A DNA stretch of 64,000 nucleotides, from assembly GCF_012516435.1 (NCBI RefSeq), contig NZ_CP051216.1, positions 1,862,001-1,926,000 of the forward strand, given 5' to 3'. This document shows positions 1 through 64,000 of the stretch, in pieces. Below the pieces are notes generated by a model. That model was not told where the DNA came from. It did no database searches and worked only from the letters and a program-made list of their open reading frames with translations. Made by a program: the position numbers and the translations under genes. Position 1 is the first letter of the stretch, and each line of letters begins with the position of its first letter. The DNA is from Pseudodesulfovibrio sp. zrk46. GTDB lineage: Bacteria; Desulfobacterota; Desulfovibrionia; Desulfovibrionales; Desulfovibrionaceae.

Positions 1-226
1 CTTCGTTGATGTTGGTCAGCTGCTCAAGGCTTGAGAATTCCGCCAGCTGGGAGGTCATGTCGGTGTCCTCCATCGGGCTGAGCGGATCCTGGTGGGTAAG
101 CTGTGCCACCAGGATGGTCAGGAAATCATCCCTGTCCATTTGTGTCTTGTGCTCGGGAGTATTGGATGCCGCCATTCGCGACTCCTGTGCTCCCAAGATT
201 TGTCCAGTGCTGTCTACGTAACCCAT
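1..226 (-). CDS. flgD: Flagellar hook assembly scaffold protein FlgD (N-terminal part, runs off the window)
   Basis: Only the first 75 codons are present; the gene continues past position 1. The ATG at 226-224 opens a protein beginning MGYVDSTGQILG and containing the N-terminal FlgD signature around residues 33-60 (DFLTILVAQLTHQDPLSPMED), which in the family precedes the hook-capping domain. FlgD acts as the cap on which hook subunits assemble outside the cell. It lies 11 bp behind fliK on the same strand, as is usual in hook operons. The start is preceded by a GAGG-like Shine-Dalgarno sequence. A neighbouring frame gives a 66-residue ORF over the same DNA that I regard as a shadow. Confidence 0.88.
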   Translation of the reverse strand, partial: MGYVDSTGQILGAQESRMAASNTPEHKTQMDRDDFLTILVAQLTHQDPLSPMEDTDMTSQLAEFSSLEQLTNINE

Positions 227-237
227 GATAGACCTCG

Positions 238-1935
238 CTATGCAATAACGTGTAACCCTTGGTCGGCATGATTTGCCTGCCTATGTACGTTTTGCATTTC
301 TTGAGCCAAGCTTGAGCTTTCTTCACGCATTTGCTTCATGTGGTTGCGCATTGCGACCATGGCTTCGCGATCGCGGGCGAGGTTGTGTTCATTGGATCCG
401 AACCAGTTATCGAAACTCTGGTCACTTGCGAGCCCTGTCTGGACTTCCAGCTTATCGACCTTTAAGCCTTGGTTTTCTAAAGAACTCTTAAGAACATCAA
501 TGTTCTCCATGATGACTCTGGCGGCGTCTGCATTCTCTGCCCGGATGGTGGCGCTGACTTCCTTGCCGTTGACCTGCAGCATGACATTCAGCTTGCCGAG
601 ATTTTCCGGAGTGAGTTGCAGGGTGAGCTGCTTGGCACCATTTTCAAGGGTCTTGATGAAGCCGTTTTCCACCTGACGCATGACCTTGGGGGCGGAAATC
701 TTTTCCCACGCCTGGGTCTTGGACTGGGTGTTGGCGTTGGCTTCGGCCAGGCCGGTCTTGAGCATGGACTCGATACCCTCGGTCTTGCCTGTGAAGTTGG
801 CCGCAGGCTTGTGGGTGGAGTTTTCCTGAAGCTTGCCAAAGAAGTTGTTCCAGGTTTCGTCGGATTCACTCTGTCCGGCGTCCTGATCCATCACTTCCTG
901 CTTGGTCTGCTCGGGCATGGACTTCTGCTCAGTCTTGGTGCGGACATTGGTGTCGGCCTGAGTGTCCCTGCGCTTCTCTACCGCTTCCTTGAGGTCTTCC
1001 TTGGTGGCGACCTTGGGGCCATCCTCAGCCACGCGAGGCTTGAGGTCCACCTGCTCGTTCAGATCCTTGGCTGCGGTGGTCTCCTTGTGGTTCTCCTTCA
1101 TGGCGGCGACAAAGGCCTTGCCGATGGAGCGAACCAGGTTCACGTCCTTCTGATCAAGATCAGCCATTTCCTGACGGATCATGGTGAAGGCTTCCTTCAC
1201 TTCCTTGGCCATCATGTTCTGGCCAAAGGCTTCCTTGATCTTGGAGGTGAACTCCTTGGAGAAATTCATGGCTGCGGAAAAGGCTTCCAGCTCTTCCTTG
1301 GAGAACAGCAGATTCTTGGTGTCCGGCATCTGATCGATCTTCGCCTGCAAGGCTTCCATCACGCTGGCGGTGTCGCCCTGTTCCAGCTGCTTGATCAGCT
1401 TGGCGGATTCCTTTTCGTTGAAGCCGAACTTGGAGAAGAAGGTGTTGAGATTTTCCTTTTGCTCGTCGGTCAGATCAACCTTGCGAAGCTCCTTCATCTT
1501 GTGAGCCACGGTGGAAACGAATTCGCCCCACGTCATGCCTTCTTCACTGTTGACCTTCTCTTCGATCTCGGCAATCTCCGCTTCGCTCATGCCATATTCC
1601 TCGAGGTCGTCCCTGACCTGATCGAGGTCTTCCTGCGTCATCTTCTGGTCGCGGTCACGCTCAACAGCATGCTGTGGGTCTTCCTTGACGGGAGCCTTGG
1701 TGTTGGCGGCGTTGACCGGGGCTTCCGTCTCGGTAGCGATTTCGGGAGCGCTCTCAAGCATTTGGTCCTCAGTAGAGACGGGCTTCAGGGCAAGCTCGTT
1801 CTCCATGCGGGTGGAATGCTGGTCGAACAATTCATTGAACAGCGTCTGCTGTTCGCTGCTCTTGGCACTGGAAAATTTTCCTGCCTTGTATTGTTCGGTA
1901 GCTGTCTCCAATGCGATGCCGGGAATATTCTGCAT
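238..1935 (-). CDS. fliK: Flagellar hook-length control protein FliK
   Basis: A 565-residue protein when started at the ATG at 1935, which has an AAGGAG site just upstream; the longer open frame to 2103 lacks one. Residues about 1-420 are low-complexity, rich in Glu, Lys, Gln and Ala, as expected for the secreted ruler part of FliK. Residues about 425-500 match the conserved C-terminal Flg_hook domain (LTLQLTPENLGKLNVML, then an ENADAARVIMEN stretch) that switches the export gate from hook to filament substrates. The last 64 residues are a charged, Met/Gln-rich tail. It lies directly upstream of flgD. A sigma-54-like site sits just upstream (1961-1977). Confidence 0.9.
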   Translation of the reverse strand: MQNIPGIALETATEQYKAGKFSSAKSSEQQTLFNELFDQHSTRMENELALKPVSTEDQMLESAPEIATETEAPVNAANTKAPVKEDPQHAVERDRDQKMTQEDLDQVRDDLEEYGMSEAEIAEIEEKVNSEEGMTWGEFVSTVAHKMKELRKVDLTDEQKENLNTFFSKFGFNEKESAKLIKQLEQGDTASVMEALQAKIDQMPDTKNLLFSKEELEAFSAAMNFSKEFTSKIKEAFGQNMMAKEVKEAFTMIRQEMADLDQKDVNLVRSIGKAFVAAMKENHKETTAAKDLNEQVDLKPRVAEDGPKVATKEDLKEAVEKRRDTQADTNVRTKTEQKSMPEQTKQEVMDQDAGQSESDETWNNFFGKLQENSTHKPAANFTGKTEGIESMLKTGLAEANANTQSKTQAWEKISAPKVMRQVENGFIKTLENGAKQLTLQLTPENLGKLNVMLQVNGKEVSATIRAENADAARVIMENIDVLKSSLENQGLKVDKLEVQTGLASDQSFDNWFGSNEHNLARDREAMVAMRNHMKQMREESSSLAQEMQNVHRQANHADQGLHVIA

Positions 1936-1960
1936 GGTTTTCTCCTTCGGTGCCTTTTCA

Positions 1961-1977
1961 ATCAAAAGGCGTGCCAA
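1961..1977 (-). promoter_or_regulatory. Candidate sigma-54 (-24/-12) promoter for fliK-flgD
   Basis: On the minus strand the sequence reads TTGGCACGCCTTTTGAT. It has the full TGGCAC -24 element and, at the correct spacing, TTGAT in place of the consensus TTGCW at -12, so one key base differs. A start about 12 bp downstream would leave a leader of roughly 14 nt carrying the AAGGAG ribosome site of fliK. RpoN control of hook genes is common in Desulfovibrio-type flagellar systems (family knowledge). The assignment rests on one imperfect match. Confidence 0.38.
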
Positions 1978-2122
1978 AAAGGAAACAGCTAAATTACAGC
2001 AACTTATGGGGTGGCTCGGTGGGAAAAAAACGCCGCTTTCGGCGGTGGGCTGGTTTTTGTGAGGGACGAAAGTCAGGGCAGGAGGTCGGCCTGCGACCTC
2101 CATCCTCTTATTCTTATACTGA

Positions 2123-3538
2123 CTATCGGCAGCAGCCGATCAGGGCTTCGAGATGCGTCATGGCAAGCTTCCATGCCGCGCGATCGTAATTGCCATTCTG
2201 TAGACCCATGTGCACGAACCCGGTGAAGGGTTTGGCAATGGCAGGGCTGTCCGCCCAGAAGGTGTCGTCTCTCAGGGAACCGGTCTTGAGTCCGTGGGTG
2301 AACTGGCGTCCTATCTTCGGCAGATGAGCGAGCAACTCGTCGGCCAAAGCCGGGCTGTTGTCGGTCAATTCCTGCCAGAGCCCGCGCACTCTTGTCTCGT
2401 CAAATGCATTGAACAAGGAGAAACGATAGGCAAAGAAATCCTGCCAGAATCGTGAGGCATATCGCTCGTTGTCCACTGGTTCGGAGTCCAGCCGGTGCAG
2501 ATGATAGAGGCCGCTCTTCTTGCCTGTGAGGTGAAAGGACAGACCGGGTAACCGCATTTTGGCGAGCTTGTTACGATCGTCTCCGGCGATGATGCGACTG
2601 GCGAGCACAGCGATGCGCTTGGGATCGAAAGGATCGTGACAATGGAGCCGTGAACGGGTGCACTGCCAGCATCCCTTGGCGCATTCCATGTCGGCACGAA
2701 GCACATAGTGGTTGGGCATGAAGGGGCCGGTCTCCCACGGATTGACGTTGCCCATGGAAAGATTGAGGCATCGAAGCCCTGTCCAGGCTGCCAGGTGCAT
2801 GGGGCCGGTGTCCGGGGTGATGAACAGACTTAAGGTTTGCCCGATGGCTGCCATCTCGTCCAAACCGAGCTTGCCGCACTGGTTGAGAACCGGAGCATTG
2901 GCCAGTCGTACTACCTCGTCGCCCATTTCTACCTCGGCAGGGCCGCCGAAAATGACCGGGTGCATGCCGCGCTGCAACAGATGGCGAATGAGCTCTGCCC
3001 AGAACTTCGGGGTGGGGCGCTTGGCTGCTTCGCTGGCACCGATGAACAGGCCGACGCTCTTCTTGTCGGCTTTATGGGTGCGCGGTTCATTGAAGCGGGT
3101 CCTGGCCATCTCCTCGAAGGTGATGACGTCCATCGCGTTGAGCTCGGCCCAGTGGTAGCGGTTGTAGAGATTGTTTTTGACCAGCGAGGTTCGGTAGAGC
3201 TGCCACTGACCATGCACGAAATAGCTGCCGTCCTCGGATTGCACCGGGCCGATCTTGTGGTCTGCCTTGACCTCGTCGGCCAGACGGGCTGCTTTTTCCT
3301 GAATGCTCAGGTTGATGACCAGCTCGTAGTCGTGCTGCTTGAGCACGTGGGTGCCGGTCCACGGGAAATAGGTCACGGCTGGCGAGACGCGCATGAGCGG
3401 CTCATAGAACATTTTCTCTGCCGCTACGAAGATGGGGTGTCCCGGGTATTTCCGGGAGAGCCACAGCGCCAGCGGATAGGACAGGATGAGATCGCCCATC
3501 CTTTGCATTTGCAGCACGAGGATCGGTTTCTTGTTCAC
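2123..3538 (-). CDS. Glycosyltransferase family 9 (heptosyltransferase-like)
   Basis: A 471-residue cytoplasmic protein. The N-terminus (ILVLQMQRMGDLILSYPLAL) is the typical GT9 opening, and a later SLFITPDTGPMHLAAW segment near residues 235-250 is the family's nucleotide-sugar-binding signature (D-T-G-P-x-H-x-A). GT9 enzymes transfer heptose or related sugars, classically to LPS core. About 130 residues follow the GT9 region and I do not recognise them. The start is GTG at 3538, supported by AGGAG overlapping the stop of the upstream gene. Lying between a second glycosyltransferase and flagellar hook genes, it is a candidate for flagellin or surface glycan glycosylation rather than LPS core synthesis; that role is inference. 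Confidence 0.8.
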   Translation of the reverse strand: MNKKPILVLQMQRMGDLILSYPLALWLSRKYPGHPIFVAAEKMFYEPLMRVSPAVTYFPWTGTHVLKQHDYELVINLSIQEKAARLADEVKADHKIGPVQSEDGSYFVHGQWQLYRTSLVKNNLYNRYHWAELNAMDVITFEEMARTRFNEPRTHKADKKSVGLFIGASEAAKRPTPKFWAELIRHLLQRGMHPVIFGGPAEVEMGDEVVRLANAPVLNQCGKLGLDEMAAIGQTLSLFITPDTGPMHLAAWTGLRCLNLSMGNVNPWETGPFMPNHYVLRADMECAKGCWQCTRSRLHCHDPFDPKRIAVLASRIIAGDDRNKLAKMRLPGLSFHLTGKKSGLYHLHRLDSEPVDNERYASRFWQDFFAYRFSLFNAFDETRVRGLWQELTDNSPALADELLAHLPKIGRQFTHGLKTGSLRDDTFWADSPAIAKPFTGFVHMGLQNGNYDRAAWKLAMTHLEALIGCCR

Positions 3539-3547
3539 CGCATGCTC

Positions 3548-4762
3548 CTAGGCAAAGGTCTGGCGCATGTTTTCCAAAAGTGAAGCCATGCGATGGTCGT
3601 AGGTGTGTTCGGCAAGGATGCGCGTGCGGGCGGCCTCGGCAATGCGTTGCCGCTTGTCAGGAGCATTGAGGTAGATGTCCACCAGCCCGGGGATTTCGTC
3701 CGGGTGATTGTAGAACACGATCTCGCGCCCCGGCTCGAAGAGGTCTTCCATCTGTCGGCGATAATCCGTGAGCAGGAACGCACCGCAGCAGGGAACGTCG
3801 AACACGCGCTGGTTTACAGCACCCTTCATCTGCTGGCTGGTGCAGTTGAAGTTGATGTCACTGAGGGGATAAAAGTCGGGCAGATCTTCATAATAGGACA
3901 GCTCGGAGTGATACCGCCATCCTTCGCGACCTTGGAGCAGTTCATGCCAGCCCGGGTCGCCCACGATAAGGGCATCGAAATCCAGAATGCGCAGGACGCA
4001 ATCCAGCCGGTACATGAGGGTGGCCTGCCATGTCAGAAACGTCTCGAACGCCTGCTTGCGTTCGGGTGTTCCCAGCGCTTCAAAATCGTCGCGCAGTTCC
4101 GGGAAATTCTTTTTCAGGAAACGACCGGAGCATCGTTCTTCCGATTCGCCGAATGCCTTGGCCACCATGATACCGGATTCTACCAGTCGTTGTGATGGCA
4201 TGGCTGCCTCGATGCGCCTGATGGTCTTGGTGAGCATGGAGTTGCCCACGAACGAGATGGGGGCGCGCCACGCTTCCACAGGCTCGGCCCTGTTGGGGAC
4301 CAGCCGAGTTGGGTCGGCGGCCAGCGGCAGATGAAATACGTTGTCGAAGCCCATCTCTTTCAGGGATTCGATGTTGTCCACATCCCATGTGAAGATGGCG
4401 GAGCGGGCATCATGCAGATTCTGATACGCGCCGAGGATGAGATGGGGATTGTCCACGAACCACGAGGCCAGCGGTACGTCGAACTTGTCCAGCAGGGTGG
4501 TGAGCACACCTTCCCGGTCCACGCCCAGATGATTCACGGTGAGCACGAAGTCCGGTTTGAACGAGGTCAGGGTGGAGACCATCTTGGACACAAAGGTGTC
4601 GAGGTCCATCTCACGAGTACCGAAATCCATGAGCAGGTGTTCGATATCAAGGCGTCGGCAGGCCGCCTCCAGCTCTCCAATAAGGAAATACTGGCTGGTG
4701 AGGAGGAGGATGCGCGGCTTTTCTTCTCGGAATTTGGGCCATGTAGTGAGTGTGGACTGCAT
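3548..4762 (-). CDS. CgeB-type glycosyltransferase (DUF3880 plus family 1-like C-terminal domain)
   Basis: A 404-residue protein without a signal peptide or membrane segment. Residues about 15-200 resemble the DUF3880 N-terminal Rossmann half (ILLLTSQYFLIGELEAACRR, then SWFVDNPHLILG). Residues about 270-400 resemble the CgeB/Glycos_transf_1_2 half: INFNCTSQQMKGAVNQRVFD, then a CCGAFLLTDYR stretch and a final EHTYDHRMASLL. This combination is common in glycan clusters of Desulfovibrio-like bacteria. It ends 9 bp before the GT9 gene, whose ribosome site overlaps this stop codon, so the two are probably cotranscribed. The acceptor is unknown; flagellin is the contextual guess. Confidence 0.75.
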   Translation of the reverse strand: MQSTLTTWPKFREEKPRILLLTSQYFLIGELEAACRRLDIEHLLMDFGTREMDLDTFVSKMVSTLTSFKPDFVLTVNHLGVDREGVLTTLLDKFDVPLASWFVDNPHLILGAYQNLHDARSAIFTWDVDNIESLKEMGFDNVFHLPLAADPTRLVPNRAEPVEAWRAPISFVGNSMLTKTIRRIEAAMPSQRLVESGIMVAKAFGESEERCSGRFLKKNFPELRDDFEALGTPERKQAFETFLTWQATLMYRLDCVLRILDFDALIVGDPGWHELLQGREGWRYHSELSYYEDLPDFYPLSDINFNCTSQQMKGAVNQRVFDVPCCGAFLLTDYRRQMEDLFEPGREIVFYNHPDEIPGLVDIYLNAPDKRQRIAEAARTRILAEHTYDHRMASLLENMRQTFA

Positions 4763-4807
4763 TGTATGTGTCTCTATCGGTCGGGTGGGGATTTGTCCAT
4801 AGGGTGG

Positions 4808-5911
4808 TTACAACTGTATCCACGTCGTGTCGTTGCGGGAACTCTCCAGACAGGTCTCGATGAACTGCACGCCCCGCAGGCCATCTTCGCCAGTGGGGAA
4901 ATCCGGCGCTGCGCCGTGGGCGATGGTGTTGCAGAAATTGGTGTAGATGTTGGCAAAGGCGAGGAGCCAGCCTTCGGGGTGGCCGGGGGGCGTGTGGGAG
5001 AATGCCTGCGCGCCGGGGGTCAGGTCCGGGGTGCCGCGCACGATCGTCCGGGCGGGTTGGCCCAGCGGCATGTGGCGCAGGTGGTCCGGGTCTTCCTGAT
5101 GCCACTCCAGCCCGCCTTCGGAACCGAAGATGCGCAGGGTGAGGCCGTTGACCATGCCGGTGGCGGCCTGTGAGTACCAGTACATGCCGCGCGCGCCGGA
5201 GTCGTATTCCGTGAGGATGGTGCCGTTGTCGTCCAGTTGACGGCCCGGCACGAGGGTGTCGAGGCGGGCGGCCAGGCGGGTGAGTTTCAGTCCGGTGACA
5301 TGCGGCACGAGGTACTCCACATGGGTGCCCACGTCGCCCAGCGACAGAACGCCGCCGCTGCGGGCTGGATCAGCTCGCCACGAGGCTTGGATATGGCCCG
5401 TTGCCTCCAGCATCTCGGCCAGCCAGCCCTGCGGGTATTCGCAGTTGATGAACCTAATCTCGCCGATATCGCCGCGCGCGATCATCTCTTTCATCTGCCG
5501 CACCATGGGGTAGCCCGCGTAGGTATACGTCACGCCCAGAGTCAGCCCCTTGGAGCGGGCCAGTTCCACCAGCTCGGCGGCCTGCGCCGAGGTGTGAGTA
5601 AAAGGCTTGTCGCACATGACATGGATGCCGTGCTCAAGGCAGGATTTGACATTGGGGTAGTGCGCCTCGTTGGAGGTAACAACGACGGCGAAGTCGATAT
5701 CGCCGGCTTCCAGTCGGGCCATCTCTTCGGGAGTGGCGTACAGCCGGTCTTCATTCAATCCCAATTCTGCGCCGATGGCGTGGCTTTTCTCCAGATCACG
5801 GGAAAAACATCCTGCCACCAGTTTTGCCTGTCCATTGAGCATGAGGGCGCGCCGATGCACTGCACCGACAAACGCACCGGGCCCGCCGCCGATCATCGCA
5901 TATTTGAGCAT
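4808..5911 (-). CDS. Gfo/Idh/MocA family NAD(P)-dependent oxidoreductase
   Basis: A 367-residue protein. The N-terminal Rossmann fold opens with MLKYAMIGGGPGAFVGAVHRR. The family's EKP-type motif appears as CDKPFTHTSAQA near residues 95-106, where the Lys is the expected catalytic or cofactor-positioning residue. The C-terminal half carries GGVLSLGDVGTHVEYL, matching the family's GG-x-x-x-D-x-G-x-H substrate-site pattern. Such enzymes oxidise or isomerise sugars, inositols or related polyols. The start at 5911 has a strong GGAGG 7 bp upstream. It is divergent from a sugar-binding protein gene, which hints at a carbohydrate-related role, but the substrate cannot be read from sequence. Confidence 0.82.
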   Translation of the reverse strand: MLKYAMIGGGPGAFVGAVHRRALMLNGQAKLVAGCFSRDLEKSHAIGAELGLNEDRLYATPEEMARLEAGDIDFAVVVTSNEAHYPNVKSCLEHGIHVMCDKPFTHTSAQAAELVELARSKGLTLGVTYTYAGYPMVRQMKEMIARGDIGEIRFINCEYPQGWLAEMLEATGHIQASWRADPARSGGVLSLGDVGTHVEYLVPHVTGLKLTRLAARLDTLVPGRQLDDNGTILTEYDSGARGMYWYSQAATGMVNGLTLRIFGSEGGLEWHQEDPDHLRHMPLGQPARTIVRGTPDLTPGAQAFSHTPPGHPEGWLLAFANIYTNFCNTIAHGAAPDFPTGEDGLRGVQFIETCLESSRNDTTWIQL

Positions 5912-6128
5912 GGGAATTCCTCCATGGCTCCTCGTACAACATAAATGAGATGAGTGGAAATAATGAAAGCCGCACTCAAGTCGTCATTGGGTAGGTGAAA
6001 GCAGTGAAAAGGGGAGTCTCGATTGTTTTAATGCTATTGCTTCAGAGTGGCTGGAATGGTATGGGTCTGCTTTGGTGTATTTCTCTGTAATTGTTGCATT
6101 CTTTGTATAGATACTGTTGGCGGTGTTC

Positions 6129-7250
6129 ATGAGATTTGTATTGGTTTTTGCTATTGTATGCGCTGTGGTCTGTTCATGGCAGTTGCCTGTATTAGCGGCT
6201 GAAACGGATGAGCCCATTCGTGTGACCATGGTGTCTCCTACATGTGACAACAAGCATCCCTTTTGGAGTGAATATCTCGACTTCATGAATGCTGCTGCAG
6301 ACAGTCTCGGCATTGAACTGACCCTTGTATGCGCCGGGGATCGCATCGACGCAGTGAATGTTGCCCGAAAGGCAATGGCCGACCCCGGAGCGATTGATTA
6401 TCTCGTGCATGTGTATCTCGCAGCCAGTTCCTGTGATTTGCTGGAGGCGGCTGAGCGGAAAGGAGTGAACATCTTCACGGTGAATACAGGGATCATGGCG
6501 AGTGAGCGGGATGTCGTGGGCTATCCGAGAGAAAAATATGAACACTGGATTGGTCATCTCCACCCCGATGATGCAGAGGCAGGAAAACTCCTCGCCCAAA
6601 AACTTCTCGACCGCGCCCGGGCGTTGAAGATCGGGCGCGGTGAGCTCCATGTGATCGGCATTGGTGGCGGCCGTGATTCTGCGGCTTCCGTGGATAGGGG
6701 CAAGGCGTTTCAGCAGGTCGTAAAGGATGCGCCTGATGCAGACCTTTCCCAATATGTGCTGACTGATTGGGACAGTGACGTTGCGTACAAGAAGACGTGC
6801 GGTCTGCTGGTGCGACACCACAAGGCGCGAGTCTACTGGGCTGCCAGTGACGCCCTGGCCTTGGGCGCGGCAAAGGCATTGCAGGAAGCAGGGCTGGAGC
6901 CCGGCAAGGACTCCCTCGTCGGAGGCTTGGATTGGACTCACGCCGGACTGGATGCTGTCCGGAATGGAACGCTGGAAGCCTCCGTGGGCGGTCACTTTAT
7001 GGAAGGCGCCTGGGTGCTGGCATTGATATATGATCATTATCACGGCAAGGATTTTTCTACCCAAGGGACAACCCAGGAATTTCACATGCAACTGGTGGAT
7101 CGGAGCAATCTCGAAACGTATCTGCCTGTCCTGAACCACACCAATTGGAAACGTATTGATTTCAAGCAGTTTACCAGGACGCACAATCCTCGCTTGAAAA
7201 GGTATGATTTCAGCCCCGACGCCGTGGTTCGGCAGTTGGCCAGACGCTGA
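6129..7250 (+). CDS. Periplasmic sugar-binding protein (Peripla_BP_4 type), orphan
   Basis: A 373-residue exported protein: a signal peptide (MRFVLVFAIVCAVVCSWQLPVLA) is followed by a type I periplasmic binding fold (IRVTMVSPTCDNKHPFWSEY near the start, YWAASDALALGAAKAL near residue 240, then VGGLDWTHAGLDAVRNG). I start it at ATG 6129; an in-frame TTG at 6117 is possible, and neither has a strong ribosome site. No ABC ATPase or permease lies beside it. Proteins of this type can feed a transporter elsewhere or act as the periplasmic ligand sensor of a kinase or GGDEF protein, as LuxP and TorT do. The long C-terminal segment after the fold is rich in aromatic and basic residues. Confidence 0.78.
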   Translation: MRFVLVFAIVCAVVCSWQLPVLAAETDEPIRVTMVSPTCDNKHPFWSEYLDFMNAAADSLGIELTLVCAGDRIDAVNVARKAMADPGAIDYLVHVYLAASSCDLLEAAERKGVNIFTVNTGIMASERDVVGYPREKYEHWIGHLHPDDAEAGKLLAQKLLDRARALKIGRGELHVIGIGGGRDSAASVDRGKAFQQVVKDAPDADLSQYVLTDWDSDVAYKKTCGLLVRHHKARVYWAASDALALGAAKALQEAGLEPGKDSLVGGLDWTHAGLDAVRNGTLEASVGGHFMEGAWVLALIYDHYHGKDFSTQGTTQEFHMQLVDRSNLETYLPVLNHTNWKRIDFKQFTRTHNPRLKRYDFSPDAVVRQLARR

Positions 7251-7294
7251 TCACGCTCTGGCAAGCCGCTCTCCCCTGTGCTATCACCCCTCTC

Positions 7295-7693
7295 ATGCGG
7301 TTTCTGTCCAAGATCATCCCGACCAAACAGCGCGGCGACCTCGGTGAGGATGCTGCGGCGAGGTTTTTGGAGCAGAAGGGCTTTCGCGTGCTGGAGCGCA
7401 ACTGGCGGTTCCGGCAGTGGGAGCTGGATCTGATCTGCCGTGACGGAGACACCGTGGTCTTTGTGGAAGTGAAGACGCGGAGGGCCGGTTCCATGGGAAC
7501 ACCCGGCGATGCCCTGAACCGCAAGAAGCAGGCGCGGCTGGTCAAGGCGGCCAGTCAGTATCTGAGCAAACATGACCTGTGGGATGAACCGTGCCGGTTC
7601 GATCTGGCCGCGGTCATCGACACTGGTGTGTCCATGGATGTGGAGCACACTGAAAATGCATTTGATCTCACCGACCATACAGGCGGGTGGTAA
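7295..7693 (+). CDS. yraN: YraN family (UPF0102) endonuclease-like protein
   Basis: A 132-residue protein with the YraN pattern: RGDLGEDAAARFLEQKGFRVLERNWR near residues 12-38, then ELDLICRDGDTVVFVEVKTRR. The E-x-D-x(n)-V-E-V-K core is the nuclease-like active site of the Holliday-junction-resolvase-like fold. The function in cells remains poorly defined. The gene ends 3 bp before rsmI, and the yraN-rsmI neighbourhood is common across bacteria, which supports the call. There is no clear ribosome site before the ATG. Confidence 0.88.
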   Translation: MRFLSKIIPTKQRGDLGEDAAARFLEQKGFRVLERNWRFRQWELDLICRDGDTVVFVEVKTRRAGSMGTPGDALNRKKQARLVKAASQYLSKHDLWDEPCRFDLAAVIDTGVSMDVEHTENAFDLTDHTGGW

Positions 7694-7696
7694 TAT

Positions 7697-8527
7697 ATGA
7701 GTGACTACGGAAAACTGTGGGTGGTAGCCACCCCGTTGGGCAACATCGGCGATCTGTCCCCTCGCGCACGAGAAGTGCTCATGGACGCAGACGTGATTCT
7801 GGCCGAGGACACGCGCCGGGCCGGGCTTCTGTTCAAGCGTCTTGAGCTGGAACGGCACGGGCGCCTCATGTCTTTCTTTGAGCACAACGAGGACAAACGC
7901 CTGCCCAAGGTGCTTGGATTTTTGGAAGACGGCATGTCGGTGGCATTGATCTCCGATGCCGGAACACCACTGCTGTCCGACCCCGGCTTCACCTTGGTTC
8001 GCGCCTGCCGCGACGAAGGTTTTGATGTTTCACCCGTTCCCGGCCCCAGCGCCCCTGTTGTTGCGTTGTCCGCATCCGGGCTGCCGCCGCTTCCCTATAC
8101 TTTTCTCGGCTTTCCCCCGCGCAAGAAGTCACAGACAGAGAAGATGTTCTCTGCCCATCGTGACACCGGCGCGACCCTCGTTTTCTTTGAGCGCAAGTCT
8201 CGTCTCAAGGGAACGCTCTCCATTGCCTTTGAGCAGCTCGGTGACCGCGAGTTCTGCGTGGCCCGTGAATTAACCAAGGATTACGAAGAATTTCTGCGTG
8301 GAACCTTGTCTGAGCTGGACGATTTCGATTTCGAATTGCGTGGCGAATTGACGGTTATCATTGCGCCAGGCGGCGAGGATGGCGATGCTTCCGAGGAAGC
8401 TGTGGTGCGACTCCTCGAAGAGGAACGCGAGGCAGGCGGCAAGCCCAAGGAAGTGGCGCGCCGTGTAGCCGAACGCGTGTCCGGCTGGACAGCCAAGGAA
8501 GTGTATGCTTTGATGCGGGACCTTTAA
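7697..8527 (+). CDS. rsmI: 16S rRNA (cytidine(1402)-2'-O)-methyltransferase RsmI
   Basis: A 276-residue protein of the tetrapyrrole-methylase fold. It opens with LWVVATPLGNIGDLSPRAREVL and has AEDTRRAGLLFKRL, LISDAGTPLLSDPGF and VPGPSAPVVALSASGLP in the order typical of RsmI. It 2'-O-methylates C1402 in the ribosomal P site together with RsmH. Length matches the family. It starts 3 bp after yraN with a GGTGG site overlapping the upstream end. The gene is followed by a repeat-filled gap of about 300 bp. Confidence 0.93.
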   Translation: MSDYGKLWVVATPLGNIGDLSPRAREVLMDADVILAEDTRRAGLLFKRLELERHGRLMSFFEHNEDKRLPKVLGFLEDGMSVALISDAGTPLLSDPGFTLVRACRDEGFDVSPVPGPSAPVVALSASGLPPLPYTFLGFPPRKKSQTEKMFSAHRDTGATLVFFERKSRLKGTLSIAFEQLGDREFCVARELTKDYEEFLRGTLSELDDFDFELRGELTVIIAPGGEDGDASEEAVVRLLEEEREAGGKPKEVARRVAERVSGWTAKEVYALMRDL

Positions 8528-8565
8528 TTAGAGTAATGGGAGAACCGCCCATGCGGGCGGATGAA

Positions 8566-8800
8566 GAGTGGACGAGCAGGGCTGCCTGCCCTGCACCCGG
8601 CCAAAGGCCGAGGGCCTTTGGAATCCCATCTGCGCCTGTCGGCGCAAAAGTTGATTATATAAATAAAACAACGCCTAGCATGACGTGTTGCTTCGAGCGA
8701 AGCGAGCGACAAAAGGTTTAGGAGATTCTTAAGAACCCTTTTCCCAAAGGGTTCTTAAGCCGTCGGAGACGCCTCTCCGGCGAGGAGGCCCCCGGCAGGG
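8566..8800. repeat. Composite intergenic repeat (mosaic of palindromic modules), copy 1
   Basis: The 306 bp between rsmI and bioB hold no gene but are almost entirely repeat modules. In order: a CAGGG/CCCTG palindrome (8570-8596), a module with GCGCCTGTCGGCGC and a GGATTCCAAAGG-type palindrome read on the minus strand (8599-8646), an A+T-rich linker with GCTTCGAGCGAAGCGAGC (8690-8710), and an AAGAACCC hairpin followed by TTCTTAAGCCGTCGGAGACG (8731-8800). The same modules in the same order, on the opposite strand, occupy 55224-55492. Parts recur at 10436-10520 and 33788-34085. Confidence 0.85.
8731..8756. terminator. Hairpin with AAGAACCCTTT arms, possible terminator within the repeat
   Basis: AAGAACCCTTT and AAAGGGTTCTT form an 11-bp perfect stem with a four-base loop (TCCC). 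Its equivalent in the 55224-55492 copy (55265-55288) has a compensated stem with different bases but the same pairing, suggesting selection on structure. No clean U-tract follows, so factor-independent termination is not assured. Confidence 0.4.
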
Positions 8801-8833
8801 CTCTTAGGCAAAGCCGGCGGCACAAACAAAATT

Positions 8834-9811
8834 ATGAGCCTTAAATCCATACACGGTAAGGTCCTGAACGGGACACCGCTTACCGAATCCGACATCCAGT
8901 ACATCGTAGACCTTCCCGACGATCGCCTCGGCGAACTGTCGGCCTGCGCCCATTCGATCCGCCAAACCCACTTCAAACAGGAACTGGGTCTGTGCGCGAT
9001 CATCAACGCCAAATCCGGCACCTGCTCCGAGAACTGTTCGTTCTGCGCCCAGTCGGGCCACCATGGAGCGGAAAGCCCGGAATACCCGCTGCTGCCCATT
9101 GAAGATATCGTGGAGGCGGGCAGAAAGGCGCAAAACCACGGCGTGACACGCTTCGGCGTGGTGGCCAGCGGCAAACTGGTGGGTAGGGACGACCTCGCGG
9201 GATTCACCGAAGCCGTGCGCGGCTTGGCCAAGCTGGGCATCAAGCCGGACCTGTCACCGGGAATTCTGGACCGTTCGCAACTAAAGGCGTTGAAAAAAGA
9301 AGGCCTGAAAGGGTACCATCACAATCTGGAAACTTCGGCTTCGTTCTTTCCGAAGATGTGTACCACGCACGCCTATGAAGAGGACGTGCGGGCGGTGCGA
9401 GCCGGAATGGACGCCGGATTGTACGTCTGCTCGGGCGGTATCTTCGGCATTGGTGAATCCTGGACAGACCGGGTGGAGCTGGCCATGCTGCTCAAAGAAC
9501 TGGGCGTGCCGTCGGTTCCCATGAATTTTCTGCATCCGATTGCAGGTACACCGCTGGAGAAACAGCCGGTCCTGTCGCCCGAAGAGGCGCTCAAGATCGT
9601 GGCGCTTTACCGGTTCCTGCTGCCGGATCGGACTTTGCGTATTTGCGGCGGCCGTCCCACCGTGTTTGGTGCGGAGCGGCGCAAGGAGTTGCTGACCTCG
9701 GGCATGAACGGCCTGATGGTGGGCGACTACCTGACCACCAGCGGCGGCGACGTGCTGGCTGATCTGGACGAAATCCGCGAGGCCGAACTGGTTCCGGAAA
9801 TTCTTGGATAG
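8834..9811 (+). CDS. bioB: Biotin synthase BioB
   Basis: A 325-residue radical SAM enzyme inserting sulfur into dethiobiotin. The cluster motif is NAKSGTCSENCSFCAQSGHH near residues 57-76 (C-x3-C-x2-C), followed by YHHNLETSASFFPKMC and a C-terminal RICGGRPTVFGAERRK that are family landmarks for substrate and the auxiliary 2Fe-2S cluster. No good Shine-Dalgarno precedes the ATG; the repeat ends about 30 bp before it. It is followed 9 bp later by bioY, so synthesis and uptake of biotin share a transcript. No bioA, D or F is seen nearby. Confidence 0.95.
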   Translation: MSLKSIHGKVLNGTPLTESDIQYIVDLPDDRLGELSACAHSIRQTHFKQELGLCAIINAKSGTCSENCSFCAQSGHHGAESPEYPLLPIEDIVEAGRKAQNHGVTRFGVVASGKLVGRDDLAGFTEAVRGLAKLGIKPDLSPGILDRSQLKALKKEGLKGYHHNLETSASFFPKMCTTHAYEEDVRAVRAGMDAGLYVCSGGIFGIGESWTDRVELAMLLKELGVPSVPMNFLHPIAGTPLEKQPVLSPEEALKIVALYRFLLPDRTLRICGGRPTVFGAERRKELLTSGMNGLMVGDYLTTSGGDVLADLDEIREAELVPEILG

Positions 9812-9820
9812 GAGTGAGTC

Positions 9821-10372
9821 ATGAAGAGTAATACGCTCACTGATCTGCATATGCTGGTCTGGACTTCGCTCATGGCAGCCACCATCAGCGCGGGCGCGTA
9901 TCTGATCGTGCCCGTAGGTCCAGTGCCTGTCTCCATGCAGCCGCTCTTCGTCTTTCTTGCCGGATATGTGCTCGGCCCCAAACGTGGCGCCATTGCCGTG
10001 GGCCTCTATCTGTTGGCAGGCACCATCGGATTGCCCGTGTTCGCGGGCGGCAAGTCCGGCCTTGGCCATTTGCTCGGTCCTACGGGCGGCTATCTCTTCG
10101 GGTTTGCGGCGTCCGCGTATGTTTGCGGCTATGCCCGGCGGGAGTCTGCAACTATCCCGTGGCGCAAGGGTCTTGCCTATGGCGCGCTCGCACTTATTGC
10201 TGTATACGGTATCGGTGCGGTCTGGTTGAAGATTGCCCTGTCCATGACGTTTGAAAAGGCCATACTGGTTGGTGTGGTGCCGTTCATCGTCTGGGATGCG
10301 GGCAAGGTCGTACTGGCCCTGATGTGCAGCCGATATCTGGCAAAGTATCGACTGTTGCCGGGGCAGAGGTAG
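9821..10372 (+). CDS. bioY: Biotin transporter BioY (ECF substrate-binding component)
   Basis: A 183-residue integral membrane protein with about six hydrophobic segments. It carries the BioY pattern: VGPVPVSMQPLFVFLAGYVLGPKRGAIAVGLYLLAGTIGLPVF near residues 29-75, then GPTGGYLFGF. BioY binds biotin in the membrane as the S component of an energy-coupling-factor transporter, or works alone. AGGAG precedes the ATG. It follows bioB by 9 bp. No EcfA or EcfT gene is adjacent. Confidence 0.93.
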   Translation: MKSNTLTDLHMLVWTSLMAATISAGAYLIVPVGPVPVSMQPLFVFLAGYVLGPKRGAIAVGLYLLAGTIGLPVFAGGKSGLGHLLGPTGGYLFGFAASAYVCGYARRESATIPWRKGLAYGALALIAVYGIGAVWLKIALSMTFEKAILVGVVPFIVWDAGKVVLALMCSRYLAKYRLLPGQR

Positions 10373-10435
10373 GAGAGGCCTGCCCGAGACGCGCTTCGTT
10401 CATAGAGAACCTAGTGCAATTATTGAAACAACCTT

Positions 10436-10520
10436 GCGCCGACAGGCGCACAATGGGATTCCAAAGGGTATAGCCCTTTGGCCGCCGGGGGCGAAGACAC
10501 CCGACAATCGCCGCGAGCGG
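10436..10520. repeat. Mosaic palindromic repeat, copy 2 (plus orientation)
   Basis: The bioY to EIID gap carries GCGCCGACAGGCGC, then a GGGATTCC element leading into a CCAAAGGGTATAGCCCTTTGG palindrome split here as CCAAAGGG / CCCTTTGG, then a GCCGCCGGGGGCGAA stretch. The same run is found at 55420-55492 on the same strand and, on the minus strand, at 8599-8646 and 33788-33870. The remaining bases of this gap show nothing else recognisable. Confidence 0.8.
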
Positions 10521-10561
10521 CATCCCTGTCTGATTTAATATAAGAAAACTTGGAATACACC

Positions 10562-11326
10562 GTGCATAATCCCGACTCCCACGCCATGGCTTATTGCCGC
10601 AGCTTTTTCCGCTGCTATTTGGCTGGTGCGGGCTTCAATACGCGCGGCCTGCAGAATATCGGGCTGGTGTTTGCCATGCAGCCCGGGCTGAAGGCGATCC
10701 ATACCGATCCCAAGGAGCTCAAGGCAGCGCAGAAACGGTACGTACGACACTATCAGTCACACCCGTTCTGGATGCCATGCATGGTGGGCATCCTGTTGAA
10801 CGTGGAGAGCGCCATCGCGGCAGGTCGGTTCCCGGCAAAGATGTTAACCAAGGTCAAGGATACCACCTCGTATACCTTGTCCGCCTTGGGTGACTCCGTA
10901 TTTGCCGGCAGCATGCTGATCTTCTGGGCGCTCATGACCATCTGCCTGCTGCTGTCCGGCTGGGATACGGCGGCCCTGCTGTTTGGTCTAAGCATCTTCA
11001 CGGCATTGCAGGTCTTCCGGCTGTACTCGTTCATATGCGGGGTCCGGCAGGGCTTCAAATTCCTGGAACGGCTGAAACGATGGGACCTCATCAACTGGGG
11101 GCGGCGGGTCAAGTACCTCAATGCCGCGCTCCTGGTCTGGCTGTGGACCCTGATTTGGCCGAGGCCCTACGACTGGTGGGAATGGCTCATCGGTGTAGGG
11201 GCGCTCATGTTGTTTGGCCGGTTTGTCCGTATGGGCATGGTCTCCCGCGTGTTCGCGGTGGCCATATTCGTAGCGTTGATAGATTCATTCCCGGTCATAG
11301 AGCAGTGGGTAAGAAACGCGCTTTAA
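10562..11326 (+). CDS. PTS system mannose/fructose/sorbose-family EIID component, orphan
   Basis: A membrane protein of about 254 residues. It shows the EIID features: NTRGLQNIGLVFAMQPGL near residues 25-42, HPFWMPCMVGILLNVE, then DTTSYTLSALGDSVFAGS and several C-terminal hydrophobic helices. In mannose-type PTS, EIID with EIIC forms the sugar channel. I use GTG 10562 because GGA lies 7 bp upstream; TTG 10550 is the other option. HPr and enzyme I follow, but no EIIA, EIIB or EIIC is present here. In Desulfovibrio-type bacteria such partial systems may serve regulation more than sugar uptake (inference). It is somewhat shorter than typical EIID. Confidence 0.8.
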   Translation: MHNPDSHAMAYCRSFFRCYLAGAGFNTRGLQNIGLVFAMQPGLKAIHTDPKELKAAQKRYVRHYQSHPFWMPCMVGILLNVESAIAAGRFPAKMLTKVKDTTSYTLSALGDSVFAGSMLIFWALMTICLLLSGWDTAALLFGLSIFTALQVFRLYSFICGVRQGFKFLERLKRWDLINWGRRVKYLNAALLVWLWTLIWPRPYDWWEWLIGVGALMLFGRFVRMGMVSRVFAVAIFVALIDSFPVIEQWVRNAL

Positions 11327-11383
11327 CTTGTTATTTTCGCCCCAATCAGCCATATAGTGGGGTGGAACAAGATTAGGATATAT

Positions 11384-11686
11384 ATGAATACCAACAATCA
11401 AACCAACAGCGACGGGGGAAACGTCCAGTCCCGCCTGGTCATCGTTGCCAACGAGCACGGGTTGCATGCCCGGCCCGCAGGTAAGCTGGCTCAGCAGGCG
11501 CAGGCCTTTGAGGCGGACATCCTCCTCGTGTATGACGAACAGGAAGTGGATGCCAAATCCATCCTCGACGTGTTGACCCTGGCCGCCGGGCCGGGTGAAA
11601 AGCTGGAAATCCGCGCATCCGGCAGCGATGCCGAACAGGCCGCGGATGCCCTGCAAACCCTGTTTGCAAATAAGTTCGAAGAGTAA
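11384..11686 (+). CDS. ptsH: Phosphocarrier protein HPr
   Basis: A 100-residue protein started at ATG 11384 with AGGA six bases upstream. The active-site motif HGLHARPAG places the phosphorylated His at residue 28, and the AKSILDVLTLAA segment puts a Ser at residue 59, 31 residues later, the same distance as His15 and Ser46 in model HPr. The Ser matches the HPr-kinase target motif, though no HPr kinase is seen in this window. An N-terminal extension of about 13 residues (NTNNQTNSDGG) is polar and probably disordered. It is 3 bp upstream of ptsI. Confidence 0.94.
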   Translation: MNTNNQTNSDGGNVQSRLVIVANEHGLHARPAGKLAQQAQAFEADILLVYDEQEVDAKSILDVLTLAAGPGEKLEIRASGSDAEQAADALQTLFANKFEE

Positions 11687-11689
11687 AAC

Positions 11690-13474
11690 ATGGCCGACAA
11701 GATCCTTTCGGGCATATCCGTTGCCACCGGCATAGCTATCGGCAAGGCGTTTTTCGTCAACCGGAATCATAAGGCGCACCTGCCGCGCCAGACCGTGAGC
11801 GCCGATCAGGTGGCTAACGAGATATCTCTGCTCCACGATGCTTTTGCCCTGGTGGAGGCGGAGTTGAGCGCGACCCGTGAGCATGTTCCCGCAGAGCTCA
11901 AGGATTACGGCCTGCTCATCGACACCCATATCCTCATGCTCAAGGACCCGAAATTGTCCGGCACCGCAGAGGAATATATCAAGAGCCTTGGTCTGAACGC
12001 GGCCTGGGCGTTGGAAAAAGCCGTAGCCGATCAGGAGGCCGCCTTCGGGGCCATCGATGACCCGTATATCCGCGAACGCATGCAGGATGTGCGTGTGGTG
12101 GCGGATAAGGTGCAGGCCAAACTCATCGGCCATGAAGCCGATCTGGAAGCCCTGTCGGGGCGCGCCATCATCATGGCTCACGACCTGACTCCGGCGGATA
12201 CCGTGGAACTGCAGGTGGACAAGATCATGGGCTTTGCCACGGTCTGCGGCGGCAAGACCTCGCACACCGGCATCATGGCCCGTTCCCTTGCCATCCCCGC
12301 TCTGGTGGGCGTGGACAAGCTGGAGGATTACGTCAACGACGGCGACCTCGTGGTCATCGACGGTCTGTCCGGCAAGATCGTGGTCAATCCCACCGACGAC
12401 GAGCTCGAAGAATACAACGAGCGCGCCGCTTTCTTTGAGGACTATTCCCGCAAGATCAAGCGGCACTGCCAGTTGCCAGCCGAAACCTTTGACGGCTCCC
12501 GTGTCAAGGTCATGGCCAACATCGAGCTGGTGGAAGAAGTGGCCTCGGTCATCGATAACGGCGGCGAAGGCGTTGGGCTGTACCGCACGGAATACGCGTA
12601 CCTCAATCGCACCGAGCTGCCCGACGAGGATGAGCTGGCCGAAAAGTACATTGATCTGGCCGCCATCATGTCACCACGCAAGGTCATCTTCCGTACCCTT
12701 GATCTGGGGGCGGACAAGTTTATTTCCTCTTATGGCGAGCTGAACGAGGTCAATCCGGCCATGGGGCTGCGCGCCATCCGGTTCTGCCTGAAGCATCCCA
12801 AGCTGTTCAAGACACAGCTTCGGGCCATTCTGCGCGCTTCAGCTTATGGCAATGTCTCCCTCATGTTCCCCATGATTTCGGGTGTGAAGGAAGTGCGTCA
12901 GGCCAAGGCATGGCTAGCTCAGGCCAAGGCAGAGCTGCGCCGCGAGGGCGTGGAGTACGATCCCAACATCCCGGTGGGCATCATGATCGAGCTGCCTGCA
13001 GCCGTGATGATCGCAGAATATCTCGCTCAGGAAGTGGATTTCTTTTCCATCGGCACCAACGACCTGATTCAGTATTCCATCGGCGTGGACCGGACCAACC
13101 ACCACGTCTCGTATCTGTATCAGCCGTTGCATCCGGCCACGCTGCGCACCATCAAGTTGGTGGTTGACGCCGCGCATCAGGCAGGCATAGAAGTCTCCCT
13201 GTGTGGCGAAGTGGCGAGTGACCCGTTCTGCGTGCCCATCCTGCTCGGTATGGGCATTGATTCCATCTCGCTCACGCCTCAGGCTATTCCTGGCATCAAG
13301 CGCATTATCCGGCAGACCAACATGCATGACTGCCGCAAACTGCTCAAAGACGTCCTTGAATGCCGGACGGTAAGCCGTATCAACAATCTGGTGATGGATA
13401 ATATTTTCAAGCATTTCCCGGATGAGGTGTCCTTTTTCACCTCGCTCCTCGAAAACGACGAAGCCGGCTCCTAG
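11690..13474 (+). CDS. ptsI: Phosphoenolpyruvate-protein phosphotransferase (PTS enzyme I)
   Basis: A 594-residue protein of full family length. Phosphate is taken from PEP onto His192 in GGKTSHTGIMARSLAIP and passed to HPr. The PEP-binding TIM barrel is visible as MGLRAIRFCLKHP, SLMFPMISGVKEV and FFSIGTNDLIQY, and the catalytic Cys505 lies in SLCGEVASDP. The N-terminal HPr-binding helical region precedes the swivelling His domain. It is cotranscribed with ptsH (3-bp gap) and an EIID gene, giving a complete general PTS relay in one operon without a full sugar permease. Confidence 0.95.
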   Translation: MADKILSGISVATGIAIGKAFFVNRNHKAHLPRQTVSADQVANEISLLHDAFALVEAELSATREHVPAELKDYGLLIDTHILMLKDPKLSGTAEEYIKSLGLNAAWALEKAVADQEAAFGAIDDPYIRERMQDVRVVADKVQAKLIGHEADLEALSGRAIIMAHDLTPADTVELQVDKIMGFATVCGGKTSHTGIMARSLAIPALVGVDKLEDYVNDGDLVVIDGLSGKIVVNPTDDELEEYNERAAFFEDYSRKIKRHCQLPAETFDGSRVKVMANIELVEEVASVIDNGGEGVGLYRTEYAYLNRTELPDEDELAEKYIDLAAIMSPRKVIFRTLDLGADKFISSYGELNEVNPAMGLRAIRFCLKHPKLFKTQLRAILRASAYGNVSLMFPMISGVKEVRQAKAWLAQAKAELRREGVEYDPNIPVGIMIELPAAVMIAEYLAQEVDFFSIGTNDLIQYSIGVDRTNHHVSYLYQPLHPATLRTIKLVVDAAHQAGIEVSLCGEVASDPFCVPILLGMGIDSISLTPQAIPGIKRIIRQTNMHDCRKLLKDVLECRTVSRINNLVMDNIFKHFPDEVSFFTSLLENDEAGS

Positions 13475-13492
13475 GCCGCGCTCCTATATATC

Positions 13493-13972
13493 ATGGCAAA
13501 AAAGAAGAAGCATAAAACGTCGCCCAATACCATTGGCACGAACAAGCAGGCCCGCCGCCTGTATGAGATTCTCGAGACCTTTGAGGCAGGTATCTCCCTG
13601 CTCGGTTCCGAGGTCAAATCCTTGCGGGGCGGCCATGTCTCTTTCAAGGATGGATACGTTTCCTTCCACGATGGGTCGGCCTTTCTCGTAGGCGTGCATA
13701 TCGCCCCTTACGAGCAGACCGGTCCTTACGATCAGCACGATCCCGAACGGCGCCGCCGTTTGTTGTTGCACAAGCACGAGATCGAAGTGCTCCAGTCCAA
13801 GGTCGATCAGAAGGGACTCACAGTCGTGCCCATGAAAATGTATTTTTCCAAGGGCAAGGTGAAACTGCAGATCGGATTGGGCCGAGGTAAGAACGTCCAT
13901 TCCAAGAAGCAGGATTTGAAGGATCGCGATATCGCTCGCGACACCGCACGCCAGTTGGCTGCGTACAAATAG
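13493..13972 (+). CDS. smpB: SsrA-binding protein SmpB
   Basis: A 159-residue tmRNA-binding protein. It starts [45 protein letters not shown] and has the conserved [16 protein letters not shown] region and the basic tail with [17 protein letters not shown] that enters the empty mRNA channel in trans-translation. It begins 18 bp after ptsI with no clear Shine-Dalgarno, so it may be read from the PTS transcript or its own promoter. The tmRNA gene ssrA is not in the window. Confidence 0.95.
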
Positions 13973-13985
13973 AATAAACTGTTCC

Positions 13986-14594
13986 GTGATTTCAGAGAGT
14001 CAAATTGAGATACTTCGGCAGGCTGTGCAGTTTAAGCGAATGGCCCATGAAGACAGGTTTCGTTCGATCTTTCAAACCGGCCTAAATATGGTAGAGCCAC
14101 ATAATGGGAATTCGTGTGGCTCTATTATTGGCGAGTTCGTCAAAGATGCTTCACAAGAAGTCGTTAAGTTTGGAACGGATGTTCAGAAGGAATTATTTGA
14201 AACTTTAGTGAAGCTGAATTTGGATATTTCCTGTGAAGAAGAGAAAAATCAATGCATGGGAATGATTGATTCTTTCTTCGATAGTGGTGACTATCTTAAA
14301 TCGTTTGATAATTTCTTGCTTTCACTGGAAAGATCCTATGCCAGATTTGGGGTGAAAATTGATGTGAGTACTACTCCCATTGATAATCAGCGTACATTGT
14401 TTGAAGTCGGGTATTTGAATAACACCAGACTAACAACACAGCGTATCTCTCATCAATTGGATATTCTTGTAGCCAAGAATGGTAAAGCGACTCTCCATGA
14501 ACTGCGCGGGTGTATTTCGTTTACGCCAAAACTTGGCCCGTTCGAACTTCATACGGACAAGATCCTATCGTTTTTGAAAAAGGTGATGAAGTAG
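13986..14594 (+). CDS. Unrecognised protein, A+T-rich gene
   Basis: A 202-residue protein beginning at GTG 13986, 13 bp after smpB. I do not recognise the family. It is soluble, with no signal peptide or membrane segment; predicted mostly helical in the first 110 residues, then a region with several beta-like stretches (RISHQLDILVAKNGKATLHELRG). The codon use is clearly more A+T rich than smpB before it or the gene after it, which suggests acquisition. Its stop overlaps the GTG of the next gene (TAGTG), so the two may be translationally coupled. The alternative frame opening at 14510 is a shadow of its 3' end. Confidence 0.55.
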   Translation: MISESQIEILRQAVQFKRMAHEDRFRSIFQTGLNMVEPHNGNSCGSIIGEFVKDASQEVVKFGTDVQKELFETLVKLNLDISCEEEKNQCMGMIDSFFDSGDYLKSFDNFLLSLERSYARFGVKIDVSTTPIDNQRTLFEVGYLNNTRLTTQRISHQLDILVAKNGKATLHELRGCISFTPKLGPFELHTDKILSFLKKVMK

Positions 14595-15046
14595 TGTTGA
14601 GGACCTACGAAGATCTCGTGAGTGCATGTCTTGCCAGCGGCAAGAACTATCATTTGCTGTATGTCTATATGAAGCGTGAGTTCGCTTCCCCAGAAATGCT
14701 CGCTGCCATGTTGCCCGATCAGGATGTGTCCGGCTTGCAGGAAATCTCCGCCATCCTGTTTGATGCCCATGAACCGGTCTATCCCGGTTTGACCTTTGAG
14801 CAGATGGCCGCCCATGCCGACGGTGTCACCACGGATTGGGATGTGGTCTTTATCCTCACGGCCCGCAATGAGAGCAACAAGCCGCTGACCGACGAGCAGG
14901 CCAAAAAACACCTCGCTGACATGCGTGAAAAGATCATGGCCGGTGAATTCCCGGTGGGTGCTCCCATATTCGACCGAAATGGTGATCTCAAAGCTCTCGA
15001 CAAGGCTGCTCCCATTCAAATGGCGGCAACCGGAAGGTTGAACTAA
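14594..15046 (+). CDS. Conserved-looking hypothetical protein
   Basis: About 150 residues starting at GTG 14594 (or TTG 14597), with GGTGAT about six bases upstream inside the previous gene. The protein starts LRTYEDLVSACLASGKNYHLLYVYMKRE and contains LFDAHEPVYPGLTFEQMAAHAD and WDVVFILTARNESNKPLTDEQAKKHLADM. It has normal local base composition and codon use, unlike the gene before it. It is soluble with no known motif that I recognise. A strong terminator follows at 15076-15112, closing the transcript. Confidence 0.6.
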   Translation: MLRTYEDLVSACLASGKNYHLLYVYMKREFASPEMLAAMLPDQDVSGLQEISAILFDAHEPVYPGLTFEQMAAHADGVTTDWDVVFILTARNESNKPLTDEQAKKHLADMREKIMAGEFPVGAPIFDRNGDLKALDKAAPIQMAATGRLN

Positions 15047-15075
15047 GTCCGTTGGATGGAAACAACTGATTGTAA

Positions 15076-15112
15076 CGAGCCCGGAAGCATGCTTCCGGGC
15101 TCGTTTCTTTTT
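15076..15112 (+). terminator. Rho-independent terminator
   Basis: CGAGCCCGGAAGC (15076-15088) and GCTTCCGGGCTCG (15091-15103) form a near-continuous perfect stem, followed by TTTCTTTTT. It ends the smpB-downstream gene pair before the GlcD-like gene. Confidence 0.93.
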
Positions 15113-15169
15113 AGCTGGTACCAAGTTCATCGTGGGCACCCTGATGGTGCCATTTACGGAGGACGGTGA

Positions 15170-16600
15170 TTGATTGACACGCTTCCATCGCCGCCGTACT
15201 TTCAGCCTATGCCCAACTATCCAAAATCGCTGACATCCGCACATAAGCGGTTCCTGAAAGGCCTCTTCCCGGACGAGGACTGTTTGCTGTCGCCTGAACA
15301 AATGGCGCCGTTCTCGGCCGATGCGAGCCTGGAGCGCGCCATGCCGTGGGGCGTGGTCCGGCCTCAGAGCCGTGAGCAGATCGAGGAACTGTTGAAATGG
15401 GCGCAGACGGAACGCATGCCGATCTACGGCAGGGCGCGGGGAACAGGCAGAGTGGGCAACGCCGTGCCGAGTCTGGGCGGTCTCGTGGTCTCCATGCTCA
15501 AGATGAACCGTGTGCTGGAGGTGGACGAATACGATGCCATCGCCGTGACACAACCGGGCGTGATTACGTCGGATTTGCAGAACATCTGCGCGGAAAAGAA
15601 GATGTTTTACCCACCGGATCCGGCGAGTGTGCGTATTTCCACCATTGGCGGCAACGTGTCCACTTGCGCGGGCGGGTTGAAGGCCGTGAAGTACGGCGTG
15701 ACGCGCGACTGGGTGCTGGGGCTGGAAGCGGTGCTACCGGGCGGCAAGGTCATGCGCAGCGGCGGGCGCTCACATAAAGATGTAGTAGGCCTCGATCTAA
15801 CGAGGCTCTTCGTGGGGGCCAATGGCAAACTGGGCCTGATCACGGAGATTACGGTCAAACTCATTCCTCTGCCCGAGGCGTCGGCATCTGTGTTGGTGGG
15901 GTTCTCTGACTTGCAATCGTCATTGGAAGGCGCCAAAGCTGTATTCCAATCGGGCGTGCTCCCTGCGGCGTGTGAGTTCATGGATAGAATCACGCTGGAG
16001 GCCGTGCGGCAGGGCGAGGAGGAGATCCCGTTGGCGGACAGTGCCGAGGCCGCATTGCTGTTCAAGCTGGATGGCACCGAAGAGGGCGTGAATGCCGAGG
16101 TGCGGCAACTGGTCAAGGCGTTGGAGCCGCAAAAGCCGGTGTCCATCGAGACCGGGCGTGGCGTTGAAGAAGAGCGCATCTGGACCGTACGGCGGGGTAT
16201 TTCTCCTGCAGCATTCCGTATCAAACCCACCAAACTCGCCGAGGATATTTCCGTGCCGCGTTCCCGCGTGGCCGAGGCTGTTGAGCGCGCCCACAAGATC
16301 GGGGAGAGTCATGATCTGACCGTGCTCTGTTTCGGGCATCTGGGCGATGGCAACATTCATGTGAATATCATGCATGACGGCGAAAACAGCGACGAAGTGA
16401 AGCGGGCGCACATCGCCAAGAACGAGGTCTTCCGACTGGCCGTGGAACTGGGAGGCACCATCTCCGGCGAGCATGGAACCGGGCTGACCAAGGCCTATTT
16501 CGTGCCCGAACAACTTCCTGCGCTCAATGTGCAAATTATGAACTCCATCAAGTCTATTTTTGATCCCCAGAACATCATGAACCCTGGTAAGGGGTGGTAA
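15170..16600 (+). CDS. FAD-linked 2-hydroxyacid oxidase, GlcD/D-lactate dehydrogenase-like
   Basis: A 476-residue flavoprotein. The FAD_binding_4 domain (about residues 45-190) includes GRARGTGRVGNAVPSLGGLVVSML, PPDPASVRISTIGGNVSTCAGG and KYGVTRDWVLGLEAVLPGG. The FAD-oxidase_C domain ends in the family pattern GHLGDGNIHVNI, then GGTISGEHGTGLTKA and SIFDPQNIMNPGKGW. TTG 15170 is the start because GGAGG lies exactly 7 bp upstream; ATG 15209 would lose the ribosome site. In sulfate reducers such enzymes oxidise lactate, glycolate or other 2-hydroxyacids with an Fe-S partner. The plausible partner, a GlcF-like protein, is two genes downstream (18715). The substrate is not determinable from sequence. 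Confidence 0.85.
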   Translation: MIDTLPSPPYFQPMPNYPKSLTSAHKRFLKGLFPDEDCLLSPEQMAPFSADASLERAMPWGVVRPQSREQIEELLKWAQTERMPIYGRARGTGRVGNAVPSLGGLVVSMLKMNRVLEVDEYDAIAVTQPGVITSDLQNICAEKKMFYPPDPASVRISTIGGNVSTCAGGLKAVKYGVTRDWVLGLEAVLPGGKVMRSGGRSHKDVVGLDLTRLFVGANGKLGLITEITVKLIPLPEASASVLVGFSDLQSSLEGAKAVFQSGVLPAACEFMDRITLEAVRQGEEEIPLADSAEAALLFKLDGTEEGVNAEVRQLVKALEPQKPVSIETGRGVEEERIWTVRRGISPAAFRIKPTKLAEDISVPRSRVAEAVERAHKIGESHDLTVLCFGHLGDGNIHVNIMHDGENSDEVKRAHIAKNEVFRLAVELGGTISGEHGTGLTKAYFVPEQLPALNVQIMNSIKSIFDPQNIMNPGKGW

Positions 16601-16625
16601 TAAATAGTGTTCAAACAGTCGTTTA

Positions 16626-16680
16626 GTGCAAAGATGTAAATAGTTATCAGTCTATATTTAGACTGGGATAATCTTTGCAC
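16626..16680. promoter_or_regulatory. Nested inverted repeat between the GlcD-like gene and the GNAT gene
   Basis: Outer arms GTGCAAAGAT (16626-16635) and ATCTTTGCAC (16671-16680) are perfect 10-bp inverted repeats. Nested inside is a second perfect inverted repeat, CAGTCTA (16648-16654) and TAGACTG (16659-16665) around TATT. There is no U-tract, so it does not look like an intrinsic terminator. It could be a double operator or an RNA structure processed within the operon. The start of the GNAT gene follows 51 bp later with an AGGAGG site. Confidence 0.6.
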
Positions 16681-16731
16681 AAGTTCTCCTGACTTCGCAG
16701 GACGCGGAGTGACAAGCATCAGGAGGACGCT

Positions 16732-17511
16732 ATGACTGTTGAAATCCGTTCCTTGACCACTCAGGAAGAGTTGTCGAACTGCATCTCTCTGCAAAAACAT
16801 ATTTGGGGCCTTGATGATCTGGGCGTAACGTCGCCCATCACCTTGAAAGCCCTGTCCATGGCCGACCCGGAAATGAGCATCGCGCTCGGCGGCTACATCG
16901 GCGAGAAGATGGCCGGGTTTGTCCTGATCATGCCCGCCATGGAACCGCGCACCGTGTACGGCCACATGCTCGGCGTCATGGAAGAGCATCGTGATTCCGG
17001 TCTGGGCAACATGCTGCATCAGACCGTGATGCAGCGCATCAGCGAGCGCAACGTCAAGCGCATGTTCTGGACCTATGAGCCGCTGGAGAGCCGCAACGCC
17101 CACGTCTATCTGAACAAGGGCGGCGCCATCCTCACGGCGTACCGTGAATCCTGCTTCGAGGTGGACTGCGACAAGCATCGTGGCATGCCGCTGGATCGTC
17201 TCCTGACCTGTGTTGATCTGGAAAATCCCGATATCCCCGAGCGCGTGGAGTCGCTGGAAGAGGCGCTGCACATGTATCCGGTGGCCCGTGTCGATGACAT
17301 GCCTAGCGCCCACCGGGTGCTCATCCCGATCCCGTCCGATCTGGACCGCCTCAAATTGGTGGACTTTGAGGCCGCTTCCCGCGCTCGTTTCGAGACCCGG
17401 GCGTTGTTCTCGGAGTATCTCAATCGTCGTGGCTACATCGGTCGCCGTCTGATCTCCGACAAGACGACCGGACTGCAGCAGAGCTACTATGTGCTGGAGC
17501 GGGAGGTGTAG
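16732..17511 (+). CDS. GNAT-family acetyltransferase (COG3375-like)
   Basis: A 259-residue soluble protein. The acetyl-CoA-binding part of a GNAT fold appears around residues 75-100 as VYGHMLGVMEEHRDSGLGNMLHQTVMQ (the R/Q-x-x-G-x-G/A loop is present as HRDSGLG). The first half has VTSPITLKALSMADPEMSIALGGYIGEKMAGFVL. The C-terminal 120 residues are an extension without an obvious motif, matching the longer members of the COG3375 group of predicted acetyltransferases. GGAGG precedes the ATG. It ends one base before the aminotransferase gene. Substrate unknown; amino acids or their N-acyl derivatives are a guess from context. Confidence 0.72.
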   Translation: MTVEIRSLTTQEELSNCISLQKHIWGLDDLGVTSPITLKALSMADPEMSIALGGYIGEKMAGFVLIMPAMEPRTVYGHMLGVMEEHRDSGLGNMLHQTVMQRISERNVKRMFWTYEPLESRNAHVYLNKGGAILTAYRESCFEVDCDKHRGMPLDRLLTCVDLENPDIPERVESLEEALHMYPVARVDDMPSAHRVLIPIPSDLDRLKLVDFEAASRARFETRALFSEYLNRRGYIGRRLISDKTTGLQQSYYVLEREV

Positions 17512-17512
17512 G

Positions 17513-18706
17513 ATGCGCAATACCCGATACCTCTCTAACTTCACCCTGAAGGCCATGTCTGTCGGTTCCGGCGACTACGTCTCTCGCGACCATGATGAGT
17601 TGGCGCATATTGAAATGCTCAAGAAGAAGCATGGGCTGGAAACGGTTTATCGCTTTGATATCGGCAAAAACACGGACGGATTCTCCCCGCGTGTTCGTCG
17701 GGAGCTGGACAAGCCTGATTTCCAGAACGGCGTACTTAATCTGACCGATGACTATCCCGACAACCATTATGTGCAGCTGCGCGGTCAGTTGTCGCGCCGC
17801 TACAAGCTGCCGCCCGAATGGTTCGCCATCAGCGCCGGGCTGGAGTCCATGATCGATCACATCGCCCGTTCGGTGTTCAATCCCGGCGACACCTACCTCT
17901 TGCCGGTGCCGAATTTTTCAGTGTTCGAGGATATGTCGAAGCGCACTATGGCCCATCCGGTGGAGGTGCCTCTCGGGGATGACCTGCAGTGGACCGGGGA
18001 AACCGTGCATCGGTTGATCCGCGAGATGAAGCAGGTGCAGCCCCGCCTGGTGTGGATCAGTAATCCGGTCAATCCTACCGGGCAGCTTATTCCCAAGGAG
18101 CTGATCGAGCGGGTGGTGCGTGCCGCGGGACTCTTCGGTGTGCTTGTGGTGGTGGACGAGGCCTATGGCGAATACACGGATCACGACAAGGTCTTTGTTT
18201 CGGCCGCTTCCATGTTGAAGGGAAACCCGCAACTGGTGGTGCTGCGGACCTTCTCCAAGATGTTCGGCCTGCCGAGCGCGCGGGTGGGCTACATGATGTC
18301 GTCCCAGCGCGAACTGGTGGACGCGGTGAACATGTACCGCCCCATGTTCCCGTTCTCATGGTTTTCCCTGCATCTGGCTCAGGTCGCCATCGGCGATGAA
18401 GCCCATGTGCGCATGTCCCGCCGCCGGGTGGCGCGCCGCCGTCGCGCCTTCTTCGATGCCGTGTCTGATCTCGCCGATTTCCAGTTCCTGCCCACGCAGG
18501 TGAACACCGTTATGTTCCGTCACACCGGGCTGCGAGCGCATGAACTGACGGACCTGCTTGAGGAGAAGGGCATCTTGACGGCCAATCTGAATGGCGTGGC
18601 TGGTATCCGAAACCGCGGCTTTCTGCGCATGACCTTGCGCAGCCACAAGGATAACGAAGTGTTTGTCAGCGCCTGCCGCGAGGTGCAACGGAGGGTTTGC
18701 CAGTAG
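17513..18706 (+). CDS. PLP-dependent aminotransferase, class I/II (HisC-like)
   Basis: A 397-residue fold-type I aminotransferase. Landmarks: AGLESMIDHIARSVFNPGDTYLL (phosphate-binding start), ISNPVNPTGQLIP, VVVDEAYGEY (Asp for pyridine N), TFSKMFGLPSARVGYM (the PLP Lys is in FSK) and a C-terminal FLRMTLRS with the carboxylate-binding Arg. The pattern resembles histidinol-phosphate aminotransferases, but no his gene is near, so another amino or keto acid is likely. ATG 17513 has GGGAGG six bases upstream, overlapping the GNAT stop. Its end overlaps the leader of the Fe-S gene. The tight packing with a GNAT and a hydroxyacid dehydrogenase pair is unusual. Confidence 0.82.
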   Translation: MRNTRYLSNFTLKAMSVGSGDYVSRDHDELAHIEMLKKKHGLETVYRFDIGKNTDGFSPRVRRELDKPDFQNGVLNLTDDYPDNHYVQLRGQLSRRYKLPPEWFAISAGLESMIDHIARSVFNPGDTYLLPVPNFSVFEDMSKRTMAHPVEVPLGDDLQWTGETVHRLIREMKQVQPRLVWISNPVNPTGQLIPKELIERVVRAAGLFGVLVVVDEAYGEYTDHDKVFVSAASMLKGNPQLVVLRTFSKMFGLPSARVGYMMSSQRELVDAVNMYRPMFPFSWFSLHLAQVAIGDEAHVRMSRRRVARRRRAFFDAVSDLADFQFLPTQVNTVMFRHTGLRAHELTDLLEEKGILTANLNGVAGIRNRGFLRMTLRSHKDNEVFVSACREVQRRVCQ

Positions 18707-18714
18707 GGTTCAAG

Positions 18715-19854
18715 ATGCGTAATGTGCGGGCCATGACAAGCGATTGCATCCTCTGCGGAAAATGTCTTGAAGTGTGCCCGCTCATTAACGCGACCCAGCG
18801 TGAGGAGTTGGGGCCGCGCGCCAAGGCCGAGCTCTACGCCATGTTGAGCGAGGACGAGTCGTTGCTGGTGGCCGAAGACGCGGCCCGACTTGCGAGCCTC
18901 TGCCTTGGGTGTCACCGCTGCAAAAAGGTCTGCTCCAAGGGCGTGGACGTCCCCGGCTTGGTGGCGGCGCTGCGCGGTGCGCATCCGAATTTCAAGTCCT
19001 GGCTGTGGAAGACATGGCTCACCAACGCCAAGTCCCTGTGGGGCAAAAGCGCCACAGCAGCCAAGCTCATTCCCGAAGAATTTCGTCCGGACAAGTTCGG
19101 CCCCTTCCTCAAAATGCTGGCAGGCCTCAAGGGTGGCCCCGGCCTGACGCCATTCCTGCAACCCGACTCATTCCCCGATACCTACCGCGGAGAAAAGATG
19201 CTCCTGTTCGCAGGCTGCACTGCCAATTACGTGCAGGGCCGTTGGCTTATGACCGCACTTCGCCTGCTGGATGGCCTCGGAGTAGAAGTCCTGCCCGGCG
19301 ATTTCCAATGCTGCGGAGGCGGGCTCAAAGGGGCGGGCTTTGCCGAAGAGGCGGGCGTAATGGCGAAGCACAACGTGGATGTCTGGCGTAAGGCAGGCAA
19401 ACCGAAAGTGGTGACGTTCTGTGCGTCGTGTCGTTCTTCGCTGACCGGGTATGATCAGTTCCGCGATGAAGCAGAGAGGGGCGATTGGGCGGAATCGCTG
19501 GTCCCCCTGTCTTCCTTGTTGCAGGATGTTGTTGTTTCGGCATCCAATGATGCACCGGAAAGTTTGGGCTATCATCGCCCATGTCATGTGGATGCGATGG
19601 ATTCGGATTACACTTTTCTCAAGGCTGCCCTCGATGATCGGCTGACCGTGGATACCCGTAAGGAATGTTGCGGCTTTGGCGGCCTCATGAAGCTCGGCGC
19701 GCCCGAGCTGTCCACCAAAGTCAATACCGTGTGCTGGGACCGTCTTGCCGGAGCCGAGATCGTGGTCACTGGTTGTTCGGCCTGCGCCACGCAACTTGCA
19801 GCAACTGCGCCGGAGAACGTGTCGGTGGGGCATTGGCTGGAATTGTTACAATAA
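18715..19854 (+). CDS. Fe-S oxidoreductase with two CCG domains (GlcF/HdrD-like)
   Basis: A 379-residue protein. The N-terminal 4Fe-4S sites read CILCGKCLEVCPL and CLGCHRCKKVCSKG, each a C-x2-C-x2/3-C-x3-C arrangement. Two cysteine-rich CCG domains follow: FQCCGGGLKGAGF with FCASCRSSL, and KECCGFGGLMKLG with TGCSACATQL. This is the layout of GlcF and HdrD, which pass electrons from a flavoprotein to quinone or thiol carriers. I start at ATG 18715; ATG 18733 or TTG 18697 are alternatives. It lies eight bases after the aminotransferase stop. With the GlcD-like protein it probably makes one hydroxyacid-oxidising complex. Confidence 0.85.
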   Translation: MRNVRAMTSDCILCGKCLEVCPLINATQREELGPRAKAELYAMLSEDESLLVAEDAARLASLCLGCHRCKKVCSKGVDVPGLVAALRGAHPNFKSWLWKTWLTNAKSLWGKSATAAKLIPEEFRPDKFGPFLKMLAGLKGGPGLTPFLQPDSFPDTYRGEKMLLFAGCTANYVQGRWLMTALRLLDGLGVEVLPGDFQCCGGGLKGAGFAEEAGVMAKHNVDVWRKAGKPKVVTFCASCRSSLTGYDQFRDEAERGDWAESLVPLSSLLQDVVVSASNDAPESLGYHRPCHVDAMDSDYTFLKAALDDRLTVDTRKECCGFGGLMKLGAPELSTKVNTVCWDRLAGAEIVVTGCSACATQLAATAPENVSVGHWLELLQ

Positions 19855-19934
19855 CGCCTTGTTGCACTCACTTTGCCACGGCCCGGTTTCATGCTATGCC
19901 CTAGCGCGTTGATCGTAACCGAGTCAGGAGATTC

Positions 19935-20720
19935 ATGCAGACCAGATTGACATCCATGGATACAGCGCAGCGGACCATCGCGCTGCTCAAGGAACGAAAA
20001 GACGTTGTTTTTGCGTATTTCGGCCTGCTGTTGCTGGCTTTTGAGCTGGCCAATCTGGTGCGTGGACTGTTCCCGGGGGTGTATGTTTTCGATCCGTTTG
20101 ACATGGGATGGCTGCTGATTCCCGAGTCGCTGGTGTTCGGACCCTTGCTGGCGCTGTTGCATCATCGAATTCTTGGCGTTGACGCGGACTTCGCGTGGTC
20201 CAGAGAGAACCTCATCGTCAAGCTGCTCAAAGCCGCGGCCTACTATTACGTCCTGCTCATTGTTTTTACGCTGGGAACCTTTGCTGTCGTCGATGTGATC
20301 CCGGCGCTGCTCCGTCATTTGCTGGGCGGGGGCGTGACCGGATTCATGCCGCTGATCATTGGTCTCGAGTATGTTTTGTTTTTGCTCTATTTCGTGCGTG
20401 TGGTGCTGGTGTACCCCGTGCTGGCGGGAGAGGAACGCGAGCCCCTAGTGGTTTCCATGGCTCTGACCAAAGGAAAGACGCGACAAATCGTGTCCTGCCT
20501 CTTGCTTCTGGCCGCTCCCGTGCTTATCCCTTGGATGGCTGCCGAGATATACGGCGGCGACTGGCTCGACCCCACCCGTGGTCCGGGCCTTCGGATTGTT
20601 CCGATAATCGTGCGCTCCCTGCTTCAGGCAACGGGCGCTATTGTAATATCAACAGGCCTTTGCGCCATATATGAAGTCCTCCACGCCGAAAGCGAAGAGG
20701 ACACAGAAAGCGACAGCTGA
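19935..20720 (+). CDS. Multipass membrane protein of unknown function
   Basis: A 261-residue protein with about five to six hydrophobic segments (for instance VFAYFGLLLLAFELANLV, YYYVLLIVFTLGTFAVVDVI, PLIIGLEYVLFLLYFVRVVLVYPVL and QIVSCLLLLAAPVLIPWMA). It ends in an acidic, Ser/Glu-rich cytosolic-looking tail (HAESEEDTESDS). No enzyme or transporter motif was recognised. CAGGAG precedes the ATG. It sits 80 bp after the Fe-S gene and 50 bp before secA, and codon use matches the neighbours. It could be cotranscribed with either. Confidence 0.7.
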   Translation: MQTRLTSMDTAQRTIALLKERKDVVFAYFGLLLLAFELANLVRGLFPGVYVFDPFDMGWLLIPESLVFGPLLALLHHRILGVDADFAWSRENLIVKLLKAAAYYYVLLIVFTLGTFAVVDVIPALLRHLLGGGVTGFMPLIIGLEYVLFLLYFVRVVLVYPVLAGEEREPLVVSMALTKGKTRQIVSCLLLLAAPVLIPWMAAEIYGGDWLDPTRGPGLRIVPIIVRSLLQATGAIVISTGLCAIYEVLHAESEEDTESDS

Positions 20721-20770
20721 TTGGTCGCCAACCCGCGTAGACCGGGTTATTAACAATTCCAGGAGTCACA

Positions 20771-23317
<2,547 letters not shown>

Positions 23318-23340
23318 CCACCATTGAAATGCAATAAGAA

Positions 23341-23377
23341 GCGCCCATCCCGAACTTCGGGATGGGCGCTTTTTTTG
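23341..23377. terminator. Rho-independent terminator for secA, possibly bidirectional
   Basis: GCGCCCATCCCGA (23341-23353) pairs perfectly with TCGGGATGGGCGC (23357-23369), followed by eight T residues. On the other strand the stem is followed by a TTCTTATT stretch, so it may also end the convergent aldolase transcript, whose stop is 13 bp away. Confidence 0.93.
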
Positions 23378-23389
23378 TTGTCCTTGAGG

Positions 23390-24034
23390 CTATTTCTGGA
23401 AGGCTTCCCAGTCGGCGAGGAAGGCGGCCAGACCATTGTCGGTCAGGGGGTGCTTCATGAGCTGGGTGATGGTGCTGTAGGGAAGGGTGATGACGTCCGC
23501 GCCGATGAGGGCGGAGTCGAGCACATGCATGGGGTGGCGTACCGAGGCCACGAGGATTTTTGTTTTATAGTCGTAGTTGTCGAACATGGTGCGCATCTGG
23601 TCCACGCCTTCGATGCCGTTGTGGGTCAGGGCGTCGAGGCGACCGACAAAGGGCGAGACGTAGGTGGCGCCGAGCTTGGCTGCCAGCAGAGCCTGCCCCG
23701 GGGAAAACACCAGCGTGACGTTGGTCTTGATCTCTCGCTCATGGAGTTCCTTGAGCGCCTTGAGGCCTTCCGCGATCATGGGGATTTTGACGACGACATT
23801 ATCGCCAAAGGAAGCGAGGTCCTTGGCCTCCTTGATCATCTCTTCACGGGTGGTGCCGATGACTTCCAGCGAGACCGGGCCGTCCACCAGTTCGCAGATC
23901 AGGGCAGCCTGTTCGCGCCAGTCGCCGCCTTCGCGGGACATCAATGTGGGGTTGGTGGTGACGCCGTCGAGCAGGCCGAGTTCCTTTACTTCACGCATTT
24001 CATCGAGGTTGGCGGTATCCAGAAAAAACTGCAT
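23390..24034 (-). CDS. fsa: Transaldolase-like / fructose-6-phosphate aldolase (FSA/TalC subfamily)
   Basis: A 214-residue short transaldolase, the length of the FSA/TalC subfamily. The opening MQFFLDTANLDEMRE and GLLDGVTTNPTLMSREG are diagnostic. The Schiff-base Lys lies in KTNVTLVFSPGQALLAAKLGA near residue 85, and the C-terminal GADVITLPYSTITQLMKHPLTD is typical. It acts in the non-oxidative pentose phosphate route or as a fructose-6-phosphate aldolase; the two cannot be separated by eye. A GGAGG site precedes the ATG at 24034. It is convergent with secA and divergent from cbiET. Confidence 0.9.
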   Translation of the reverse strand: MQFFLDTANLDEMREVKELGLLDGVTTNPTLMSREGGDWREQAALICELVDGPVSLEVIGTTREEMIKEAKDLASFGDNVVVKIPMIAEGLKALKELHEREIKTNVTLVFSPGQALLAAKLGATYVSPFVGRLDALTHNGIEGVDQMRTMFDNYDYKTKILVASVRHPMHVLDSALIGADVITLPYSTITQLMKHPLTDNGLAAFLADWEAFQK

Positions 24035-24180
24035 CGATCCTCCTTGGGAAGCTGAATAAGAGCGGAATAAGTTCCGTGCTTTGTAGCATAGTCAGCGCAT
24101 TGTGCAAACCAAATGAATAATGGCCGATTGATTGTGCAATTCCCTTTTCCCCGGGCGTTGTTTCGTTTACTGTAGCCCGC

Positions 24181-25425
24181 ATGTCGACAATGGAACCCGT
24201 TAAAGTCATAGGGCTGGCGCCCGGAACCCTGGAAATCACACGCGTTGCGCGCGTCGCTCTGGCCGAGGCTGACCTCGTGGTGGGCGGCAGACGCCTGCTG
24301 GACGCGTGTCCGGTAGAATCGTTCAAAGCCGGGGCAGAGCAGTTGCCCATTAGTGGTCCGTTGCCACCGATCATGGATGCCATCCGTGACCGCGCTGTTC
24401 TGGGTGGCAAGGTGGTGGTGCTGGCTGACGGTGATCCCCTCTTTTTCGGCATCGGCAAGCGTCTCGGTGAAGAACTGGGCGTGGAGAATCTGCTGGTGGA
24501 GCCCAACGTGTCCACCATGCAGGTGGCCTCGGCTCGGCTTGGCCTGCCGTGGCAGGAGATGGATTTCGTCTCCCTGCACGGTCGCGAGGACTACTCGCCG
24601 CTCTATGCCGCGCTGGTGCGGGCCGATCTCATCGCGGTGTTCACGGATGCTACCAACACCCCGGCAGAAGTGGCGCGCGCCCTGCTGGAACGTGGTGCAG
24701 ACTGCTTCTCCATGACCGTGCTGGAAGACTTGGGCACAGAGCGCGAGAAGGTCCGGCTGATCCCTCTGCCCGACACATGGGGTATGGACTTTGCGCCTCT
24801 GAACCTTGTGATTCTGGAGCGGCTCTATCCGCCTGAGATCGAGTTGACGTTGGGCATCCACGACCATTTCTATCTGCATCAGAAGAACCTGATCACCAAG
24901 CTGCCGGTGCGTGCTGCCGGGCTTGCCTTCCTGAATGTGCAGCCGGACTCCACTGTCTGGGACCTTGGCGCCGGGAGCGGTGCCGTCTCCATTGAGGCAT
25001 CCCATCTCGCCCGTCGTGGCCGGGTGTTTGCCGTGGAGCGTCACAAGACGCGCGCGGCCATGATTCGCGAGAATATCCGTCGTACCGGCGCATGGCTGGT
25101 GGATACCATCCTTGGTGAAACGCCGGATTGTCTGGAAGAGTTGCCTGATCCGGACCGCATCTTCATTGGCGGCGGACTGGGTGGAGAGGCCAATCAGGAG
25201 AGCGCGTTACTCAAGGTGGCGTGCGATCGCCTGAAACCTCGGGGCCGCATTGTGGTGCACACCATTCTTCTCGATTCCCTGCATCTGGCCAAAGATTATT
25301 TCAAGAAGCTCGGCTGGCACTTCGGCGTGACCCAACTGCAGGCTTCCGCCACGGATTCACTGGCCGGCGACCTGCGCTTCAAGGCACAAAATCCGGTTTT
25401 TATCCTCTGGGCAGAGAAGCCTTAG
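24181..25425 (+). CDS. cbiET: Bifunctional precorrin-6Y methylase/decarboxylase CbiET (CobL-type fusion)
   Basis: A 414-residue two-domain enzyme. Residues about 1-200 are the CbiE methyltransferase (VIGLAPGTLEITRVARVALAEADLVVGGRR, VLADGDPLFFGIGKRL). Residues about 215-414 are CbiT (HDHFYLHQKNLITKLPVRAAGLAFL, then VWDLGAGSGAVSIEASHLA with the SAM site, and IFIGGGLGG). It methylates C5 and C15 and decarboxylates the C12 acetate in cobalamin corrin synthesis. No ribosome site is evident before ATG 24181. It overlaps the end of convergent cbiD by four bases. Confidence 0.93.
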   Translation: MSTMEPVKVIGLAPGTLEITRVARVALAEADLVVGGRRLLDACPVESFKAGAEQLPISGPLPPIMDAIRDRAVLGGKVVVLADGDPLFFGIGKRLGEELGVENLLVEPNVSTMQVASARLGLPWQEMDFVSLHGREDYSPLYAALVRADLIAVFTDATNTPAEVARALLERGADCFSMTVLEDLGTEREKVRLIPLPDTWGMDFAPLNLVILERLYPPEIELTLGIHDHFYLHQKNLITKLPVRAAGLAFLNVQPDSTVWDLGAGSGAVSIEASHLARRGRVFAVERHKTRAAMIRENIRRTGAWLVDTILGETPDCLEELPDPDRIFIGGGLGGEANQESALLKVACDRLKPRGRIVVHTILLDSLHLAKDYFKKLGWHFGVTQLQASATDSLAGDLRFKAQNPVFILWAEKP

Positions 25426-26504
25426 GGCCGTTCATCCAAGCGCGATCCATCGAAATCGTAGACCGCATAATCAACGACGCACTGGCCGCCTGAGAAATTC
25501 TCGGCGGCCTGTTTGGCGTGCTTGATGAGCAGGTTGATGAGCTTGGGGCGGTCGGGATCGTTTTCGAGTAATCCGAGTACCTGCCTGGCTGTGTTGGCAT
25601 CCAATATCTGCTGACGATGGAGCATGGAACAGCTCGCCTCGCCGCACCAGTCGGCCAACTGGGCGAAATCCACGGGGTGCGTTCTGGCGTGGGTGTAGGG
25701 TAGGCGCTGGGCCTGCTTGACCAGCTTGCCGAAAAACAGGGACCAGGTGACCCGACTGAATCCGCGATCGGCAGCGGCCTGCATGGAAAATTCGAAAAAG
25801 TCGGCGGCCTGAATCAGGGCCAGTTCCGGGGTGCCGGGATAATCCTCCAGATAAAGACGCTCCGAGCGGCGGCCCGTGGTGAATACGGCGTGGTCCTCGC
25901 CTTGTGCCTTGAGTACATCCAGTCCCTCGGCAATGGTCGCCTTCCAAGAGGCGTGGGAATACGGCTTAACGATCCCCTGTGTGCCGAGGATGGATATCCC
26001 TCCCAATATGCCGAGGCGTGGATTCAAGGTCTTCTTGGCGATCTCTTCTCCATTGGGCACTTCAATGATGATGGTGAGGGTGCCGGAAACGTTGCCGGCT
26101 GCCTGTCGTACGCCGCCCTCGATCTGCTTGCGCGGATCAGGGTTGATGGCTGCCTGTCCCACGTCAATGGGCAGGCCGGGCAGGGTGGCGCGCCCGACAC
26201 CGCGTCCGCCGTCCAGTGAGATGGCGAGGTCGCCAGTGGTTGCCTCCTTGAAGGAGACGACTGCCTGAATATCGTGCCCATGGGTGGCGTCCGGGTCATC
26301 GCCGCCGTCCTTGATGACTGTGACGCGCACACCGATGTCGGTGGGCTCATAGCGGTCGATGGGCACGGTCAACGTTCCGCCGGGAGGCCGTGGGGTCTCG
26401 ATAGTGGCGGGCGTTTCTCCTGTGAGCAAAAAAAGAGTGCCTGCCATGGCGGCTGCCGTGGCGCAACTTCCGGTGGTGCGACCGGTGCGGAGTTCCTTGG
26501 TCAT
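25422..26504 (-). CDS. cbiD: Cobalt-precorrin-5B C1-methyltransferase CbiD
   Basis: A 360-residue protein. The start RTGRTTGSCATAAAMAGTLFLLTGE is the CbiD signature, and GRATLPGLPIDVGQAAINPDPRKQIE plus ILGTQGIVKPYSHASWKATIAEGLDVL follow in family order. It catalyses C1 methylation in the oxygen-independent corrin route, diagnosing anaerobic B12 synthesis. It begins one base before the stop of the upstream SDR gene (26505) and ends overlapping cbiET tail to tail, so the two cobalamin genes are on opposite strands. Confidence 0.95.
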   Translation of the reverse strand: MTKELRTGRTTGSCATAAAMAGTLFLLTGETPATIETPRPPGGTLTVPIDRYEPTDIGVRVTVIKDGGDDPDATHGHDIQAVVSFKEATTGDLAISLDGGRGVGRATLPGLPIDVGQAAINPDPRKQIEGGVRQAAGNVSGTLTIIIEVPNGEEIAKKTLNPRLGILGGISILGTQGIVKPYSHASWKATIAEGLDVLKAQGEDHAVFTTGRRSERLYLEDYPGTPELALIQAADFFEFSMQAAADRGFSRVTWSLFFGKLVKQAQRLPYTHARTHPVDFAQLADWCGEASCSMLHRQQILDANTARQVLGLLENDPDRPKLINLLIKHAKQAAENFSGGQCVVDYAVYDFDGSRLDERP

Positions 26505-28010
26505 CTAATCGTTCCGTATGCGTTCAGGCGGGGAATAAACATGGGTCCCGGCATGGCTGGAGATATTCTCGATCATGTTCTTGAAGAGCACCACGTGGAA
26601 TGGATACATGGCGTACCAGTAAAGGATGCCGGTCAAGCCGCGCGGCAGGAACCGGGCGGTCATGGAAATGTCCACCGCGTTTTCCCAGTGGGTCTCCAGC
26701 TTGAACTCCAGCAATGCCTCGCCGGGCAGACGCATCTCGGCCAGCAGCAGAAGCCGCTTGCCTTCATCACTGGCGATGATCCGCCAGAAGTCCAGCGCGT
26801 CACCGACTTTGGGCTTGTCGCCATGGGGACGGCCACGGGACATGCCCGGGCCTGCCAGTATGCGGTCGATGAAACCGCGCAAACGCCACAGCGGGTCGCC
26901 GTAATACCAGCCCTGTTCGCCGCCGATGCGCTGTACCACTTCCCATACCTTCTTGGGATCGCCCTGCAGGCGCGCCTTGTAGCCCATGTCGAACCGGGTA
27001 CCGCCCGCATAATCGGGGTCGTGTGCTCCGGCCCATTCCGGCATGCAGGCACTGCCCACGTCGAACAGGCAGGTCTCCACCTTCTGGTGCTCGGTCTTTT
27101 CCAGCGCGCGGCGAATGGCCTCGCGACAGGAGAGAAGGTCTTGCGGCACGAGGCGCGTGATGTCGTCGTTGCGGCAGATCACCTCGTTGCGCAGACCGTC
27201 GATGAGCGAGCGAATCAATGTCATGGGCACGGGCGTGATCATGGACACCCAGAAGGAGGACAGCCTCGGCGAAAGGAACGGCAGCGGCAAAATGTGTCGC
27301 TTGGGGATGCCTGCCACTTCGGAATAGAGCTTGAACAGCTCGGTGTAGTTCAGAATGTCCGGACCGCCGATGTCGAGGGTCAGTCCTGCGGTTTCGTCGT
27401 TTTCAAGGCAACCGGCAAGGTAGCCCAACACGTTACGGATGGCGATGGGCTGGGCCTTGGTGCGCACCCATGTGGGGGTGACCATCATAGGCAGGCGGTC
27501 CGCCAGATAGCGGATCATTTCAAAGGAAGACGAGCCGGAGCCGATTATCTGGGCTGCGCGCAGCGTCGTGACCTTGGCCGGACCCAGCGTGAGGATGCGT
27601 CCCACCTCGGCGCGGGAGCGGAGATGCTTGGAGAGCGGGCGGTCATCCAGATCTTCGCCCAAGCCGCCAAGATAAATGATGCGTTCCAGATTGGCTTTCC
27701 CGGCGGCGCGGACCATGTTGTAGGCCGCGTCCCGTTCCTGTTCGGCAAAGTCCCGCGTGGGGCGGCCCATGGAATGGACCAGATAGAAGGCGGCACGGCA
27801 CCCATCAGCGGCCAGCTTCAGAGATTCGGCGTCATGCATATCCGCCTGCACTGCTTCCACATTGGGGTTGTTTCCCCATGGGCGAGATTTGATCTTCTCT
27901 ATGCTGCGTCCTGCAGCGCGCACCTTGTGGCCGCGCTCCAGCAGGAGCGGTACGAGGCGGCCTCCTACATATCCGGTGGAGCCGAGAACCAGAACCGGGC
28001 GGTCATCCAT
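26505..28010 (-). CDS. NAD(P)-binding SDR-like protein fused to DUF2867
   Basis: A 501-residue protein. Residues about 1-300 form an atypical NmrA/SDR Rossmann domain: VLVLGSTGYVGGRLVPLLLERGHKVRAAGR binds the dinucleotide, then YLVHSMGRPTRDFAEQERDAAYNM. Residues about 340-490 match DUF2867, a START/SRPBCC-like domain (GQ-type turns and LEFKLETHWENAVDISMTARFLPRGLTGILYWYAMYPFHVVLF). The fusion is known in many bacteria but its reaction is not established. It is soluble, or peripherally membrane attached through the aromatic C-terminal segment. It directly precedes cbiD with no gap, so they may be cotranscribed. Confidence 0.8.
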   Translation of the reverse strand: MDDRPVLVLGSTGYVGGRLVPLLLERGHKVRAAGRSIEKIKSRPWGNNPNVEAVQADMHDAESLKLAADGCRAAFYLVHSMGRPTRDFAEQERDAAYNMVRAAGKANLERIIYLGGLGEDLDDRPLSKHLRSRAEVGRILTLGPAKVTTLRAAQIIGSGSSSFEMIRYLADRLPMMVTPTWVRTKAQPIAIRNVLGYLAGCLENDETAGLTLDIGGPDILNYTELFKLYSEVAGIPKRHILPLPFLSPRLSSFWVSMITPVPMTLIRSLIDGLRNEVICRNDDITRLVPQDLLSCREAIRRALEKTEHQKVETCLFDVGSACMPEWAGAHDPDYAGGTRFDMGYKARLQGDPKKVWEVVQRIGGEQGWYYGDPLWRLRGFIDRILAGPGMSRGRPHGDKPKVGDALDFWRIIASDEGKRLLLLAEMRLPGEALLEFKLETHWENAVDISMTARFLPRGLTGILYWYAMYPFHVVLFKNMIENISSHAGTHVYSPPERIRND

Positions 28011-28035
28011 GGCAATCTCCGTCGGTCAGCTTAAA

Positions 28036-28287
28036 TTATTGGAAGAAGCCGGTCTTGTTCTTCTCCCAGCCACGCTTTTCCATGCACGCTTCGTAGATGG
28101 GCAGCTGCCTGTCCTTATCCAGCGGATACTGTTCGCTGGCTTGCACCGAGCAGTCTGTGGAGTCCTTGTCGAACTGGTAGCCGGACAGCTTCTCGTCTTG
28201 AATATTCGGGTTGGTCCAGGGACGGGCGCAGCCTGTGGCAAGCAGGGCTGTCAGCATCAGTGCGAGGAACAGAAGCTTCGTACGCAT
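28036..28287 (-). CDS. Small secreted lipoprotein
   Basis: An 83-residue protein with a lipoprotein signal (MRTKLLFLALMLTALLATGC): the lipobox LATGC places the lipidated Cys at residue 20. The mature part of about 64 residues is charged and includes two Cys (in DCSVQ and EACMEKRGW) that may form a disulfide. The C-terminal CMEKRGWEK resembles a motif seen in many small proteobacterial outer-membrane lipoproteins. AAAGGA precedes the ATG. It lies 14 bp downstream of gpsA. Function unknown. Confidence 0.78.
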   Translation of the reverse strand: MRTKLLFLALMLTALLATGCARPWTNPNIQDEKLSGYQFDKDSTDCSVQASEQYPLDKDRQLPIYEACMEKRGWEKNKTGFFQ

Positions 28288-28301
28288 GGGAAATCCTTTT
28301 G

Positions 28302-29294
28302 TTATTCGTCGGTCAGGTCGCGGGCAAGGAGGTCTTTCACGGCTTGTGCTGCGTCTTTGCCTTCATACAAGATACTATAGACCTGCTCGGTTATGGGCAA
28401 CTCGACTTTGAGTTTTTGCGAAAGATTATAAAGCGAGCGGGTGGTCTTCACGCCCTCGGCCACCGCGTTCATCTCATTGATGATGTCATCCAGCTTCTGC
28501 CCCTTGCCCAGTTTGAGGCCAACCTGTCTGTTGCGGGAGAGGTCGCCGGTGCAGGTCAGGACCAGATCGCCCATGCCGGACAAGCCCATGAAGGTGCGGG
28601 ACTGTCCGCCCATGGCCATGCCGAGGCGGCTGATTTCTGCCAAACCGCGGGTGATCAGCGCGGCACGGGCGTCGTGCCCGAAGCCGAGACCGTCCGAGAT
28701 GCCCGCGCCGATGGCGATGACGTTCTTGACCGCGCCGCCCAGTTCCACGCCGCGCACATCCGGCGTGAAGTAGACGCGGAAGGCCGGGGTGGACAGGGCT
28801 GACTGGAGTTCGCGCCCCAGTTCGTGGTCGTCACAGCCCAGCGAGACCGAGGTGGGCATGTCGCGGCAGACTTCTGCGGCAAAGGAGGGGCCGGACAGCA
28901 TGGCGTAGCGGGGGCGTTTGCCTTCCAGCGCTTCTGCCACCACCTTGCTCATGGGCAGCAGGGAATCCAGCTCGATGCCCTTGGACGCGCAGATGATGAC
29001 TGGTTGGTCGGGCAGCATGTCGCGGAAGGCGGTCAGGGTGGCGCGAATGCGTTGGCTGGGTACGGCCAGCAGAATGTAGTCAGCCCCTTTGAGGGCGGTG
29101 GCCGGGTCGGACTCTGCGCCGAGTTTGTCGGATAGCGGGACACCGGGCAGATAGGTGGTGTTCTCGCGGTTGTCGCGAATATCCGCTGCCTGTTCTGGGC
29201 TTCGTGCCCAGAGCACGGTCTCCACGTTGTTGCGCGCCAGCATGTCTGCCAGCGTGGTACCCCAGGCACCGCCGCCGAGTACGGTAATTTTCAT
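28302..29294 (-). CDS. gpsA: Glycerol-3-phosphate dehydrogenase [NAD(P)+] GpsA
   Basis: A 330-residue protein started at ATG 29294, which has GGGAG upstream; the longer frame to 29411 has no support. The NAD site KITVLGGGAWGTTLADMLARNN, the ICASKGIE stretch, LSGPSFAAEV and the catalytic-region GAVKNVIAIGAGISDGLGFGHDARAALITRGLAE are all present in order. It makes sn-glycerol-3-phosphate for phospholipid synthesis. It is first in a minus-strand group with the small lipoprotein gene. Confidence 0.95.
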   Translation of the reverse strand: MKITVLGGGAWGTTLADMLARNNVETVLWARSPEQAADIRDNRENTTYLPGVPLSDKLGAESDPATALKGADYILLAVPSQRIRATLTAFRDMLPDQPVIICASKGIELDSLLPMSKVVAEALEGKRPRYAMLSGPSFAAEVCRDMPTSVSLGCDDHELGRELQSALSTPAFRVYFTPDVRGVELGGAVKNVIAIGAGISDGLGFGHDARAALITRGLAEISRLGMAMGGQSRTFMGLSGMGDLVLTCTGDLSRNRQVGLKLGKGQKLDDIINEMNAVAEGVKTTRSLYNLSQKLKVELPITEQVYSILYEGKDAAQAVKDLLARDLTDE

Positions 29295-29460
29295 GAAAAA
29301 TTGCTCCCTTGATGTGATTGGGGAACCATACGTGGCTGTGCCCGCCTGTGCAAGGGCGGGTGTTGATCCGGTGGTGGCAACGACTTCTGACGGTTTGTGT
29401 TGCTGTTCCACCTTTCATTGCACCGGATTTTACGGTGGCGCGGTTTCTTTTTACACATTG

Positions 29461-29489
29461 TTGCATCCCGCTGGGGGAGGGGGTATAGA
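29461..29489 (+). promoter_or_regulatory. Candidate sigma-70 promoter for the ahbB-hemL operon
   Basis: TTGCAT (29461-29466), a 17-bp spacer and TATAGA (29484-29489) make a good sigma-70-type pair. The predicted start near 29496 is two bases before the ATG of the Ahb gene, so the message would be nearly leaderless, which fits the absence of a close Shine-Dalgarno sequence. Confidence 0.5.
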
Positions 29490-29497
29490 CCACACCC

Positions 29498-29974
29498 ATG
29501 GCAATACAATTCACCGAGACCGAAGAGAAGATTCTGGCCCTGGCGGGCAAAGACCTGCCGGATACCGAACAGCCGTTCAAGACCATCGCAGACGAGGTGG
29601 GCGTAGACGAGCAGGATGTTATTGACCTGCTGGCCGACCTCAAGGAGCGCAAGATCATCCGCCGCTTCGGCGCGACCCTGCGTCACCAGAAGGCGGGCTA
29701 CGGTCATAACGCAATGGTGGCATGGCGCGTCCCCCAGGAGCGTAGCGACGAAATAGGCGAAATTTTCTCGGCTCGCCCTGAGATTTCCCACTGCTACATC
29801 CGCCGCACGTATCCGGAGTGGACCTACAACTTCTACACCATGATCCACGGCGAACGTCCCGGTCACACCGACGAGGTTGTTGCCGAGCTGGAAGAAGTGA
29901 CGGGCATTGATGACAACTGTACGCTCCGCTCCCTGAAAGAGCTCAAGAAGACCTCCATGGTCTACTTCAAATAA
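29498..29974 (+). CDS. ahbB: Siroheme decarboxylase subunit, Lrp/AsnC-like (AhbB-type)
   Basis: A 158-residue protein with an N-terminal winged helix (EEKILALAGKDLPDTEQPFKTIADEVG) and an AsnC-like ligand domain. The conserved KIIRRFGATLRHQKAGYGHNAMVAWRVP and SHCYIRRTYPEWTYNFYTMIHG are features of the AhbA/AhbB/NirDLGH family rather than ordinary DNA-binding Lrp. With AhbA it decarboxylates siroheme to didecarboxysiroheme on the alternative heme route of sulfate reducers. I favour AhbB over AhbA from the RRFGATLRH motif but cannot exclude AhbA. hemL follows 27 bp later. No ribosome site is close to the ATG. Confidence 0.8.
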   Translation: MAIQFTETEEKILALAGKDLPDTEQPFKTIADEVGVDEQDVIDLLADLKERKIIRRFGATLRHQKAGYGHNAMVAWRVPQERSDEIGEIFSARPEISHCYIRRTYPEWTYNFYTMIHGERPGHTDEVVAELEEVTGIDDNCTLRSLKELKKTSMVYFK

Positions 29975-30001
29975 CGACGACATTTCCAAAGGAGATATAC
30001 G

Positions 30002-31261
30002 ATGGACTCCAAATCGCTCTACGCCAAGGCCCAGACCCTGATGCCGGGCGGCGTGAACTCGCCCCTGCGCGCCTGCCGCTACGTCAACGCCGAGCCCGTT
30101 TTCATTGAGAACGCCAAGGGCGCTTACATCTATGATGTAGATGGCCGCCAGTACGTGGACTATGTTTTTTCCTGGGGCCCGCAGATCCTCGGCCATCAGG
30201 ACGCAGCTGTTTCCGAAGCCGCGCACAAGGCCATTGATCTTGGCTCCTCCTACGGCGCTCCCTGCTACGGCGAGATCGCTCTGGCCGAAGAGATCAACAA
30301 GATGATCCCCTCCATGGATATGATGCGCATGGTCTCCTCCGGTACCGAGGCCACCATGTCTGCCCTGCGTCTTGCCCGTGGTTACACCGGCCGTAAGAAG
30401 TTCGTGAAGTTCATCGGCAACTACCACGGCCACGCTGACGCCTTCCTGGCCGCAGCCGGTTCTGCTGCCGCCACCGTGCCCGGTACCCCCGGCGTGCCCG
30501 AGGAAGTGACCCAGCACACCCTGCTGGCTCAGTACAATGACCTCGAAGCCGTCAAGACGCACTTCGAAGAGAGCGGCGACGACATCGCCTGCATCATCGT
30601 GGAGCCTGCTGCCGGTAACATGGGCCTCGTTCTGCCTGCCGAGGGTTTCCTGCAGGGCCTGCGCGACCTGTGCGACAAGTACGGCGCAGTACTGATTTTC
30701 GACGAAGTCATCACCGGCTTCCGCCTCGCCCCCGGTGGCGCTCAGGAACGCTTCGGCATCACCCCGGACCTGACCACCCTCGGCAAGATCATCGGCGGCG
30801 GTTTCCCGGTGGGCTGCTACGGCGGCAAGCGCGAGATCATGGAGCACATGGCTCCTGTCGGCGGCGTGTTCCAGGCCGGAACCCTGTCCGGCAACCCCGT
30901 GGCCATGGCCGCAGGTCTCGCCACCCTCAAGCGTCTTCAGGAGAGCGACTATGCTGCCCTTGAAGCCCGCACCAAGGAACTGGCCGAGGGCCTGACTGCC
31001 ATCATGAAGGAAAAGGGCAAGTCCGTGTTCCTGAACCAGATCGCCTCTGCCTTCACCATGTACTTCTCCGAGACTCCGGTCACCAACATGATCGAGTCCG
31101 GCAAGTGCGATGCAGACGCATACGCCACCTACTGGCAGCAGATGCTGGCTCAGGGCGTGTACCTGGCTCCCGCCGGTTTCGAGTGCGCGTTCACCTGCTT
31201 CGCCCACACCGACGAAGATTTCGAGAAGACTCTGGAAGCCGCACGCAAGGTGCAGTTCTAG
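30002..31261 (+). CDS. hemL: Glutamate-1-semialdehyde 2,1-aminomutase HemL
   Basis: A 419-residue PLP enzyme making 5-aminolevulinate. Landmarks: [16 protein letters not shown] at the start, [50 protein letters not shown] and [18 protein letters not shown], where the Lys binds PLP. It feeds all tetrapyrroles, including siroheme, heme and B12. An AAAGGAGATATAC ribosome site is ideal. It is cotranscribed with the siroheme-decarboxylase gene and ended by the terminator at 31288-31319. Confidence 0.97.
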
Positions 31262-31287
31262 TTCCGTCGAATTGAATGCCAATAGAG

Positions 31288-31319
31288 AAGGCCACCCTCG
31301 GTGAGGGTGGCCTTTTTTT
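31288..31319 (+). terminator. Rho-independent terminator after hemL
   Basis: AAGGCCACCCTC (31288-31299) pairs perfectly with GAGGGTGGCCTT (31303-31314) around a three-base loop, and a run of seven T residues follows. It also separates hemL from the convergent MocR gene, which ends 5 bp later. Confidence 0.94.
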
Positions 31320-31323
31320 GTTG

Positions 31324-32682
31324 TTAGTCCAGCTCCAGAATGGTCCGGATGGTGGTCAGTCCCCGCACGAGGTCGTCGGTTGTCTCGGGCCCGCTGATGC
31401 TGAGGCGCAATGCATGGGGAAGTGCGCCGCGCCCCACCGCGAAGATGTCGTCGGTGGAGACAAGGAGGTCGTTCTCCTTGGCCAGTCGGGCAAACTCCCG
31501 GGCCGTCCATGGGGCAGGCAGTTTGAACCACGCGAAGTAGCTGGTCTTCTGCATGGTGATGTCCAAATCAGCCATCATCTGTCCGGTCAGTTCGGTCCTG
31601 CGTTGGGCTTCAGCACGCTTGATCTTCAATGTGTGGTCCGCCGTCCCATCCTCGATCCATCGACGGGCGATGTCTGCCATGAGGGGCGGTGTCATCCAGA
31701 CCATGTCCGAGATGGCTGCCTTGATCGCACTCAGGTAGCGGGGTGGAGAGGTCAGGAAGGCCACGCGCAATCCGCCAGCCAGGGACTTGGAGAGGGAGGC
31801 GACGAAAAAAGTTCGTTCCGGTACCAGCGCCGCAAAGGGGACGCCGAAGTCTCCGGCGGCAAGGCCGTAGGCGTCATCTTCCAGCACCGTGAGGTCATAA
31901 CGGCGGGCCGTGTCCGCGATCTCATGTCGGCGGTATTCCGGCATGCGCGCGGTGGTGGGATTCTGGCAGGTGGGCATGACATATATGCCGCGCACGGTCT
32001 GCGTGCGGCACACCTCTTCCAGCGACTCCGGGATCATGCCGAGTTCATCCTGCTCCACGGTGACAAGCTTGAGATGAAAGCGGTGGGCCAGAGTCTTGAT
32101 AAGCGGATAGGTGAGACGCTCCACGGCGATGGTGTCGCCGGGGCGGAACATGGCTGTCAGCGCAACGGTGAGGCTGTTCTGGCCGCCCACGGTCAGACAG
32201 ATGTTGTCGGGCAGGATGTCCAGATTGTACCTTCGCAACCATTCGGCCCCGGCTTCGCGATCCACCAGCCTGCCCACGGAAGGATAGTATTCCAGCAATC
32301 GCTGGGAAGCGGGATCGTCGGCGATTTCCCTGAGGGTCTTGCCCAGATCAGGGGACAGCGGCTCGAACGGCAGGGTGACTTTCATATCCACCACGCCGCG
32401 CTTGAGGTTCTCATGGTGGCAGATGAGCTGCTGCTGGAAGGTGCGTCCCACAAAGGTGCCGCGCCCGGTCTCCCCGCGCAGCAAGCCGCGTCGGGCCGCC
32501 TCGGCATAGCCGCGTGTCACCGTTCCCACGGTCACGCCAAGGGCATCTGCCAAATCCCGGTGGGTGGGCATCTTGGCTCCCTGCTTGAGGCGCCCATGCT
32601 TGATGTCTTCCTCAATGGCATCGGCAATGGCCACATACCTTGGTCCACTGATTGTCTCTATGTCTGGTTGCCACATTGTCAT
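31324..32682 (-). CDS. MocR/PdxR-type GntR-family regulator with aminotransferase domain
   Basis: A 452-residue regulator. Residues about 10-80 are a GntR winged helix (YVAIADAIEEDIKHGRLKQGAKMPTHRDLADALGVTVGTVTRGYAEA). Residues about 110-450 are a fold-type I aminotransferase domain, including VGGQNSLTVALTAMFRPGDTIAVE, MPTCQNPTTARMP, VLEDDAYG and SLSKSLAGGLRVAFL with the PLP-binding Lys. Such regulators sense amino acids or PLP-linked compounds. It is divergent from azlCD, the probable target. The gene starts ATGACAATG inside a perfect operator palindrome, pointing to autoregulation, and has no room for a Shine-Dalgarno sequence if the predicted promoter is used. Confidence 0.87.
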   Translation of the reverse strand: MTMWQPDIETISGPRYVAIADAIEEDIKHGRLKQGAKMPTHRDLADALGVTVGTVTRGYAEAARRGLLRGETGRGTFVGRTFQQQLICHHENLKRGVVDMKVTLPFEPLSPDLGKTLREIADDPASQRLLEYYPSVGRLVDREAGAEWLRRYNLDILPDNICLTVGGQNSLTVALTAMFRPGDTIAVERLTYPLIKTLAHRFHLKLVTVEQDELGMIPESLEEVCRTQTVRGIYVMPTCQNPTTARMPEYRRHEIADTARRYDLTVLEDDAYGLAAGDFGVPFAALVPERTFFVASLSKSLAGGLRVAFLTSPPRYLSAIKAAISDMVWMTPPLMADIARRWIEDGTADHTLKIKRAEAQRRTELTGQMMADLDITMQKTSYFAWFKLPAPWTAREFARLAKENDLLVSTDDIFAVGRGALPHALRLSISGPETTDDLVRGLTTIRTILELD

Positions 32683-32697
32683 GGTGACAATTAATAC
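32668..32697 (+). promoter_or_regulatory. Candidate azlCD promoter
   Basis: TTGCCA (32668-32673), an 18-bp spacer and TAATAC (32692-32697) read toward azlC, giving a start near 32704 and a 45-nt leader with a GGAG ribosome site. The palindrome at 32676-32690 fills the spacer, so a bound regulator would occlude polymerase or, as some MocR proteins do, reshape it. Confidence 0.5.
32676..32690. promoter_or_regulatory. Operator palindrome TTGTCATGGTGACAA shared by MocR gene and azlCD
   Basis: TTGTCA (32676-32681) and TGACAA (32685-32690) form a perfect inverted repeat around TGG. It overlaps the MocR start codon (32680-32682) and the predicted start site on the minus strand, and lies between the -35 and -10 on the plus strand. 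Confidence 0.6.
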
Positions 32698-32719
32698 ATT
32701 GCTCTGAAAAATGTGTCAA
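32691..32719 (-). promoter_or_regulatory. Candidate promoter for the MocR regulator gene
   Basis: On the minus strand a consensus TTGACA (32719-32714) is separated by exactly 17 bp from TATTAA (32696-32691). The predicted start is near 32684, two bases from the A of the MocR ATG, implying a leaderless or almost leaderless transcript. Confidence 0.6.
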
Positions 32720-32748
32720 AGTAATCACGGGGACAAGGAGTAAGAACC

Positions 32749-33444
32749 ATGTCCAATCCCGTGTCTCATTGTCTCGCCGGGGCGAAAGCCGCCAGCCCGC
32801 TTCTGGTCGGAGTAATACCGTTCGGTCTCATCTGCGGAGCGATTTGCGTCAGCGTGGGCATGCCCGAGTGGGGCGCGTCTGCCATGTCGGTCATTGTTTT
32901 TGCCGGGGCTTCACAGCTGGTGGCCGTGCAGCTCATGGCAGAGCATGCGTCACTGGCAGTCGTCATATTGACCGCGCTGGTCATCAACGCCCGTCATTTC
33001 ATGTATTCCGCATCCATTGCCCCCCATTTCGAAGGAATCTCACCGCTTCGCAAGGTCTTCTATTCCTATCTGCTGACGGATCAGGCCTATGCAATTTCCT
33101 TTGCCCGCTTCAATGAGGCTGACGGCGGCGTCGTGAACAAGGGGAGTTATTACGTGGGTGCGGCCTTGACTATGTGGGGCGGTTTCAATCTCTCCACCCT
33201 GATAGGTGCGTATACTGGCGCAGTGATCCCGCCTGAATGGGATTTGGATTTCGCCATTCCCCTGACCTTTGCCGCGCTCGTCATCCCGGCCGTCAAAGAC
33301 CGTCCCGCTCTGCTGGCCGCAGTGGTTGCCGGTGTCATTTCGGTGGCAGCCAGCCCGCTTCCCTTTAATCTGGGTCTGATGACCGCTGCAGTGGCAGGCA
33401 TTGCCACAGGCTATATCTCTGAAAGGAGGCTTTCCAATGGTTGA
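32749..33444 (+). CDS. azlC: AzlC family branched-chain amino acid exporter, large subunit
   Basis: A 231-residue membrane protein with about six to seven hydrophobic segments. AzlC features include ASPLLVGVIPFGLICGAICVSVGM near residues 15-38, IVFAGASQLVAVQLM, VINARHFMYSASIAPHF and LTDQAYAISFARF. With AzlD it exports branched-chain or other amino acids. AAGGAG lies before the ATG. The stop overlaps the azlD start by eight bases. The divergent MocR regulator is the likely controller. Confidence 0.92.
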   Translation: MSNPVSHCLAGAKAASPLLVGVIPFGLICGAICVSVGMPEWGASAMSVIVFAGASQLVAVQLMAEHASLAVVILTALVINARHFMYSASIAPHFEGISPLRKVFYSYLLTDQAYAISFARFNEADGGVVNKGSYYVGAALTMWGGFNLSTLIGAYTGAVIPPEWDLDFAIPLTFAALVIPAVKDRPALLAAVVAGVISVAASPLPFNLGLMTAAVAGIATGYISERRLSNG

Positions 33445-33763
33445 TATGATGAAGTACTGGCCAATGGTCTTGGGTATCGGCATCGGCACGTTTATCATCC
33501 GGTATTCGTTCATCCTGATTATCGATCGAGTGACCCTTTCGGATGAGGTGCGCAGAATGCTTCGCTTCATTCCCGCTTCCGTGTTGTCCGCCCTGATGGT
33601 GCCCGCAGTATTGCTGCACAAGAACGGCGTCACAACCTTTGCCGGATGGGAGCGGGTGCTGGCCGCGCTGGTGGCAATAGGCGTGGCATGGAAGACCCGT
33701 AACATCATGGCGACCATCGCCAGCGGTATGGTTGCTTTGTGGGGATTTCAGGCATTGATGTAG
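33437..33763 (+). CDS. azlD: AzlD family branched-chain amino acid exporter, small subunit
   Basis: A 108-residue protein started at ATG 33437 behind a strong AAAGGAGG site inside azlC. It has about four hydrophobic segments, with the AzlD pattern IGTFIIRYSFILI near residue 15 and RMLRFIPASVLSALMVPAVLL in the middle. It partners AzlC in the membrane. Translation is coupled to azlC by the eight-base overlap. Confidence 0.9.
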   Translation: MVDMMKYWPMVLGIGIGTFIIRYSFILIIDRVTLSDEVRRMLRFIPASVLSALMVPAVLLHKNGVTTFAGWERVLAALVAIGVAWKTRNIMATIASGMVALWGFQALM

Positions 33764-33787
33764 AGAGAAGGGGAGGTCGGCCTTCGG

Positions 33788-33870
33788 CCTCCGGTTGTCG
33801 GGTGATTTCGCCTCCCGGCGGGCTTAAGGCCGAGGGCCTTAAGAATCCCATTATGCGCCTTCGGCGCGGG
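33788..33870. repeat. Mosaic palindromic repeat, copy 3 (minus orientation, variant stem)
   Basis: Read on the minus strand it has GCGCCGAAGGCGCATAATGG, then GGATTC with TTAAGGCCCTCGGCCTTAAG, then a GCCGGGAGGCGAAATCACCC stretch ending in GACAACCGG. It follows the same plan as 10436-10520 and 55420-55492, but CCAAAG is replaced by CTTAAG on both sides of the stem, a compensated change. Confidence 0.78.
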
Positions 33871-33882
33871 GTGTTTAAATTG

Positions 33883-33921
33883 AAAAGGTCCCGGAGTAAG
33901 AATACTCCGGGACCTTTATTA
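33883..33921 (+). terminator. Rho-independent terminator after azlD
   Basis: AAAGGTCCCGGAGTA (33884-33898) pairs perfectly with TACTCCGGGACCTTT (33903-33917) around AGAA; a short T-rich run follows. It sits 120 bp past azlD, between two oppositely oriented repeat modules, and its other strand could also serve rimO, which reads toward it. Confidence 0.85.
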
Positions 33922-33932
33922 TGACTACTTTT

Positions 33933-34085
33933 GCGGCGATAGCCGCAGACGGGATTCCAAAGGCCCTCGGCCTTTGCTTCAGCCGTTGGCGAGTCTTCGA
34001 GTCTTACGGATGAAGACAGCAGAGATGGCGGGTGCAGGGCAGCGCCCTGCTCGTTCAATCTTAATCGCGCCGAAGGCGCATCCCA
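33933..34085. repeat. Mosaic palindromic repeat, copy 4 (plus orientation, several modules)
   Basis: This fills the rest of the azlD-rimO gap. GCGGCGATAGCCGC, GGGATTCCAAAGG and a CCCTCGGCC stem (33933-33975) match the core module. 33978-34025 matches, on the opposite strand, 55291-55345 (GACTCG and CTGTCTT elements). A GCAGGGCAGCGCCCTGC palindrome near 34037-34053 matches 8570-8596. A final half module GCGCCGAAGGCGCATCCCAA lies at 34070-34085. No gene is present in the 336 bp. Confidence 0.75.
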
Positions 34086-34099
34086 ATCTGATTTTCCTC

Positions 34100-35428
34100 T
34101 TACACCAATCCAGACAGATCGTACGTGCTGGCTTTTTCAATCTCGACGTCGATGATTTTGCCGATCTTGAGCTCTACCTCGGGCGGCGCGCTGACGTAGG
34201 TTACGCCATCCACCTCGGGTGCCTGGAACCATGTGCGACCTATGTAGAGGCCGGGCCACTCGGGGGAGGGCTGCTCGATAAGTACGGGCAATGTCTCGCC
34301 GACGTATGTCTCCAGAATTTCTTCGCTGATGGCTGCCTGCAATTCCATGAGCCTGTCCTTGCGTTCGAGCTTGACCTCGTCGGGCACCTGATTGTCCATA
34401 GCCGCGGCAGGGGTGCCGTCTTCGGGCCAGTAGGGGAACACGCCGAGATGATGGAAACGGGTCTTCTCGGCAAATCGCATGAGATGCTCGAAATGTTCCT
34501 CGGTCTCACCGGGATACCCCACAATGAAGGTCGTGCGCAGGGCGGCATCCGGGAAGAAAGAGCGCACGCGGTCAATGACCTTCTCCGGGTTGCGGGCGAA
34601 CGGGCGGCCCATGGACGAGAGCACATCCGGATGGGCGTGCTGAAGCGGGATGTCGAAATAGGGAAGGAACGGCTTGCCCATATCCTTGAGGAAAGAGAGC
34701 AGACTCTCGGTCAACCCGGCAGGGTAGAGATACATGATGCGCAGCCACTCCAGACCGGAGAGCTTGGACAATCCTTCGGCCAACTGGCGCAGATTGTCGC
34801 CGGAGTCGAGGTCCGAGCCGTAGGCGGTGGAGTCCTGTCCGACCACGATGATCTCGGGCACGGCTTTGACCAGTTCGGCGGCTTCCTTGACCAGATAGTC
34901 CACGGGCCAGCTCTTGTGCGGGCCGCGGATGGAAGGGATGGTGCAGAAATGGCAGTTGTGGGAGCAGCCTTCGCTGACCTTGAGATAGGCGAATGCCGGG
35001 GCAGTGGAGAGACGGCGCGGGGTGTCTTCCTCAACCGGAGCGGAAAGCGCCTCGCGAATCATGGCGGGCCACAGATGAATCTCCTCGGTGTTGAGCCACA
35101 GGTCCACTTCGGGCAGCTCGTCCTTGAGGTCCTGACCGTAGCGGCTGACCAAACAACCGGCCACGGCCACCAGCGGACGGGTACCGGATGCTTCGGCTGT
35201 TTCGTCGGCATCGCGAATGACTTCGAGGATGGTGTTCACCGACTCTTCCACCGCGGGCTGGATGAAACCGCAGGTGTTGATCAGGGCAAGGTGTGCCTCG
35301 TCCACGGATTCCACCGGAGCCATGGCCTCGCCCAGCGTGCCCAGTAACCGTTCCGTGTCCACGCGGTTCTTGGGGCAGCCCAGGCTGACGGTGTAAACAT
35401 TGGCAATAAAGTCGGAGCCTTGATTCAT
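34100..35428 (-). CDS. rimO: Ribosomal protein S12 methylthiotransferase RimO
   Basis: A 442-residue radical SAM methylthiotransferase. The UPF0004 N-terminal domain opens with YTVSLGCPKNRVDTERLLG, the RimO rather than MiaB signature. The radical SAM motif is SEGCSHNCHFCTIPSIRG near residues 145-162 (C-x3-C-x2-C), and a TRAM-like domain closes the protein. It modifies Asp88 of ribosomal protein S12. AAAGGAA precedes the ATG at 35428. The gene is divergent from the histidine kinase gene. Confidence 0.95.
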   Translation of the reverse strand: MNQGSDFIANVYTVSLGCPKNRVDTERLLGTLGEAMAPVESVDEAHLALINTCGFIQPAVEESVNTILEVIRDADETAEASGTRPLVAVAGCLVSRYGQDLKDELPEVDLWLNTEEIHLWPAMIREALSAPVEEDTPRRLSTAPAFAYLKVSEGCSHNCHFCTIPSIRGPHKSWPVDYLVKEAAELVKAVPEIIVVGQDSTAYGSDLDSGDNLRQLAEGLSKLSGLEWLRIMYLYPAGLTESLLSFLKDMGKPFLPYFDIPLQHAHPDVLSSMGRPFARNPEKVIDRVRSFFPDAALRTTFIVGYPGETEEHFEHLMRFAEKTRFHHLGVFPYWPEDGTPAAAMDNQVPDEVKLERKDRLMELQAAISEEILETYVGETLPVLIEQPSPEWPGLYIGRTWFQAPEVDGVTYVSAPPEVELKIGKIIDVEIEKASTYDLSGLV

Positions 35429-35523
35429 CGCATTTCCTTTGAAATGTTCTTCTGATTGTATTACTGTGCCTAGTAGCCTTTCTCTCTCGTGGAGAGTGCA
35501 TCAGGTATAGGCAGGAGGTCAAA

Positions 35524-37005
35524 TTGCTGTCTGCAAAATATAACGACAATAAGCGTTACGTCATTGGTGTCATAGGTGACATCCCGGCCCTACTGACTTT
35601 TTGGCAGATGTTCAAGGACCAGAGTAATGAGGCCGTGCTGAGCGAGATCGGTGTGGTGGCTGCTGCGCTGCCCGGTGAAACCGTGCTGCCCGAGGCCCAT
35701 GACTCCGGTCATCACATCCCGACATATGCCGGTTACCGGGCCATGCTCAAGGCTCATCCCGAGATCAATATGGTCATCGAAACCACGGGACGGTCTGCCC
35801 TCGTACATGAATTACGCGAGTATCTGCCTGCGTCCGTAACCCTTGTGGAGCGGGGCGCTGCAAACTTTTTCATCAATTTGCTCACCTCGGATAAAATATG
35901 GGTGGCGTGCAAGGCCGACCTCCTGCACACCCAGAACATGCTCAAGACCATCATCGACCAGATGGATCAGGAAATGCTCTTTCTGGATAACCGCGGCACG
36001 ATCGTCGACATGAACCGGGCGGTGCTGGAAAAGGCCGGCGCCACCAAGCTCAAGCTCATGGGACGGCCCTATGGTGAGGTCTTCCTCGGTGTGGACGATC
36101 CTGAAGCCGAGTGTGACGGCGATCCCCTTCTTGTGACCCTGCAAACAGGTGAAACCGCGGAAGGTGTCACGAGTCAGGTCGATACTGACGGTCGTATGCG
36201 GTATTACCGCGTATACACCCATCCCGTTGCCGATGAAGACGGCAGCATCAGTCATGTGGTGGCCGTCCGCCGTGACATCACCCAGCGCACGTCCATAGAA
36301 CAGCGGCTGCAACAGGCAGAGAAATTGGCCTCCATCGGTGAGCTCTCCACCTACATGGCCCATGAAATCCGTAATCCGCTCTTTGCCATCAGCGGCTTTG
36401 CCAATTCCTTGATCCGTTCTCCCGAGTTGTCTGAAAAGATGCGGGAGAAGGTCAGCATCATTCTTGAGGAGTCCAAGCGGCTGGACCTGATCCTCAAGAG
36501 TCTTCTGAATTTCACTCGACCGACTGGGGCCGAGGTGCATGAGGTGGATTTGAACGAATTGATTCGCGTGACCATGGGCGTCATGAGCCTGCCATGTCAG
36601 AATCAGCGGGTCGAATGCACCGTGGATCTCGATGAATCCGCAGCACTGGTCAAAGCTAATCCGGACCTCATCAAGCAGTGCCTCATCAATTTGGTGAAGA
36701 ACAGCCTGGAGGCCATGGAGAACGGTGGCAGATTACTGGTGACTTCATCCATGAATCCGGATTTCGTGGTGCTTTCCGTAGAAGATACGGGTCACGGTAT
36801 CCCCCTCGACATACGCGACAAGATTTTCAGTCCCTTCTTCTCGACACGAGGCAAGGGGCACGGTCTCGGTCTTGCCCAGACCCGCAAGATCATCGACGAG
36901 ATCGGCGGCGACGTGGACCTTGTCAGCAAGGAGAATGTTGGGACAAAGATCACGTTGTACCTGCCGCCCATACTGGCGGTTGCGGACCAGCAAGAGTCCG
37001 AGTAA
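35524..37005 (+). CDS. Sensor histidine kinase with Rossmann-like N-terminal domain and PAS
   Basis: A 493-residue soluble kinase, with no membrane segment. Residues about 1-125 resemble a dinucleotide-binding Rossmann half (YVIGVIGDIPALLTFWQMF, EIGVVAAAL, NMVIETTGRSALVHELREYLP) rather than a usual sensor. Residues about 140-260 are a PAS domain with a PAC-like end (VVAVRRDITQRTSIEQRL). His280 in MAHEIRNPLFAISG is the phosphoacceptor; the HATPase has NLVKNSLEAM, VEDTGHGIP and GKGHGLGLA. The start is TTG 35524 with GGAGG five bases upstream. No response regulator is adjacent. What the N-terminal domain binds is unknown; a nucleotide or metabolite is plausible. Confidence 0.85.
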   Translation: MLSAKYNDNKRYVIGVIGDIPALLTFWQMFKDQSNEAVLSEIGVVAAALPGETVLPEAHDSGHHIPTYAGYRAMLKAHPEINMVIETTGRSALVHELREYLPASVTLVERGAANFFINLLTSDKIWVACKADLLHTQNMLKTIIDQMDQEMLFLDNRGTIVDMNRAVLEKAGATKLKLMGRPYGEVFLGVDDPEAECDGDPLLVTLQTGETAEGVTSQVDTDGRMRYYRVYTHPVADEDGSISHVVAVRRDITQRTSIEQRLQQAEKLASIGELSTYMAHEIRNPLFAISGFANSLIRSPELSEKMREKVSIILEESKRLDLILKSLLNFTRPTGAEVHEVDLNELIRVTMGVMSLPCQNQRVECTVDLDESAALVKANPDLIKQCLINLVKNSLEAMENGGRLLVTSSMNPDFVVLSVEDTGHGIPLDIRDKIFSPFFSTRGKGHGLGLAQTRKIIDEIGGDVDLVSKENVGTKITLYLPPILAVADQQESE

Positions 37006-37056
37006 GAAAGCCTCAAACAACGAACCAAACAACTTGAGGTTGTTGAAAGAGGTTCG

Positions 37057-37135
37057 AGTGCAAGGCGGCCACAAGGAAACCGGAGGCGTAGCAAAGCTGC
37101 GCTGAGGATTGCTTTGCGGCTGGCCGCAGCAATCG
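37057..37135. repeat. Imperfect palindromic intergenic element before rdgB
   Basis: The kinase-rdgB gap holds GTGCAAGGCGGCCACAAGG, a GGAAACCGGAGGCGTAGC part and a mirrored GCGCTGAGGATTGC then GCGGCTGGCCGC part, forming a loose inverted repeat by eye. A small CAAC/GTTG hairpin precedes it (37031-37043). Its architecture is similar to the 57211-57336 palindrome, but it is not a member of the GCGCCGACAGGCGC mosaic family. Confidence 0.45.
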
Positions 37136-37166
37136 GCCTTTATCGGTGACCGCGAAAGGAAGTGTT

Positions 37167-37775
37167 ATGGATACTATTGTTCTGGCTACCAACAATAAAG
37201 GTAAGATCAAGGAACTTTCCGCCATGCTGGAGCCGTTCGGCGTGACCGTCAAGGCGCTTTCCGAGTTCCCGGAGATCGGGGAGATTCCCGAGACCGGCGA
37301 CACCTTCAAAGAGAATGCCTTCATCAAGGCGCGCGCCGTGGCCGAGATCACCGGACTGGTCGCCGTGGCCGATGACTCCGGTATTGAAATCGATGCCCTC
37401 GACGGTCGTCCCGGCGTCTACTCTGCCCGCTATGCAGGTGAAGAGTGCAACGACCACGCAAACAACGAGCTGATGCTGGCCGAAATGAAAGACGTGCCTG
37501 AAGAACAGCGCACCGGCCGTTACCGCTGCGTCATGGCTGCCTCGGCTCCCAACGGTGAAGAGATCGACACTGACGGTGCATACGAAATCCGCGTTGGTCA
37601 CGGCTACAAGGGTGATGGCGGCTTCGGCTACGATGTCATCGTCATTGATCCCGAATTCGGTTGCCATGTGGCCGAGCTTGACGCTGAGGTCAAAAACAAG
37701 CGCTCCCATCGCGGTAAGGCCATGCAGAAACTTCTCAAACTCTGGCCCGAATTTTGGGAAAAGGCCCAGCGATAG
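37167..37775 (+). CDS. rdgB: XTP/dITP diphosphatase (RdgB/HAM1)
   Basis: A 202-residue nucleotide-sanitising enzyme removing deaminated purine triphosphates. IVLATNNKGKIKELSAML at the start, TGDTFKENAFIKARAVAEITGLVAVADDSGIEIDALDGRPGVYSARYAG in the middle and GDGGFGYDVIVIDPEFG toward the end are all HAM1 landmarks. I start at ATG 37167 with AAAGGAAG upstream; an in-frame ATG-like start at 37146 lacks one. It is followed by thpR 29 bp later. Confidence 0.95.
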   Translation: MDTIVLATNNKGKIKELSAMLEPFGVTVKALSEFPEIGEIPETGDTFKENAFIKARAVAEITGLVAVADDSGIEIDALDGRPGVYSARYAGEECNDHANNELMLAEMKDVPEEQRTGRYRCVMAASAPNGEEIDTDGAYEIRVGHGYKGDGGFGYDVIVIDPEFGCHVAELDAEVKNKRSHRGKAMQKLLKLWPEFWEKAQR

Positions 37776-37804
37776 AGCGGTAAACGGTATAGTCGGAGGT
37801 TCCC

Positions 37805-38356
37805 ATGCCTCGCTTGTTTGTCGGAATTCCCGTTCCGGAAGAGTACCACGTTAGAGTGGAAGGCGTTGCCGCCGAGCTAGGTGCTGAGCTGCGGTCCAAG
37901 GTGCGCTGGGTGCGACCAGCCAATGCTCATCTGACGCTCAAGTTTTTGGGCGGGGTAAACGATGAGCTGGTGCCTGAGGTCGAGGCTGCCTTGGTCCGGA
38001 TCGAATTCGATCGTTTTGCGATGCAGGCAGACTGTTGCGATGGGTTTCCTTCCCTGAAGCGGCCCAAAGTCGTCTGGGCAGGAATGACCAAGGGGGCGGA
38101 CGAATGTACCGCGCTGGCCAAGCTGGTGGCGGATGCCTTGGAGCCGCTCGGCTTTGAGCAGGATGCTCGACCGTTTCGGACGCATCTCACGTTGGGCCGG
38201 GTCAAGAAGCCCGTTGCCGAGGACTGGGAAGGGCCGCTGAACGCCTTTGCCGAGCCGTGGCCCGAGTTCGAGGTGAACCGCTTCGTGCTTTGGGAAAGCG
38301 AACTGACTCAGGATGGTCCCATCTACACTGTGCGGCGGGAATTCCCCTTGAAGTAG
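37805..38356 (+). CDS. thpR: RNA 2',3'-cyclic phosphodiesterase ThpR (LigT-like)
   Basis: A 183-residue member of the 2H phosphoesterase superfamily. The two catalytic H-x-T motifs are HLTLKFLGGVND near residue 40 and THLTLGRVKKP near residue 125. It opens with RLFVGIPVPEEYHVRVEGVAAEL, as in this family. CGGAGG precedes the ATG. It probably shares a transcript with rdgB and the cbiGH genes downstream. Confidence 0.92.
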   Translation: MPRLFVGIPVPEEYHVRVEGVAAELGAELRSKVRWVRPANAHLTLKFLGGVNDELVPEVEAALVRIEFDRFAMQADCCDGFPSLKRPKVVWAGMTKGADECTALAKLVADALEPLGFEQDARPFRTHLTLGRVKKPVAEDWEGPLNAFAEPWPEFEVNRFVLWESELTQDGPIYTVRREFPLK

Positions 38357-38425
38357 CTCCGGGCCTTTTGCCTTTCTAGAACGGCGGCGAACTGGTATCC
38401 TGCCGCAATCGCTGCCGAGGTTTTC

Positions 38426-39457
38426 ATGAATACGATGCTTCCCGAACATATTGCCTTCTACGCCCTGACTCGCAAAGGAGCCAAGCTGGCCCGCTCCATG
38501 GCCGATGCCATGGGCGGTACGGTCTTCGCCACCACCCGGCATGCCGGGGACGAGGATATGCCGTTCGACTCCCTGACCGATTTGGTGGCTGAGACATTTC
38601 ACCGCTTCGACGGCCACGTCTTTATGGCGGCCGCAGGGATTGTGGTTCGCTGCATCGCGCCGCATATCAAGAGCAAGGAGACCGACCCTGCCGTGGTCTG
38701 TCTGGATCAAGAGGGGCGGTTTGCCGTGAGCTTGTTGTCCGGCCATCTGGGCGGCGGCAATGCTCTGGCTGACCGCTGTGCTGACGTTGTTGGCGGACAG
38801 GCTGTCATCACAACGGCTACGGACTCGGCGGGCGTGGTGTCCATGGATATGCTCGCCAAAGAAAAGGGCGCTACCATCGGCAACATCGAACAGGTGAAGG
38901 TGGTCAACGGCGCGCTGCTGGATAAACGGACAGTACAGGTCTTTGATACGAAGAATTTTCTTGGTCTGAAAGACAATGATCTGTTCGAGGTCGTGAGCAA
39001 GGATCAGTGGCAGATGGGGGCGCCGGGCGTCTGGGTGTCGGTCTACGATGACTGCCCGGATGCGGACGCCCTGTGGCTCTACCCGCGTGTGCTCATGCTC
39101 GGCGTGGGGTGCCGCCGCGGGATACCGGGCGATGAAATTTTTGATCATATCCGCAACGTGTTCGATCTGTCGGGCCTGTCCATGGATGCCGTGGGCGGAC
39201 TGGCGAGCATCGACGCCAAGAGCGACGAGCCAGGTATGTTGGAAGCTGCCTCTTCACTGGGCGTGGAGCCTATTTTTTATCCCAAAGAGGTGCTCGACAA
39301 GGTCGAGGCCCCGAATCCGTCGGGCATGGTCATGCAGCGCATGGGCGTTGGGTCCGTGTCCGAAGCCGCAGCCCTGCTTCTTTCCGAAGGAGGCGAGCTG
39401 TTGGTGGAAAAAACAAAGACAAAGACCGTGACGCTGGCTGTGGCCCGCAAGCGGTAA
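38426..39457 (+). CDS. cbiG: Cobalt-precorrin-5A hydrolase CbiG
   Basis: A 343-residue protein. The N-terminal CbiG domain has HIAFYALTRKGAKLARSMADAMGG and FHRFDGHVFMAAAGIVVRCIAPHIKSKETDPAVVCLDQEGRFAVSLLSGHLGGGNALADRCADVVGGQAVITTATDSAG. The C-terminal CobE/GbiG_C region starts LGVGCRRGIPGDEIFDHI. It opens the delta-lactone and releases acetaldehyde in anaerobic corrin synthesis. It is 12 bp upstream of cbiH. Confidence 0.94.
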   Translation: MNTMLPEHIAFYALTRKGAKLARSMADAMGGTVFATTRHAGDEDMPFDSLTDLVAETFHRFDGHVFMAAAGIVVRCIAPHIKSKETDPAVVCLDQEGRFAVSLLSGHLGGGNALADRCADVVGGQAVITTATDSAGVVSMDMLAKEKGATIGNIEQVKVVNGALLDKRTVQVFDTKNFLGLKDNDLFEVVSKDQWQMGAPGVWVSVYDDCPDADALWLYPRVLMLGVGCRRGIPGDEIFDHIRNVFDLSGLSMDAVGGLASIDAKSDEPGMLEAASSLGVEPIFYPKEVLDKVEAPNPSGMVMQRMGVGSVSEAAALLLSEGGELLVEKTKTKTVTLAVARKR

Positions 39458-39469
39458 AGGAATACGAAT

Positions 39470-40228
39470 ATGCTGACAGCCGTGAGCCTCGGGCCCGGAG
39501 ATGAAAGTTTGCTGGCCCCGGCGGCGCGTGCCGCCATTGAAGGTGCTGATGTTGTGGCCGGATACAAGGGCTACATCGAATTGGTGCCGTCCGAACTGCT
39601 GGAAGGAAAGGAAGTAGTGTCCACCGGCATGATGGGCGAGGTGGAGCGTGCCAAGGCCGCTATTGAAACTGCCCGTTCCGGCAAGAAGACCGTCATGGTC
39701 TGCAGCGGCGACGCAGGCATTTACGCCATGGCCGGATTGCTGCTGGAAATTCTTGAGGCGGACAATCTGCTCGACGAAGTGCCGTTTTCTGTGGTGCCGG
39801 GTGTGGCCGCTTTCAATAGCGCCGCCGCACTGCTGGGCGCACCGCTCATGCACGATTTTGCCTCTGTCAGTCTGTCCGATCTGCTCACTCCTTGGGAAGT
39901 TATCGAAAAGCGTCTGCGACTGGCCTCGGAAGCGGATTTCGTCATAGCCATTTACAATCCCCGCTCCAAGAAGCGGAGCGACCATTTGCAAAAAGCACTG
40001 GACATCATTGGTGAAAATCGCGCTGTGGAGACTCCGGTCGGCATCGTAGGGCGGGCCTATCGAGAGGGGCAGGATGTGCGTGTGGTGACGCTGGGCAGTG
40101 TCGATCCGGAAACCGTTGACATGCAGACAGTCCTCATTGTGGGCAATTCCGCTACCCGCAAGTGTGGGGACAGGATGCTTACTCCCAGAGGGTATCACCG
40201 GAAATACGATATAAAAAACAACGGGTAA
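39470..40228 (+). CDS. cbiH: Precorrin-3B C17-methyltransferase CbiH/CobJ
   Basis: A 252-residue tetrapyrrole methylase. AVSLGPGDESLLAPAARAAIEGADVVAGYKGYIELVP, VMVCSGDAGIYAMAGLLLEIL and VVPGVAAFNSAAALLGAPLMHDFASVSLSDLLTPWEVIEKRL are diagnostic of CbiH. It methylates C17 with ring contraction. AAAGGAA precedes the ATG. Together with cbiG here and cbiET/cbiD at 24-26 kb it shows an anaerobic B12 pathway spread over separate loci. Confidence 0.95.
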   Translation: MLTAVSLGPGDESLLAPAARAAIEGADVVAGYKGYIELVPSELLEGKEVVSTGMMGEVERAKAAIETARSGKKTVMVCSGDAGIYAMAGLLLEILEADNLLDEVPFSVVPGVAAFNSAAALLGAPLMHDFASVSLSDLLTPWEVIEKRLRLASEADFVIAIYNPRSKKRSDHLQKALDIIGENRAVETPVGIVGRAYREGQDVRVVTLGSVDPETVDMQTVLIVGNSATRKCGDRMLTPRGYHRKYDIKNNG

Positions 40229-40299
40229 ATGTGGTGAAACCCCTTGCCTTGCCCCGTGTTTTTCAGGTAAAAGCAAGCGTCTACGATGGCATCCCCTGC

Positions 40300-40328
40300 T
40301 TGACAGGTGGAGGATACTTATTTATCCC
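40300..40328 (+). promoter_or_regulatory. Candidate promoter of cytochrome c3 gene
   Basis: A perfect TTGACA (40300-40305), 17-bp spacer and TATCCC (40323-40328). The -10 is weak (three bases of six). A leader of about 48 nt with CAGGAGGAAC follows, a strong ribosome site fitting an abundant periplasmic protein. Confidence 0.45.
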
Positions 40329-40382
40329 GCATAAGTAGAGAGTGTGACAGTTTATTTTTTTGCAACAGGAGGAACTAGGTAA

Positions 40383-40796
40383 ATGAAAAAATCTCTGATG
40401 ATCAGCCTGATGGTTGCTGCCCTGGTGTGCGTTTTCGCTCTGCCCGCAGTTATCGCTGGTAATGCCCCCGCCGACACCATGGTCCTGAAGGCTCCCGCTG
40501 GCGCCAAAATGACCAAGGCTCCGGTGGACTTCACTCACAAGAAGCACGCAGAAGACTACAAGATCGACTGTATGGTCTGCCACCACAAGGCCACTGACAA
40601 GAACGCCATCACCGGTTGTTCTGTCGAAGGTTGTCATGCTGACGCTTCCAAGGCCGCCAAGAAAGACCCCAAGGGCTTCTACCAGGCCTGGCACAGCAAG
40701 AAGTCTGACGCTTCCTGCGTAGCTTGCCACAAGAAAGAAAAGAAAGCTGGCAAGAAGGTCCCCGTGGCCTGTAAGGAATGCCACCCCAAGAAGTAA
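40383..40796 (+). CDS. Tetraheme class III cytochrome c3
   Basis: A 137-residue periplasmic protein: signal peptide of about 25 residues (MKKSLMISLMVAALVCVFAL), then the c3 fold. Four heme sites: CMVCH at 63-67, CSVEGCH (C-x4-CH) at 79-85, CVACH at 112-116 and CKECH at 130-134, with distal His candidates at 52, 55, 68 and 104. The alternating C-x2-CH and C-x4-CH spacing is typical of Desulfovibrio c3, the electron carrier between periplasmic hydrogenases and membrane complexes. It is Lys-rich, as expected for docking. It stands alone with its own terminator at 40813-40848. Confidence 0.95.
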   Translation: MKKSLMISLMVAALVCVFALPAVIAGNAPADTMVLKAPAGAKMTKAPVDFTHKKHAEDYKIDCMVCHHKATDKNAITGCSVEGCHADASKAAKKDPKGFYQAWHSKKSDASCVACHKKEKKAGKKVPVACKECHPKK

Positions 40797-40812
40797 TTCG
40801 CTCGGGTAATTC

Positions 40813-40848
40813 GGGGGGGGGCTGTGAAAAACAGCTCCCCCTTTTTTC
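40813..40848 (+). terminator. Rho-independent terminator after cytochrome c3
   Basis: A G-rich left arm ending GGGGCTGT pairs with ACAGCTCCCCC (40831-40841, one G-T wobble) around GAAAA, followed by six T residues. Confidence 0.88.
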
Positions 40849-40872
40849 CAACCTCTGTCCAGGGAGGAACTC

Positions 40873-42648
40873 ATGACCCCGGCCCCCCCGCCCACTGACG
40901 ACAAACTCGATCCCACCGAAATGCTGAACGACGGTCCCGACACCGAAGGTTTCGACATGGATAATGTCGACGCCGATTTCGAGCAGGAGCTCGAAGATCT
41001 GTTCTCCGACGACCTTGAAGAAGATGAAGCCGCTCTTGGTGAGCTTGCCGAGGCTGACGATGACGAGCCCATCGTGCTCGATGACTTTGTCACGGCCGAA
41101 GAAGACGTGGTTGAGATTGAGGAAGACGCCGTTGTGCTTGAAGACGTCGCTGAAGAAGCTGACGACGATATGCTGGTGCTCGACGACGTGGCGGAGGATG
41201 ACGGCGAAGAGCTGATGGTCCTGGATGACGTGGTGGAAGAGGCTGACGAAGAAATCATGCTACTGGACGACGTGGTGGAGGAAGTTCCTGCCGACGCTCC
41301 GGAAGCAGACGATATTTCCGCGCTGGTGGATGACATCGCAGAAGAGAATGCGGCGGAACCCGAAAGCGCAGACGATGAAGAGATCATCGAACTCGACGAT
41401 CTGGTGGACGAAGGCGGCGATGACGACCTCGCCGATCTGGATTCCCTGCTCGAAGAGGGCGATGACGAGCCCATGGTTCTGGAAGAGGTGGTCGAAGAGG
41501 CCCCCGCAGAAGAGCCGGCTGACGACGATATTATTTCCCTTGAGGACGAGGCTGAAGAGATCGTTCTCGACGATCTGGCTGACGTCGAAGTCGGCGACGA
41601 GCCGGAGATCGTTCTTGAAGACGACGGTGAAGAGATCCTGCTTGAGGATCTGGCCGAATTGGCTGATGAGCCGGAAGCGCCTGCAGAAGAAGCCGCAGAC
41701 GAGCTGATTCTTGAAGACGTGATGGAAGTAGTCGATGAGGTTGCCCCGGTAGAAGAAGTCGCAGCAGCCCCTGAGATTGGCGAAGACGTTGTCGACGCGG
41801 TTGCTGATGACGAAATCATGCTCGAAGACGTGATGGATGAGGCTGCAGAGGCTCCTGTGGATCTCGAACTGGCCGCGGAAGTCGAGCTTGAAGCAGAGCC
41901 TGAGGCTGCTGTTGAAGTTGAGGCAGAAGTCGCTCCTGCCGCCGCAGATGATATTTCCCTTGAGCCAGAAGATCTCATGGACGTTGCCTTGGCAGAAGAG
42001 CCCGAACCGGAACTGCCGGTTGAGGATGCTGTAGAGGAAGCGGACATTGATCTTCTGATGGATGAACCCGGCGAAGTCGAGGTCGTGGACGACAGCGCTC
42101 CGGTGCTGGATGGTTCCGACGAGAACGACATTGCTGAACTGGCCGGGCTGGATGAGCTTGAGGAAGACGAAGGCATGGAAGACATGGACTCCCTCCTGGA
42201 CAACGTCGAGGTCGATGTGTCCGATATCGAGTCCCCCATGGAAGACGACGAGCATATCGCTGAACTCGATATGCCTGACGTCGAGCTGGCAGACGTTGAA
42301 ATGGCAGACGTTGAAATGCCTGAGGTGGATCTTGACGCCCTGGATGTGCCAGATGCCGAAATGCCGGATGTCGATATGGCCGCTGTGCTCACAGCCGAGG
42401 CCATGCCCGAAGATGCTGGCGTGAATGTTTCTCAGGATGTGGATGTGGATCAGCTCCTCGCCGATGTGCGGGACGAAGTCTCTGAATCCGCCGTGGTTGC
42501 ATTGGAAGCCAAGGTCCGCGTGCTTGAGGCGCGTGTAGAAGAGCTTGAGACTATGCTGCGCGAAGAGATCGCCCAGCTTGTTCCTGCAGAAGCAGCCCGC
42601 ATTATCCGCGAAGAGATCGCCGCGCTGGCGCAGGAACTGGACGACTAG
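40873..42648 (+). CDS. Highly acidic repetitive protein with C-terminal coiled coil
   Basis: A 591-residue protein dominated by Asp, Glu, Ala, Val and Leu, with few Lys or Arg before residue 530. Residues about 50-500 are degenerate repeats of a roughly 12-20 residue unit of the form (I/M/V)VLDDVVEEADEE, recurring dozens of times. Residues about 525-591 form a heptad-like coiled coil (VVALEAKVRVLEARVEELE) ending AQELDD. There is no signal peptide or membrane segment. AGGAGG precedes ATG 40873. It lies between two terminators, so it is a single-gene transcript. I do not recognise the family; a cytosolic or polar scaffold, or a cation-binding protein, are guesses. The minus-strand Ser-rich ORF over it is a shadow. 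Confidence 0.75.
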   Translation: MTPAPPPTDDKLDPTEMLNDGPDTEGFDMDNVDADFEQELEDLFSDDLEEDEAALGELAEADDDEPIVLDDFVTAEEDVVEIEEDAVVLEDVAEEADDDMLVLDDVAEDDGEELMVLDDVVEEADEEIMLLDDVVEEVPADAPEADDISALVDDIAEENAAEPESADDEEIIELDDLVDEGGDDDLADLDSLLEEGDDEPMVLEEVVEEAPAEEPADDDIISLEDEAEEIVLDDLADVEVGDEPEIVLEDDGEEILLEDLAELADEPEAPAEEAADELILEDVMEVVDEVAPVEEVAAAPEIGEDVVDAVADDEIMLEDVMDEAAEAPVDLELAAEVELEAEPEAAVEVEAEVAPAAADDISLEPEDLMDVALAEEPEPELPVEDAVEEADIDLLMDEPGEVEVVDDSAPVLDGSDENDIAELAGLDELEEDEGMEDMDSLLDNVEVDVSDIESPMEDDEHIAELDMPDVELADVEMADVEMPEVDLDALDVPDAEMPDVDMAAVLTAEAMPEDAGVNVSQDVDVDQLLADVRDEVSESAVVALEAKVRVLEARVEELETMLREEIAQLVPAEAARIIREEIAALAQELDD

Positions 42649-42674
42649 CCCGGTTCACAAAGAAGAAATGCATT

Positions 42675-42711
42675 CGCCCACCCCGACAGTGTCGGGGTGG
42701 GCGTTTTTTTG
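42675..42711 (+). terminator. Rho-independent terminator after the acidic protein gene
   Basis: CGCCCACCCCGAC (42675-42687) pairs perfectly with GTCGGGGTGGGCG (42691-42703), followed by seven T residues. The convergent selO gene ends 20 bp beyond. Confidence 0.93.
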
Positions 42712-42731
42712 TGGGGGATAAGTGTGGCCTT

Positions 42732-44189
42732 TTAGGTGCCGCAGAATGTCTGGCGTACGCGCTCTTCCGGCTGGGGTGGTTCCATGTACTCCGCGTGTTC
42801 TGGCTGGTCCTCAAAAGGATTCTTGAGGATGTCGATGAGTCGGTGGGCAAGGGAAAAATCATTGTGATCTTCCGCAGCACGAATGGCAGCCTCAATGCGA
42901 TGATTTCTCGGAATGAAAGTCGGGTTGGAGCGACGCATGAGTTTGCTGGCATCTTCTTGAGATGTGGTGGCGTCGATTTGTGTCCGCCAGTCCTTGAGCC
43001 ATGCTGTGATTGCGTCTCTTGATTCAAAGAGAGCCGTGAATCTTTCTGAGGCATCAGCAGAACGAGGCACGTCGCACAGTTGCCGGAAGGCTACCGTGAA
43101 GTCGACGTGATGCTCATGCATGAGGTTGAGCAGGGCTTTGACCTGTTGAAAGTGTGCATCGCAGGCGGCGAGGCCAATCTTGCTGCACATGACGTTTTGG
43201 TATTCGTTCTTGAACGCGGGGGTGAAGGTTTGAAGGACTGACTCTCCTATACTGCGAGCCTCCGCCTCATCCTCACTGAGCAGTGGCAGCAGACAGCCGC
43301 CAAGACATGCCATGTTCCACTGGGCGATGGTGGGCTGGTTGTTGTATGCGTATCGGCCTTGTACGTCGATGGAGCTGAATACGCGGTCCGGGGCGTAGTG
43401 GTCCATGAAGGCGCAGGGGCCGTAATCGATGGTCTCGCCGGACAGGGCGGTGTTGTCTGTGTTCATGACACCATGGATGAACCCTACGCCCATCCACTTG
43501 GCTACGAGACGGGCGTGCGCAAGGCAGATATGCTCATACAGTGCGGCATAGGGATTCGCGTCGGTGCGGACTTCGGGGTAATGACGGTCGATGACGTAGT
43601 CAGCCAGAATGCGAACTTCGTTTTCCAGATGTCGGGCTGCGAAAAATTCAAAGGTGCCGATGCGGATATGGCTGGAAGCCACACGGGTGATGACACCGCC
43701 GGGGTGGTCCTCCTCGCGGTGCACGGTCTCGCCGGTCGTGACCATCGCAAGGGCGCGTGAAGTGGGGATGCCAAAGGCGTGCATGGCCTCGCTGACGATG
43801 TATTCACGCAGGACCGGACCGAGGGGCGAACGGCCATCGCCGCCTCGGGAAAACCGTGTCTTGCCGGAGCCTTTGAGCTGAATATCAAAGCGGCGGTTGT
43901 CCGGCGCGACAACCTCTCCCAGCAATACGGCGCGGCCATCTCCCAGTTGCGGCACGAAGTGGCCGAACTGATGCCCGGCATACGCCTGCGCTAGAGGTTC
44001 CATCCCTTCCAGCAGTTCATTGCCGGAAAAGATATTGGCCAGCTTGGACTTGTCATCTGGCAAATCCAATCCGAGCGTTCCAGCCAGTGCCGTGTTGAGG
44101 CGGATGAGCCCCGGTCTCTCTACTGGCGTGGGCTCGATGCGTTGGTAAAAGATCTCGGGCAGTCTGGCGTATGTATTGTCAAAGGACAT
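42732..44189 (-). CDS. selO: Protein adenylyltransferase SelO (YdiU/UPF0061)
   Basis: A 485-residue pseudokinase-fold protein that in characterised members AMPylates proteins. It opens SFDNTYARLPEIFYQRIEPTPVERPGLIRLN and has the signature AQAYAGHQFGHFVPQLGDGRAVLLGE, then GSGKTRFSRGGDGRSPLGPVLREYIVSEAMHAFGIPTSRALAMV and VGFIHGVMNTDNTALSGETIDYGPCAFMD. I start at ATG 44189 with GGAAGG upstream; the frame runs open to 44306 inside the next gene. The C-terminus lacks a selenocysteine-type ending seen in some homologues. It lies 2 bp after the APH-type kinase gene and is probably cotranscribed. Confidence 0.93.
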   Translation of the reverse strand: MSFDNTYARLPEIFYQRIEPTPVERPGLIRLNTALAGTLGLDLPDDKSKLANIFSGNELLEGMEPLAQAYAGHQFGHFVPQLGDGRAVLLGEVVAPDNRRFDIQLKGSGKTRFSRGGDGRSPLGPVLREYIVSEAMHAFGIPTSRALAMVTTGETVHREEDHPGGVITRVASSHIRIGTFEFFAARHLENEVRILADYVIDRHYPEVRTDANPYAALYEHICLAHARLVAKWMGVGFIHGVMNTDNTALSGETIDYGPCAFMDHYAPDRVFSSIDVQGRYAYNNQPTIAQWNMACLGGCLLPLLSEDEAEARSIGESVLQTFTPAFKNEYQNVMCSKIGLAACDAHFQQVKALLNLMHEHHVDFTVAFRQLCDVPRSADASERFTALFESRDAITAWLKDWRTQIDATTSQEDASKLMRRSNPTFIPRNHRIEAAIRAAEDHNDFSLAHRLIDILKNPFEDQPEHAEYMEPPQPEERVRQTFCGT

Positions 44190-44191
44190 GA

Positions 44192-45133
44192 TTAGCCTTC
44201 CAGCAGTTTGTCCCATGCGGGCAGCAGGGTGTCGATGGAGTTGGCCAGCAGCCGCATGAAGCGCAGTTCTATGTGAACCATCTCCTCGTCTTTCTTTCGC
44301 AGCCATTCGGACATCCAGGCGAACCGGAGGCCGAGGATCAGTTCCGGCAGTAGGGAGAGGCTTTCTTTGTCCAGTTGGCCCCTGTCATTAAGGGTTCTGA
44401 GCAGCGTGACGGCCAATCCGTGGACCAACGCGCGCGGCTCCTCAATACCGACACAACCAAAGCAGTTCGCAACGTCAAACAGCGCGGGGCGTATGCCCAT
44501 GAACTCCCAATCAATGACAGCGGCTACGGAGCGGTCATTCCAGATGATGTTGAGGGGGTGAAAGTCCCCCTGACACAGAGCGGTCGGCAGGTCGTTCCAG
44601 GCTTCGAACAGCGGGACCAGCACGGGCAGGACCGGCAGCAGGTCTTCATGCACGTCAGGACGGCGGGGCGCGATGGTGCCCATCAGTTCGTTGACGTAGT
44701 CCTCCAGAATGAAGGGCGGATCGTTGTCGAACTCATGTATGGAGTTGCCAGCCTCATGCAGGTCTGCAGTGAACTCTCCCAGCGATGCGCCGCGTTCGGT
44801 GTGGGTGACGAATTCCGGCTGGGGCAGAGGGTCGCCCGGCACAAAAGGAGAGATTTGAAAATACTCACCCTCTTTCTCCACGCAGAAGCGGCCATCCGGT
44901 CCGGGGAGATATGCCGGGATGGGCAAGCCTTCCTTTTTCAGCGCATCCAGGGTGCGACCGATCTTTTCGCGGCGGTCGAACTGGCCGGGGCGAAGGTGCT
45001 CCAGCATCCAGATGGCGCCGGTGTTGTCTTCCACGGCGGTTCTTCCGAGGCAGCGTTCAGGACTGCCTGGCAGCAATACATCAACGGAGACCGACTTGGG
45101 TGTCAGTCCCCATAGGGTGAGATTGTCGAGCAT
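44192..45133 (-). CDS. Aminoglycoside/choline-kinase-like phosphotransferase (APH family)
   Basis: A 313-residue protein of the APH/ChoK kinase fold. The catalytic loop is ALCQGDFHPLNIIWND (H-x-D-x2-x2-N pattern with the Asp in GDFHPLN) near residues 190-205 and the metal-binding stretch is AAVIDWEFMGIRPALFD. The P-loop-like glycine region is not obvious. Possible substrates include homoserine, choline, methylthioribose or an aminosugar; this cannot be resolved by eye. It sits 3 bp after an SDR gene and 2 bp before selO, forming a tight three-gene operon on the minus strand. Confidence 0.8.
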   Translation of the reverse strand: MLDNLTLWGLTPKSVSVDVLLPGSPERCLGRTAVEDNTGAIWMLEHLRPGQFDRREKIGRTLDALKKEGLPIPAYLPGPDGRFCVEKEGEYFQISPFVPGDPLPQPEFVTHTERGASLGEFTADLHEAGNSIHEFDNDPPFILEDYVNELMGTIAPRRPDVHEDLLPVLPVLVPLFEAWNDLPTALCQGDFHPLNIIWNDRSVAAVIDWEFMGIRPALFDVANCFGCVGIEEPRALVHGLAVTLLRTLNDRGQLDKESLSLLPELILGLRFAWMSEWLRKKDEEMVHIELRFMRLLANSIDTLLPAWDKLLEG

Positions 45134-45136
45134 GAA

Positions 45137-45886
45137 TCAGATTTTCCGGATATCGGCGATCTTGCCGTTATATTTTCCTGGGTCGTTGAGGAGAAAGTCC
45201 ACCAAACCGCGTGCGGATTGCTCGGGCGTGAGAAGCAGGCCTTCGTCCTTCCATGGCTGGAACACTTCCTTTAACTGGGAGGCACAGTGTCCTTCGCTGT
45301 TGCGGGCCTGGAACTGCATCTGCGTTTCCACGATGCCGGGTCGCCAGATGACGGTGGTGATGGGCGGGGCTTCGGCGGCCAGTTGGCGGGCGAGGTGTTC
45401 CTCGGCAGCCTTGGCTGCGCAATATGCGCCAATGCCGGGCTGAGCGCGCTCTGCCGCACCGGAGCCGAAGAATACGGCAAGGCCTTCGCCGCGCCACAGC
45501 AGTTGCGGTACGGCGTGGCGGATAAGCTGGTGGGCAGCGGTCACGGATGCGTCCATCACCTCTCGGAAACGGGTTTTGTTCAACTCCCAGACCGCCGGGC
45601 CGGGCGCAAGTATGCCCGCGGCGTGGATGAATCCGTAAAAGTCACCGAATTCGATGCCTACCTGTACCAGTTCCTGCGCCACATTGGACGTCGACACATC
45701 GCCGCTGATGCACACGGCCTTGACGCCGAGGTCTCGGCAGGCTGCGCTGGTCTCAAGCAGTTTGTCTTCTGAACGGGCGCCGAGCACGAGGTTGACGCCT
45801 TCCTTGGCAAGCTCCAGAGCCAGAGCCTTGCCGATTCCCATGGATGCCCCGGTCAGGACCAGGGTTTTATTCTTGAGCGAAGTCAT
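45137..45886 (-). CDS. Short-chain dehydrogenase/reductase
   Basis: A 249-residue classical SDR. The cofactor site is LVLTGASMGIGKALALELAKEG (T-G-x3-G-x-G), the NAG-equivalent is FIHAAGILAPG, and the catalytic Tyr/Lys pair lies in GIGAYCAAKAAEEHLARQLA (Y-x3-K), with Ser in FFGSGAAE. I use ATG 45886; the frame is open to 45916 without a better ribosome site. Substrate unknown. First gene of an SDR-kinase-selO operon and divergent from an aminotransferase gene. Confidence 0.87.
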   Translation of the reverse strand: MTSLKNKTLVLTGASMGIGKALALELAKEGVNLVLGARSEDKLLETSAACRDLGVKAVCISGDVSTSNVAQELVQVGIEFGDFYGFIHAAGILAPGPAVWELNKTRFREVMDASVTAAHQLIRHAVPQLLWRGEGLAVFFGSGAAERAQPGIGAYCAAKAAEEHLARQLAAEAPPITTVIWRPGIVETQMQFQARNSEGHCASQLKEVFQPWKDEGLLLTPEQSARGLVDFLLNDPGKYNGKIADIRKI

Positions 45887-45939
45887 ATACGATGCTTCCT
45901 TTCTTGGTCTAACCATATCCTTACGCGAGAATCAGTCAT

Positions 45940-47094
45940 ATGTCATTGAAAGTGAGCAAGCGTCGTCCCCTGGTGGCTCAGTCCGAAATCCGTAACATGT
46001 CCATCGAGTGTGCCAAAGTGAAGGGCATCAACCTCGCACAGGGCGTGTGTGACCTGCCCGTGCCCGATGAAGTCCTCAAGGGTGCCGAGGCTGCCATGGA
46101 GAAGGGCACCAATATTTACACTCGTTTCGATGGCCGTTGGGAGCTGCGCAAGGCCATTGCCGGCAAGCAGAAACGCTATACCGGCATGGACGTGAATCCC
46201 GAAGGGCAGGTGGTGGTTTCCGCCGGTGCTACGGGTGCGTTCTACTCCGCCTGTCTCGCCCTTCTGGACGAGGGCGACGAGGTCATCGTGTTCGAGCCGT
46301 ACTATGGCTATCACATCGTGACCATGGCCTCCCTTGGCATCAAGCCTGTCTACGTCACGCTGGAACCGCCGTCCTGGGAGTTTGTGGCCGAGGATCTGGA
46401 AAAGGCCGTGACATCCAAGACCCGCGCCATCATCGTGAACACCCCGTCCAATCCTGCGGGCAAGGTCTTCACCCGCGAAGAGCTTGCGTTGGTGGCAGAC
46501 TTTGCCGACGCCCACGACCTGTTTGTGTTCACAGATGAGATTTACGAGCACTTCGTGTTTGACGGACGGGAGCATATCTCTCCGGCCACGTTGCCGGGCA
46601 TGAGCCGACGCACCATCACCATCTCCGGCCTGTCCAAGGTCTTTGCCATCACTGGCTGGCGTCTTGGCTACGCCATTTGCGACCCGGAATGGGCGCTGGC
46701 CATCGGGCATTTCAGCGATCTGGTCTATGTCTGTGCCCCGGCTCCACTCCAAATCGGTGCGGCCCGTGGCTTGGATGAACTGGGCCCGGAGTATTATCAG
46801 GACGTTTCCGACGATCACGAAAAGAAACGTGATCTTTTCTGCAACACCCTGCGCGAGATCGGGCTCACTCCCCACGTCCCCGAAGGCGCATATTATACGC
46901 TGGCTGACGTCTCCTCACTGCCCGGCAATACTGCCAAGGAACGCGCCCTTCATCTGCTGGAAAAGACCGGTGTAGCTTGCGTGCCCGGCTCGGCTTTCTA
47001 TCAGGGCGAAGTGGGGGAAGGACTGGCCCGGTTCTGCTTTGCCAAGGAGATGCCCATTCTGGAAGACGCCATGGCGCGGTTGAGGAAGTTGTAG
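45940..47094 (+). CDS. PLP-dependent aminotransferase, class I (AspB-like)
   Basis: A 384-residue fold-type I aminotransferase. Landmarks are SIECAKVKGINLAQGVCDLPVP, IYTRFDGRWELRKAIAGK, VSAGATGAFYSACLALLDEGDEVIVFEPYYGYH, NTPSNPAGKVF, VFTDEIYEHFVFDG and SGLSKVFAITGWRLGY with the PLP Lys. The pattern is of aspartate/methionine-type or kynurenine/glutamine transaminase-like enzymes. The start is ATG 45940 with only a weak ribosome site. It is 2 bp upstream of the zinc-finger gene. Confidence 0.88.
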   Translation: MSLKVSKRRPLVAQSEIRNMSIECAKVKGINLAQGVCDLPVPDEVLKGAEAAMEKGTNIYTRFDGRWELRKAIAGKQKRYTGMDVNPEGQVVVSAGATGAFYSACLALLDEGDEVIVFEPYYGYHIVTMASLGIKPVYVTLEPPSWEFVAEDLEKAVTSKTRAIIVNTPSNPAGKVFTREELALVADFADAHDLFVFTDEIYEHFVFDGREHISPATLPGMSRRTITISGLSKVFAITGWRLGYAICDPEWALAIGHFSDLVYVCAPAPLQIGAARGLDELGPEYYQDVSDDHEKKRDLFCNTLREIGLTPHVPEGAYYTLADVSSLPGNTAKERALHLLEKTGVACVPGSAFYQGEVGEGLARFCFAKEMPILEDAMARLRKL

Positions 47095-47096
47095 CT

Positions 47097-47432
47097 ATGA
47101 ACGAGAAGCAGAAGCAGGAGTTCAAGGGCTTTGCCGCGGCCGAGATCGAGGAGTTGAAAAAGGAGATTCCCCGGCTCAAGGAGTTGGTCAAGCCCGTGGC
47201 GCCGGACAACGCCATCGGTCGCATTTCGCGCATGGACAACATCGTGAACCAGTCCGTGGCCAAGGCGCAGCTCTCCAAGGCCAAGGTTCGACTGGTGCGT
47301 CTGGAAGAAGCCCTGAAGCGGGTGGATGAGGACGAGGACTTTGGTCTGTGCATGGATTGTGGCGATCCCATTCCCATGGCGCGGCTCAAGGCCATGCCTG
47401 AGACGCCTTTCTGCGTGGAGTGCGCTGAATAA
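47097..47432 (+). CDS. DksA/TraR family zinc-finger protein
   Basis: A 111-residue protein. The first 75 residues are charged and helical, including AAAEIEELKKEIPRLKELV and SKAKVRLVRLEEALKRVDEDEDFG, consistent with a coiled-coil tip that enters the RNA polymerase secondary channel. The C-terminal zinc finger is LCMDCGDPIPMARLKAMPETPFCVECA, with C-x2-C and C-x2-C. It is a small DksA/TraR-like transcription factor. It begins 2 bp after the aminotransferase gene. Some members act without ppGpp. Confidence 0.85.
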   Translation: MNEKQKQEFKGFAAAEIEELKKEIPRLKELVKPVAPDNAIGRISRMDNIVNQSVAKAQLSKAKVRLVRLEEALKRVDEDEDFGLCMDCGDPIPMARLKAMPETPFCVECAE

Positions 47433-47533
47433 CAACTTCTTTCAGTGTGATCATTGACCGGCTTCGACATGCCGGGTAATACATACCGGCCTTTCGTTTT
47501 TATTTGGAAAGACGGATTGTATCTGAGGATAGC

Positions 47534-48766
47534 ATGTCGGGAAAGCCTGTCGTCCCTGTGGATGAAGAAGCTGTAAAAGCGGTCATCCAGAGCAAGGAAA
47601 TATATACGGCATTTCAGCCAATCGTCTCGGTCTCCACCAAGTCTGTGGTGGGGTTCGAGTCCTTTTCCCGTGGCGGCAACAGTATGGATCCGACCATGTT
47701 GTTCCATCCCGATCTTTCTCCCGAGACCAAGCTGGAAGTGGACAGATTGTGTCGTGAGAAGTCGCTCCTGCAATTTCGCAGTATTCTCGGCTCCCGCGAT
47801 GACCTGTTGCTGTTCATGAACATCAACCCCGCCATCCTCTCCCATGTGAAGGAGAAGTCCTCCTACCTCAAGGAGCAGATTGAGGCGTACGGCATTGATC
47901 CCGAAAACGTGGTGGTGGAGATTCCCATGTGTGCGGCTACGTCCATGGTGGTGCTGGAGTATGCGGATCTCTATCGCAGCTTTGGCTTCAAGACAGGGCT
48001 GGACGCGTGCTCCATCCATGACACCTGGGGAAAGCTGATCTCTGCGCTCAAGCCTCAGTTCGTCAAAGTCGGGCATTCTTTTTATGACGCGAATGACTCT
48101 GCCCCCTATGCGGCCAAGGCGCTGGAAGGGTTGCTCGAAGTGGCCGACAAGGCCGGGTCTGTCGTTATCGGGCAGGGCGTGGAAAAGGAGGAGGACTCCT
48201 TCCGTCTACTCATGTCCGGCATCAACTTGCAGCAGGGTTTCTACTACACCAAGGACGAGAAAGATATGACGGGCGATCCGACCCGTATGTTCTTCCGCAA
48301 GATCGCTGCCACCTATGATCGCTACAAGAAGGTGCGCGGGGCTGAGGTGAAGAGTAGAAAAGAGCGCGTCCACGCCATGTTCAAGAGCGTAACCGCTGCC
48401 TGCAATCGTTTCGTCAATGTCCCGCAGAGCAAATTTGAAACCTCATGCAGGGCGCTGTCCACCAAGCTCGATGAGATCGTCTCCATCTTCGTGCTCGATG
48501 GTCAGGGCATACAGCTTACCTCCCGGCCCCATACCGAGCCCGCTCCAGGGCGCTCTGCCTGTGATGGTATCGTGGGTACGGGCGTAGGGGTGGATCACTC
48601 CCTCAATGATTACGTCGTGTATCTGGATATGGGCTACGGTAAGTTTGTCTCGCCGCCCTTTACCTCGCACTATACTGGCGAGCCTGCCTGTATCGTGAGC
48701 AAGCCCTTCATAGGTGACGGCGGCAAGCGCTACATCCTGTGTGTGGAAATGCCGTATCCGGCGTAA
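47534..48766 (+). CDS. Degenerate EAL-domain protein with C-terminal sensor-like domain (YkuI-like)
   Basis: A 410-residue cytosolic protein, started at ATG 47534 behind GAGGA; TTG 47504 is also open. Residues about 20-255 follow the EAL layout: FQPIVSVSTKSVVGFESFSR (EAL is ESF), LFMNINPAILS, VVVEIP, TGLDACS where LDDFG is expected, PQFVKVG for the LKID region, and VIGQGVE for AEGVE. The second loop Asp and a conserved Glu are changed, so c-di-GMP hydrolysis is unlikely; it may bind c-di-GMP or be a scaffold. Residues about 290-410 resemble the PAS/Cache-like YkuI_C domain (LDEIVSIFVLDGQGIQLTSRP). It is separate from the operon upstream by about 100 bp. Confidence 0.75.
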   Translation: MSGKPVVPVDEEAVKAVIQSKEIYTAFQPIVSVSTKSVVGFESFSRGGNSMDPTMLFHPDLSPETKLEVDRLCREKSLLQFRSILGSRDDLLLFMNINPAILSHVKEKSSYLKEQIEAYGIDPENVVVEIPMCAATSMVVLEYADLYRSFGFKTGLDACSIHDTWGKLISALKPQFVKVGHSFYDANDSAPYAAKALEGLLEVADKAGSVVIGQGVEKEEDSFRLLMSGINLQQGFYYTKDEKDMTGDPTRMFFRKIAATYDRYKKVRGAEVKSRKERVHAMFKSVTAACNRFVNVPQSKFETSCRALSTKLDEIVSIFVLDGQGIQLTSRPHTEPAPGRSACDGIVGTGVGVDHSLNDYVVYLDMGYGKFVSPPFTSHYTGEPACIVSKPFIGDGGKRYILCVEMPYPA

Positions 48767-48772
48767 AGATCG

Positions 48773-50380
48773 CTATTCCGCTTCGGGCAGCAGCTCGATT
48801 TCCGACAAATCCAGCTCCTTGCTGATGTGCGAGGCAAGACCGATACCGGCCTCGCGGAATACGTTGAAAGACGTATGGACGCCTGCCTCACGCAGAATAT
48901 CCACTTCATCATCGTACTGGGCAATCGCCGCGATCTCGCCGGGGAATTGGCGTTCGCGCAGCTTCTCGGCAATGTGCAGCTGAGTCTGCAGGTTAGGAAT
49001 GGTGAGGACGATGAGTTGCACCTGTCCACCGGTTTCCGGGAGCTTGCTCCAGAAATCGGCGTCTGTGGCGTCTGCCAGGGCCACCTGATAGCCTTGCTCC
49101 AGCAGTCGGTCCACGGTGACGTCCGAAAAGTCGAGCCCCAGCACGACCGGGCCGTGTTTTTGCGTGAAGTATCGATACGTGCCTTCACCCACGCGGCCCA
49201 TGCCGAAGATGATGATCTTCCATGTGCCAGCTTCGTACGGTTCTTCATCAGGGTGACGTTCTGCCGTCTGAAACCGTCTGAGTGAACTGCTGAAGCGATC
49301 GAAGAGGCAGTCTGCCGTGCGGTTGAATGGAGCGGCCACGACAAAGGAGATGGACAGGGCCACCGCGATGGCCAGCAGCCAGTCTGACGAGAGCCAGCCG
49401 GAGTTCACGGCAAGGGTGCCCACGATGAGACCGAATTCACTGTAGTTGGCAAGGTTCCAACTGGTGATGAAAGAGGTCCTCGCCTTGAGCTTGAACCGGG
49501 TGAAGAGCCAGAAGAACAGGGCAATTTTGAGCGGCAGGGCACAGATGAGAATCATGGACGCCCCCAGCGTCTGCATGGATGGCAGCCCCGCCAGCCCGAT
49601 CTCAAGGAAGAAGCCCACCAGCAGGAAATCCTTGATGTTCATGAGGGAGTTGGCCAACTCCTTGGCCCGGTCATGGGACGCCAGCATGATGCCCACGATC
49701 AGTGCGCCCAGATCCGCCTTGAGGCCTACCGCTTCAAAGGCAGCGGCTCCGGCCACAAAGGCGAGGAAGAAGCCGAACAGTACCTGCAATTCGCCGTGAC
49801 CGATGCGGTCGAGCATCCTGATGAAGATCCATCGCGCCACTGGCAGGATGGCGATGAGGGCCAACGCCCACGGCGTGGGCAGCTTGCCCGTGGAGAAGGT
49901 CAGAAACAGGACCGCAAAGATATCCTGCATGATGAGGACGCCGATGGCTGTGCGGCCATTGAGGGAGCTGGAGCGTCCGCTCTCTTCAAGGATTTTTACC
50001 GCGAACACTGTCGACGAGAAGCTCAGGGCAAAGGCCACGAGCAGGGCGGTCGTCCAGTCGAGCCCGGCAAAGAAGGCGAGCCCGGTAGAGGAAAGGCCCA
50101 TGAGTCCCACGGCAAAGATTCCCACGGTAATGAGCATGTGGATGGTGGCCCCGCCCCATACTTCGGGGCGCAGCAACCCTTTGATCTTGAGCTTGAGGCC
50201 GATGGAGAAGAGCAGAATGGTGACGCCGATGTCCGCGATCTCCTGAAGAACCGGTCCGGTCTGGTAGCCCTGTGTGGACAGGGCGAATCCTGCAGCAAGA
50301 TACCCCACCAAAGGGGGGAGGTTGATGAGGCTTGCAAGGTAGCCGCATCCGAAGGCGAGCAGGATTATGAGCGGATCCAT
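48773..50380 (-). CDS. Monovalent cation:proton antiporter, CPA2 (KefB-like) with RCK domain
   Basis: A 535-residue membrane protein with about twelve transmembrane segments (from MDPLIILLAFGCGYLASLINLPPLVGYLAAGFALS to about residue 380) followed by a cytosolic RCK/TrkA_N domain: IIIFGMGRVGEGTYRYFTQKHG, then LADATDADFWSKLPETGGQ. The Kef-type core has GVLIMQDIFAVLFL and LKADLGALIVGIML. The ATG at 50380 has AGGAG upstream; the frame to 50476 is spurious. It lies 8 bp after a potassium-channel gene and may form a K+ handling unit with it. Glutathione gating residues of true KefC are not evident. Confidence 0.88.
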   Translation of the reverse strand: MDPLIILLAFGCGYLASLINLPPLVGYLAAGFALSTQGYQTGPVLQEIADIGVTILLFSIGLKLKIKGLLRPEVWGGATIHMLITVGIFAVGLMGLSSTGLAFFAGLDWTTALLVAFALSFSSTVFAVKILEESGRSSSLNGRTAIGVLIMQDIFAVLFLTFSTGKLPTPWALALIAILPVARWIFIRMLDRIGHGELQVLFGFFLAFVAGAAAFEAVGLKADLGALIVGIMLASHDRAKELANSLMNIKDFLLVGFFLEIGLAGLPSMQTLGASMILICALPLKIALFFWLFTRFKLKARTSFITSWNLANYSEFGLIVGTLAVNSGWLSSDWLLAIAVALSISFVVAAPFNRTADCLFDRFSSSLRRFQTAERHPDEEPYEAGTWKIIIFGMGRVGEGTYRYFTQKHGPVVLGLDFSDVTVDRLLEQGYQVALADATDADFWSKLPETGGQVQLIVLTIPNLQTQLHIAEKLRERQFPGEIAAIAQYDDEVDILREAGVHTSFNVFREAGIGLASHISKELDLSEIELLPEAE

Positions 50381-50388
50381 CGGGTCTC

Positions 50389-51171
50389 CTATCGATTGAT
50401 TTTTTCCTGACTGCGAACCACGCCACGGGTGACGATGCCGATTACCAGTGCGAACATGAAATAGCTGACAAGGCACTGGAAAATGAGCATCAGCTTACCG
50501 TCCCATGTCTGGGGAACGAAGTCGCCGAAGCCAAGCGTGGTCATGGTGACCACGGTATAATAGAGGGAATTGATGAATATGTCGCCACCATTTGCGGTGA
50601 AGTTGAATGGCAGCGGGGCCTTGACCATGATGTGGATGCCTTCCAGTGTCGCGTTGACCAGCGTGAATCCGGCCAGCATGTTGAAGTAAGTGGTCAGCAG
50701 CTTGGACACGTCGCCCCATGTGGCGACATTGCCCGGCTTGAGCATGACCGGGATGAAGTGCAGGAAGGATTTCAAATGCCAGATCAGGACGGTCAGCACC
50801 ACCAGAGTCATGGCGATGATGCCTTCGTTATAGGCTCCGAGGATGACGCTGGTAATGCCTGCCAAAAAGCCGACAATGCCTGACGCAATAAGGGTTTCGC
50901 GGTCGGCAAGGGTGCGCAGGGCCGCGTGCGTCTTTTTAAGGTAGGCGTTGCGTCTGTTATGGAACAGAATGCCTGCTGTAGCGACGATGCTGCCGTTGAG
51001 GGCGGCCAGAGATATGTCGGCCAGATCAACCGAGTTGTCGTTCAGGTCGGCGGTCAAGTGAGTCGGGAAAAGCTCGCTGAGTACGATTAACGTCACCACC
51101 CCGAAGAACAGGCTGGGGACGTAGTGGGTCAGGAATGCTTTGCTCAGGGCGGATTGTTGTTTCTTGCTCAT
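50389..51171 (-). CDS. Two-pore-segment K+ channel family protein (Ion_trans_2)
   Basis: A 260-residue membrane protein. Hydrophobic segments occur near the N-terminus (VPSLFFGVVTLIVLSELF) and in the middle (ASGIVGFLAGITSVILGAY, IIAMTLVVLTVLIWHLKSF). The channel pore near residues 210-225 reads NSLYYTVVTMTTLGFGDFVP, with the selectivity filter TLGFGD, then an inner helix (LIFQCLVSYFMFALVIGIVTRGV). It is longer than a minimal 2TM channel, with four to five segments in front of the pore. The ATG at 51171 is chosen, with GGGAG upstream. It is 8 bp before the CPA2 antiporter gene. Confidence 0.86.
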   Translation of the reverse strand: MSKKQQSALSKAFLTHYVPSLFFGVVTLIVLSELFPTHLTADLNDNSVDLADISLAALNGSIVATAGILFHNRRNAYLKKTHAALRTLADRETLIASGIVGFLAGITSVILGAYNEGIIAMTLVVLTVLIWHLKSFLHFIPVMLKPGNVATWGDVSKLLTTYFNMLAGFTLVNATLEGIHIMVKAPLPFNFTANGGDIFINSLYYTVVTMTTLGFGDFVPQTWDGKLMLIFQCLVSYFMFALVIGIVTRGVVRSQEKINR

Positions 51172-51234
51172 GCGATTTCTCCCAATCAATACGCAGTATT
51201 GTCATAGAAATTCGCATGGCGCAACAAAAGTGGA

Positions 51235-52047
51235 TCAGTCCGGGGTGCTCAGTCGTATGATGGTACGTGATTCCGGCTTGATGACCTCGAAGGTTCTTGC
51301 CCAGTGTTTTTTGATCAGACGGTCCATGAGGCCGGAATCCTTGGCCTTGGTCAGGGCGGATGTAATGAACTCGGCCAGATTAGGCTCGGATGGGGTGACG
51401 TAAAATACGAAGTCCCGATCATAGACGAACATCAGATGCGGTTCGATGGCGAGTTGGCGATAGCTGTCAGCCTCTTCGAGAATTTCCGTGAAGCCGCGCG
51501 GGAAATAGTCCACGCCCCGGTCGCCCCTTTCCAGCATGCCGTAGAAGAGACGCCAGTTGGCCAGTTCCAGGACGGGGAGGTCGTTGAACTTCCATATGTC
51601 CGCATCGAACCACTGAGTGCCGAGCCCTGCAGTGAGTTTTAGCGTGCGGAGTTGCTGGGCAGATTTGATGCGGCTGAAGGTGTTCAATTGGTTGCGGTTC
51701 ACCAGCATGATACGATGACCGATGAGACCGTTGGTCAGGGGAACATGGGTGCTGAGGTACTTGTTGTCGCGCTCCTCACTGCTGATCAACCACAGCACAT
51801 TGATTTGCCCCCTGTCGAACATGCTGCGCTCCCGCAGGTGAGGCAGGTTCGGGAACTTCTCGATTTCCACTTCATGCCCGTCCATTTTCAGAGCAGTAGT
51901 GAGAATATTGAAGAAGTATTCATGTTGTCCATTCTCGTAGATGGGCATGCGAAGCTTGATTTTCGCTGCCATGGCCGAAGATGCGGCCATCAAGATAAAG
52001 GATAGGGCTGCGAATAATATAAATGTAATCGAACGCGAAATTCTCAT
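51235..52047 (-). CDS. Periplasmic solute-binding protein family 3-like, orphan
   Basis: A 270-residue exported protein with a signal peptide ending ...MAASSAMA near residue 27. The mature part resembles SBP_bac_3 (LRMPIYENGQHEYFFNILTTALKMDG, then LKLTAGLGTQWFDADIW and FITSALTKAKDSGLMDRLIKKHWA) but is degenerate, lacking the usual amino-acid carboxylate-binding Arg pattern. No transporter genes adjoin. Proteins like this often serve as sensors or have unknown roles in Desulfovibrio-type genomes. It is about 60 bp upstream of the K+ channel gene and transcribed with it or separately. Confidence 0.72.
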   Translation of the reverse strand: MRISRSITFILFAALSFILMAASSAMAAKIKLRMPIYENGQHEYFFNILTTALKMDGHEVEIEKFPNLPHLRERSMFDRGQINVLWLISSEERDNKYLSTHVPLTNGLIGHRIMLVNRNQLNTFSRIKSAQQLRTLKLTAGLGTQWFDADIWKFNDLPVLELANWRLFYGMLERGDRGVDYFPRGFTEILEEADSYRQLAIEPHLMFVYDRDFVFYVTPSEPNLAEFITSALTKAKDSGLMDRLIKKHWARTFEVIKPESRTIIRLSTPD

Positions 52048-52224
52048 GGTCGCACTGTTTGATATTTAGTTGTATCAGTCAATGATATATTTGCGAGACT
52101 CTTTCCAAGTAGCTGCTTTTGTGCACCTTAGAGGGAGCGACAGTCGGTGTGTTTGGCAGAAAATCTAGAGAATTTCCAGACAATTGATTCGGCCAGTTTT
52201 CGGATGCAATCGGTCGCTCAACCC

Positions 52225-52253
52225 TTGACTATCTTGGTATTCTGGCTTAACAA
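52225..52253 (+). promoter_or_regulatory. Candidate promoter for the ffh-rpsP operon
   Basis: TTGACT (52225-52230), 17-bp spacer and TAACAA (52248-52253). It lies in the 277-bp gap between the divergent solute-binding protein gene and ffh, in which I see no other feature. A start near 52260 gives a 65-nt leader. Confidence 0.4.
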
Positions 52254-52324
52254 ACCTCCTCTTTGCCCGCGCTGGATGGGATTTTTGCGCGTGGAGACTG
52301 ATAGATTATAGGGAGATAGGACAC

Positions 52325-53878
52325 TTGTTCGAAAGCCTGCAAGATAGACTCGGAAATGCCTTTCAAAAATTCAAGGGCCAGAAGCACCTCACCGAAGACA
52401 ACGTCAAGGAAGGGTTGCGTGAAGTCCGGTTGGCGTTGCTCGAAGCGGACGTCAACTTCAAGGTCGTCAAGCAGTTCGTCGATCATGTGAAGGAGCGCGC
52501 TCTTGGTGATGAGGTCCTCAAGGGACTGGAACCTGGACAGCATATCATCAAGATCGTCAACGATGAGTTGATCGAACTCCTTGGTGGCGAGCAGCAGGAC
52601 CTTGATATCAAGGCCAAGCCGCTCAAGCTCATGATGGTCGGCCTTCAGGGTTCCGGTAAGACGACCTCTTCCGGTAAGCTCGCCCTGTTCCTGCGCAAGA
52701 AGCACGGCAAGAAGCCGTACCTTGTCCCTGCTGACGTTTACCGCCCGGCAGCTATTGACCAGCTGACCACGCTGGCAAAACAGCTGGACGTTCCTGTCTA
52801 CCCGTCCACTCCGGACATGAATCCGGTGGACATTTGTCAGGACGCGCTGAAAAAGGCCGAAGAGCTCGGCTGTGACCTGGTGCTCTTTGACACCGCGGGT
52901 CGACTGCACATTGATGAAACGCTCATGGATGAGTTGGAAAACATCAAGAAGTCGTGCAACCCGCAAGAAATTTTGTTCGTGGCAGATGCCATGACCGGTC
53001 AGGACGCCGTGACCGTTGCCGAGGCCTTCAATGAGAAGCTCGACATCTCCGGTGTTATCCTGACCAAGATGGATGGTGACGCCCGTGGTGGTGCCGCCCT
53101 GTCCATCAAGACCGTTACCGGCAAATCCGTAAAGTTTGTCGGTGTCGGTGAAAAACTTTCCGAATTGGAACTCTTCCACCCTGATCGTATCGCCTCGCGC
53201 ATCCTCGGCATGGGCGACATGATGACGCTCATCGAGAAGGCGCAGACCGAGATCGACGAGGAAGAGGCCAAGGTGTTGGCCGATAAAATGGCCAAGGCCG
53301 AGTTTGACTTCGAAGACTTCCGCAGTCACATGCGCAAGATCAAGAAGCTCGGAAGCATGGAAGGGCTGCTCAAGATGATTCCCGGTATGGGGAACATGAT
53401 GAAGCAGATGGGTCAGGATTCCCTGCCCGAGGACGAGATGAAGCGCACTGAAGCGATCATCAGTTCCATGACCATGCAGGAACGTCGTCAACCCAAGCTG
53501 ATCAACCAAAGCCGAAAAGAACGTATCGCAAAAGGTTCCGGTGTGACCGTCGCGGACGTCAATGCGCTCATCAAAAACTTCAAGCAGATGAGCCAGGTGA
53601 TGCAGGTCATGATGGGTGGCGGCAAAGGTAAAAAGAAGAAAGGCCTTCTCGGCAAGCTCAAAGGGCTGGCCGGTGGTGGCGGAATGCCCGACATGAGTGC
53701 AATGGCCGGTATGGACGGCATGCCCGGAATGCCCCCTGGAATGGGTGGTATGCCTGGAATGCCCGGTATGCCCGGCATGGAAGAGGAGGGGAAACGCTCC
53801 ATTTCCAAGAAAACGCTCAAAGCGCGCAATAAAAAGAAAGCCGCCAAGAAAGCCAAGAAGAAAAAGAAGAAAAAGTAG
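52325..53878 (+). CDS. ffh: Signal recognition particle protein Ffh (SRP54), with extended Met/Gly/Lys tail
   Basis: A 517-residue SRP GTPase. N domain about 1-90, G domain with GLQGSGKTTSSGKLALFL, VPADVYRPAAIDQL, DTAGRLHIDE and TKMDGDARGGAAL, and the Met-rich M domain about 310-430 (KMIPGMGNMMKQMG). It recognises signal sequences with 4.5S RNA. Ffh is normally about 450 residues; here residues about 447-517 add a GGGGMPDMSAMAG tract, a run of MPGM repeats, then a strongly Lys-rich terminus. The start is TTG 52325 with TAGGA upstream. It heads ffh-rpsP-khpA-rimM-trmD-rplS. Confidence 0.96.
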   Translation: MFESLQDRLGNAFQKFKGQKHLTEDNVKEGLREVRLALLEADVNFKVVKQFVDHVKERALGDEVLKGLEPGQHIIKIVNDELIELLGGEQQDLDIKAKPLKLMMVGLQGSGKTTSSGKLALFLRKKHGKKPYLVPADVYRPAAIDQLTTLAKQLDVPVYPSTPDMNPVDICQDALKKAEELGCDLVLFDTAGRLHIDETLMDELENIKKSCNPQEILFVADAMTGQDAVTVAEAFNEKLDISGVILTKMDGDARGGAALSIKTVTGKSVKFVGVGEKLSELELFHPDRIASRILGMGDMMTLIEKAQTEIDEEEAKVLADKMAKAEFDFEDFRSHMRKIKKLGSMEGLLKMIPGMGNMMKQMGQDSLPEDEMKRTEAIISSMTMQERRQPKLINQSRKERIAKGSGVTVADVNALIKNFKQMSQVMQVMMGGGKGKKKKGLLGKLKGLAGGGGMPDMSAMAGMDGMPGMPPGMGGMPGMPGMPGMEEEGKRSISKKTLKARNKKKAAKKAKKKKKKK

Positions 53879-54003
53879 AGGTATAAGCGGGATCTACGCC
53901 TCCAAGCCGAGGAAAAACAGGCGTTGGTCAAGTTTATAATAGATATCAACTTGCCAGATATAGGGCAAAAACGTATTAATCAATTATTGGGAGTATAAGT
54001 ACC

Positions 54004-54243
54004 ATGGCTATGAAAATCCGACTGACTCGTATGGGTTCCAAGAAGCGTCCGTTCTACCGCGTCGTGGCTCTCGACAGCGCCACCCGCCGTGATGGCCGCC
54101 CCGTTGAGTACCTGGGTTACTACAACCCGATGGTGGAACCCAACGACATCAAGCTCGACATGGAAAAGATCGAGAAGTGGTTGGCACAGGGTGCCGAGCC
54201 CAGCAACACCGTTCGTTCCCTGCTGAAGAAGGCCGGCAAGTAA
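54004..54243 (+). CDS. rpsP: 30S ribosomal protein S16
   Basis: A 79-residue protein with the S16 opening [42 protein letters not shown] and [28 protein letters not shown]. Length matches bacterial S16. GGGAG precedes the ATG. It follows ffh by 125 bp and begins the conserved rpsP-khpA-rimM-trmD-rplS run. Confidence 0.98.
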
Positions 54244-54328
54244 GCACTGTGCTTCCTTAGTCCGGAATTCTATTTGGCAGCTCAAGTTCACGGCGCGAGA
54301 CGACGCGCTGTACCCGGAGGTAGACGTC

Positions 54329-54562
54329 ATGCTGAAAGAGATGATTGAGTACATTGCCAAGTCCCTGGTGGACAACCCGGATGAAGTGCAAGTGTCTGAA
54401 GTCGAAGGCGAACAGACCTCGGTTATCGAGCTCAAGGTGGCCAAGGAAGACCTTGGCAAGGTGATTGGCAAGCAGGGCCGTACGGCCCGTGCTATGCGTA
54501 CCCTGCTGGGTGCAGCCTCCACCAAGGCTCGCAAACGCTCCGTTTTGGAGATTCTCGAGTAG
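54329..54562 (+). CDS. khpA: KH-domain RNA-binding protein KhpA (YlqC)
   Basis: A 77-residue single KH-domain protein. [61 protein letters not shown] includes the KH GxxG loop as GKQG. It binds RNA and in several bacteria pairs with KhpB. Its place between rpsP and rimM is conserved. CGGAGG precedes the ATG. Confidence 0.95.
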
Positions 54563-54574
54563 CAACCAGCCGCT

Positions 54575-55201
54575 ATGACTCAACACCGTACCGATGGGTT
54601 TATTCCCGTGGGTGGGGTGGCGAAGCCGCACGGAATTCGCGGGGAGTTCTGCATAAAAAGTTATGCGGACTCCCCGTTGCTTTTCGACGCGGTGCGCGCC
54701 ATCTTTCTCCAGGATGGGAAGAAGACCCCCAAGCCGTTTGTCGTCAAATCCTGGCGTGAACACAAGGGGCTCGTGCTCCTCAAGTGTGCCGGAGTAGACG
54801 ATCGAGACCAGGCCGAAGCCCTGCGTGGCTTTGCCGTGCTCGTTCATCAGGATGATCTTCCTGAACTGGACGAGGGTGAGCACTACATCAAGGATATGCT
54901 CGGCTGCCGTGTGCAGCTCGAAGACGGCTCGCCCGTCGGCACGCTTGAGCAGTTTTACGAAACCCCTGAACAGGACACCTGGGTCATTTACACAGATGAT
55001 CGCAAGGAAATCCTGCTTCCTGCCGTGCCCGAGTTCGTTCTCGACGTGGATTTGGACGAGGAAGTGATCGTCATCGACCCGCCCGCCGGGTTGCTCGATC
55101 TCTATCTGAATCCGGAACCGCCCAAGAAAAAGAAGCCTCGGCGTCGCACGAACAAGAAGAAGGCACGTCCCAACAAGGGCGGGGAAGCGAAGTCGGAGTA
55201 G
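54575..55201 (+). CDS. rimM: Ribosome maturation factor RimM
   Basis: A 208-residue protein. The N-terminal RimM domain has FIPVGGVAKPHGIRGEFCIKSYADSP, and the PRC-barrel part reads HYIKDMLGCRVQLEDGSPVGTLEQFYETPEQDTWVI then EILLPAVPEFVLDVDLDEEVIVIDPPAGLLDLY. It binds S19 and assists 16S processing. A Lys/Arg-rich tail of about 30 residues (PKKKKPRRRTNKKKARPNKGG) exceeds the usual family end. It starts 12 bp after khpA. Confidence 0.94.
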   Translation: MTQHRTDGFIPVGGVAKPHGIRGEFCIKSYADSPLLFDAVRAIFLQDGKKTPKPFVVKSWREHKGLVLLKCAGVDDRDQAEALRGFAVLVHQDDLPELDEGEHYIKDMLGCRVQLEDGSPVGTLEQFYETPEQDTWVIYTDDRKEILLPAVPEFVLDVDLDEEVIVIDPPAGLLDLYLNPEPPKKKKPRRRTNKKKARPNKGGEAKSE

Positions 55202-55223
55202 TTAATGCCTCCGGCGGCGCTTG

Positions 55224-55492
55224 CCAGCGGGGCCTCCTCGCCAGAGGGGCGTCTCCGACGGCTTAAGAACCTTTTGTAAAAGGTTCTTATCTCTGCTGTC
55301 TTTATCCGTAACCCTCGAAGACTCGGGAACGGCTAAAGCAAGAATCTCCAAAACTTTTTGTAGCTCGCTTCGCTCGGGTTCGATGGTTTTGGGGAGTTGT
55401 TTTTTATTGAAATAAGTTTGCGCCGACAGGCGCAGAGAGGGATTCCAAAGGGTATAGCCCTTTGGCCGCCGGAGGCGAAGTCACCTGACAAT
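55224..55492. repeat. Composite intergenic mosaic repeat, copy 5, between rimM and trmD
   Basis: Modules run in order: GGCCTCCTCGCCAGAGGGGC with CGTCTCCGACGGCTTAAGAA (55224-55270), an AAGAACCTTTT hairpin (55265-55288), an element with CTGCTGTCTTTATCCG and GAAGACTCGGG (55291-55330), a CTCGCTTCGCTCGGG element (55362-55380), a T-rich linker and the GCGCCGACAGGCGC / GGGATTCCAAAGGG module (55420-55492). The order mirrors 8566-8800 on the other strand. No ORF of interest lies in the 349-bp gap, which splits an operon that is normally compact. Confidence 0.85.
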
Positions 55493-55550
55493 GGAGCCGA
55501 AGGCGACCTTCTATCCTGATTTCCAACCACAACGAGCAAGCAGCACCAGC

Positions 55551-56846
55551 ATGAATTTTCATCTCGTATCCATATTGCCGCACTACTTCGAGTCTCCGCT
55601 TTCTACGGGGCTGGTGAAGAAGGCTCAGGCCAACGGGCTGGTGAACTTCGACTACGTGGACGTGCGCCACTTTGCCGAGGACATCCACAAGTCCGTTGAC
55701 GACCGCCCCTTTGGCGGCGGCCCGGGCATGCTGCTCAAACTCGACACCATGGTCAAGGCGATGGATTCCATCGAGAAGCCGGGCAAGATCATGATGATGT
55801 CGCCGCGCGGCAAGCCGCTCACCCAGGCCAAGGCTCGGGAGCTGTCCACGCAAGAGGACGTCACCCTGATCTGCGGCCGCTATGAAGGCATCGATGAGCG
55901 CCTGCTGGACCTGTACGACATCGAACTGGTCAGCGTGGGCGACTTCGTGCTCAACGGCGGTGAGACCGCGGCGCTGTGCCTGATTGAATCCGTGGCTCGT
56001 TTGATCCCGGGCTTCATGGGGCATGATGATTCCGGCGAAGAAGAGTCCTTCTCTGCCGGACTGCTGGAATATCCGCACTATACGCGCCCGGAGGACTGGG
56101 ATGGTCTGAAGGTGCCTGAGGTGCTGCGGGGCGGCAATCATGGGGCCATCGCGGAGTGGCGGCGGGAATGCTCGCTGACCAATACGCTGAATGATCGGCC
56201 TGACATCCTGCCCGGTGCCCATCTCACGGTGGAGGATATTGATTTTCTGCGGACCATGACGCGTACGCGACTGGGCCGCAACCTGTACATCGCGCTGTGC
56301 CATTACCCTGTGCTGAACAAGTTCGGGGAAAAGGTGGCGGTGTCGGTGACCAATCTGGACCTGCACGACATGTCGCGCGTGGCCCGGAGTTATGGTCTGG
56401 GAGGCTTCTATGCCACCACTCCCATCGAGGATCAGAAGGCGCTCGCGCAGCAGCTTCTGGATCACTGGAAAGAGGGGGCTGGTTGCAAGGCAAATCCGGA
56501 CCGCGCCGAGGCTTTTTCCAAGGTAAAAGTTTTTGATGATATCGAGGCTGCAGTCCTTGACATCGAGAAGCAAACAGGGCAATCTCCCCGCCTCGCGGCT
56601 ACGTCTGCAAGATTGGACCGCCGCAAGAACGCTGAGCCTGCAATGACCTACGAGGAAGTGCAAGGCTGGCTCGCCAACTCTCCTGTTTTATTGGTTTTTG
56701 GAACAGGACACGGTTTGGCGGAGGAAGTCCTCTCCAAAGCCGAGGGCATATTGCGCCCCGTTAGGTATTTGGACGACTACAACCATCTTTCGGTCAGAAG
56801 TGCGGTGGCAATCATCGTGGATCGTCTGGTCGGAGATGAGTACTAA
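55551..56846 (+). CDS. trmD: tRNA (guanine37-N1)-methyltransferase TrmD fused to a second SPOUT-type domain
   Basis: A 431-residue protein; TrmD alone is about 245 residues. Residues 1-243 are complete Trm[79 protein letters not shown] and [29 protein letters not shown]. Residues about 244-431 ([38 protein letters not shown] through [15 protein letters not shown]) match the Methyltrn_RNA_4 family, a SAM-dependent RNA-methyltransferase-like SPOUT domain of unproven target. I start at ATG 55551; the frame runs open to 55491. No good ribosome site is present upstream. Confidence 0.93.
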
Positions 56847-56862
56847 TTTTAGGAGTATTACA

Positions 56863-57213
56863 ATGAACATGATTCAGAAAATCGAGTCTGAGCACATTCG
56901 TCTCGACATGCCCGAGTTCAAGGCCGGTGACACCGTCAAGGTTCACTACCGCATCATCGAAGGCGAAAAAGAACGTATCCAGGTCTTCCAGGGTGCTGTC
57001 CTCCGTCGCCGTCGTGGCACCACCAACGCCACCTTCACCGTTCGTAAGATCTCCGACGGTATCGGTGTTGAGCGTGTGTTCCCCATGAACTCCCCCTTCA
57101 TCGACCGCGTCGAAGTGGTCTCCGAAGGTAAGGTTCGCCAGAGCCGCATCTACTACCTCCGCAATCTCCGCGGTAAGGCTGCTCGCATCAAGTCCAAGCA
57201 GATCTGGGAATAA
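56863..57213 (+). CDS. rplS: 50S ribosomal protein L19
   Basis: A 116-residue protein started at ATG 56863 with AGGAGT upstream; the longer frame from 56698 is spurious. It contains [70 protein letters not shown] and KSKQIWE, all conserved L19 landmarks. Last gene of the rpsP operon. A 126-bp palindrome starts on its stop codon. Confidence 0.98.
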
Positions 57214-57336
57214 TTTTTCGGATAGGCGGGCATCTGCGACGCCGCTCGGCAAACCCAGCCCCTTGCGTATTATGAATACGCGGCGGTCCTGGCTTTACCT
57301 CACGTCGCCACAGCTACCCACCTCGCCAAAAAATTA
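57211..57336. repeat. 126-bp imperfect palindrome starting at the rplS stop codon
   Basis: The element begins TAATTTTTCGG at the rplS TAA and ends CCAAAAAATTA. The two halves are reverse complements at most positions by eye (roughly 70%), with best matches in the outer 25 bases (AGGCGGG opposite CCCACCT) and the centre, where GCGTATT and AATACGC flank ATG. Folded, it would make one long hairpin. Its size and plan recall ERIC/MITE-type miniature palindromes, but I see no target-site duplication beyond the TAATT/AATTA ends. Confidence 0.7.
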
Positions 57337-57358
57337 TCACTGATCATGTGATATATTT

Positions 57359-57397
57359 GCCCGGAACGACGTTGTCGTTCCGGGCTCTTCTGGTTTG
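57359..57397 (+). terminator. Hairpin, probable terminator of the rplS operon
   Basis: GCCCGGAACGAC (57359-57370) pairs perfectly with GTCGTTCCGGGC (57374-57385) around GTT, followed by a weak pyrimidine run (TCTTCTGGTTT). It lies 20 bp past the palindrome and a few bases from the end of the convergent small membrane protein gene. Confidence 0.6.
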
Positions 57398-57399
57398 GG

Positions 57400-57675
57400 C
57401 TATCTAAGGTGGTTGATGATCTCTGGGATCGTAAAAATAATAGCGATTAAGAATAAAATACCCATGTAGAGGATCCAATTTTTGAGTAATGACCATCCTC
57501 TTTTTACGCCTTTCATATTTATACCTTCACAGCAAAAGCCTATCACAATAAACCAACCATTTAGCCATAGTGGAGTGAACAGCCATACTGACCACCTACC
57601 CAATGGGATGAATACAAAGTGTAAAAGGGCTGCAGAGATCAATATGTAGAGAATTAGGATAAGTGGGCCAGGCAT
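57400..57675 (-). CDS. Small membrane protein of unknown function, A+T-rich
   Basis: A 91-residue protein with three hydrophobic segments ([43 protein letters not shown] and [22 protein letters not shown]). No motif recognised. Its codon use is clearly A+T richer than rplS or rnhB, suggesting acquired or weakly constrained DNA. AAGGAGAAAG precedes the ATG on the minus strand. It is convergent with the rplS operon and divergent from rnhB. Confidence 0.5.
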
Positions 57676-57771
57676 CGCTTTCTCCTTAGTTTATACGACG
57701 GTGAATATATGTTCTGCTTAGGTGTGTGTTCAAGTGACATCAGTAACATTTTCAGGCAGAAAAGAACGCCT

Positions 57772-58413
57772 ATGACACAAGCTACATTGTTTACGACTGC
57801 CGGGTATGCGGCGACCGAGATTGCTGGGGTTGATGAAGCTGGACGGGGATGTCTGGCCGGGCCAGTGGTGGCCGGGGCGTGCATCCTGCCGGTGGAATAT
57901 GATCTGCCCGGACTGACTGACTCCAAACAGTTGACCGCCGAGAAGCGTGAAGTGCTCTATGACCTGATTCGCGAGCAGGCTGTTGCGTGGGCCATTGGCG
58001 TGGCGTGGCCGGGGGAAATCGACCAGATCAATATTCTGGAGTCCACCTATCAGGCAATGGGCCGGGCCGTTCGCGGCATGAAGGTGTCCCCCAAGTTCCT
58101 GCAGATCGACGGGAACAAATTGATTCCCCCTTACGCGCTCAAGCGGGATATTCCGCAGGAATACGTCATCAAGGGGGATGGTAAGATTCCAGCCATCTCT
58201 GCGGCGTCCATCATGGCAAAGACCTTTCGCGACCGCCTCATGATCAAGCTCGCCAAGCGGTATCCGGGCTACGGGATTTCCAAGCACATGGGCTACGGCA
58301 CCAAGGCGCACATGGAAGCTATTAAAAAGCTCGGACCGTGTCCGCAGCACCGCATGACCTTTCGAGGCGTGAAGCCCGAAGAAAAAGTGGCGGCGCAGGC
58401 CAGTCTGTTTTAA
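57772..58413 (+). CDS. rnhB: Ribonuclease HII
   Basis: A 213-residue protein started at ATG 57772; the open frame from 57709 looks spurious. The active site follows the RNase HII pattern: [23 protein letters not shown] (D-E-A-G-R-G), [13 protein letters not shown] and [16 protein letters not shown] (the third acidic position is in the loop before it, near QIDGNKL), with [13 protein letters not shown] and [13 protein letters not shown] at the end. It removes ribonucleotides and RNA primers from DNA. It is followed by a glycosyltransferase gene 9 bp later. Confidence 0.93.
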
Positions 58414-58422
58414 TAGGGATGT

Positions 58423-59265
58423 ATGCCTCGTCTTTCCATCGTCATACCCAACTATAATTACGGGCGGTTTGCTGACCGATTCTTCGGGTCCATAGCGGCC
58501 CAGACCATGCAGCTCGATGATGTCGAGATCCTGTTTGTGGACGATGGCAGTGATGATGACTCGCTGCTACAGGCGGCAAAATGGCAAGAGCGCATTAGGT
58601 GTGCACGATTTGAAATCCTGACGCCGCCCCGGAGCGGCAAGCCGGGGCTGGTTCGCAATTTCGGTTTGGCGCAGGCAACTGGCGATTTGTTGCAGTGTCT
58701 TGATCCGGACGATTCTATTTTTCCCGATTATTTAGCTGCCTGTGTGGAAGCTTTTGGTACGGATAATCATATCGGTGTGGTCTACACGGATTATCGAGAG
58801 CACAGTTCGCATGGTGTACGCGATGTGGAAGTTCCCAAGTTTACGCAGGGCCTGCTGCGCACACAGAATGGATTGCCTCCGGCAGCCATGATTCGCCGGT
58901 CGTTGTGGGACGGAGGCATTCGCTACCGTGACAACACCGAGTATGAAGATTGGGATTTCTGGATTCAGTGTCAGATGGCGGGCGCACGGTTTCACCACAT
59001 TCAGCAGGTGCTCTACAACTACGAAATCCACGGCACCAATTTTTCCAACCACGCAGTGAGTCGGGACGGAAATGCCAAGGCGCAGATCGTCTTGAACAAT
59101 ACCTGTTTCTTTCACCCTGAGGTGGAAAAGTGGGCGCGGAGTTATCTTCGCGGCAGACTGCACGGGCAAGCCATGCAGCGCGGATACATTCCTACCCCGG
59201 TAGACGTGAAGAAGCTGCTCAGGGATGTGGAGAAGCGGGTGCGCGAGCTCGGCCCCAGGTCCTGA
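58423..59265 (+). CDS. Glycosyltransferase family 2
   Basis: A 280-residue GT-A protein. It opens with LSIVIPNYNYGRFADRFFGSIAAQ and has VEILFVDDGSDDDSL, then LVRNFGLAQATGDLLQCLDPDDSIFPDYL, where the D-x-D-D stretch is the metal/nucleotide-sugar site. DNTEYEDWDFWIQCQMAGARFHH carries the ED acceptor-side motif. No membrane segment. TAGGGATG precedes the ATG. It is isolated next to rnhB; the glycan product is unknown. Confidence 0.85.
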   Translation: MPRLSIVIPNYNYGRFADRFFGSIAAQTMQLDDVEILFVDDGSDDDSLLQAAKWQERIRCARFEILTPPRSGKPGLVRNFGLAQATGDLLQCLDPDDSIFPDYLAACVEAFGTDNHIGVVYTDYREHSSHGVRDVEVPKFTQGLLRTQNGLPPAAMIRRSLWDGGIRYRDNTEYEDWDFWIQCQMAGARFHHIQQVLYNYEIHGTNFSNHAVSRDGNAKAQIVLNNTCFFHPEVEKWARSYLRGRLHGQAMQRGYIPTPVDVKKLLRDVEKRVRELGPRS

Positions 59266-59266
59266 T

Positions 59267-60697
59267 CTATCCCTTTACCAGACAGCCGCCGCCCTTGGCT
59301 TTGGCTTCATACATGGCCTGATCCGCGCGGTGGGTGATGACGCTGATGGTATCACCTTCATGATATTGGCTGATGCCGCAGGAAAAACGAATCGTTGAGG
59401 CATTGGTGGTGCGCGCCATAGCCTCATTGATGCGGTTCACAAGGGATTCGGCATCTTCCCCCGTGGCATCCATGAGGATGATGAATTCATCTCCGCCCCA
59501 TCTGGCCACGAGGTCGGTGGGCCGCACATGCTCGGCAATGGTGGTCGCCACCGTTTTGAGCACTTCATCTCCGGCCAGATGGCCTTTCTCATCATTGATG
59601 ATCTTGAAGTTGTCGAGGTCGATAATGATGATGGAAAATGGCGTGTTGTATCGGGTGGCCCTGTACGCGGCCTGATCAAATCCTTCTTCAAAGGCGCGGC
59701 GGTTTGCCACTCCGGTCAACGGGTCGGTCTTAGCCAGTTTTTCGATTTTGTCCTGATAGCTGTTCACCGTGAAAAAGCAGATCACGATGATCAGCACGGA
59801 AGCGGATAACCCCACGACCAATGTGCGAACCAGATTGTGGCGAGCTGTTCCAAGAGCTGTCTGCTCGTCCTGCTGCACGATGAGGTGCCACTCGAATTCC
59901 GGAATGTAGCGAGTGGACAGCAGGTAGTGCTTGCCTTCCCAGTTATACTCAAAGCTGCGGGCCGATTCGACTGGCTGGAGGATATCCTCGGCCACATCGC
60001 GGATGCCGCCTGCTTTGGTAATATAGAAGCGTTCGATGCGTTTTTTGTCCGGATGAACCTGAATCAAGCCGTCCTGATCGATCAGATAAACGTCCCGGTT
60101 ATATTCTTCGCGTGCCTTTGCGAGCAGCGCCACGGCCTGATCCATGTTGACCCCAACGCCGGTGACGCCGAGGAGGTTGCCGTTGTCATCAAGCATGCGG
60201 AAGTTGACGAAGATGGTCAGCTTGCCTTCGTCAGCCTCATTGCTGTCCACATCCAGATCATATTCCGCGCCGGAGCGGGTGAAGGCATAGTACCAAATGT
60301 CGTGCGGGTCACGGGGGTTGATCTCTTTGAGGACGCCCTTATGATAATAGTACTTGTCCGATTTGGCAGACACGAAAAAAGTAGAGATGAAACCGTACTT
60401 TTCTTTGATTTCTCGAAGATATTTCGTGAGGGCAGGGACGTCGTATTCGCCTTTGATGATCCAATCCTTGAGGAAGGCATCATTTGCCATGGACGAGCTC
60501 ACAAGAATCGGCCGCATCATGGCCGCATGGATTTCCGAATAAATGTTTTTTCCGGTGAGCGGCAGGGAAGAGTTGAGAAGCTCTGCTCGCACGGCGCTGC
60601 GCGTCATATTGTAATTGATGACGCTTGTCGCAAGGAACGCGGCAAGGAGGATAAAGGAAAGGGCGGTAAGCAGTTTGGCTTTTAAAGACATACCCAT
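59267..60697 (-). CDS. Membrane diguanylate cyclase with extracellular Cache-like sensor
   Basis: A 476-residue protein. A transmembrane helix lies near residues 6-27 and another near 290-310 (VVGLSASVLIIVICFFTV); between them the ligand domain includes STFFVSAKSDKYYYHKGVL and LGVTGVGVNMDQAVALL, as in dCache domains. The GGDEF domain starts DPLTGVANRRAFEEGFD; the active site is WGGDEFIILMD with GGDEF at residues 401-405, and the inhibitory I-site RPTD lies at 392-395, exactly five residues before it. The enzyme should make c-di-GMP with product inhibition. It ends the minus-strand group after dtd. Confidence 0.9.
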   Translation of the reverse strand: MGMSLKAKLLTALSFILLAAFLATSVINYNMTRSAVRAELLNSSLPLTGKNIYSEIHAAMMRPILVSSSMANDAFLKDWIIKGEYDVPALTKYLREIKEKYGFISTFFVSAKSDKYYYHKGVLKEINPRDPHDIWYYAFTRSGAEYDLDVDSNEADEGKLTIFVNFRMLDDNGNLLGVTGVGVNMDQAVALLAKAREEYNRDVYLIDQDGLIQVHPDKKRIERFYITKAGGIRDVAEDILQPVESARSFEYNWEGKHYLLSTRYIPEFEWHLIVQQDEQTALGTARHNLVRTLVVGLSASVLIIVICFFTVNSYQDKIEKLAKTDPLTGVANRRAFEEGFDQAAYRATRYNTPFSIIIIDLDNFKIINDEKGHLAGDEVLKTVATTIAEHVRPTDLVARWGGDEFIILMDATGEDAESLVNRINEAMARTTNASTIRFSCGISQYHEGDTISVITHRADQAMYEAKAKGGGCLVKG

Positions 60698-60737
60698 TTG
60701 TAAATCAACGCTTCGAAACTAACAATAGCTGCTTTTG

Positions 60738-61202
60738 TTACATCTCATCCGAGTCGAGGATGATGGTGACCGGACCGGAGTTGGTGAAATCGAGGTCCAT
60801 CATGGCTCCGAATTTTCCCGTGGCAACTTTGCCGGGTGCGATGGCGCGGGCATCTTCAAGGAAGCGCTCGAACAGCGGTTCGGCCGTGTCGGGCGGGCAG
60901 GCTCCAGTGAAGGCCGGGCGACGCCCCTTTTTGCAGTCGGCATAGAGCGTGAACTGGGAAATGAGCATGAGGTCACCAGAAATATCGGCGAGGGACAGGT
61001 TCATGCGGTCCTGATCGTCGGGGAAGACGCGCAGGTTGATGAGCTTGTCGATGAGTTTTTTCCAGATCGGTGAACCGGCGAGTTCTAAGGTGTCGTTGCT
61101 GCCGAAGCCGACAAGGGCGAGAAAGCCGGGACCGATTTCGCCGAGGAGTTCACCCTCGACCGTGACTTTGGCGTCAGTGACGCGCTGAATGATGATTCGC
61201 AT
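60738..61202 (-). CDS. dtd: D-aminoacyl-tRNA deacylase
   Basis: A 154-residue protein with [36 protein letters not shown] at the start, [28 protein letters not shown] (the catalytic S-Q-F-T-L-Y motif) and the NSGPVTIIL end (the G-P dipeptide that fits into the partner site). It removes D-amino acids from tRNA. It is 3 bp after the small membrane protein gene, in the queD operon. Confidence 0.95.
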
Positions 61203-61205
61203 GGA

Positions 61206-61454
61206 TTATACTGAGCGGGTGTCGATGATGAGGCGGCTTTCGCGCTGTTCTTCCATTTTCTTCTGGGCATCTTGCTGACAGCCGCGGGAAAAGGCGGACA
61301 GGAGAAAAAAGCAGACAAAGGCGAGGAAGGCGATGCCGCTGAGGATGCGCTTGGGGTTGGTGCGGGAGTCCTTGGGGATGAGCATGGAGGTCATGATCTT
61401 GCCAAAGGACATGCCGTTGATCTCGCCCTTTTTTTCTTCTTTGGGGTCGGACAC
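61206..61454 (-). CDS. Small single-pass membrane protein of unknown function
   Basis: An 82-residue protein started at GTG 61454, with GGAGG seven bases upstream overlapping the queD end. It has a charged N-terminus (MSDPKEEKKGEINGMSFG), one hydrophobic helix (ILSGIAFLAFVCFFLLSAF) near residues 38-56 and a charged C-terminus. No motif recognised. It lies between queD (2-bp gap) and dtd (3-bp gap), so it is part of that operon. Confidence 0.68.
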   Translation of the reverse strand: MSDPKEEKKGEINGMSFGKIMTSMLIPKDSRTNPKRILSGIAFLAFVCFFLLSAFSRGCQQDAQKKMEEQRESRLIIDTRSV

Positions 61455-61456
61455 GA

Positions 61457-61837
61457 CTATTCCTCCCAGTAGGTCGCCTTGGACGAATCTTTCTCGGACA
61501 CGGAGACTTCGGCCAGAGTGACGTTTTCCGGCATGTTGCCCTTGAGCTCCTTGTAGATGAACATGGCGATGTTCTCGGAGGAGGGGTTAATGTCGATGAA
61601 ACACTCCACCTCGTTGAGGTGCTTGTGATCCAGACGCTCCAGCACGTCCTTGGTGCGGCGTTTGATGTCCTTGAAATCAACAAGGTACTGCACGCGTTCA
61701 TCCAGCTTGTCGCCTTCGACTACGACCTCGACACCGAAGTTGTGGCCGTGCATGTTCTCACACTTGCCGCCGTAGTTGCGCAGCTGGTGCGAAGCAGAAA
61801 AATCCTGAGTAATCGTCAAACGCCATTTACCGGCCAT
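61457..61837 (-). CDS. queD: 6-carboxytetrahydropterin synthase QueD
   Basis: A 126-residue T-fold protein. The zinc His residues lie in ITQDFSASHQLRNYGGKCENMHGHNFGVEVVVEG (H, then H-x-H), and DFKDIKRRTKDVLERLDHKHLNEVE and NPSSENIAMFIYKEL are conserved. It makes 6-carboxytetrahydropterin, a precursor of queuosine and other 7-deazapurines. GGGAGAAG precedes the ATG. It follows the pyrophosphohydrolase gene by 15 bp. The other que genes are not in the window. Confidence 0.92.
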   Translation of the reverse strand: MAGKWRLTITQDFSASHQLRNYGGKCENMHGHNFGVEVVVEGDKLDERVQYLVDFKDIKRRTKDVLERLDHKHLNEVECFIDINPSSENIAMFIYKELKGNMPENVTLAEVSVSEKDSSKATYWEE

Positions 61838-61852
61838 AGTTCTTCTCCCGAA

Positions 61853-62224
61853 CTAGTATTTGTCTTTGTCCTTGTACTCGTGGGGACGGCGATAGCCTTC
61901 CTGAAACTCTTCCACGGGGTACTTGCGCTCGTTCCTCTCGCATTTTTCGTGTGCGGCCGCAACCAGATCAATACCCAGCTCGCCGGAGATGCGGGTCAGG
62001 TAGATGAGGCAGTCGGCCAGTTCTTCGGCCACGGCGTCCTTCTTTTTTTCCTCGATCTTCCAGCTCTCCTCGCGGGAAAGCCACATGAAGTGCTCCACAA
62101 GCTCCCCGACTTCTACGGTCAGGGCCATGGTCAGATTCTTGGGAGACTGATGCTGCTGCCAATTGCGGTCATCGACAAACTGCTTGTGGCGTTTGTCGAG
62201 TTCTTTGAGAGAGTCTGTTGTCAT
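61853..62224 (-). CDS. MazG-like nucleotide pyrophosphohydrolase (RS21-C6/dCTPase type)
   Basis: A 123-residue all-alpha NTP pyrophosphohydrolase. LTMALTVEVGELVEHFMWLSREESWKI and AVAEELADCLIYLTRISGELGIDL carry the E-x2-E-like metal motif (EVGELVE and EELAD). The family hydrolyses dCTP, modified dNTPs or similar to the monophosphate. Its ATG overlaps the stop of the upstream nuclease gene in an ATGA arrangement, implying translational coupling. This makes it a plausible nucleotide-pool partner for that nuclease, though such enzymes are also ordinary housekeeping. Confidence 0.86.
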   Translation of the reverse strand: MTTDSLKELDKRHKQFVDDRNWQQHQSPKNLTMALTVEVGELVEHFMWLSREESWKIEEKKKDAVAEELADCLIYLTRISGELGIDLVAAAHEKCERNERKYPVEEFQEGYRRPHEYKDKDKY

Positions 62225-63225
62225 ACTTTGATTTTTTTGAAGTTGGTGAAAATACGATTAAGCTTGTCCAATGCTCCAGCATGCATGTTGTTTTTTAGCA
62301 ATTCGGGTGTCAGTGGAACCGCTTTGTTGTCCTTGTATAGCTTGTGGACCATGCGATGACAGTTGGGACATAACACAGTGAAGTCATCAACAGTAACGCT
62401 GACGCCTTCGTTTTCATTATAAGATGAGTATGGGACTAGATGGTGCGCCTCGATATATCCTTTCCCGAATTTCCCGTATATTTTAGAAAAGTCTATCCCA
62501 CACGCTCTGCACTTAGCCTTGAGCTGTCGCTTAACTTCCTTAACGATAGGTCTGTTTCGGCCTTCATAAGTTCTATGTGTCGCTTTAGCTCTTTTTTCTA
62601 AGTACTTTTTTTTGTCTTTCTGTCTTACATTTTGAGGAAACCCATTGGTAATCAAGTCATGAAAGGCGGGGACGATGTTAGTGTAAATATCCAGTATGTC
62701 GTTCAAATCTTGCGTCAATTTCTTCTCTGAAGGAAGTTCGACAATGTCATAAGACCTCCAGAGAATCGATGAGTTAATGTATTTGTTTCCTGCATCTTGG
62801 GTGGATTCCGAAGTGTTGAAGGCTGCTTTGGTATTGCCTATTTTGTTTTGGAGATAGTTAGCTCTTTGCTTTAGTAGTGGGTTAGCAGCAGCACCCAATT
62901 CATCAAAAAGCTTTGTTACGCCTTGAGTCAGAATTAAGTATACACGCTCCATGTCTTCGGAAAAACTAAAGACGACATACAGACCTACGCTAGCTTTCTT
63001 TTCCATTGTTGGATGAAAGATTCCTAACCAGGGCAATCTCGGCCATTTGTTTAGTGTGGGGCTGCCTCTAAAGTGATAGCCAACATCATTTCTAATTAGA
63101 TCTGGGAATATATTCCCTGATAACTCTCGCATTTCTTTAGCAGGCGCGAAGCCAGTCTCGATAGGTTGATTTTGGTATTGAGGGTAGATTTGGCTAATCC
63201 TAATGAGCTCTTCTCTCAAAGACAT
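62221..63225 (-). CDS. MrcB_N (DUF3578)-HNH endonuclease, probable modification-dependent restriction enzyme
   Basis: A 334-residue protein. Residues about 1-190 resemble the MrcB_N/DUF3578 domain (YHFRGSPTLNKWPRLPWLGIF, ASVGLYVVFSFSEDMERVYLILTQGVTKL), which in relatives reads modified DNA. Residues about 235-300 are an HNH nuclease with zinc ribs: CRACGIDF, YIEAHHLVPY and LCPNCHRMVHKL, so C-x2-C, HH and C-x2-C-H are present. It is markedly A+T-rich compared with its operon. A promoter with TTGACA precedes it and an AGGAG ribosome site precedes the ATG. It heads the operon with a pyrophosphohydrolase, queD and dtd. Type IV restriction is likely, target unknown. Confidence 0.82.
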   Translation of the reverse strand: MSLREELIRISQIYPQYQNQPIETGFAPAKEMRELSGNIFPDLIRNDVGYHFRGSPTLNKWPRLPWLGIFHPTMEKKASVGLYVVFSFSEDMERVYLILTQGVTKLFDELGAAANPLLKQRANYLQNKIGNTKAAFNTSESTQDAGNKYINSSILWRSYDIVELPSEKKLTQDLNDILDIYTNIVPAFHDLITNGFPQNVRQKDKKKYLEKRAKATHRTYEGRNRPIVKEVKRQLKAKCRACGIDFSKIYGKFGKGYIEAHHLVPYSSYNENEGVSVTVDDFTVLCPNCHRMVHKLYKDNKAVPLTPELLKNNMHAGALDKLNRIFTNFKKIKV

Positions 63226-63273
63226 ATAGAAATCACTCCTGTACAGCTTTGTATCTTTTTACTTTCCCAGTGC

Positions 63274-63302
63274 ATGATTGTTCGCAGGGCCGTGCTTGTC
63301 AA
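63274..63302 (-). promoter_or_regulatory. Candidate promoter of the HNH nuclease operon
   Basis: On the minus strand TTGACA (63302-63297), 17-bp spacer and AATCAT (63279-63274, four matches to the -10 consensus). A start near 63267 gives a leader of about 42 nt with AGGAG before the ATG. Confidence 0.45.
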
Positions 63303-63306
63303 TGAA

Positions 63307-63331
63307 GAAAGGCGCACAGGGTGCGCCTTTC
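63307..63331 (-). terminator. Probable terminator of the alpha/beta hydrolase gene
   Basis: Minus strand GAAAGGCGCAC and GTGCGCCTTTC form an 11-bp stem around a three-base loop, followed by a short TTCATTG stretch. It lies 24 bp after the hydrolase stop and immediately upstream of the nuclease promoter. Confidence 0.6.
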
Positions 63332-63354
63332 TCATATCGTATGACACGGAGGTA

Positions 63355-64000
63355 TTACGGCGTGTCGATGGTGCATTTCTTGACTGCTTCCCAGATGAAC
63401 GCGCCCATTTCCGGGGAGTAGATGTCGCTGTGCGCGCCGCCGCCTGTCCCCGGAACGTTGCGGAAGGTGATCTTCGACGCATCCACCAGTGTCACCTTGT
63501 TGCAGACAGGAAGGCCTGTTATGGGGATGCCGTTCTTTTCCAGAGTCGTGGTGTTGAATTTGTCTTTCGGCAATATCCATCCTTTTTTCGGGAGGGAGAG
63601 GTCTTCTTTCATTGTTCCGCTCTCTACTGCGGCAAATGTTCGGTAAGCGCCAATGTAGTATTTGTTAAAGAACTTCGAAGGACCGTCCGTGGCCCAATCA
63701 TATTGGGAGGAGGTGTAATAACTGTGCTCCACGATTTCCGGGAAGAACCAGAGATGCCATGCCTGGTTCTTGTTGAGGAAACGCTTGGCACTGAATGCGC
63801 CTTCCAGTCCGACGACAAGATCGATCTTGGCTGGATTGTCCGTGACAAGGTACCCGCTGTCAGCCGCACGGGTAACGAGAAGCGCGCCAAGGCTGTGGCC
63901 TACCAGAACAATGCTGATAGGGTCTTTGCCCATGGCTTGCTGCTCCTTCTTGATGGAGCCAATGACATCCTGAACAATGAGATTGGCGATGGATGCTCCC
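63355..64000 (-). CDS. Alpha/beta hydrolase, C-terminal part (runs off the window)
   Basis: At least 214 residues remain; the frame is open through position 64000. The nucleophile elbow is IVLVGHSLGALLVTRA (G-H-S-L-G), giving a catalytic Ser, and a C-terminal GTGGGAHSDIYSPEMGAFIWEAV likely supplies the catalytic His in GAHSDIY. Between them are many aromatic residues. It fits a lipase/esterase-like protein, possibly secreted, but the N-terminus with any signal peptide is outside. An internal ATG at 63933 is only the longest ORF start, not the true start. Confidence 0.75.
   Translation of the reverse strand, partial: GASIANLIVQDVIGSIKKEQQAMGKDPISIVLVGHSLGALLVTRAADSGYLVTDNPAKIDLVVGLEGAFSAKRFLNKNQAWHLWFFPEIVEHSYYTSSQYDWATDGPSKFFNKYYIGAYRTFAAVESGTMKEDLSLPKKGWILPKDKFNTTTLEKNGIPITGLPVCNKVTLVDASKITFRNVPGTGGGAHSDIYSPEMGAFIWEAVKKCTIDTP

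Follow-up and report, generated by a model that had tools for sequence, protein, structure and literature searches.

The window, the whole stretch of 64,000 nt that was analysed (positions 1862001–1926000 of the single 4.08 Mb contig of a genome designated here as G000), carries copies of a composite repeat family that is distributed across Desulfovibrionaceae, with no copies detected outside this bacterial family. We estimate at roughly two in three the probability that it is a Desulfovibrionaceae-wide, non-coding, and non-autonomous mosaic palindromic repeat working like REP, BIME, and REPIN elements. The relatives of the bioB product encoded in the window, at 74–78%, belonged to Pseudodesulfovibrio, and G000 is assigned to this genus on that basis.

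Module anatomy of the composite repeat

According to an earlier note, made from the sequence alone, five short modules recur at two loci with their order kept but on opposite strands. All five were present in this arrangement at 8545–8800 (+) and 55207–55511 (−). The repeat begins ~20 bp before the start position given there. The two copies are alike (they include stretches of 53, 37, and 20 nt with 91%, 92%, and 100% identity, respectively), but the 55.2 kb copy additionally carries a 51-bp insert at 55289–55339, absent at 8.5 kb. Besides these two loci, the family was detected in the window at 10435–10526 and 33772–34084, which had been missed earlier. The features are as follows:

8545–8560, forward strand: outer hairpin CCGCCCATGCGGGCGG (module 0), ~18 nt past the stop codon of the upstream gene 7697–8527
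8560–8598, forward strand: modules 1–2, conserved linker GATGAAGA..GGAC and hairpin CAGGG..CCCTG
8599–8627, forward strand: module 3, covarying hairpin GGCCAAAGGCC..GGCCTTTGGAATCCC
8631–8646, forward strand: module 4, hairpin GCGCC/GGCGC
8647–8689, forward strand: core, AT-rich and non-conserved among the copies compared
8690–8724, forward strand: modules 5/h, hairpin GAGCGAAGCGAG and conserved AAAAGGTTTAGGAG
8728–8759, forward strand: module 6, covarying long hairpin
8760–8800, forward strand: modules 7–8, triloop hairpin CGTC-GGA-GACG and hairpin GCCTC..GAGGC; bioB starts at 8834
10435–10526, reverse strand: single X-type arm (0-X-3-4)
33772–33867, forward strand: X-type arm adjoining the convergent gene 33437–33763 and facing the partner arm 33932–34084
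33887–33914, reverse strand: terminator-like hairpin followed by a T-run, forming the core between the two facing arms
33932–34084, reverse strand: 12-type arm carrying the nested element I at 33976–34026
55207–55511, reverse strand: second composite, inverted, between rimM (54575–55201) and trmD (55551–56846)
55289–55339, reverse strand: nested element I, 51 bp, interrupting module 6 precisely at GATTCTT^AAGAACC

The arms were of the kinds 0-1-2-3-4 or 0-X-3-4, and 5-h-6-7-8, both pointing inward toward a non-conserved core. In convergent gaps, the core can be occupied by a terminator-like hairpin, as at 33887–33914. The composite usually comprises two three-hairpin units, inverted around an unconserved and often AT-rich core. 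The mosaic REP/BIME-like organisation proposed in the earlier note was recovered both in the inverted doublets and in the mosaic order of modules. When the X arm is read backwards, its parts (GC hairpin, GGGATTC, long hairpin, GCCGCCGGAGGC) are arranged as in the C arm. The C-arm-only covariance model matched the X arms at 10436–10495 and 55420–55479 in antisense (E-values of 4e-4 and 9e-4, respectively), which supports a shared unit. We infer that the composite is made of a single kind of unit, present as an inverted doublet. The unit would contain three hairpins, of which the first is GC-rich, the second long, and the third a small GCCGGAGGC/CGTCGGAGACG triloop hairpin, with a conserved linker (AAAAAGTTTnGGAG or GGGATTC) between the first two. 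The boundaries of the element are fuzzy because the outer modules vary. The window also contains degenerate 42-nt repeats at 41116–41840, in frame within a coding sequence (acidic repeat protein).

Element I is a 51-bp hairpin with the fixed ends GCTTYAGCC...GCAGMGAT, present in the window at 33976–34026 and 55289–55339 and represented by 28 copies in the sampled genome. Its insertions into the repeat units are precise and frequently fall on the tips of hairpins; the insertion sites were GATTCTT^AAGAACC, CGTCGG^AGACGCC, GCCGG^AGGC, and CCTTT^GGCGGG, with no obvious duplication. In some copies, module 6 was missing beside element I. Element I was also observed within GGTTCTTTCT..AGAAAGAACC, a hairpin of another repeat family flanked by GGGGCGGCTCAGCCA (e.g., at 342133, 743900, and 1808340).

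Copy number, stem covariation, and placement relative to genes

The two composites are not a single pair. A blastn search of the genome with a 235-bp query yielded 65 matches from 40 scored candidates (41 below E = 1e-17). Module GAGCGAAGCGAGC had 49 exact occurrences in the genome, and the module-3 pattern had 55 occurrences in the family arc, with one additional match that did not resemble them. The reversed control pattern gave 0 matches; for GAGCGAAGCGAGC such a control carries no information, since the module is nearly symmetric. Besides these genome-wide pattern and blastn counts, stretches of ~1.2 Mb in total were sampled.

Compensated changes in the stems, noticed earlier in the pair, were confirmed in the alignments. 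In the C-arm stems, 98.3% of cells were paired, with double changes at 10 pairs; the corresponding values for the A-arm stems were 98.9% and 5 pairs. For both arm types, the covariation score exceeded all 500 shuffles, a test inflated by the relatedness of the copies, and also every slid control, in which relatedness is preserved. The number of doubly changed pairs taken alone was within the shuffle range for the A arm (73 of 500 shuffles reached the same value). The fold of the whole element had a z-score of −5.6. Pairing of the stems is probably maintained by selection, whether this acts on mobility, on the stability of the mRNA 3′ end, or on both. Module 6 was ruled out as an intrinsic terminator, since in the 8.5 kb copy its stem is not immediately followed by a T-tract on the strand of the element. 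A known RNA family was ruled out by the lack of Rfam matches at the gathering threshold in the window; a tRNA search found none.

Gene prediction relied on a home-made hexamer model. The expectation that the copies would be intergenic and close to 3′ ends agreed with the sample, in which 78 of 83 clusters lay in predicted intergenic gaps; four of the other five overlapped weak predicted genes only, and the fifth was at the edge of a sampled stretch. Convergent gene pairs were favoured over divergent ones: when gaps of 100 nt or longer were considered in the sampled pieces below 2.2 Mb, 23 of 57 convergent, 45 of 212 co-directional, and 4 of 113 divergent gaps were occupied; the absolute rates are too high because most stretches were picked for holding copies, and the contrast between gap classes alone is informative. 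In blocks picked irrespective of matches (600–800 kb; gaps of at least 60 nt), the occupied gaps were 5/22, 6/70, and 1/27, respectively. Arms facing the 3′ ends of genes were located mostly 16–50 nt past the stop codon, often at ~30 nt. Both orientations relative to genes occurred and the overall strand bias was not significant; a sense-strand bias was therefore rejected as proof of RNA function. All copies of subtype 6b were in co-directional or divergent gaps, with 9 sense vs. 2 antisense copies; convergent gaps accounted for 0 of 12 copies of 6b vs. 9 of 21 copies of 6a (p = 0.012, convergent vs. co-directional).

Related genomes, mobility, and chromosomal distribution

The C-arm model matched 57 of 150 genomes of the order. 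All listed matches were in Desulfovibrionaceae, in 15 of 36 genera, of which those with a single match near E = 1e-4 are weak and may be due to chance. In a set of named loci that spanned many phyla and amounted to 1.23 Mb, Halodesulfovibrio was the only genus matched.

Among the rimM-trmD loci readable with the motif used, the composite was present in two genomes only, G000 and G001. Most of the 24 other readable genus members had overlapping genes or gaps of 25 nt or less, and in two members with longer gaps (142 and 349 nt) the element was absent. Four further junctions were occupied in G001 and empty in G000. The occupancy of rimM-trmD common to both genomes can be of vertical origin. For 51 of 53 copies, the nearest neighbour was in their own genome; identity was 0.84 and 0.81 within the genomes and 0.72 between them. 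Taken together, the empty sites in relatives and the homogenisation within genomes indicate that the family is mobile, or was so recently. Gene conversion could instead account for the homogenisation. As for the features of MITEs, inverted arms are present; neither a target-site duplication nor a related transposase was identified, most boundaries not being resolved to the base. In G012, TrmD is 88% identical (the most similar in the genus), yet this genome had one C-arm match vs. ~50 copies in G000, so the elements are dispensable; G012 thereby offers a natural counterpart with low copy number.

The REP-like reading would involve copying of the units to new sites via a hairpin or single-strand intermediate, with the copying enzyme probably acting in trans. 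The units would then persist downstream of genes because landing there may be tolerated. A functional structured RNA, i.e., an mRNA 3′-end stabiliser, an operon-junction processing site, or a partial terminator, which is selected and spread by recombination and is not selfish, appears a rather improbable alternative. It would agree with the strong covariation, the fold z-score, the 3′-end placement, and the gap and strand preference of subtype 6b. However, the copies occur in both orientations, are nearly missing from G012, are interrupted within their hairpins by nested insertions, and, at 8.5 kb, have no canonical T-tract terminator on their strand.

REP-like repeats are usually attributed to RAYTs. 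A classical REP/BIME moved by a RAYT (TnpA-REP) transposase would be consistent with the placement at 3′ ends and between convergent genes, with the inverted doublets and many copies, and with the presence of one Y1-domain gene in the genome. This sole Y1 transposase gene of G000 (2412064–2412753) is, however, flanked by GGGGACACCTCCC repeats, and no modules of the composite repeat were found within 3 kb of it. No Y1 transposase was found in G001 (56 matches to the repeat), G006 (34), G022 (27), G149 (104), G125 (49), and others. A Y1 transposase was present in 4 of 17 high-copy genomes vs. 8 of 15 genomes with low or zero copy number, so that 13 of these 17 had no Y1 match. Moreover, no GTAG tag was noted in the units. 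Mobilisation by a RAYT, implied in the earlier note, was rejected on account of the unrelated flanks and the lack of Y1 in most high-copy genomes; a present-day RAYT as the mobiliser is close to refuted, and we regard the RAYT explanation as a whole as very unlikely. An autonomous copy with a gene between its arms was rejected as well: reading by eye of the translations of 63 genes between closely spaced copies revealed no transposase, and judging from their sequences these look like ordinary chromosomal genes.

In G000, the sign of the GC skew changes near 1.3 Mb, at the site of dnaA-dnaN, and all 49 of the 49 M5 copies were in the origin-proximal half; in 105 gaps on the terminus side, no repeat family was found. 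The GC content of this genome decreases from ~57% near the origin to 44–50% toward the terminus. Since the G000 data served both to notice the arc and to test it, the other genomes provide a fairer test of clustering. Clustering of copies around dnaN was seen in G000, G001, G006, and G044. It was weak in both G022 and G149, did not reach significance in G004 or G041, and was absent from G125 despite many copies. Origin clustering as an intrinsic property was rejected, as it is not general. REP deserts track non-core regions (Loper et al., 2012; PMC3390384), and deserts of this kind could explain the clustering without a special mechanism. A role as chromosome-organising binding sites, either gyrase/BIME-like or marking the origin domain, is very unlikely: it would fit the origin-proximal copies of G000 and the centre of mass of the copies, near dnaN in most tested genus members, but not the genomes with weak, non-significant, or absent clustering, and the same pattern is shown by REP deserts that follow the core genome (PMC3390384), with the decrease in GC content toward the terminus of G000 also standing against it.

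Comparison with known repeat systems

No paper naming the composite repeat was found in the literature searched. BOX, RUP, ERIC, and Correia-type elements are modular or palindromic non-autonomous intergenic repeats in which any mobilisation occurs in trans; the composite repeat is likened to them by description, not by sequence. An abundant, covarying, and mobile-looking family in a well-bounded bacterial family, most high-copy genomes of which have no Y1 transposase, makes the spread of RAYT-less palindromic repeats approachable by comparative and laboratory tests. It is also of value for annotation, as the repeats sit at many 3′ ends and operon junctions of sulfate reducers. Tentatively, a three-hairpin family with its own 51-bp parasite of hairpin tips, spread without a Y1 transposase, might represent a second route to REP-like elements.

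The Y1 gene of G000 with its GGGGACAC-type flanks fits the TIRYT kind of the TIRYT/TIRtron elements (Di Nocera, 2013) and is separate from, and unrelated to, the composite repeat. CGTC-tagged REPs are small (20–40 bp) and have no dedicated transposase, and REPs are mostly located downstream of coding regions (Di Nocera, 2013; PMC3733652). The small hairpin of the composite repeat (module 7 in G000) likewise contains CGTC..GACG, but the likeness is probably a coincidence, given that this CGTC is part of a triloop hairpin and that other genomes have GCC/GGC in its place. In contrast to classical REPs, the unit is not a GTAG-tagged single hairpin, and no conserved GTAG was present in alignments A1 and A2. 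It also differs from REP, BIME, and REPIN elements in its three hairpins, length of ~80–100 nt, sequence, restriction to Desulfovibrionaceae, and lack of a cognate RAYT. Membership in the RAYT-linked REPs is not supported; a new REP/BIME-like family is well supported as a statement of what the elements work like. In common with E. coli REP/BIME and Pseudomonas REPINs, they are intergenic, biased toward 3′ ends, and present in many copies, consist of palindromic units in inverted pairs and in mosaic order, and have a distribution resembling that of REP deserts (PMC3390384).
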